A stretch of DNA of 24,905 nt from a virus. The notes under the pieces are model-generated. The model made no database searches and was not told the DNA's origin. It saw only the letters and a program-made list of their open reading frames with translations. The stretch lies in IMG/VR virus record IMGVR_UViG_3300036814_000054, positions 1-24,905 of that record; one strand, written 5' to 3'. The translations under genes were made by a program, and so were the position numbers. Shown here in pieces: positions 1 to 24,905 of this stretch (positions within the stretch are counted from its first letter, which is position 1; every line of letters begins with the position of its first letter).

Positions 1-1109
1 CTCATATAGATGAATATAAAGAGTTCCCAGAACCCAGTGTTCTGACAGAGAACTTCCCTAAGTTGCGGGTTGAAGCGGTTACCACTAACTTCGATTATGC
101 TCAAGATGAGTTTAAGAAGCAGGTTTTGTTTAGGGAAATCGTAAATTCATTCAGTTCAAATAAGGCTGTGTTGCAAGATAATCCTAAAGCCGCTTTGAGT
201 GCAATTACTCAATCTCTTGCGGATGTTGAGGTTACCTATGATGAGGATGTATCGTATTACGATACCGGTGACTCAGATAGATTCACAGAGTGGCAAGCCC
301 GTAATAAGAAACGAGAGATGGGGGATGGTATGATTGGGATACGTACCCCCTTTAGAACTATCAACAGCACAGGAATGGGTTGGCAGGAAGGGGACTTGAT
401 ATCTGCTTTTGCCCGCCCTACCGTTGGTAAGACTTGGTTATGTGTAAAGGTTGCAGCGGAAGCTATACTGGATAACCGTAGGGTACTGTTGGTATCCACC
501 GAAATGACAAAACGTTCTATAGAGATGCGTATGGATGTCATACTTGCTAACATGATGGGGTACAAGTTATCCCATAGAGCTATACGATCTGGTCAACCTA
601 TAGATGAAACTGTGTATAAGAAGTTTCTTTCGGAAACAAGCGCCAATAAACTGCTAGTGTGTGATCACATTAATGGTGAAGATAGCATATCTTTGCCCAG
701 TATCGCAGGGTTGATACGTAAATACTCACCTGACCTTACCGTTATAGATGGGGTATACTTAGTATCCACATCAGATTCACGAAAGGCGGCATGGGAACAA
801 AGCCATAGCTTATTCTACGGGCTAAAGAATTTTGCGTTATCGCAGAATAATGCTATAATGGTTTCAACACAGGCTACAAGGGATGCGTCAAACATGTTTG
901 CGCCCCCCAGAGCAGATCAGGTCGCATTTGGTGATGCCCTTATCCGAGCTTCTGATGTTGCCCTGTCAATGTGCATGGTAGAAGACGTTGACAGTCAAAG
1001 GGAAATACAATTTCAGAAGTATAGGGATGGGGATTTGCCGGTTGATAACTGCACCTTTACTTGGAATGTGGATAGTGGACAAGTCGAAGAGTTCGATATA
1101 GGACTATAG
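1..1109 (+). CDS. Replicative DNA helicase, DnaB/RecA-fold (5' end cut off)
   Basis: The reading frame is open from position 3 (first full codon CAT) to the TAG at 1107-1109, so the gene starts before the window; a TTG at 63 is only an internal possibility. The visible 368 codons cover the C-terminal ATPase domain of a DnaB-type hexameric helicase. A Walker A loop of the form ARPTVGKT lies near 411-434, in the DnaB style 'ARPxxGKT'. A Walker B strand (LTVIDG) lies near 733-750, and a late KYRDGDLP segment matches the 'KxRxG' arginine-finger region near the end of DnaB proteins. It would unwind DNA 5'-3' ahead of the polymerase encoded downstream, working with the separate primase at 1320. The N-terminal primase-interaction domain cannot be judged here. 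The ATPase assignment is firm; a circadian KaiC/RadA-like relative is a less likely alternative. Confidence 0.85.
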   Translation, partial: HIDEYKEFPEPSVLTENFPKLRVEAVTTNFDYAQDEFKKQVLFREIVNSFSSNKAVLQDNPKAALSAITQSLADVEVTYDEDVSYYDTGDSDRFTEWQARNKKREMGDGMIGIRTPFRTINSTGMGWQEGDLISAFARPTVGKTWLCVKVAAEAILDNRRVLLVSTEMTKRSIEMRMDVILANMMGYKLSHRAIRSGQPIDETVYKKFLSETSANKLLVCDHINGEDSISLPSIAGLIRKYSPDLTVIDGVYLVSTSDSRKAAWEQSHSLFYGLKNFALSQNNAIMVSTQATRDASNMFAPPRADQVAFGDALIRASDVALSMCMVEDVDSQREIQFQKYRDGDLPVDNCTFTWNVDSGQVEEFDIGL

Positions 1110-1119
1110 GAGGTCTATA

Positions 1120-1320
1120 ATGGGATTACTTGGTTGGTTTAAAGATGATGAGGACAGCATAGTTGTGAAAACTGGGCGTAGTAAAGGGCCGGGGAAACCT
1201 TTGGTCTCTATTACAGTCGGAGATATCCGTAACGGGTCTGTCTCTGACTCCAGTGGGTACGAAAATGAAGTTGTTCTATTCGTTAGAGCAAACAAAGCAG
1301 ACCGTAAAGCGAAGGCGTAA
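1120..1320 (+). CDS. Hypothetical small protein (66 aa) between helicase and primase
   Basis: I do not recognise this protein. It begins at ATG 1120 behind a perfect AGGAGGT at 1108-1114, which overlaps the helicase stop codon. It ends in a TAA whose last A is the first base of the primase ATG, so translation of the two is probably coupled. The N-terminus is short and hydrophobic/aromatic (MGLLGWF) followed by DDED; the middle is beta-prone, and the C-terminus is basic (KADRKAKA). No cysteine, signal peptide or clear membrane span is present. Position suggests an accessory replication role, but that rests on context alone. Confidence 0.7.
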   Translation: MGLLGWFKDDEDSIVVKTGRSKGPGKPLVSITVGDIRNGSVSDSSGYENEVVLFVRANKADRKAKA

Positions 1321-2180
1321 TGTTTGATTGGGCATCGGTGTTATTAGAAGCAGGTATTTCGGTACCTGCTGGTGAAGAACAGTTCAATATTCTTTGCCCG
1401 TTTCACTATGACCAGCATACTTCATGCTCCATAAACACTAGTAAAGGTGTATGGATTTGTTTTCGGGGGTGTGGGCAGGGTAGCCTAAGAGGTTTCGTTC
1501 AAGAGTACTTGAATCTTTCTTCGGGGCAGCTATCTCAGTTCTTAGGAGATCATAGTGTATCAGTTGGTACAGATTTCTTCGATGAAATTGAGGTAGAACC
1601 CACCCACCTACCGGAAGTGGACTTCCCGTTCAACCAAAAGTTTGTACCTGATTGGATTTTCAGCAGGGGTTTCGATAAACAAACGTTGAAGAAATGGGGT
1701 GCTGGGATAACGGCGGAGAATGGGTTAGCGATACCCATTAAGGATTTAAATAACGTTGATGTAGGTTGGGTAATACGTCGTGAGAGCGGGTTTCCAAAAT
1801 ACCTGTACCCACGAAACTTTAAGAAATCTAGAGTTTTATTCGGCGGTGGTCTAATAAAGCCTTCAAAATTACTATGTATTGTTGAAGGGCCGCTTGACGC
1901 AATGTGGTTAAATCAGTTAGGATATAGCGCAGTGGCTATTTTAGGCATGTCTATATCGAAAAAGCAGGTAGAGTTGGTACAAGAGTTGCCGGTGGATGAG
2001 GTGGTATTATGTCTTGATAATGATGAGGCTGGGCAGATAGGTAAGGAGAAAGCCTTGACATATCTGGGGCAGTCAGTTAGAATAGCATATGTTGATATTC
2101 CTTTGCAATATAAGGATGTTCAAGATATTCGAGATAAACAAGTGATTGATAAAATAATCCAAGACCGGGAATACTGGTAG
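1320..2180 (+). CDS. DNA primase, CHC2 zinc finger plus Toprim (short phage type)
   Basis: This protein would synthesise RNA primers for lagging-strand replication. An N-terminal zinc-binding module has Cys26-x2-His29 and then Cys47-x3-Cys51, followed by GQGS; the CHC2 family normally has C-x2-C in the second half, so the spacing is one residue longer. The Toprim catalytic core follows: Glu189 in VEGPLDA and the acidic pair Asp233/Asp235 in LDNDEAG are the expected metal ligands. At 286 aa it is about half the length of bacterial DnaG and lacks the C-terminal helicase-binding domain. It resembles the primase half of T7 gp4, with the helicase supplied as a separate gene just upstream. The start ATG overlaps the previous stop by one base. 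Confidence 0.92.
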   Translation: MFDWASVLLEAGISVPAGEEQFNILCPFHYDQHTSCSINTSKGVWICFRGCGQGSLRGFVQEYLNLSSGQLSQFLGDHSVSVGTDFFDEIEVEPTHLPEVDFPFNQKFVPDWIFSRGFDKQTLKKWGAGITAENGLAIPIKDLNNVDVGWVIRRESGFPKYLYPRNFKKSRVLFGGGLIKPSKLLCIVEGPLDAMWLNQLGYSAVAILGMSISKKQVELVQELPVDEVVLCLDNDEAGQIGKEKALTYLGQSVRIAYVDIPLQYKDVQDIRDKQVIDKIIQDREYW

Positions 2181-2190
2181 GAGGATAAGC

Positions 2191-2904
2191 ATGAGTGGGA
2201 TAAAGGCTATACAGGAGCGAGCAAGTTCAACAGCTTCAGAGCGATCTAATTCAGGGGGTCTCCGGAAAGAAATGTGGTTGCGAGATGGTGACCAAGCATT
2301 TATCATTTCGGTTGCTACCGGAGACGATGATGATCCGTTCTTGGACGAATATTGGATGCATACATTTAGGGATGAGAACACATACAAAAGTGTGATATCT
2401 GGGCCAGATGGCCCTCTAGGGGTAGTTCCATCAGATAGTAAGCCTCAACACAGGTTTGCTTTCTGGACATACGTTACAGAAGTATTCCATCCCGAGCGTA
2501 AGATAGATTCGTGGGAAGCGATTACAGGCCCATCGGGTAAGACAGTATACAAAGAGGTCGTCAACGACTTCCGTATATTACCTCTAACCTTCGGTCGTGG
2601 TAACTACATCTGGAATCAGTTGGTAGACGTTTACAATGACTGGGGCCATTTGGGCAAAGGTGTTGTGAGGGTTCGGCGTACAGGTGCAGGATTGGATACT
2701 ACCTATACGATAACTGCAACCACTAAGGAAGATGAGATACCTGAAGCTAGGTACAACACTATTGGAGACCTTCAATCTGTAAAGGATTACATGATGGAAA
2801 CGTATAGTGAGTCCAGTACCCCGTCAGCAGAAGCTGCTACGGGTATACCTGAGACAGCTAAGGCGTTAGCTTCAGATGACGACGATGAAGAACTGCCCTT
2901 CTAG
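2191..2904 (+). CDS. Probable single-stranded DNA-binding protein (gp32-like, acidic tail)
   Basis: This 237-aa protein starts at ATG 2191 behind AGGAGG at 2179-2184. Two features suggest a phage ssDNA-binding protein. An early MWLRDGDQAF segment (residues 28-37) resembles the 'lWlkDGd.a' entry of gp32-like OB-fold proteins. The extreme C-terminus DDDDEELPF is a typical SSB-type acidic tip ending in a Phe, used to recruit polymerases, helicases and recombinases. It sits between primase and polymerase, where SSB genes are common. The canonical gp32 zinc cysteines are not seen. The assignment is inferred from composition, tail and context, not from a strong domain signature; it ends one base into the polymerase GTG. 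Confidence 0.6.
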   Translation: MSGIKAIQERASSTASERSNSGGLRKEMWLRDGDQAFIISVATGDDDDPFLDEYWMHTFRDENTYKSVISGPDGPLGVVPSDSKPQHRFAFWTYVTEVFHPERKIDSWEAITGPSGKTVYKEVVNDFRILPLTFGRGNYIWNQLVDVYNDWGHLGKGVVRVRRTGAGLDTTYTITATTKEDEIPEARYNTIGDLQSVKDYMMETYSESSTPSAEAATGIPETAKALASDDDDEELPF

Positions 2905-4877
2905 TGTTAGTGCTAACCGGGCAACAATTCGATTCGGCTGTTGCTACCCTCGGTAATTACGAGGATTGGGCGGTAGATTGTGAAACAAATGGTCTGGACG
3001 CATACTCTCGGCACCAATTATGTGGGGTTGGGGTGGCGGTTCCAGACCATACGTTTTATTTTCCGTTCAGGCACCAAAGTTTAGGGGGTAACCTCGACCC
3101 GAAGTACCTATCTCCTCTTTTTGACGAGTTAAACAAGGTAAAACGTGTTATAGCATACAATTTGAAGTTCGATGTACCCTTTTTGGAGCAGGAGGGGTTC
3201 CGTGTGGACGGCAAGCAGCTAATTGATGTGATTGTGATGGCTAGGTTGACTGAATCGAGCATTGTAAACGGTTTATCCCTAACGGAGACCATTTCTAGGC
3301 GTTTTGGCCCCAATAATGCCGCTTATGACAAAGAAACTAAGCAAACATTGGTGAAGAACAAGTGGAATCGGGATTTTTCCATGTGCCCAACCGAAATTTT
3401 GGGGCCTTACTGCGAAAAGGACGCTTACTGGACACTAAAGTTGTATGAAGACTCGTTGGAGAAGATAAAGAAGAGTAATCAAGAGGGTGTGTGGCAGATG
3501 CAGGTAGATTTAACAAAAGTTTTGTTAAATATGGAGCGTGAAGGCATGCGGATAGACCAGAAGTACGCTTTATCGACATTGGATAAGCTTAGCACCCGTA
3601 GTGCAGACATCCAACATCGTATAGAAACTCTTGCGGGGCAGGTATTTAATATATCCAGTCCCCAACAAGTCGGTTCGTACTTTAATTCAGTGGGTATACA
3701 TTCTCCTATGAAAACTGCATCAGGAGCAGAGGCTTGGAATGAGGGGGCGTTAGTCCAGATAAATCACCCTGTAGCGGGCCTAATACGGCAGCACAGGACG
3801 TTGGCGAAGTTAAAGTCCACATACATCGAACCGTACCTTGAAACGCCTGTGATGCATACCACCTTTGCTAACTGGGGAACTGTTACGGGGCGGTTAGCCT
3901 CACGCAGTCCTAACCTTCAAAACATCCCACGTAACCATTATAAACTTTATGATGTCGATTTTACACCAGAGGAACTCCTAGATGTCAGGGAACGGGTGGG
4001 GGCGACTATAGCTTCCAAGGGTGGTAATGCTTTAGATAGTAAGAAACTAAGTGATGAAGTTATCAAGTCGTGGGGGTTTATAGGCGATGAATCTCTTGAC
4101 AAGTCGAACCCCGGACAAGTTTCTATTCGTAGGTTGTTTATCCCGAGAGACAATCATTACTTAGTGTCTTACGATTACTCTCAAATGGAAGTTAGGATGT
4201 TTATGTATTACATAAATAACCCAGCTATGTTAGAACTTATGAGACGGGGGGATGTAGATTTTCACGGAGAAGCTGCAAAGCTGGCTTTCAAAGTAGAAGA
4301 AGATAGCCCGGACTTTAAATTCTACAGGCAACTCGCTAAGACGATTACGTTCGGAGTGATCTATGGGATTGGTAAAGATAAGTTAGCCCAACAGTTGAAG
4401 ACTACCCCTAAGGAAGCGGCGAGATATAAGAAAGAATACTTTGCAAACATATCAGGGTCAAAGAAATTCTTTGATACCGTGGTTAGAATGATCGAACGCC
4501 GTGGGTGGGTTCAAAATAAGTTTGGCAGGATTTACAAAGTACCCTCAGATAAGGGGTACAAAGCTGTCAACTATCTCATACAGGGAACCAGTGCTGACTT
4601 ACTAAGTGAGCGTATGATTGTAGTTTCGAAATATTTAGAGGATAAGAAAAGCACTATGTTGTTACAGGTACACGATGAGATTATTTGTGAGATACACAAA
4701 GATGAGGCGTATGAGGTTGTTCCCGCAATTAAAGAATTGTTAGAGATAAATTCATTAAATATACCTTTGCAAGTAGATGTGGAAGTATGTGAGCCTTCTT
4801 GGGCAACTAAGAAGGATTTTGTATTGACGGAGACACCTAAACCTGATACAATTAGTAGTTACATAGATTGGGATTAA
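2904..4877 (+). CDS. polA: DNA polymerase I-like (family A) with 3'-5' exonuclease
   Basis: This is the replicative polymerase of the phage (657 aa). The proofreading domain is intact: Exo I Asp25-x-Glu27, Exo II Asn86...Asp90 (NLKFD) and Exo III Tyr169...Asp173 (YCEKD). The polymerase domain has motif A with catalytic Asp424 (DYSQMEVR), motif B Arg475...Lys479...Phe483 (RQLAKTITFGVIYG) and motif C His590-Asp591-Glu592 (QVHDE). Phe483 corresponds to E. coli Phe762, the residue that sets ddNTP discrimination. About 60 extra residues lie between NLQNIPR and IRRLFIP, where Pol I has about a dozen. No N-terminal 5' nuclease domain is present. The start is GTG at 2904, overlapping the upstream stop; a GTG at 2910 is an alternative. 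No strong Shine-Dalgarno is visible, so coupling is likely. Confidence 0.96.
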   Translation: MLVLTGQQFDSAVATLGNYEDWAVDCETNGLDAYSRHQLCGVGVAVPDHTFYFPFRHQSLGGNLDPKYLSPLFDELNKVKRVIAYNLKFDVPFLEQEGFRVDGKQLIDVIVMARLTESSIVNGLSLTETISRRFGPNNAAYDKETKQTLVKNKWNRDFSMCPTEILGPYCEKDAYWTLKLYEDSLEKIKKSNQEGVWQMQVDLTKVLLNMEREGMRIDQKYALSTLDKLSTRSADIQHRIETLAGQVFNISSPQQVGSYFNSVGIHSPMKTASGAEAWNEGALVQINHPVAGLIRQHRTLAKLKSTYIEPYLETPVMHTTFANWGTVTGRLASRSPNLQNIPRNHYKLYDVDFTPEELLDVRERVGATIASKGGNALDSKKLSDEVIKSWGFIGDESLDKSNPGQVSIRRLFIPRDNHYLVSYDYSQMEVRMFMYYINNPAMLELMRRGDVDFHGEAAKLAFKVEEDSPDFKFYRQLAKTITFGVIYGIGKDKLAQQLKTTPKEAARYKKEYFANISGSKKFFDTVVRMIERRGWVQNKFGRIYKVPSDKGYKAVNYLIQGTSADLLSERMIVVSKYLEDKKSTMLLQVHDEIICEIHKDEAYEVVPAIKELLEINSLNIPLQVDVEVCEPSWATKKDFVLTETPKPDTISSYIDWD

Positions 4878-4887
4878 GGAGAATCTA

Positions 4888-5097
4888 ATGGCGAAAGTAT
4901 CGCAAGAACTGTCCTTTACTGTAAATTTAGGAAACTATAATTCAGCAAAGGCGACGGTCGGTATTTATGATCTTGATACCGACCACGATATAGAAGAGCA
5001 AATTGAGTCTGCGAAACAAGCTTTAGGAAAGGCTTTTGTTAAACTATATAAATTGGCTGATGCGGAAGTAGAGAAGATTTTAAAGGATGCTGGGTAA
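4888..5097 (+). CDS. Hypothetical small protein (69 aa) with NLGNYxS motif
   Basis: No function can be assigned. It starts at ATG 4888 after AAGGAG (4876-4881) that overlaps the polymerase stop. The first half (residues 7-26) is beta-prone and contains NLGNYNSAKATVGI; short proteins with an NLGNY-type strand occur in other phages without assigned function, a recollection I could not check. The second half (about 34-67) is an amphipathic helix ending in KILKDAG. It is compact, soluble and cysteine-free. The stop TAA overlaps the next ATG by one base, placing it in one translational unit with the MazG-like and RecA-like genes. Confidence 0.65.
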   Translation: MAKVSQELSFTVNLGNYNSAKATVGIYDLDTDHDIEEQIESAKQALGKAFVKLYKLADAEVEKILKDAG

Positions 5098-5360
5098 TGA
5101 ATGAACTAACACGAGCTAAGATTCTTGAAGCTGTTTTGTCTGAACGAGAGAGACAGGACAATCGGTGGGGAGATCAGACACATAATACAGATTTACAGTG
5201 GATGTCAATTTTAACTGAAGAAATTGGTGAGGTTGCTAAGGATGTGAATGACCAGCGTATAGCCGGTATGTTTGAGGAGCTTATCCAATGCGCTGCGGTT
5301 TGTTTTGCGTGGTCAGAAGCCTATATCAATAGGGGTGAGTTAAAAGATGACAGCGAGTAA
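5097..5360 (+). CDS. MazG-like nucleotide pyrophosphohydrolase-superfamily protein
   Basis: This 87-aa all-helical protein resembles the MazG/all-alpha NTP pyrophosphatase superfamily, whose members hydrolyse (d)NTPs to monophosphates and pyrophosphate. The core is WMSILTEEIGEVAKDV (E-E-x-x-E metal-binding helix, residues 35-50), followed by a second acidic helix with FEELIQCAAVCFAW (59-72). The second helix has EELIQ rather than the classical ExxD, as in many small phage versions. The N-terminus SERERQDNRWGDQ is also typical of that phage subgroup. In phages such proteins are thought to clear unwanted nucleotides or to modulate (p)ppGpp signalling; the substrate here is unknown. It overlaps the preceding stop by one base and the RecA-like start by 14 nt. 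Confidence 0.7.
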   Translation: MNELTRAKILEAVLSERERQDNRWGDQTHNTDLQWMSILTEEIGEVAKDVNDQRIAGMFEELIQCAAVCFAWSEAYINRGELKDDSE

Positions 5361-6306
5361 CCTATTCAAAGACTTGTTAGACGATAAGACTTTAGGTTTG
5401 GTACCGGGAGATTCAGACGAATTTTCTTACGAGAAGATACCGTTCAACCTACCGCAATTGGACAGGATTACTAGCGGGGGGATACCGAAGAAGAAGTTCT
5501 CTTTATTTTTTGGTGGGTGGTCGTCAGGTAAGTCTTATCTTGCCAGTCAATTGTGCAAGTCTGTCCAAGCTCAAGGCGGGGTTTCGTTGTGGGTAGATAC
5601 AGAAATGTCTTGGGATGCTGTATGGATGGGTAAGTGTGGGCTAGATACGTCCAATGTGTTAATAAAACAAGCACCTACCGCAGAAGAAGCGTACAGGGCT
5701 ATGGAAGCTGGTCTAAAGGCGGGGGTTGATTTAGTTGTCCTAGATAGTGTAGCTGGTCTTATACCGGAGACAATTATGGATAACAAGGATTCTTTCGGGT
5801 ACAATCCTATAGCATGGCAAGCAAGATCATGGAACCAAGCATTGGTTAGATTGCTTCCGCTGTTGAAGCACGGTTCAGCTTTAGTTGTTATCAATCAGGT
5901 GAGAGGTTCTATGGGGCCGGTATCCGCTATTGAAACAATGCCGGGTGGTAAGGGACAACAATTCTTTGCTCATGCCGTAATGGAGACTCGTAGAGGGGCT
6001 TACATTAAAGAAAGGGATAAGCGTGTTGGGTTTATGATACAAGCCGCATTACTGAAAGATAAGTTTGGTGGGGAAAGATGGGAGCAAGTTGAGATACCAT
6101 TCCGTATTGAGGGGGGTATAGATACAAATGAAACCTTTTTGCGGGAAGCTTTGGAGAAAGGTATCATAACTAAACGGGGAGCGTGGTATTACTGCGATCA
6201 ATTCCCATCAGGTAAGTTACAGGGATTCGATAACTTGCGTGTCTTTGCTGCGGATTACCCAGATGAAATGAAGAAAATAATAGATGCCGTCGAAATTCTG
6301 GACTGA
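5347..6306 (+). CDS. RecA/UvsX-like recombinase
   Basis: This is a strand-exchange ATPase (319 aa) for homologous recombination and recombination-dependent replication. The RecA core is clear: Walker A GGWSSGKS at residues 56-63, probable catalytic Glu86 in VDTEMSW, Walker B LVVLD at 129-133, and a switch strand VVINQVRGSMG (180-190). A glycine-rich MPGGKGQQFF stretch (198-207) matches the RecA L2 loop region. The N-terminal helical domain is shorter than in bacterial RecA and the acidic C-terminal tail is absent, as in phage and archaeal RadB-like forms. The ATG at 5347 overlaps the MazG-like gene; a purine-rich GGGGTGAG lies just upstream. The downstream nuclease overlaps it by 23 nt, pointing to co-translation of recombination functions. 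Confidence 0.88.
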   Translation: MTASNLFKDLLDDKTLGLVPGDSDEFSYEKIPFNLPQLDRITSGGIPKKKFSLFFGGWSSGKSYLASQLCKSVQAQGGVSLWVDTEMSWDAVWMGKCGLDTSNVLIKQAPTAEEAYRAMEAGLKAGVDLVVLDSVAGLIPETIMDNKDSFGYNPIAWQARSWNQALVRLLPLLKHGSALVVINQVRGSMGPVSAIETMPGGKGQQFFAHAVMETRRGAYIKERDKRVGFMIQAALLKDKFGGERWEQVEIPFRIEGGIDTNETFLREALEKGIITKRGAWYYCDQFPSGKLQGFDNLRVFAADYPDEMKKIIDAVEILD

Positions 6307-6586
6307 TCAGGAGAAGCTTATACAGAAGTGCATAGAAGAAACTGGATTACAATACATATCCCAAGCTAGGTTTGGTACGTATGACGTAGACTTCTATCTG
6401 CCTGAGATAGAGGTGGTTGTGGAAGCGGATGGCCCTTTCGGTCATTTAGCTAAACGGGACGCAGAACGAGATGCTAAGTTAAGGGATATGGGAATAGAAG
6501 AGATTTGGCACTTTAGGGAAAATACGTTGAAAACTGTAAAGGAAAGATTATGTCAGGAATTAAACAGATTAGAACTCAGTCTTTAG
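6284..6586 (+). CDS. DUF559/Vsr-like endonuclease (PD-(D/E)XK fold)
   Basis: This 100-aa protein looks like a minimal nuclease of the DUF559/very-short-patch-repair-like group. Visible hallmarks are an acidic strand YDVDFYLP (Asp34/Asp36), the core VEADG (Glu47, Asp49), then His54, and the helix RDAERDAKLRDMG (58-70), which matches the family pattern 'H...rD..RD..L...G'. It ends with a strand IEEIWHF. Such proteins are thought to nick or cut DNA, but the target is unknown. It is embedded between recA (23-nt overlap) and the Cas4-like gene (37-nt overlap), so it probably belongs to the recombination module, not to a free-standing homing element. A non-catalytic role cannot be excluded. Confidence 0.75.
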   Translation: MPSKFWTDQEKLIQKCIEETGLQYISQARFGTYDVDFYLPEIEVVVEADGPFGHLAKRDAERDAKLRDMGIEEIWHFRENTLKTVKERLCQELNRLELSL

Positions 6587-7221
6587 GTATGGGGGAATTT
6601 GTATCTAAGGATAAATGGCTGATAAAACAGTTGGAAAGTACCATGGTCTCTGAGGGACGCCCTCCTAGAGCGGGTGTGTTTTATCCCTCAAGTTTAGGAA
6701 ACCCTTGCGACAGGTATCTTTACCTTTCTTACAAGGGTTTGATGCCAGCGTTGGACATCAAGCCTAAGTTACAGCGTATTTTCGATACAGGGGGTTCGTT
6801 TGAGGAGAGGGTGGAAATCTACTTAGAAAAAGCTGACATGCTGATAGGTCGGGAAGTAGTAGCTACGTGTGATGACCCCCCGCTTTCAGGAAGAATTGAC
6901 TTTATTATAAAAGACGGTACGGATAAAGGGGCTATCTTAGAGCTAAAAACAATAAATTCTGTAGGGTTTTCTAAGTTGAAGGGCCCAAAACCAGAACACC
7001 TAGTCCAAGTTCAGTTGTATTTAAACACAGCGGAACCGGAAAATGCTTATCTATTGTACGAGAACAAAGATACCCAAGACTTGAAATCCTTTAAAATATT
7101 ACATGACCCCCTTTCGTGGGAAGACTTGGTTAGTAGATGTTATAGAATTATGGATATGAAAGAAGCGCCTGTAAAATGTACTGGGATGTGGTATTGCAAT
7201 TGTAAGAAGGTGTTATTATGA
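6550..7221 (+). CDS. Cas4/RecB-like exonuclease with probable Fe-S cysteines
   Basis: This 223-aa protein belongs to the PD-(D/E)XK exonuclease group related to Cas4 and the RecB/AddB nuclease domain. The core is Asp117 (GRIDFII), Glu131-x-Lys133 (LELKT) and the QVQLY motif (residues 153-157). Four cysteines are placed as in Cas4 and AddB, which hold a 4Fe-4S cluster: Cys53 (NPCDR) before the core, and Cys210, Cys216 and Cys218 (KCTGMWYCNC) at the C-terminus. It would resect DNA ends to make ssDNA for the neighbouring RecA. No CRISPR array or other cas gene is present, so it is not a CRISPR locus. The ATG overlaps the DUF559 gene by 37 nt. Confidence 0.82.
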   Translation: MSGIKQIRTQSLGMGEFVSKDKWLIKQLESTMVSEGRPPRAGVFYPSSLGNPCDRYLYLSYKGLMPALDIKPKLQRIFDTGGSFEERVEIYLEKADMLIGREVVATCDDPPLSGRIDFIIKDGTDKGAILELKTINSVGFSKLKGPKPEHLVQVQLYLNTAEPENAYLLYENKDTQDLKSFKILHDPLSWEDLVSRCYRIMDMKEAPVKCTGMWYCNCKKVLL

Positions 7222-7742
7222 AAAAACGATGGTCGTATGAAGATGCCATATCTCAGGCTCAAGAGTACGTAGATAGTATTTCTGTGCCGGGATTTGCATT
7301 AAACGTGGAAAAGCCTCAAGAAGGTTTAAATTTCGCTGACGTTATGAAAGCTGATAATAAACAACTTGTAGATTACCTAGTTATGTATGGGGGTTCCAAG
7401 AGTCTCTTAGAACAACATGTAGCTGACTTAGAAGCTAGGCGTGGTGCGATGGAAGCCCAGTTTGAAGAAGGGTATAACATTGCAATCTTTCAGTTGAATC
7501 AGAGATATGAAGCTGAAGCAAAAAAGAAGCCTACTAGAGAGCAGATGCGGGGGGAAGTGCTTATGACTAACCCAGCACTGATGGATTTACGCAGAGATTG
7601 CATTGATGTAAATACGGCATACCAAAAAGTTTTGGGGGAGTTGAAGTTATACACTTCAGCTTATGCTACCGTTTCTAGAGTTGTGGCTATAAGAACTCAA
7701 GCGTATGAGGAGAAAACAGATGATCGAAGAGCTTTTAGCTAA
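7218..7742 (+). CDS. Hypothetical protein, helical (174 aa)
   Basis: I do not recognise this protein. Its ATG is fused to the upstream stop in an ATGA overlap, so it is co-translated with the Cas4-like nuclease. The chain is rich in helix-forming residues, with a likely coiled coil over residues 75-115 (SLLEQHVADLEARRGAMEAQ and onward) and another helical stretch at 130-165. It has a single cysteine, in RRDC, and no membrane span. Its place between Cas4-like and RuvC-like genes suggests a recombination accessory or nuclease partner; this is inference from context. Confidence 0.7.
   Translation: MKKRWSYEDAISQAQEYVDSISVPGFALNVEKPQEGLNFADVMKADNKQLVDYLVMYGGSKSLLEQHVADLEARRGAMEAQFEEGYNIAIFQLNQRYEAEAKKKPTREQMRGEVLMTNPALMDLRRDCIDVNTAYQKVLGELKLYTSAYATVSRVVAIRTQAYEEKTDDRRAFS
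7708..7712 (+). promoter_or_regulatory. Ribosome binding site deciding the 7720 start
   Basis: AGGAG lies 7 nt before ATG 7720, inside the end of the upstream gene. It favours this start over the in-frame ATG at 7705. Confidence 0.7.
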
Positions 7743-7893
7743 GATAAGTTATATAGAATTGGGTCTTTCAGCGTTGAAATACAATGTTGTAACTGGGAGT
7801 ACTCATGAAGGGCTAATGATTGTAGATGATTTAGCGCAAGTCCTATTAGATTTAAATGAAGATTTAGAGAATTTTCCGGAGGGTATAGAATGA
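7720..7893 (+). CDS. Hypothetical small helical protein (57 aa)
   Basis: This protein of unknown function consists of two short amphipathic helices (IEELLAKISYIELGLSALK and VDDLAQVLLDLNEDLE) joined by a TGSTHEG turn, and ends in an acidic tail. I place the start at ATG 7720 because AGGAG at 7708-7712 lies 7 nt upstream; the longer in-frame start at ATG 7705 would put that sequence inside the gene and has no ribosome binding site of its own. It overlaps the previous gene by 23 nt and shares an ATGA overlap with the ruvC-like gene downstream. Confidence 0.65.
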   Translation: MIEELLAKISYIELGLSALKYNVVTGSTHEGLMIVDDLAQVLLDLNEDLENFPEGIE

Positions 7894-8339
7894 TAGGGGG
7901 TATAGATTGTTCCTCTAAAGCTGTTCACATAGCCATCCTTGATGAGGACGAATCTTTGGTGGAGTTAAAGAAGTATAGTAGTAAGGGTAAGTTGGCGGAA
8001 GAAAGATTTTACGAGATACTTGACCAAGTATATGATGGTTTAAGTATAATAGATATAAGCGCAGCAGCGATAGAGTCTGCTATATACATACAAAATGCTA
8101 AGGCCACGATAGCTATCGCTTCGGTGGTAGCGGGCGTAAAATACGGTTTACATAGTAGTGGCATCTCTTTCAAAGCTGTGGATAATAATACGTGGAAAAG
8201 ACAAGTGTTGGGATACGGTAACGCCAAGAAGTCTGATATAATGGACTTCGCTGTAGATTTATGGGGAGAAAGATTCCCCGAACAGGATTACGCAGATGCG
8301 GCCTGTATAGCATTGTGGGGGAAAAGATATGGACAATAA
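7890..8339 (+). CDS. RuvC-like Holliday junction resolvase
   Basis: This 149-aa protein has the RNase H-fold layout of RuvC. The four catalytic acids are visible in order: Asp6 in GGIDCSSKAVHIAI, Glu62 in AAIESAIY, and Asp133/Asp136 in QDYADAACIALWG. The segment VDNNTWKRQVLGYGNAKKSD (98-117) matches the RuvC region contacting DNA ('P..vK..v.G.G.a.K..v'). It would cut four-way junctions or branched DNA left by recombination before packaging. It starts in an ATGA overlap with the preceding small gene and overlaps the next gene by 11 nt. At roughly 150 aa it is close to the usual RuvC size. Confidence 0.87.
   Translation: MIGGIDCSSKAVHIAILDEDESLVELKKYSSKGKLAEERFYEILDQVYDGLSIIDISAAAIESAIYIQNAKATIAIASVVAGVKYGLHSSGISFKAVDNNTWKRQVLGYGNAKKSDIMDFAVDLWGERFPEQDYADAACIALWGKRYGQ
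8020..8051 (+). promoter_or_regulatory. Possible promoter inside the ruvC-like gene
   Basis: TTGACC at 8020-8025 matches five of six bases of the -35 consensus, and TATAAT at 8045-8050 is a perfect -10. The 19-nt spacer is longer than ideal. The -10 lies within GTATAATA (8044-8051), a motif also found at four other sites. It would drive the terminase genes. Support is sequence-only. Confidence 0.35.
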
Positions 8340-8832
8340 GTTTAAGATGTACGTTTCTAGGGGCGGTTCTAAAGAAGAAGAGCCTGTGGTATATGAAGAT
8401 AGGTTACCAGAAGGAACTACGCTGGAAGACTTGAAAGAACAGCATGGTACAGTGATTTGGTGTAAATATTATGCCTGTGCTCACAATAAACAGTTCGATA
8501 ACACTCAAAGAACTACCGGAACCCTTAGAAACAACACCAGCTACAAACCCATTGTTGAAAAAGAGAATGTTTGGGTGGGGTTGTGCACTAGGGATGAGAT
8601 TGGGGTAGACTTTAAACAATTCTTTTCCAGCGGAGCTAAATTTAAAGTGCCAGCCTGTTACAACGCAGCTACTAATAAGACAGGACATATGGACTTTAGC
8701 AAGTTACTGCAAGGCGATGGCACACCCTACGGTGGTAGTATAGAGTCCCAAAACTCCGCCTACTTTGCGCCGCCCGACGACAACCAAGACTTCAGAGATC
8801 GACAAATGCCTGACCAAGACGGTGTACTGTAA
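8329..8832 (+). CDS. Hypothetical protein with four spaced cysteines (167 aa)
   Basis: I cannot name this protein. Its visible feature is a potential metal-binding set: Cys45-x4-Cys50 (CKYYACAHN), Cys86 (GLCTRDEIGVD) and Cys110 (VPACYN). The order C-x4-C-x2-N, then C-x-R-x-E-I, then C recalls small cysteine-rich (DUF1540-like) modules in which 'CxxxxCxxN...C.R.eI......C' binds a metal, but the spacing here is longer. The C-terminus (about 130-167) is Gln/Asp/Pro-rich and probably disordered. It overlaps the ruvC-like gene by 11 nt and ends 3 nt before the small terminase gene, so it is read with both. Confidence 0.7.
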   Translation: MDNKFKMYVSRGGSKEEEPVVYEDRLPEGTTLEDLKEQHGTVIWCKYYACAHNKQFDNTQRTTGTLRNNTSYKPIVEKENVWVGLCTRDEIGVDFKQFFSSGAKFKVPACYNAATNKTGHMDFSKLLQGDGTPYGGSIESQNSAYFAPPDDNQDFRDRQMPDQDGVL

Positions 8833-8835
8833 CCT

Positions 8836-9360
8836 ATGCCTAAAACTATTCCCCAAGAAGTAAAAAACCGTGCTATGGAATTATACCTAAAAGATGATTC
8901 TTCAGCACGGGAAATTGCTGATGCAGTTTCCTCGGAATATTCCATTACGGTAAGTAATCAAACCGTGTACTCGTGGGCTAAGAAGTATAATTGGGATTCC
9001 AAGAGAACTGACGTAAAAACTAAAGCTTTAGAGAGAACTGTTGAAACTGAATCAGGTAGGCTCGTCAGGCTCCAACAGGAACATTTAGATGTTTACGGGA
9101 ATATACGAGAGAAGGCTACAGCCGAACTAAACAATCTCACATTCGATAGAGCTTTTGACGCTGTAAAAGCTGCATCTATAGGTATAGATGGAGAGCGGCA
9201 AGTAATTGAAGGTTTGATTAATTTACAATTTGTACAGGACGTTATCCAAATTCTAATTAGTGAGATTGACGATTCTGAACTAATGCAACGTCTCGCAGCT
9301 AAACTTAGACTTCTTGTTTCTAATACTGCCCAAGATAAGAAAGTGACAGTCATTGACTAA
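8836..9360 (+). CDS. terS: Terminase small subunit, HTH DNA-binding
   Basis: This 174-aa protein is the likely DNA-recognition subunit of the packaging motor. The N-terminal residues 8-55 form a helix-turn-helix of the terminase/transposase type (AREIADAVSS, then SNQTVYSWAKKYNW), typical of small terminases. The centre (about 60-110) is a long helical oligomerisation region. The C-terminal part ends in a short basic/hydrophobic strand (KKVTVID) that could contact TerL. It lies immediately before terL with an 8-nt overlap, the usual arrangement. No Shine-Dalgarno is seen before ATG 8836 and the preceding stop is 3 nt away, so translation is probably coupled. A transcription-regulator role is the main alternative. 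Confidence 0.8.
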   Translation: MPKTIPQEVKNRAMELYLKDDSSAREIADAVSSEYSITVSNQTVYSWAKKYNWDSKRTDVKTKALERTVETESGRLVRLQQEHLDVYGNIREKATAELNNLTFDRAFDAVKAASIGIDGERQVIEGLINLQFVQDVIQILISEIDDSELMQRLAAKLRLLVSNTAQDKKVTVID

Positions 9361-10996
9361 AGCGGAAACAGTTTCGGTTATAGATGCATTAGCTTTAATG
9401 GCTGACCAATTAGAGACTAATAAAAAGTTTGCTGTTGGGGGTTTTTGGGATTTCGTAAGAGATGTGTGGTCTCAAAGTTTCGACAACCCCTCCTTATTTA
9501 ATGCTTGGCATGTGGGACAAATTTGTGAAGATGTGGAATATGCGTTAGAAGAAGGGTTGAATTACGTAAGTGTGTTACCACGAGCGCATTTCAAATCCAC
9601 CATTTTAGGTCATGCTTTTGCTGTATGGCGGTTGTTAAAAATGGGAACTAATTCTAACACCTTGTACCTTTCTTACAGTGCTTCAATGGCTCAATATCAT
9701 ATAGGGGAACTAAAGAAAGAGGTTTCTAGGAATCCTATATTAATGCAGTGGTTAGTGGATAAAACCCCTAGAGGTGATTTTACTTTTAGGTACGGGATAG
9801 ATGGTAAGGTTGCTGAAATTTTACACGGGGGATTATTTTCATTCAAACGGGGACTACACGTTAACGGGGCATTGGTGGCAGATGACATCCTGCGTGACCC
9901 CGACAACCCGTTAGCTGTCGGTCAGATGAATAAAATCGAAGATCACTTCATGACTGAATCTATGTTCATACCTAATCGAGGGTGTCCAATTATAGTGGTG
10001 GGCACCCCAATGATACCGGGTGACCTGTTGACTGTCTTAGAGAAAGACGAGAGGTTTTTTACTAGGAAGCTTCCTGCGTTAGACCCGGAGCCGGGGCGCA
10101 GAGTTTTGTTCCCTAATATGTATTCTGAAAAGTTTTTACTTGACACACAAAAAGCTAATCCTAAATCGTTTGCATCTGAATTTTTATTGCAACCAGCGTT
10201 TAGTACGGAGGCTTATTTTTCTTATGATGAAATTTCCAGATGTGAGGATGCCAGCTTACGTAGTTTATCTGCTACGACAGAGCATCTCTTTAATGAGGAT
10301 GACGAGATTTACGCAGGGTTTGATGTAGGGAAAAAGCGACACCCTTCGCACCTAGTTGTTTTTAAAAGGAACGGGAGCTATCTAGAACAGATACATCAAT
10401 CGTTTCTGGATGGTTGGGATTATGCGGCGCAAATTGAATACTTGAATGATGCAGCGAAGAATTTTAAAATTACTAGAGGTTATATAGATAATACTCGTGG
10501 GGAGTTGGAGGACAGGGGACTGAACTCAGCTTGGTTCCCAATGTCGTTTACAAGTAAGAGTAAGCATACAATGGCTCAAATCTTTGAGGAGACAGTACAC
10601 AATGATACTTTAAGGCTGTTGCGAGACGAAAGACAAAAGCAGCAGATACTTTCAGTCAACAACGATTTGAAAGCTCCAGTCACCCCAATGGGGCATGGGG
10701 ATGCTTTCTTTTCAATTGGGATGGCTCTTACCGCCGCTCATGAAGCTAGTAGCTATAAGGTACAGGATGTAGGAAATTTAGCTACCGCCTTTGAACCGGA
10801 CAAAGAAGATGAAAGTGGCGTAAAAAAGATGATGGAAAGGTTGCAAAATGCCAGTAAGGAGGGGTATAATAATACTATACCCGTAGAGGAAAACCATCCT
10901 GATCGCCCTAATCCCGATTGCACGATCTCAGAATGTTCTCCCGCTGTATGGGTTCCAGAGAACAAACTTTGTCTATTATGTTTACACAGAGGTTAG
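9353..10996 (+). CDS. terL: Terminase large subunit, packaging ATPase and nuclease
   Basis: This 547-aa motor protein pumps DNA into the prohead and cuts concatemers. The ATPase part has a Walker A-like PRAHFKST with Arg77, Lys81, Ser82 and Thr83, a Walker B strand ending in Asp177-Asp178 (ALVADDI), and a coupling motif VVGTPMI. The RNase H-like nuclease part shows Asp324 (GFDVGKKRHPS), an acidic strand YIDNTRGE, and Asp450 (HGDAFFSIGMA). An unusual C-terminal extension carries Cys523-x4-Cys528 and Cys540-x2-Cys543 within the last 25 residues, resembling a small zinc knuckle. The start is TTG at 9353, overlapping terS by 8 nt, with only a weak AAGAAAG upstream; the ATG at 9401 would be a shorter alternative. 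Confidence 0.93.
   Translation: MTKAETVSVIDALALMADQLETNKKFAVGGFWDFVRDVWSQSFDNPSLFNAWHVGQICEDVEYALEEGLNYVSVLPRAHFKSTILGHAFAVWRLLKMGTNSNTLYLSYSASMAQYHIGELKKEVSRNPILMQWLVDKTPRGDFTFRYGIDGKVAEILHGGLFSFKRGLHVNGALVADDILRDPDNPLAVGQMNKIEDHFMTESMFIPNRGCPIIVVGTPMIPGDLLTVLEKDERFFTRKLPALDPEPGRRVLFPNMYSEKFLLDTQKANPKSFASEFLLQPAFSTEAYFSYDEISRCEDASLRSLSATTEHLFNEDDEIYAGFDVGKKRHPSHLVVFKRNGSYLEQIHQSFLDGWDYAAQIEYLNDAAKNFKITRGYIDNTRGELEDRGLNSAWFPMSFTSKSKHTMAQIFEETVHNDTLRLLRDERQKQQILSVNNDLKAPVTPMGHGDAFFSIGMALTAAHEASSYKVQDVGNLATAFEPDKEDESGVKKMMERLQNASKEGYNNTIPVEENHPDRPNPDCTISECSPAVWVPENKLCLLCLHRG
10841..10870 (+). promoter_or_regulatory. Candidate promoter for nrdJ, inside the end of terL
   Basis: TTGCAA (10841-10846, four of six -35 bases) and TATAAT (10865-10870) are separated by 18 nt. 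The -10 belongs to the repeated GTATAATA motif. Transcription would start near 10877, about 130 nt before the nrdJ ATG. Confidence 0.45.
10862..10882. repeat. Inverted repeat overlapping the candidate nrdJ promoter
   Basis: Perfect 7-bp arms, GGGTATA at 10862-10868 and TATACCC at 10876-10882, flank a 7-nt centre. It covers the -10 and probable start of the candidate promoter, so it could be an operator. It lies in terL coding sequence and may be chance. Confidence 0.5.
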
Positions 10997-11008
10997 TAGG
11001 AGATATAC

Positions 11009-12928
11009 ATGGTAACTTTAACATCCCAAGCTCAAATCGTAGCTGAAAAACGATACTTCCAAAAAAATGATGCTGGGACTCCTATTGAAGATGCGGACGA
11101 ATTGTTCAGAAGGGTAGCTAATGCGGTCGCAGTACCGGAGAGGAACTACGGGAAACTTGACGTAGAAATTAAAATGGTATCTAACGAGTTCTTTCAGATG
11201 ATGAGTGCCTTAGATTTCATCCCCAATTCCCCAACCCTTATGAATGCTGGTACTAATCAAGGTACCCTTTCCGCATGTTTTGTTCTACCCCTTGAAGATA
11301 GTATGGAAGGGATAATGAAAGCTGCAACTGATTCAGCGATGGTTCAAAAGTTTGGAGGGGGTACAGGCTTTGCGTTATCTAAACTTCGACCAAAGGGAGA
11401 TCGTATAAAAACTACACATGGAATATCTTGTGGGCCAATAGAAGTATTGAAAACCCTTTCACGGGTATCATCAATGATTACCCAAGGTGGGAAACGTGAT
11501 GGCGCAAACATGGCGGTGATGGATGTTCACCATCCGGACATCTTAGAGTTTATAGACTGTAAAAAAGTTGAGGGGGAGATACACAATTTTAATATTTCCG
11601 TGGGTGTTTCAGATAACTTTATGAAATCTGTCGTATCTGGAACGCATTTCCCTTTAATTAATCCACGTACCAACGCAATAGTGGGGGAGTTGGATGCGAG
11701 AGACGTTTTCAATAAAATAATAAACGGGGCATGGAGGAACGGAGAACCGGGCATGGTTTTCCTAGACACCATTAATAAAGATAATCATGTATCTGAGCAG
11801 TTCGGGGACATGATTGCAACCAACCCATGTGGTGAGCAGCCCTTACTACCCAATGAATCTTGCAATCTAGGCTCCATTAACCTAGCTAACTTTGTTGAGA
11901 CGAAACCAGATTCGGCTAATTGGAAAACAGGGGTTAACTGGAACCGGCTAGGAGCGGTGGTAAGAAGCTCTACAAGGTTTTTAGATAACGTAATTGATGC
12001 TAACGAGTATGCAACCCACGATATAGAAATTATGACTAAGAGTACCCGCAAAATAGGGTTGGGTATTATGGGCTTCGCCGATCTTCTAACTCAGTTACGT
12101 ATAGGCTATCATACTAAACTTGGTCGAGAGGTTGGCGGAGAAATTATGGGGTTTATAAAAGATGTTGCGGATAGTGAATCTAAGACATTATCGGATGAGC
12201 GAGGGGTGTTCCCAGCGTGGGGTAAGAGTGATTACGCTTCTTCCGAGACTCAGTTTAGAAATGCTTGCAGGATTACAGTTGCGCCCACAGGTACCATATC
12301 TATGCTAGCTGATACCTCAAGTGGGGTAGAACCCTTATTTGCTTTAGCGTGGCGCAAAACAAATATTCTTGAGGGAGAAACCCTACATTATATAAATAAA
12401 TATTTTGAGAAAGATGCAAAAAAACATGAGTTTTATTCAGAAGAGTTGATGGAACACATTTATGAGGGAGGGTCTATACAAGGTAGACCTGATGTACCTC
12501 AGTGGGTTAAGGATGTGTATGTTACATCCGATGAAATTTCTTCAGAAGCGCACGTACTTATGCAGTCAGCTTTCCAAAAGTCGTGTGACTCTGGCATTTC
12601 TAAGACGATTAACTTTCCGAACAGTGCTACAATAGAAGATGTATACGCTGCTTATATGATTGCATGGCAATCTAAATGTAAAGGTATCACAGTTTACCGT
12701 TCAGGAAGTAGGGTGAAAGAAGTGTTAGTAAAAGTGGAAACGCCTAAGTCAGGAGATGACCTAGATATCACAACTTACGATTATTTAGAGAATTTAGTAG
12801 ATGCACCTTTTCTGACTAAGGGTGAATCTACACAACTGGATACCTGTTGTGGCTCCCCGTTTATTGTAGAAGAGGGCGGTTGCTCCTCTTGCAAAGCTTG
12901 CGGATGGTCGAAATGTCATGTATCCTAA
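11009..12928 (+). CDS. nrdJ: Ribonucleotide reductase, class II (adenosylcobalamin-dependent)
   Basis: This 639-aa enzyme reduces ribonucleotides to deoxyribonucleotides for phage DNA synthesis, using a B12-derived radical. Key residues are in place: Cys90 (SACFVLP) and Cys285 (ESCNLGSINL) as the redox pair, and Asn272-x-Cys274-x-Glu276 (NPCGEQ) with the thiyl-radical cysteine. The 11-residue gap between Cys274 and Cys285 matches class II enzymes. VAPTGTISMLADTSSGVEP and CKGITVYRSGSR are typical NrdJ signatures. The C-terminal Cys cluster (CCGSP...GCSSCKACGWSKC) is the flexible arm that relays electrons from thioredoxin. No small (NrdB-like) subunit gene is present, as expected. It starts behind AGGAG (10998-11002) and interrupts the usual terL-portal order. 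A thioredoxin lies at the end of the window. Confidence 0.95.
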   Translation: MVTLTSQAQIVAEKRYFQKNDAGTPIEDADELFRRVANAVAVPERNYGKLDVEIKMVSNEFFQMMSALDFIPNSPTLMNAGTNQGTLSACFVLPLEDSMEGIMKAATDSAMVQKFGGGTGFALSKLRPKGDRIKTTHGISCGPIEVLKTLSRVSSMITQGGKRDGANMAVMDVHHPDILEFIDCKKVEGEIHNFNISVGVSDNFMKSVVSGTHFPLINPRTNAIVGELDARDVFNKIINGAWRNGEPGMVFLDTINKDNHVSEQFGDMIATNPCGEQPLLPNESCNLGSINLANFVETKPDSANWKTGVNWNRLGAVVRSSTRFLDNVIDANEYATHDIEIMTKSTRKIGLGIMGFADLLTQLRIGYHTKLGREVGGEIMGFIKDVADSESKTLSDERGVFPAWGKSDYASSETQFRNACRITVAPTGTISMLADTSSGVEPLFALAWRKTNILEGETLHYINKYFEKDAKKHEFYSEELMEHIYEGGSIQGRPDVPQWVKDVYVTSDEISSEAHVLMQSAFQKSCDSGISKTINFPNSATIEDVYAAYMIAWQSKCKGITVYRSGSRVKEVLVKVETPKSGDDLDITTYDYLENLVDAPFLTKGESTQLDTCCGSPFIVEEGGCSSCKACGWSKCHVS

Positions 12929-12942
12929 AAGAGTAGTATAAT
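12913..12942 (+). promoter_or_regulatory. Candidate promoter between nrdJ and the head genes
   Basis: TATAAT at 12937-12942 lies in the 40-nt gap after nrdJ, within TAGTATAATA (12934-12943). ATGTCA at 12913-12918 (four of six -35 bases) precedes it with an 18-nt spacer. It is well placed to start the portal transcript. TAGTATA is repeated directly at 12934 and 12942. Confidence 0.5.
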
Positions 12943-12968
12943 AGTATAGTAAGGTAAGGAGAAAAGTT

Positions 12969-13424
12969 ATGCCTATAGGTGGACTATTACGTGATCGTGA
13001 TTCTCAGTATGTGGCTCATAGAGATGTTACGACTGGTACGTGGAGGATACTGGATGCGTGGCATGATACATTGGGTGAATTTGAGCCTGACGCAGACATA
13101 CCCGACGATCATGACGCTGTAACGATATTAAGTGAAGGAGCATACCACTCGCTGGTAAAGGAAGCTGCTCGGTTAGGCATTCTATCTGGGGCTGCTCACT
13201 CCGAAAACTACAATCTACGTGAATACAGCGAAGACTTGGAACAGAAAGTAGAACAGTTGGAAAAAGAAACCAAAGAACCTTCAGTTGTAGTTAAACCTAA
13301 CCGACTCCCAGATAATGTATCTGAAAGTTATTTACTAAAGGAATCTGCGCTACAAGTTATACTTAAATTGACGGCACTGGAAGAAGTGTCGGGTCTAACT
13401 AAAACCAAACAGTTAGAGGACTAA
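12969..13424 (+). CDS. Hypothetical protein upstream of the portal gene (151 aa)
   Basis: I do not recognise this protein. It starts at ATG 12969 behind AAGGAG (12956-12961). The N-terminal part (about 1-55) has short strands with a DRDSQYVAHRDVTTGTWRIL stretch and an acidic DADIPDDHDA loop. The middle contains a helical segment and a probable coiled coil at 82-103 (YSEDLEQKVEQLEKE). The C-terminal helix (about 120-150) is leucine-rich. No cysteine or membrane span is visible. It is the first gene after a promoter-like site and ends 3 nt before the portal start, so it is probably a head-assembly or early late-operon gene, by context only. Confidence 0.7.
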   Translation: MPIGGLLRDRDSQYVAHRDVTTGTWRILDAWHDTLGEFEPDADIPDDHDAVTILSEGAYHSLVKEAARLGILSGAAHSENYNLREYSEDLEQKVEQLEKETKEPSVVVKPNRLPDNVSESYLLKESALQVILKLTALEEVSGLTKTKQLED

Positions 13425-13427
13425 CGT

Positions 13428-15461
13428 ATGAAAATTCTGGATTACTTACCTGAAGCTCCATCTTTGGTAGAAAAGATGGATGAACTTAACGCTAAACTTG
13501 GAATGCAGAGTATGCTAAATCTGAGTAAATCCACTGGGGATACGGGTAAATCACCTACATTTGGTATTGATTATATTGTCAACCAATATATTAAGAACCA
13601 AATTGGATTTCGTAAACAACTTATCCAAGATTTACAAACCATTGCTTTTTCAGTAGAGGAAATACGAGGCCCTATAGGACATATTACGGGTGAGGTTTTC
13701 CGAAGAGGTTTAGAATTCCATCCCGTAAACGACCAAGCGGACGAAAAACAGTTAATAAAGCTGAAGAAGGTCATGAAGGATTGTAATATATTTGACCAGA
13801 GTTTGGAAGAAGTGCTTAGGCAGTTCCACCTAGATTTAAATACAGTGGATGATGCGTTCATTTATCTAAACAAAGAATATTACGCTACTGAAGACGGGGA
13901 GCTTAGGTCGAGAATTATAGAGATTCGACGCTTGAACCCAGCTTTGGTTGAATTTGATCTGAATGAAGAGGGGTTGCCCAAGAAGCAGCATTTCTTATGC
14001 CCTATTCACAGGGACTCCGGTTTAGGGCAAAATGCAGAGTACGTAGAACAAGCCGAGATTTCGGCTACCGCACAGAAACCGGGTGTATGTACCGGGAATG
14101 ATTGTTCCGTACAGACTGTACCAGCGATGTATAGGTACTCTAACCGTAGTAAAATTTATTACCTACTTGACTCCGAAGTTATACATCTATCTAAATTTTC
14201 CCCGACTGAAACATATGGATGGTCGCCTATACTAACAGTATTTGAGAAGGCTTTAACTCTCATAGGAATGGATAGGAACCTTTACAGGTACTTCTTTGAG
14301 CGTAAAATGCCTTCCGCTATGTTACTGGTGTCCACAGATGACCCGGAAAGCTTACGTCGTGAAAGAGAAAATATCGCCGCTCAAACAAAGCAAGACCCGA
14401 ACTACATTCCGATGGTTGCTGTATCTTCTAAAACGAATAGGGGTAGAGTAGACATGGTTAGGCTTTTCCATACTCTACAAGAGATGGATTACCTTCCAGT
14501 GAAAGAAGAAATACGTGAACGAGTTGCCGCATTGTGGGGTGTGTCCCCAGCATGGCAGGGAACCCCAGAAGCGTTTGGTGGGCTGTCAACTCAAACACAA
14601 GGTCTACAAGTTATGAGTCGTGTGGTAGAATCAGACCAACGGTTATACCATGAAAAAGTATTCCCGTTGATATTAGAAGCTTACGGGATTACGGATTGGA
14701 CTTTATCTTTACCTCACCCAGAAGAAAAAGCTGAAGCTACAAGGATTAATTTTGCTAGTCAAAGAGTTCAAATTGCAAAGCAACTGAACGACCTAGGGTT
14801 TGACCTTGTGTTGAAACAACAAGATTCCAATATGGATGATGTAGACTTTATTGTATCTGGGGAACCTGTACCGTCTGCCCAGATTAGGGGTGAGACTGAG
14901 GTTCTTGCTCTAACTGCACAAGAAGAGCAGATGAAGCAACAACAGATGCAGTTGATGGAGCAGCAACTTGCTGCTGAAGAAGCTGGGAAAGAAGGTGGTG
15001 GGGAAGAACCTGTTGAACAATCTATGGATGTAGATAAAGCTGAAGGAAAATTTAAGGACAGGAACTTAGGTTGGAGAACTCCAGACGCTAATGATAAAAT
15101 GCCATTAGATGAACGTGATCTAGACGAGTACGCTGAGGCACGTGCGGAAAAGGGAGAAGATAGATCGTTTGGCTTAGTAAAGGGGGGTACGTCAACTTGG
15201 ATGGAAGGTCTTTACGAGCTGGGTTACTCATCACCTCTAGTAAAAGAAATTACCCCAGACGGTAGTAAGATGTGGTTCACGGATAGTAATAAAAGCTTTG
15301 TTGCACACTTAACTCCTTTTGGCGTTTCGAAAGTTGAACCCGCAACTTTCACAACAGCTCGCCCACAACGCAAGAAGGTTGAACCATCTAATCAATTACA
15401 GTCAAATGCTCCATCCTCTTCTGGAGTTACGACTCTAACAGATATGGAGGAAGATGAATAA
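13428..15461 (+). CDS. Portal protein with inserted Cys/His cluster
   Basis: This 677-aa protein should form the dodecameric ring through which DNA enters and leaves the capsid. Portal-like features include the early helical FRKQLIQDLQTIAFSVEEIRG region, a segment VIHLSKFSPTETYGWSPI (about 250-270) where portals carry the 'hlr.f.p....yG.SpL' signature, and the later VAALWGVSPAWQGTPEA and QRLYHEKVFPLIL stretches. Inserted in the wing region is a possible zinc site: Cys191-x2-His194 and Cys221-x4-Cys226. The C-terminal 170 residues are Gln/Glu-rich and acidic, then carry a distinct domain with WFTDSNKSFVAHL. Residues 535-540 (VDKAEG) match a motif repeated in the neighbouring structural proteins. 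SD-like AGAGGA precedes ATG 13428. Confidence 0.85.
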   Translation: MKILDYLPEAPSLVEKMDELNAKLGMQSMLNLSKSTGDTGKSPTFGIDYIVNQYIKNQIGFRKQLIQDLQTIAFSVEEIRGPIGHITGEVFRRGLEFHPVNDQADEKQLIKLKKVMKDCNIFDQSLEEVLRQFHLDLNTVDDAFIYLNKEYYATEDGELRSRIIEIRRLNPALVEFDLNEEGLPKKQHFLCPIHRDSGLGQNAEYVEQAEISATAQKPGVCTGNDCSVQTVPAMYRYSNRSKIYYLLDSEVIHLSKFSPTETYGWSPILTVFEKALTLIGMDRNLYRYFFERKMPSAMLLVSTDDPESLRRERENIAAQTKQDPNYIPMVAVSSKTNRGRVDMVRLFHTLQEMDYLPVKEEIRERVAALWGVSPAWQGTPEAFGGLSTQTQGLQVMSRVVESDQRLYHEKVFPLILEAYGITDWTLSLPHPEEKAEATRINFASQRVQIAKQLNDLGFDLVLKQQDSNMDDVDFIVSGEPVPSAQIRGETEVLALTAQEEQMKQQQMQLMEQQLAAEEAGKEGGGEEPVEQSMDVDKAEGKFKDRNLGWRTPDANDKMPLDERDLDEYAEARAEKGEDRSFGLVKGGTSTWMEGLYELGYSSPLVKEITPDGSKMWFTDSNKSFVAHLTPFGVSKVEPATFTTARPQRKKVEPSNQLQSNAPSSSGVTTLTDMEEDE

Positions 15462-16660
15462 TGTCTGACAAAATGGAAAAAGCACCTGAGAGAGATGTTG
15501 GGGATGACCTCCACCCCCGAGAAATGGTTGGAAAACCGGAGCAGGTTGCCCGTAATGACGGGAGTATTTTAGAGAGGGGTCAAAGACATGAGGATGAAAT
15601 TCACCCCAACTCTGATGGGGGGGAATATTTAAAACCTAATGATTCTGATGGGTCATCTAAACATGCATACATAGATAAGAAGGTAGATAACGCCACTGGA
15701 ACTGTGACATATTTTTACGAGAACGGTGTACGATCTATACATCACCCAGACATGCTTAAAAATAACCCAGCTTTCCATAATCGGCAAGCTGAGGCCCACA
15801 GAAAGCAAGCTCAAGACAGTAGCTTCTTTGATAACACGGCATCTCGTAGTCATTTAACTGCGGCGCATGGGCATGATCTTGCCGCTTCTAGTAAAGAAAA
15901 ATACGCTCGAAGAAATCAGGAATATAAACGAGTGGCGAGAACTTGGGCTGAGAGGGTCGGGTCTGAGGATGAGGGCAAGACCGTACCTGAATTAGACGAG
16001 ATAGGTAGACCCGTTCAAGGCAAACCAGCAACCCCACGTAATCGTCCAAGACGCTCCGCAGATAGTGGGCCGGTAGAGAATCTAGAGAAATCCCACCTTT
16101 CCGTGTTTACGAATTTCTTAGATAAACAGGGAGCTATAGGAACGGTTGACGGGATGGGTACTGTTGCTGTATCATCAGACCCCGGAGTATTTTCCCCCAC
16201 ATATGGGGAGAGGTCACCGATTAAACAGAAAAAGAAAAAAAGTGGCGTTGCTAAACTAGACCAGTTTTTACGGACGAAAAATAAAAAGGTAGAGAAATTT
16301 GCCACAGATGTTGTGCAGGGGGCTTTGCAAGACCTGAGAGAGTATGATATCATGAAAATAGATGATGATAAATATGGCGAAGACGAGCGGGTTGTGGATA
16401 AAGCTGAAGGAGTAGCGGCTCCTAAAGCAGCCATTAAGCAAAAACAGGAACCTAAACCAGAAAAGCAGCCGAGTGAACCCAAGCCTCAAAAGGTTACGAG
16501 TCCACGAAGCATTTATAAAGCAGAGGACAGCGAAGAGTTTTTTAGTCTATTCAAAGATTACTTTGAATACCTAGATAAGGAAGAGGAGAGTACAGATGAT
16601 TCCAGAGATGGCGAAGAAAGACTTGATTCAGAAGAGACGAGCAGGGGCGACTTGGACTAG
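15461..16660 (+). CDS. Unknown, largely disordered head-cluster protein (399 aa)
   Basis: No family is recognised. The start ATG shares a base with the portal stop (TAATG) and has GGAGGA upstream. Composition is strongly polar: an acidic/polar N-terminus with HPREM and HPNSDGGEY, a His-rich centre (SIHHPDMLKNNPAFHNRQAEAHRKQ), a basic run KQKKKKSG near residue 252, and a Lys/Pro/Glu-rich C-terminus (KQKQEPKPEKQPSEPKP). Two Lys-Ala-Glu sites, at Lys314 (VDKAEG) and Lys353 (IYKAED), bracket that linker. This suggests an internal head or scaffold-type protein processed during maturation; that is inference. A seven-G run lies at 15617-15623. Its last 65 nt overlap the phosphoesterase gene. Confidence 0.7.
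   Translation: MSDKMEKAPERDVGDDLHPREMVGKPEQVARNDGSILERGQRHEDEIHPNSDGGEYLKPNDSDGSSKHAYIDKKVDNATGTVTYFYENGVRSIHHPDMLKNNPAFHNRQAEAHRKQAQDSSFFDNTASRSHLTAAHGHDLAASSKEKYARRNQEYKRVARTWAERVGSEDEGKTVPELDEIGRPVQGKPATPRNRPRRSADSGPVENLEKSHLSVFTNFLDKQGAIGTVDGMGTVAVSSDPGVFSPTYGERSPIKQKKKKSGVAKLDQFLRTKNKKVEKFATDVVQGALQDLREYDIMKIDDDKYGEDERVVDKAEGVAAPKAAIKQKQEPKPEKQPSEPKPQKVTSPRSIYKAEDSEEFFSLFKDYFEYLDKEEESTDDSRDGEERLDSEETSRGDLD
16584..16588 (+). promoter_or_regulatory. Ribosome binding site deciding the 16596 start
   Basis: AGGAG lies 7 nt before ATG 16596, inside the upstream gene. It supports the 65-nt overlap over the later in-frame ATG at 16608. Confidence 0.7.
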
Positions 16661-17933
16661 TTTAGCCCAGTCGTTAGAAGAAGAGTATGGGATAGGGGTG
16701 CATCGTTCCACAATACAGCGTTGGTATGACCGTGAGGTATTCGATATAAATTCGATCCTTGATGAAACTGCCGCTAAGATGGCAGATACTGTTGCTCCTG
16801 AAGAAGAGGAAGATTTCTTAAAAGATCGTATACGCATAGATAAGCGGGCCGCAACATATAAAGCGGAATCTACTTACTATAAAAAGTTATATGAAAAATC
16901 CATAAAGGATTCTGTACAATCAGAAATTCTTGTGGATACTATAAAGCGTTACACAACTCCCCACCCTAAAACTAAAACCTTTAAAGTACGTAAACCTTCT
17001 GGAGTTAAAAAAGGTTCAGAGAAACAGGTTATGGTTGCCCCACTTACGGATACACACGTAGGGGATTACGTAACTCCTGAACAGATGGTAGGTTTGAACT
17101 CCTATGACATTGAGTTGTTTAACCGCCGTATATGGGGCTGGGCTAACCAAGTTCTAAACCTAGCAGAGTATAGGCGAAATATCTGTGAGATAGATGAACT
17201 TACCATACCCATGCTAGGGGACATGATCTCCGGAGATATACACGATGAATTAGCCCGCACCAATGTTGACAACTGTATGATGCAGATGATGTATGGGGCA
17301 AAAATAATTAGCCAAGCTTTAATGTTTCTGGCACCCCACTTTAAAGAAGTCAAAGTTCCTTGTGTTGTTGGTAACCACGGTAGGATGACTAGGAAGATTC
17401 CGTCCAAAGATAGGTACATGGATTGGGATTACATGTTGTACCAATGGCTTGCAGTATTCTGTTCTAAACAGGACAACATAAAGTTTGAAATACCTAAGTC
17501 GTTTGCCCATGTTATCTCTGTTGCAGGAAGAGATATACTAATGATGCACGGTGACTCCGTTGGTGGAGGTGGGGCGTCGGCGACTATTCAGAAGGCTGTG
17601 ACTTCACTGAGAGCAGTCTTGCAGTACAAGACGCAAATAATAACTGACGATGGTTTCAGTGTCTCCGATAAGTTCGATGACGTTTTACTGGGTCACTTTC
17701 ATCGTGTGGATGAAATAGATATCGGAACAGGCAGTTTGCATATTTGCGGTACAACAAAAGGTGGGGACGAGTACGTGTTTAGTCGCTTACACCTTATAAC
17801 TAAACCTAAGCATTTAGTTTTATACTACCACCCTACCTATGGTCAAGTTGGTAAAGAGGTAATTTACTTAGATAGATTCGATTCTGTTGAATCTGGGTTT
17901 GGTTTGGAACTACCTGAAGTGTGGCAGACATAG
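16596..17933 (+). CDS. HTH-metallophosphoesterase fusion protein
   Basis: This 445-aa protein joins an N-terminal helix-turn-helix (residues 10-46, TSLAQSLEEEYG then HRSTIQRWYDRE) to a calcineurin-like phosphoesterase. All five metal-site motifs are present in order: Asp152-x-His154 (DTHVGD), Asp209 (LGDMISGD), Asn260-His261 (GNHGR), His318 (MMHGDS) and His367-x-His369 (GHFHR). Two metal ions would allow cleavage of phosphodiesters or phosphomonoesters; the HTH points to DNA as substrate or docking site, making it a possible nuclease or end-processing enzyme related in outline to Mre11/SbcD. A linker of about 90 residues (60-145) is highly charged. The HTH is laid out like that of the small terminase. 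It sits between structural genes, odd for a repair enzyme. Confidence 0.88.
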   Translation: MIPEMAKKDLIQKRRAGATWTSLAQSLEEEYGIGVHRSTIQRWYDREVFDINSILDETAAKMADTVAPEEEEDFLKDRIRIDKRAATYKAESTYYKKLYEKSIKDSVQSEILVDTIKRYTTPHPKTKTFKVRKPSGVKKGSEKQVMVAPLTDTHVGDYVTPEQMVGLNSYDIELFNRRIWGWANQVLNLAEYRRNICEIDELTIPMLGDMISGDIHDELARTNVDNCMMQMMYGAKIISQALMFLAPHFKEVKVPCVVGNHGRMTRKIPSKDRYMDWDYMLYQWLAVFCSKQDNIKFEIPKSFAHVISVAGRDILMMHGDSVGGGGASATIQKAVTSLRAVLQYKTQIITDDGFSVSDKFDDVLLGHFHRVDEIDIGTGSLHICGTTKGGDEYVFSRLHLITKPKHLVLYYHPTYGQVGKEVIYLDRFDSVESGFGLELPEVWQT

Positions 17934-17944
17934 TATAATAAACT
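17931..17944 (+). promoter_or_regulatory. TAGTATAATA motif directly before the gp10-like gene
   Basis: TATAAT at 17934-17939 begins within the stop codon (TAG 17931-17933) of the phosphoesterase gene. No good -35 is seen at 16-18 nt. A start about 7 nt downstream would coincide with ATG 17945, giving a leaderless message. No Shine-Dalgarno precedes that ATG. Confidence 0.4.
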
Positions 17945-18328
17945 ATGGATGAATTACAAGACCTTCTATACGGACTCGTGCAGAACTTAGTTATGGAGAT
18001 TACTCAGGAACTAGCTGAGACTTCAAACATACCTGTTTCTGAGGGTGGTGTTATGCCTGTAAAGACTGGGAGACTTCGTTCGTCCTTAATGGTGACTCAG
18101 GTTGGTGACGACACTGTAGACCTTACTTACAATACACCGTACGCTACTCTAATACATGATGGTGGTACAGTAGGTGGGGCGAAGTATAAGGCGCAGAGGT
18201 ATTTAGCTATACCTCTAGAAGAAATATTATCAGATTTACCACGAAGAATTGAGAAGTCATTTGATGAGGTAGGCTCAAAACTGGGCGGGGGTTTAACTGT
18301 AAAAATTGAACCCACCACAGTATTATAA
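17945..18328 (+). CDS. HK97 gp10-like head-tail/neck protein
   Basis: This 127-aa protein resembles the HK97 gp10-like family, small virion proteins of the head-tail junction or tail completion. The signature is KTGRLRSSL (residues 40-48) followed by a strand pair and NTPYATLIHDGGTVGG (63-78), matching the family pattern 'tG.Lr.Si......... .v.....YA.yvE.Gt'. An N-terminal amphipathic helix (1-27) precedes it. It starts at ATG 17945 without a visible ribosome binding site, 11 nt after the previous stop. Placement before the capsid gene rather than after it is unusual for HK97-like gene order. Confidence 0.72.
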   Translation: MDELQDLLYGLVQNLVMEITQELAETSNIPVSEGGVMPVKTGRLRSSLMVTQVGDDTVDLTYNTPYATLIHDGGTVGGAKYKAQRYLAIPLEEILSDLPRRIEKSFDEVGSKLGGGLTVKIEPTTVL

Positions 18329-18339
18329 GGAGATAGATT

Positions 18340-18558
18340 ATGGATGTAGAAAAGGTTAGTGAGGAGCAAGAGTGGGTTTTAGCTCGCCATTCTAGAATGG
18401 TGGGTAAAGTTTTAGATCAAATTGAGTCCTCAGTACCCGAGGGTAACCAATGTGAGAAGATGAAAAAACTAGTACAGGTTCCTCTTTATGACTTTCGTAA
18501 CGAGATACTTCGATATCTTGAAGGTAATGTAGATATAAATTCTTATAAAGACGCATAA
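18340..18558 (+). CDS. Hypothetical small protein (72 aa)
   Basis: Unknown function. It starts at ATG 18340 behind AAGGAG (18328-18333), which begins at the stop of the gp10-like gene. It is predicted helical throughout: an acidic/Trp-containing N-terminal helix (SEEQEWVLARHSRMVGKVLDQ), a short loop with its only Cys (NQCEKMKK), and LVQVPLYDFRNEILRYLEG. No membrane span. It is the last gene before the capsid leader, so it may be a minor head or assembly protein. Confidence 0.65.
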   Translation: MDVEKVSEEQEWVLARHSRMVGKVLDQIESSVPEGNQCEKMKKLVQVPLYDFRNEILRYLEGNVDINSYKDA

Positions 18559-18716
18559 ATTTTTACCACTTTCAAAAAATCTTAGTATAATAATATAGAA
18601 CGTTTGTTCTGATACACCTAGTTAACTAGGTTATATTTGTTTATAGGGGTCGGCGGTGGCTTAGACCAACCTTTATGAAGTTTGGATACGGACTGGAATA
18701 AAATGGAGGTTACACC
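18559..18716 (+). other. Structured capsid leader (longest gene-free gap, 158 nt)
   Basis: This gap holds a promoter (18563-18591) and then a chain of possible stem-loops. AGAAC/GTTCT with loop GTTT occupies 18597-18610, at the expected transcript 5' end. The perfect palindrome CCTAGTTAACTAGG (18617-18630) can fold with a TTAA loop. GGTC (18648-18651) can pair with GACC (18664-18667), and GGTT (18629-18632) with AACC (18668-18671) around it. A possible eight-codon reading frame (ATG 18675, stop 18699-18701) has no ribosome binding site. GGAGGT (18705-18710) serves the scaffold gene. It could stabilise the capsid message or bind a regulator; no known riboswitch or tRNA is recognised. Confidence 0.55.
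18563..18591 (+). promoter_or_regulatory. Promoter of the scaffold-capsid genes
   Basis: TTACCA (18563-18568, four of six -35 bases), a 17-nt spacer and a perfect TATAAT (18586-18591) lie in a true intergenic region. The -10 is part of TAGTATAATA (18583-18592). Expected start is near 18598, at the first hairpin of the leader. Confidence 0.65.
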
Positions 18717-19490
18717 ATGGCGGATGAACTGTATACTCGTCTTGAAAAGTACATGGAAGGAACGTCACTAGGTTTGACGGCCCTTGCTGAGGTACTTACA
18801 AAGATGGACTCTCGCCTTTTAAAGGCTGAAGAGGACGATGAAGCAACAGTGTTTGCAAAAGAGCAGGATCATGCTCGGACGAGTTTAATTAAAGATGTGG
18901 CTTCTCAAGTCGTATCTATGCTAAAGTCAACAGACGACCTTGATGGTATTGGCGAAAGAAAAGTTAAGAACAGTGGCGCACTAAACCAAGATGGTAATGA
19001 CTCATCTACTGCTGTTTCTCCGGAAACTAGTGCCCCCAACCAGCAAGCAACGCTTCAGGCTGAGGACGAACCCGAGGAAGAAGAAGAGCCAGAAGAAAAG
19101 ACAAGTAAGTATCCGATGAAGGAACAGGAAGATGATGATGAGGAAGCTGTTGAAGAAGCAGCTGATGAAGACGAGGATGACGAAGCGATGGAAGAGGCAG
19201 TTTACAAGCAGATGAAGAAAGAAATTTCTAACCTGAAGAAGCAGATTGCCTCCAATAATGTAGACCTTACTAAGTCTGTCAAAGACGAAACCGAATCTAC
19301 TCTCCGCAAGGCGGGTTGGAAAGAGGAACGCAGTTTGGTTGCACCTACGTTGAGCTTGGGTAGTGATGAGGTAGAGATTGTTAAAGCTAACCCAACTGGT
19401 GGGCAGCTTGTCGATGAACTAGCTAACATGTCTTACTCAGAACTTAGAAAACTTCAATACTCTGTTGAACAGGGTGATGTAACAATTTAG
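18717..19490 (+). CDS. Putative capsid scaffolding protein
   Basis: This 257-aa protein sits directly before the major capsid gene and has scaffold-like composition. An N-terminal helical part (1-75) precedes a Ser/Asn/Gln linker, a very acidic stretch of Glu/Asp runs (about 113-165), a coiled coil (about 165-205; YKQMKKEISNLKKQIAS) and a short C-terminal domain that could contact the capsid protein. Lys-Ala sites at 36-37 (LLKAEE) and 223-224 (IVKANP) divide the chain and resemble sites in neighbouring proteins. It starts at ATG 18717 behind GGAGGT. No enzymatic motif is present; a minor structural protein is the alternative. Confidence 0.62.
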   Translation: MADELYTRLEKYMEGTSLGLTALAEVLTKMDSRLLKAEEDDEATVFAKEQDHARTSLIKDVASQVVSMLKSTDDLDGIGERKVKNSGALNQDGNDSSTAVSPETSAPNQQATLQAEDEPEEEEEPEEKTSKYPMKEQEDDDEEAVEEAADEDEDDEAMEEAVYKQMKKEISNLKKQIASNNVDLTKSVKDETESTLRKAGWKEERSLVAPTLSLGSDEVEIVKANPTGGQLVDELANMSYSELRKLQYSVEQGDVTI

Positions 19491-19517
19491 TCTGAGACAA
19501 TAGGAGGACAATTAAAA

Positions 19518-20891
19518 ATGTCAGTTTCACTTGCAGAATATATTGCTCAGGCGAACCGTGGGGCAACCCAATCGGTTCTAGGCTCTGAGTACTTGTCGAA
19601 GGCGTTTAGCGGGACACCGTTTACCGTCGATACCGACACAAACATATTTACGACCACTTTCGGTCGTAAGGTATGGCATGCACTGAATAACCAAACTAGG
19701 TTCTTCAACGCACTTCCCAGAAATGTCTGGGGTAACGTAGCTGGTTGGAGGGTACGTTCAGACCGTGGGTCGGAACGCTCTAACCCAATTACAGAGACGG
19801 GTTCACTCCCATCTGTGGACATCTCAGCGATTCAGACAGTATCTTCACTGCCTAGTATTGTTGGTACGACGTTCGCAGCCTCCGTCAAGGCGATGTTTAC
19901 ATCGCAGCTTGAGGGTGGTGTTGGTGATGTTCTTGCTCTTGAGAACGAGAACGCACAGCTAGACCACATCAAGGAAATGAACCTTGAGCTTCTAGCTTCT
20001 TCAGTAGCGGGCATTACGACCGCAACATCGGATTCCTCAGTTGTCTTGACTAACGCAAACAACTTTAGGGTTGGTGACGCACTTGGTTTCTCAGATGCTG
20101 GTAACCTTGAGAACACTACGGGTGCTCAAATTACCGCTAAGGCGGCAGACCGGACGCTGACATTTGTAGCAGCTACCGGTGTGCTAGGTTCACCTCCAGC
20201 ACAAGCTGACGCTGTTTTCACATACAGTCGAGCGGGCTTGACTTCAATTGATGACATTGTTTCAATTGATGGAACTAACGTCCTTGATGGTACAAACGCT
20301 ACTTATGCTAACGCTTACGACCTCACTGCTACCTTGGCAACTGCTGGTCGAACCGTTGCAGATAACCCGTGGAAAACTGCGGCATCCGTACAAGCGAACG
20401 ATGGTACCGGACGAGACCTTTCCCTGAACCTTCTCGATACAGCTATCCAGAAGATTCGTACCAATGGTGGTGAGCCAAAACTTATCGTCATGGGTCATGA
20501 CCAGTACTTCAAGCTTGAGCGTTTGTTGAACTCTCAGCAGAGGTATCTTGGACAGGAAGAGTACACGGTTGGTATTGGTTCGGAGAAGACTTTCCCCGGC
20601 ACCCGCACTGGTCTGATTCTTGCTACTTACATGGGCATTCCAATTCTTCCAGATGCGGATACCACGAAGTCAGCTAAGATTGGTTCTACTGGCGGTACTC
20701 ACGGTTCTAACGTTTACGTACTAGATACGGATTATCTTGAAGTTGCGGTAGCACAGCCTACCCAGTACATCGAGAACCGTGACTACTTTGCGGCTTCGTC
20801 GCTAGTAGTTCGTGGTTTGCTCTATACGATGGCTGAACTCAGGGCACACCGTTTTGACGTACAAGCAAAGATTGTTGATCTGAACGAGTAA
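19518..20891 (+). CDS. Major capsid protein (HK97-fold)
   Basis: This 457-aa protein is the probable shell subunit. Support: it lies behind the scaffold-like gene with a strong AGGAGG (19502-19507), is followed at once by a strong terminator, and uses visibly more C-ending and CTT codons than its neighbours, as expected for a very abundant protein. An N-terminal region of about 30 residues ends at YLSKAF (Lys28-Ala29), a possible processing site. The E-loop/P-domain region includes RVRSDRGSERSNPITETG and a long helix (GDVLALENENAQLDHIKEMN). A Thr/Ala-rich insertion (about 165-260) may be a surface domain. The C-terminal YTMAELRAHRFDVQAKI fits the closing strand of HK97-type capsid proteins. 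Confidence 0.83.
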   Translation: MSVSLAEYIAQANRGATQSVLGSEYLSKAFSGTPFTVDTDTNIFTTTFGRKVWHALNNQTRFFNALPRNVWGNVAGWRVRSDRGSERSNPITETGSLPSVDISAIQTVSSLPSIVGTTFAASVKAMFTSQLEGGVGDVLALENENAQLDHIKEMNLELLASSVAGITTATSDSSVVLTNANNFRVGDALGFSDAGNLENTTGAQITAKAADRTLTFVAATGVLGSPPAQADAVFTYSRAGLTSIDDIVSIDGTNVLDGTNATYANAYDLTATLATAGRTVADNPWKTAASVQANDGTGRDLSLNLLDTAIQKIRTNGGEPKLIVMGHDQYFKLERLLNSQQRYLGQEEYTVGIGSEKTFPGTRTGLILATYMGIPILPDADTTKSAKIGSTGGTHGSNVYVLDTDYLEVAVAQPTQYIENRDYFAASSLVVRGLLYTMAELRAHRFDVQAKIVDLNE

Positions 20892-20909
20892 ACTAGAGAC
20901 CTACTTTAG

Positions 20910-20950
20910 TAGCGTGGGGGAGCTTCGGCTCCCTCACACTACGCTTTTTT
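20910..20950 (+). terminator. Rho-independent terminator after the capsid gene
   Basis: The arm TAGCGTGGGGGAGC (20910-20923) pairs with GCTCCCTCACACTA (20928-20941) over 14 positions with one mismatch and one G-U pair. The loop is the stable tetraloop TTCG. Six T's follow at 20945-20950. AGCGT/ACGCT can pair as an alternative base. Confidence 0.9.
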
Positions 20951-20984
20951 AGACTAAATCTTTTAGATTTCGGAGGAATATATA

Positions 20985-21308
20985 ATGGTACTTACAGTAG
21001 GAACCCCAGAAGGGGCACCGACAGAGACTGGAGTTCCCGGCAACCTGAAGTACAGAATCGTCAAAATTACATTTGATAGTTCCTATGCCGCAGGTGGCGA
21101 AGCTTTAACGGCTACCACCTTAGGTTTTGAAACCGTAGCTCTTGTGATTGCTCAGGCAGAAGATTCTGGATACGTTGCTCAGTATGACTATACCAATTCA
21201 AAACTCGCACTCTACGAAGCGGGAGCAGATGACGCAGCGTTAGATGAAGTTGCTGCTACTACAGATGTATCTGCGGTGATTGTGAGATGTTTAGTTCTGG
21301 GCCGATAG
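20985..21308 (+). CDS. Putative capsid decoration/head structural protein
   Basis: This 107-aa protein follows the capsid gene and terminator, with CGGAGGAA before ATG 20985. It is a compact beta-rich chain with KYRIVKITFDSSYAAGGEAL (residues 22-41), GYVAQYDYTNSKLALYEAG (62-80) and a final IVRCLVLGR strand. Proteins of this size with the 'GG.aLTa..lGf..' and 'Y.f.YDY.nsKL..Y' pattern occur beside capsid genes in many environmental phages and are usually treated as structural. A decoration (head-stabilising) role is inferred from place, size and fold; it is not proven. A small AT-rich inverted repeat (AAATC/GATTT, 20956-20970) lies before its ribosome binding site. Confidence 0.62.
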   Translation: MVLTVGTPEGAPTETGVPGNLKYRIVKITFDSSYAAGGEALTATTLGFETVALVIAQAEDSGYVAQYDYTNSKLALYEAGADDAALDEVAATTDVSAVIVRCLVLGR

Positions 21309-21311
21309 GTG

Positions 21312-21572
21312 ATGCCTACCGAGTCTATTGATACAAAACTAGCAACTTACATGGAACGGTTAGATAGGTATATCGAGACTCAAGCAGCTCTGAATGTGAA
21401 CTTGGCGGGCAGTTTGAATAAACTGCATACAAACGTTGATCATTTACAGGATTGGCGCAACCGTGTATCTGGAGCTAGAACTGGATTGGTGGCAGTGGGG
21501 ATACTTATAACACATACTGTAGTTATACTTGGTAGTTTAGTAGCTCTGGTAGGTTGGACAAACACTCGATAG
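21312..21572 (+). CDS. Small coil-plus-membrane protein (XhlA/holin-like)
   Basis: This 86-aa protein has a helical N-terminal half with heptad-like spacing (residues 5-50, YMERLDRYIETQAALN and SLNKLHTNVDHLQDW), a short basic turn (NRVSGAR) and one strong transmembrane span (about 58-81, GLVAVGILITHTVVILGSLVAL). A cytoplasmic coil followed by one C-terminal span is the layout of XhlA-type proteins that act in host lysis with a holin, but no partner holin or endolysin gene is in the window, so a virion membrane-contact protein is possible. I choose ATG 21312; the GTG at 21309 directly before it would add one residue. No clear ribosome binding site; the preceding stop is 3 nt away. Confidence 0.6.
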   Translation: MPTESIDTKLATYMERLDRYIETQAALNVNLAGSLNKLHTNVDHLQDWRNRVSGARTGLVAVGILITHTVVILGSLVALVGWTNTR

Positions 21573-21585
21573 GAGAATTTGGAAT

Positions 21586-22536
21586 ATGGTTAATACTTCG
21601 ATAACGCATGATGAGTGGCCCTCATGGGAGGTAGACCCTAGTACTAGAACGTCTACTCATCCGTTCACTAAGTACTACCCCTTTAAGGTGACTTTAGATA
21701 CCGCTAACACGGCGGAAGATTTGTTTGCGGTTGCCAGAGGGGATGCCGCTGTAAACTTGGTAACCAACCCTCGGGTTGAAGCTGCTGATATTACTGAGTT
21801 CACTGCAACGGGGTCTGCTATTTCCAGAAGTACTTCCCAACAGGATACCGGAGCAGCGTCACTATTAGTTAATCCAGATAACTCCGCTGCTGGTGAAGGT
21901 GTTTATACCCAAGTTTCAACTGGAGGCGGTAATGGTCAACAGCCTGTAGTTCTAACGGGTCAAGCAACTGTCCGTGGAGCTAGTGCTTCAGGGGCTGTTC
22001 AAATTATTATTACGGATTCTAGTGACGCTACAGTAGCTACAGGTAATACTATTTCCTTATCCACAGCATTCCAGCAATTGCAGGTGAAATATGAGATACC
22101 ACCTCTAACAGCATCTAACAACCTACGTATAAAGATTGTTACAACTACTGACATTAACATTGATTTCTATGTAGATAAGTTCCACAACGAAATCCGTAAC
22201 GGTAGCGGGTACTCTACCTACACCGACGGATCGCAAGGGCGTAACTTCTCATGGTTCGGAACTGCTGATGCCTCCATGTCTAAAAAGCGGGTGGATTCTG
22301 TTGTGATACGAGGAATTCGTTTACACACATCACATGACATATGGTTGGCTTTTGATTGTACCGCATCATCTTCCACAGGTATTTGGGTAGGTGATCCAGC
22401 AGCGGCTACTCCTAGTTCAGGTTTCTTTGAAACTACGTTTCCGGTAGACTTCAGGAAGAATGTAAGTTTCGTAAACGGAACCGGGTCTGAGACACCAGTG
22501 GTTTACGGAGTAGTGTGGGGGATACACCAAGCCTAA
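21586..22536 (+). CDS. Virion-associated protein with carbohydrate-binding-like domain
   Basis: This 316-aa protein starts behind AGGAG (21571-21575). After an N-terminal segment rich in aromatic residues (DEWPSWEV, HPFTKYYPF), residues about 56-200 look like a jelly-roll carbohydrate-binding module (CBM 4/9-like): NLVTNPRVEAADITEFTATG opens the domain, then QDTGAASLLV, and DFYVDKFHNEI closes it. The remaining part (about 200-316) is a beta-rich domain with YTDGSQGRNFSWFGTA and a C-terminal VVYGVVWGIHQA. A surface role in binding host or environmental glycans is likely, as capsid decoration or a tail-associated protein; place in the head cluster favours the former. No catalytic motif is seen. 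Confidence 0.62.
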   Translation: MVNTSITHDEWPSWEVDPSTRTSTHPFTKYYPFKVTLDTANTAEDLFAVARGDAAVNLVTNPRVEAADITEFTATGSAISRSTSQQDTGAASLLVNPDNSAAGEGVYTQVSTGGGNGQQPVVLTGQATVRGASASGAVQIIITDSSDATVATGNTISLSTAFQQLQVKYEIPPLTASNNLRIKIVTTTDINIDFYVDKFHNEIRNGSGYSTYTDGSQGRNFSWFGTADASMSKKRVDSVVIRGIRLHTSHDIWLAFDCTASSSTGIWVGDPAAATPSSGFFETTFPVDFRKNVSFVNGTGSETPVVYGVVWGIHQA

Positions 22537-24548
22537 TGACTACCAACGTTGCATACAAACAATGGTTAGCTGAGAGTGATGAATCTATCGTCTTTCTTGA
22601 TAAGGCTGATGGTGGTAAAGTCACAATGGATGATGTACAGGGAGGTTTAAAGGAGTACAAACGTTTATTCAAGGCTGGGTTAGCATCCCCGGCTGAGCTA
22701 CTTACTTTACATAGAGCCTATCCAGACATTTCAAAGTATGCCAACGTAGTCGAGATACTTGACTTAAACGGAGAGGCTGAACCTACCGTTATAGGAGGCC
22801 CAGCTTCAGTGGAGTTGGTGGACAGGGAGGGGCACTTGATTACCTCTAACGCTTTGGAGGACGCTTTCGAGCGGTACATGGATAACTTTAGAACCCGCAA
22901 TGTAATGGTTATGCACTCTGACGTTCAGGTTGGACATGCGTTACCTGTATATGTTTCAAAGGGCGGGCAGATATTTAAGAGCGGGGTAGAAGGCGATAAC
23001 TTATTTTTCATATCAGAACTTAGAGATGATACAAAAATATCTAGGAAAGTTAAAGAGCAAATCACTTCCGGTAAGATGAGGTCATACTCTATTGCTGGCA
23101 GTGCAACTAAGACAAAAAATATTAGCAAAGGTGCAGATTCTTACATGCAGGTGGATGGCTTAGAGCTTGCAGAGATAACTATTTGTGAGAAAGGTGTGAA
23201 CCAAGGGGCGCACTTCGAGATAATGAAAGCTGAACAAACAATTCCAACTGAAGCTGATGATAATTTATTCGTAATCAGTAAGGGTGATATACCCTCGTTC
23301 ACTGAAGTGTTCTCCACATGGTTCGGTAAAGCGTCAAAGGAGGGCTATGTGCCTGAACTAAAAGGAAAACAAATGGCTGTGCTTGAAAATGGGACAGCTA
23401 GACAGATTCAACACAGAGCTTTACTGGACGAAATGGGATTCCCTATGTATGTTTATCCGGAGAATCTACGGCACCCTGTCGATTACGATGAACCCGGCAG
23501 ACCTGTACCATCCAAGATAGTAAACCAAGCCGGTCAGGATTTGGGCGATGCTAACATAGAGGATATGGTTAAGTCCGCAACGGATACATTCATTAATATT
23601 TTACGTAAAACGTCTGACGGAGACCAGACTAGAACGAGAACTACAACTCGTTATCGTGGTGAGTTACCTAGAGCGGCGGTAGGTAGCAACCAGAGAACTC
23701 AACAGGCATCAGGGGGACAACTTGGCAAGGTAGTTTCAAAAGCTGGGACTTCCGTGAAATATGAGTATCCATCAAGGGGTACAAACTATCAGGGTACTGT
23801 AGAGACAACCACCTATACAGACGCACCTAAAGGGAGTTCGACCAGTCAAAGAACAACTGCGGTACCAACGGAAAAAGTTAGTGAGAAATCTAAGGGACGC
23901 AGCACTGAGACTGAAAAAGGTTTGATAGGAGACGTTGTGGGTGGTGCTGCTAAGGTTGTGGGTGCGGGTGTGAAAGGTGTGGGAGGTGCTCTAGTTGGTG
24001 GAGCGGCTGGACTAACTGGCAGTAAACAGACTGTGGATTGGGCGGGCGAGAAGTCCATGGAGTTCTTTGACTTCGTGGACAAGATGAATGAGACCACCCC
24101 AGTCCATAAACCTAATATCAATCCCGTTGATATGAATGAATACACTGGTGATGAAGAGAAAGATAAGGCAGCTGAGAAGGGATTTCTAACCGAGACATCC
24201 CCTAGAAAAACTGATCCAAAGCCACATCCCTATAGTAAAGGGGTGGAAGGTCGTTCAGATAAAAGACCCAGCCATTTTAACGTAGGGGGGGGCTCTCTTA
24301 TACAAACTTCTGTTGATGAGGACGAAGAAGAATCCCTGAAAAAATCCACGGATATATTCAAACGTGTACTGGAAGCAGAGAAACCTGACGAAACATGGAC
24401 AGGGACTGACAAAGAAGTACCAATGGAGAAAATTATTGGTGCTCTACTAGCTCCTGTAGCTGGAGTTATAGGTGCTGGTTTAGGTGCTGCTGCGGGAGCT
24501 GTGGGTAGTGCGGCGGGTGGAGCCGCTAAGAAAATTATCGGCGGGTAA
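22536..24548 (+). CDS. Prohead protease (XkdF-like) fused to a long hydrophobic-tipped tail
   Basis: This 670-aa protein has two parts. Residues about 75-230 form an XkdF/S78-type prohead protease: VELVDREGHLITSNALEDAF opens the domain, His127 lies in MHSD, Ser185 (SYSIAG) is the likely nucleophile, and LAEITICEKGVNQGAHF with Glu213 closes it. Lys231-Ala232 (IMKAEQ) follows directly and could be the self-cleavage site. The remaining 440 residues hold a TerS/structural-unlike region, a Ser/Thr/Arg-rich linker and two Gly/Ala/Val-rich hydrophobic segments (462-495 and 630-670). The second is at the very C-terminus. They resemble membrane-active or pore-forming segments. I choose ATG 22536, overlapping the previous stop by one base; the GTG at 22515 lies within the upstream gene. 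An eight-G run is at 24285-24292. Confidence 0.72.
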   Translation: MTTNVAYKQWLAESDESIVFLDKADGGKVTMDDVQGGLKEYKRLFKAGLASPAELLTLHRAYPDISKYANVVEILDLNGEAEPTVIGGPASVELVDREGHLITSNALEDAFERYMDNFRTRNVMVMHSDVQVGHALPVYVSKGGQIFKSGVEGDNLFFISELRDDTKISRKVKEQITSGKMRSYSIAGSATKTKNISKGADSYMQVDGLELAEITICEKGVNQGAHFEIMKAEQTIPTEADDNLFVISKGDIPSFTEVFSTWFGKASKEGYVPELKGKQMAVLENGTARQIQHRALLDEMGFPMYVYPENLRHPVDYDEPGRPVPSKIVNQAGQDLGDANIEDMVKSATDTFINILRKTSDGDQTRTRTTTRYRGELPRAAVGSNQRTQQASGGQLGKVVSKAGTSVKYEYPSRGTNYQGTVETTTYTDAPKGSSTSQRTTAVPTEKVSEKSKGRSTETEKGLIGDVVGGAAKVVGAGVKGVGGALVGGAAGLTGSKQTVDWAGEKSMEFFDFVDKMNETTPVHKPNINPVDMNEYTGDEEKDKAAEKGFLTETSPRKTDPKPHPYSKGVEGRSDKRPSHFNVGGGSLIQTSVDEDEEESLKKSTDIFKRVLEAEKPDETWTGTDKEVPMEKIIGALLAPVAGVIGAGLGAAAGAVGSAAGGAAKKIIGG

Positions 24549-24898
24549 TGCAAATGCATAACACCACTGACGCTACGTTCATACACGATGTAATGAACGC
24601 AGACAGACCAGTTGTTGTAGATTTCTGGGCAGAATGGTGTGGGCCTTGTAAGGTGCTGTCTCCCACACTAGGCATTCTGGAGAAAGAGCTGGGGCACCAT
24701 GTCAGGTTTTATAAATTAGATATCGACGCTAACCCGGAAACCCCGAAAGCATACAACGTAAAAAGTATCCCAACCTTGATCGTATTTAGAGACAAGGAGA
24801 TTGTATTCCGAATGGTGGGAGTTGTATCGAAAGAACTTATTCTAAGTACTATGTCTGATTATGGAGTATACCCCCCCGCTACAGAGATACCAATCTAG
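24548..24898 (+). CDS. Thioredoxin
   Basis: This 116-aa protein has the thioredoxin active site WCGPCK with Cys31 and Cys34, preceded by VVVDFWAEW, and the cis-proline loop KSIPTLIVF. It reduces disulfides; the most direct partner here is the class II ribonucleotide reductase, whose C-terminal Cys arm needs such a donor. It lies 11.6 kb from nrdJ, at the end of the head cluster and sharing a base with the stop of the protease fusion (TAATG). ATG 24554 is an alternative start two codons in. The C-terminus has about 10 more residues (GVYPPATEIPI) than the minimal fold. A role as polymerase processivity factor, as in T7, would need a binding loop that I do not see in the polymerase. Confidence 0.93.
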   Translation: MQMHNTTDATFIHDVMNADRPVVVDFWAEWCGPCKVLSPTLGILEKELGHHVRFYKLDIDANPETPKAYNVKSIPTLIVFRDKEIVFRMVGVVSKELILSTMSDYGVYPPATEIPI

Positions 24899-24905
24899 AT
24901 AAATA

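What the first reader, a model, noticed from the sequence alone, without database searches (positions are those of the whole stretch)
16596..17933. HTH-calcineurin phosphoesterase fusion inside the head gene cluster
A DNA-binding HTH joined by a charged linker to a phosphoesterase with all metal motifs intact is placed between portal-associated and neck genes, not with replication genes. Its HTH is arranged like that of the small terminase of the same phage. It may process DNA ends at packaging, act as a second DNA-recognition factor or degrade host DNA.
Basis: partly seen in the sequence, partly recalled or inferred. Interest (0 to 1): 0.52.

Follow-up and report, generated by a model that had tools for sequence, protein, structure and literature searches.

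The report
DNA-binding nuclease among virus head genes
A group of uncultured tailed viruses carries, between its portal and capsid genes, a predicted DNA-cutting enzyme with a DNA-binding end like that of the packaging protein; the enzyme family is known, and whether it helps pack DNA or simply processes DNA is untested.

Summary
Window 16596-17933 (+) encodes 445 aa: a three-helix HTH (residues 2-49), a predicted helical linker and a metallophosphoesterase with every metal motif intact (45 of 45 relatives). It belongs to PHROG 284, the phage "YonJ-like/exonuclease" family, closest in fold to the PolD DP1 3'-5' exonuclease and then Mre11. Its HTH does resemble the small terminase HTH of the same virus group (profile comparison 94% probability). 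The place is fixed: in a portal-anchored sample 41 of 41 loci spanning portal to g23/capsid gene carry it in between.

The packaging interpretation is only partly supported. A ribonucleotide reductase gene is equally fixed between TerL and portal (47 of 47), so location is weak evidence. In 14 named phage records the family lies beside terminase/portal genes in 4 and among replication, recombination, nucleotide or accessory genes in 8. Its divergence tracks portal and capsid less well than they track each other, the two HTHs do not co-vary, and TerL keeps its own nuclease residues.

Most likely it is a DP1/Mre11-type nuclease processing viral DNA late in infection; a direct packaging role remains possible. 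New member of a known family.

The parts
16596..17933 (+). HTH-metallophosphoesterase gene (445 aa), PHROG 284 / YonJ-like
   Evidence: phrog_284 E 1.4e-44, phrog_704 5.6e-10
16584..16588 (+). AGGAG ribosome-binding site, 7 nt before the ATG, inside the end of the upstream ORF
   Evidence: read from sequence
16599..16742 (+). N-terminal three-helix HTH, residues 2-49, small-terminase/homeodomain-like type
16743..17000 (+). charged helical linker, residues 50-135 (coiled-coil-like, low confidence)
17025..17885 (+). metallophosphoesterase domain, residues 144-430, DP1/Mre11-like fold
17043..17063 (+). metal motif I, LTDTHVG (D152, H154)
17214..17237 (+). metal motif II, LGDMISGD (D209)
17370..17384 (+). 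metal motif III, GNHGR (N260, H261, R263)
17547..17555 (+). metal motif IV, HGD (H318)
17691..17702 (+). metal motif V, GHFH (H367, H369)
8836..9360 (+). small terminase (TerS, Terminase_5); HTH at residues 5-53 = 8848-8994, the HTH compared
9353..10996 (+). large terminase; nuclease residues D324, D379, D450 invariant in 22 of 22 aligned
11009..12928 (+). ribonucleotide reductase large subunit (NrdA) between TerL and portal; control for location
13428..15461 (+). portal
   Evidence: phrog_18178; haloarchaeal virus portals
15461..16660 (+). g20, variable protein of unknown function whose end overlaps the gene
17945..18328 (+). neck / tail completion protein
   Evidence: phrog_5
18340..18558 (+). 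g23, small conserved protein, downstream anchor of the synteny test
19518..20891 (+). major capsid protein (SU10-type)

Best explanation
It is a viral nuclease of the YonJ/PHROG 284 family: a two-metal DP1/Mre11-type phosphoesterase, brought to DNA by an N-terminal HTH and probably self-associating through the helical linker. It most likely trims or cuts viral DNA ends and branched or concatemeric intermediates late in infection, together with the virus's Cas4-type exonuclease, RecA/UvsX-type recombinase and RuvC, so that clean DNA is available when packaging begins. Shown: family, intact catalytic residues, HTH, fixed place, core gene. Inferred: nuclease activity, DNA binding, self-association, substrate, timing.
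For: phrog_284 exonuclease E 1.4e-44 and phrog_704 DNA repair exonuclease 5.6e-10. Fold: best PDB match PolD DP1 (8ppt_A, Foldseek E 2.5e-8, probability 1.00; VIA Z 15.1, rmsd 3.9, 238 aligned), Mre11 Z 12 to 13. A family profile matches DP1 (6knb_A) over 245 positions through all motifs, E 0.0013. Metal ligands 45 of 45. Named relatives sit among replication, recombination, nucleotide or accessory genes in 8 of 14 records, several with recombination exonuclease, annealing protein, HNH nuclease, DNA polymerase or RNR genes. The window holds Cas4-type, RecA/UvsX and RuvC genes. Core gene: 41 of 41. In matched genomes its divergence follows the enzyme NrdA as well as portal or capsid, or better.
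Against: No activity is shown for any member of the family in what I could read; 'exonuclease' is a predicted label, and the same fold serves phosphatases and phosphodiesterases (one search lists Vps29, LpxH, SMPDL3A). If it were only a repair enzyme, its invariant seat between portal and neck, its coupling to the head operon by a 65-nt overlap in this clade, and its TerS-type HTH would be unexplained.
Confidence: 0.5

Rival explanations
1. Packaging factor: the TerS-type HTH places the nuclease on viral DNA at the portal/terminase, where it helps cut or trim ends at initiation or termination of packaging, as the HNH protein gp74 does for HK97.
For: HTH of TerS type (G20c small terminase DNA-binding domain tops the structural list, Z 7.5, rmsd 1.7, 50 of 52, tied within 1 with GcrA, a transposase and Pax6). 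Fixed place beside the portal in 41 of 41, next to terminase genes in SPbeta-like phages and PJN02. Same order in a 42%-identical relative. Precedent: HNH gp74 stimulates cos cleavage (passages of PMC9410871).
Against: NrdA is just as fixed in the cluster (47 of 47). MPE-portal distance correlation 0.54 against portal-capsid 0.82 in 44 genomes. The two HTHs do not co-vary (own pairs no more alike than shuffled pairs, p 0.20, 44 genomes). TerL nuclease residues intact. 8 of 14 named relatives lie elsewhere.
Confidence: 0.22
2. Host takeover nuclease: it degrades the host chromosome, the HTH giving general DNA binding.
For: DNase-type fold; T5 A1 is a calcineurin-like phosphoesterase by the review passage seen and is annotated as involved in host DNA degradation.
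Against: T5 A1 is phrog_1745, not phrog_284, with no profile match to this family; it is pre-early in T5 (recalled, and it lies in the first-step-transfer repeat), whereas this gene lies among late-type head genes.
Confidence: 0.1
3. Not a DNA nuclease: a phosphodiesterase or phosphatase of signal nucleotides or RNA ends, the HTH serving regulation or protein contact.
For: The superfamily is catalytically diverse; a jumbo-phage review suggests such roles for some calcineurin-like enzymes (passages of PMC7824862).
Against: Fused HTH, DP1-first fold ranking and neighbours in other phages point to DNA.
Confidence: 0.1
4. Proofreading subunit for the viral polymerase, as DP1 is for PolD.
For: Closest fold is DP1; several relatives carry the name 'DNA polymerase II small subunit'.
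Against: The viral PolA has its own 3'-5' exonuclease domain above Pfam's cut-off (PF01612), and no DP2 was seen in the window.
Confidence: 0.04

Closest known systems
YonJ-like / PHROG 284 phage exonuclease family (SPbeta YonJ, halovirus HF1 and BJ1 ORF43)
   Same: Same family by profile; all metal motifs; an HTH-like N-terminal stretch also in SPbeta-like members (hhalign 46%, E 2e-4); beside the TerS-position gene, TerL and portal in SPbeta-like phages. The YonJ naming of BJ1 ORF43 and HF1 was read in a passage of PMC2194725.
   Different: 17-25% identity to named relatives; HTH much closer to TerS; seat between portal and neck instead of upstream of the terminase.
Archaeal PolD small subunit DP1 (3'-5' proofreading exonuclease)
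   Same: Catalytic fold and motif order.
   Different: No DP2-type polymerase seen; HTH plus helical linker at the N-terminus; viral PolA already has an exonuclease.
Mre11/SbcD nuclease
   Same: Catalytic fold, Z about 12 to 13.
   Different: GNHGR instead of GNHD (GNHD recalled for Mre11); no Rad50/SbcC gene seen in the window.
Phage small terminase (TerS; G20c, Terminase_5)
   Same: Three-helix HTH.
   Different: Carries an enzyme domain in place of the TerS oligomerisation core; a real TerS is encoded elsewhere in the window (8836-9360).
HK97 gp74-type HNH packaging nuclease
   Same: A nuclease of a phage proposed to act in packaging (passages of PMC9410871).
   Different: Unrelated fold (recalled); stimulation of cos cleavage is shown there, nothing is shown here.
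T5 A1
   Same: Calcineurin-like phosphoesterase of a phage (passage).
   Different: Other family (phrog_1745), no profile match.

Membership tests
PHROG 284 (YonJ-like phage exonuclease) | significant profile match over most of the protein | tested here: met
   E 1.4e-44, residues 41-414 on profile 47-383 of 398
PHROG 284 (YonJ-like phage exonuclease) | exonuclease activity | not testable with these tools
   label is predicted; no assay found (YonJ search)
Calcineurin-like metallophosphoesterase superfamily | D-H, GD, GNH, H, GHxH metal ligands | tested here: met
   8 ligands identical in 45 of 45
Calcineurin-like metallophosphoesterase superfamily | fold | tested here: met
   Foldseek and VIA matches
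PolD DP1 | DP1-like catalytic domain | tested here: met
   Z 15.1, profile match 6knb_A E 0.0013
PolD DP1 | partner DP2 polymerase in the same genome | tested here: inconclusive
   window encodes PolA, no DP2 seen, but the record is a 24.9 kb fragment
Mre11/SbcD | fold | tested here: met
   Z 12 to 13
Mre11/SbcD | Rad50/SbcC partner | tested here: inconclusive
   none seen in the window fragment
Phage small terminase | TerS-type HTH | tested here: met
   hhalign 94%, E 1.2e-7; best of 24 templates
Phage small terminase | TerS oligomerisation core and place upstream of TerL | tested here: not met
   HTH is followed by a metallophosphoesterase; gene lies after portal; separate TerS at 8836-9360
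T5 A1 host-DNA nuclease | membership of the A1 family | tested here: not met
   A1 is phrog_1745, this protein phrog_284; hhalign probability 0.4%
Packaging-associated nuclease (works like HK97 gp74) | stimulates terminase cleavage or packaging | not testable with these tools
   needs in vitro packaging

The most novel reading that the evidence does not exclude
The virus group uses a third DNA-handling packaging component: a nuclease that carries its own copy of a small-terminase HTH and acts at the portal, so that DNA recognition and end trimming are joined in one protein distinct from TerS and TerL. SPbeta-like phages, where YonJ adjoins the terminase, would share the trait.
Probability: 0.2. 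Interest if true: 0.65.

Novelty: new member of a known kind. Interest (0 to 1): 0.36.

Why it matters
PHROG 284 enzymes are spread over phages of many bacteria and of haloarchaea, yet the papers found here say nothing tested about what they do. This group gives a well-conserved version with an invariant genome place and a terminase-type HTH, so one knockout or biochemical study, for instance of YonJ in laboratory SPbeta, could decide between DNA processing and packaging for the whole family.

Tried and rejected
Pfam and NCBIfam name no phosphoesterase for the window protein at E 0.1, and 4 of 45 relatives hit Metallophos_2 and 1 of 45 Metallophos at E up to 1: the family is too divergent for those models; PHROGs and fold were needed. 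phmmer and the narrow profile A2 gave no meaningful PDB match; the broader A3 did.

Proofreading subunit: set aside because PolA has an exonuclease domain. T5 A1 orthologue: set aside.

Shared DNA target of the two HTHs: in 19 genomes (of 21 with a TerS match) the MPE HTH looked more conserved relative to the window than the TerS HTH (median identity 70 against 46%). In 44 genomes pairwise distances were closer (median 0.46 against 0.55) and no co-variation was seen, so the first figure is not used as an argument. Caveats: three rows (L046, L051, L054) are cut off by contig ends in the catalytic part, and L035's TerS start was picked too late.

Distance correlations used different genome sets per gene pair; one search repeats them on matched sets, and only those are argued from.

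Searches gave high rmsd over long alignments, a sign that domains and linker are not placed consistently; Z and aligned length are quoted. Foldseek found no significant match for the HTH alone (best E 3.0); the VIA list re-aligns only those 90 chains, and its top rows are within 1 Z of other HTH proteins.

Promoter/terminator scan: 34 promoter-like sites against 23.1 expected and 9 terminator-like against 9.3; nothing was built on it. RNA fold at the start codon was unremarkable (z -1.04). The scan with the MW202713 protein gave 15 loci in which no other gene of the window's set was found by tblastn. DSL-LC01's 'terminase small subunit' beside the gene matches only an unknown family here (phrog_3979), so it is not counted as packaging context.

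Paper searches: YonJ with phage; metallophosphoesterase + terminase + helix-turn-helix + portal; calcineurin-like phosphoesterase + terminase + DNA packaging; SPbeta late genes; T5 A1 with DNase and Mre11 (65); polymerase II small subunit with phage; HNH with cos cleavage; marine virus/Mre11/metallophosphatase. In the listings and passages I saw, no functional study of this family appeared. Papers opened for passages only: PMC2194725, PMC5135824, PMC7824862, PMC8616854, PMC9410871, PMC3316494; the other papers were seen as search listings.

Full report
WHAT IS THERE. The window is an IMG/VR virus record of 24,905 bases, linear and so probably a fragment. It runs, all on the + strand: DnaB-type helicase, primase, PolA, RecA/UvsX-type recombinase, Cas4-type exonuclease, RuvC, TerS, TerL, ribonucleotide reductase NrdA, g18, portal, g20, the gene of the finding, neck protein, g23, g24, SU10-type capsid protein, three unassigned genes, a protease-bearing protein and a thioredoxin. 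The finding's ORF, 16596-17933, is real: 445 aa, good ribosome-binding site, start kept in relatives, overlapping g20 by 65 nt.

DOMAINS. AlphaFold2 from 45 relatives (mean pLDDT 75.4) gives a three-helix HTH at 4-47, helices through about 119 at low confidence, and a metallophosphoesterase core at 144-430. All eight metal ligands are identical in 45 of 45 relatives; in 17 diverse members including named phages they are kept in 14 to 17 of 17. PHROG 284 'exonuclease' fits at E 1.4e-44. The best solved structure is the DP1 3'-5' exonuclease of archaeal PolD (Z 15.1, rmsd 3.9, 238 aligned), with Mre11 at Z 12 to 13; a broad family profile also reaches DP1 by sequence (E 0.0013).

THE HTH. Profile against profile: probability 94%, E 1.2e-7, 48 columns with one gap; score 36.6 against a maximum of 18.7 in 200 column shuffles. 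Among 24 single templates (own TerS, other terminase-position proteins, a transposase, repressors, a sigma factor, window proteins), own TerS is first and the only one aligned over the whole HTH. By structure, the DNA-binding domain of the phage G20c small terminase is first (Z 7.5, rmsd 1.7, 50 of 52 residues), tied within 1 Z with GcrA, an IS transposase and Pax6. Pfam sees sub-threshold homeodomain-like models in both HTHs, and for the MPE best a Tc3 transposase model. So the HTH is of the terminase/transposase type; this alone does not tell its target.

PLACE. In an MPE-anchored sample of 99 loci (55, 44 added; tallied), the portal lies upstream in 77 of 77 that hold one, and g23 or the capsid gene downstream in 80 of 80. 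That sample was chosen by the gene itself, so I drew another by the portal (80 loci): 41 loci span portal to g23/capsid, and 41 of 41 have the gene in between. The other 39 of 80 do not reach g23 or the capsid gene and were left out. A 42%-identical relative on a 110-kb contig binned with Daviesbacteria keeps TerL, portal, this gene, g23 and protease in the same order. It is a core gene with a fixed seat, up to about 6 kb separating portal and it in the group.

WHY PLACE IS NOT PROOF. NrdA lies between TerL and portal in 47 of 47 loci that can show it, and other metabolic-looking genes are inserted around the MPE (by eye). In 44 matched genomes the distances of MPE correlate with portal at 0.54 (bootstrap 5-95% range 0.43-0.65) and capsid 0.51 (0.34-0.62), while portal and capsid correlate at 0.82 (0.75-0.87). 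In 41 genomes MPE follows TerS (0.77), NrdA (0.76), TerL (0.72) and portal (0.68) about equally, and portal-TerL is 0.86. So it evolves like the enzymes rather than like the tightest head genes; ranges in the 41-genome set overlap, and this is moderate evidence.

SAME TARGET AS TerS? In 44 genomes the MPE HTH is no more like its own TerS HTH than like others (p 0.20 in 5000 permutations), and HTH distances correlate at only 0.26. This speaks against a shared, co-evolving packaging site, not against a general DNA role at the portal. TerL keeps D324, D379 and D450 in 22 of 22 aligned (their assignment as nuclease residues is mine, by position and motif), so the enzyme is not a stand-in for a lost terminase nuclease.

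ELSEWHERE. tblastn finds 107 phage records at E 1e-3, all under 60% identity. I read the surroundings of 14. In four the gene is upstream of the TerS-position gene, TerL and portal: PJN02, Goe14, Staphylococcus SPbeta-like and Clostridioides AR1086-1 (in the Staphylococcus record the TerS-position gene and portal were scored, TerL was not; PJN02 rests on its annotation). In eight it lies among replication, recombination, nucleotide or accessory genes: BU2-2, KBS-S-2A, Dagobah, HVTV-1, Mx1, MMB025, phiKSUM and Vibrio PS17B-2. Two are unclear: MW202713 and DSL-LC01. An N-terminal HTH-like stretch is also found in SPbeta-like members (hhalign 46%, E 2e-4) and, below Pfam's cut-offs, in HVTV-1 and MW202713, while none was recognised in BU2-2 or DSL-LC01. 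The HTH plus phosphoesterase layout is thus probably not unique to this virus.

MECHANISM. Most likely (0.5): a DP1/Mre11-type nuclease, HTH-guided, processing viral DNA ends or branched concatemers late in infection. Next (0.22): a packaging factor proper, as HNH gp74 is in HK97 (passages of PMC9410871). Host DNA degradation (0.1), non-nuclease phosphodiesterase (0.1) and proofreading (0.04) follow. Shown here: family, fold, intact ligands, HTH type, fixed place. Inferred: activity, DNA binding, substrate, timing.

KNOWN OR NEW. The family was noticed before: BJ1 ORF43 was matched to an HF1 protein that 'may be a YonJ like, small subunit of the DNA polymerase' (passage of PMC2194725), and calcineurin-like genes in halovirus fosmids that also carry terminase genes were compared with the PolD small subunit (passages of PMC3316494). 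The searches listed under Tried and rejected showed no functional study. I file it as a new member of a known kind with an unusually fixed place.

Noticed in passing
window 11009-12928: A ribonucleotide reductase large-subunit gene is fixed between TerL and portal: 47 of 47 portal-anchored loci that hold both.
   Followed up: yes
L116 12-743, 1682-2569, 6212-6970, 7785-9968; L084 3908-7225: Variable proteins between portal and the finding's gene share, by eye, an N-terminal stretch like FLEKQ..LVPKKVP (L116, L084); could mark proteins packed into the head or a protease site.
   Followed up: no
window portal (13428-15461) and g20 (15461-16660): Both hold a VDKAEG motif (translations), possibly a head-protease cleavage site.
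   Followed up: no
L089 5651-6871, L083 1617-1886, L084 8676-9821, L078 4410-4817: Relatives carry inserted genes resembling TusA, ThyX and a PnrA/BMP lipoprotein (by eye) and thioredoxin (tblastn match to the window's) next to the finding's gene: an insertion hot spot.
   Followed up: partly
window 13428-15461 and 22515-24548: Portal has haloarchaeal viruses (HVTV-1 and others) as its only named relatives in the phage collection, and the protease-bearing protein also matches HVTV-1, at about 27 and 34% identity, although the replication genes look bacterial.
   Followed up: partly
L116 (JACOXG010000010.1): A relative of this virus group sits on a 110-kb contig binned as Candidatus Daviesbacteria; a possible host hint or a binning error.
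   Followed up: partly
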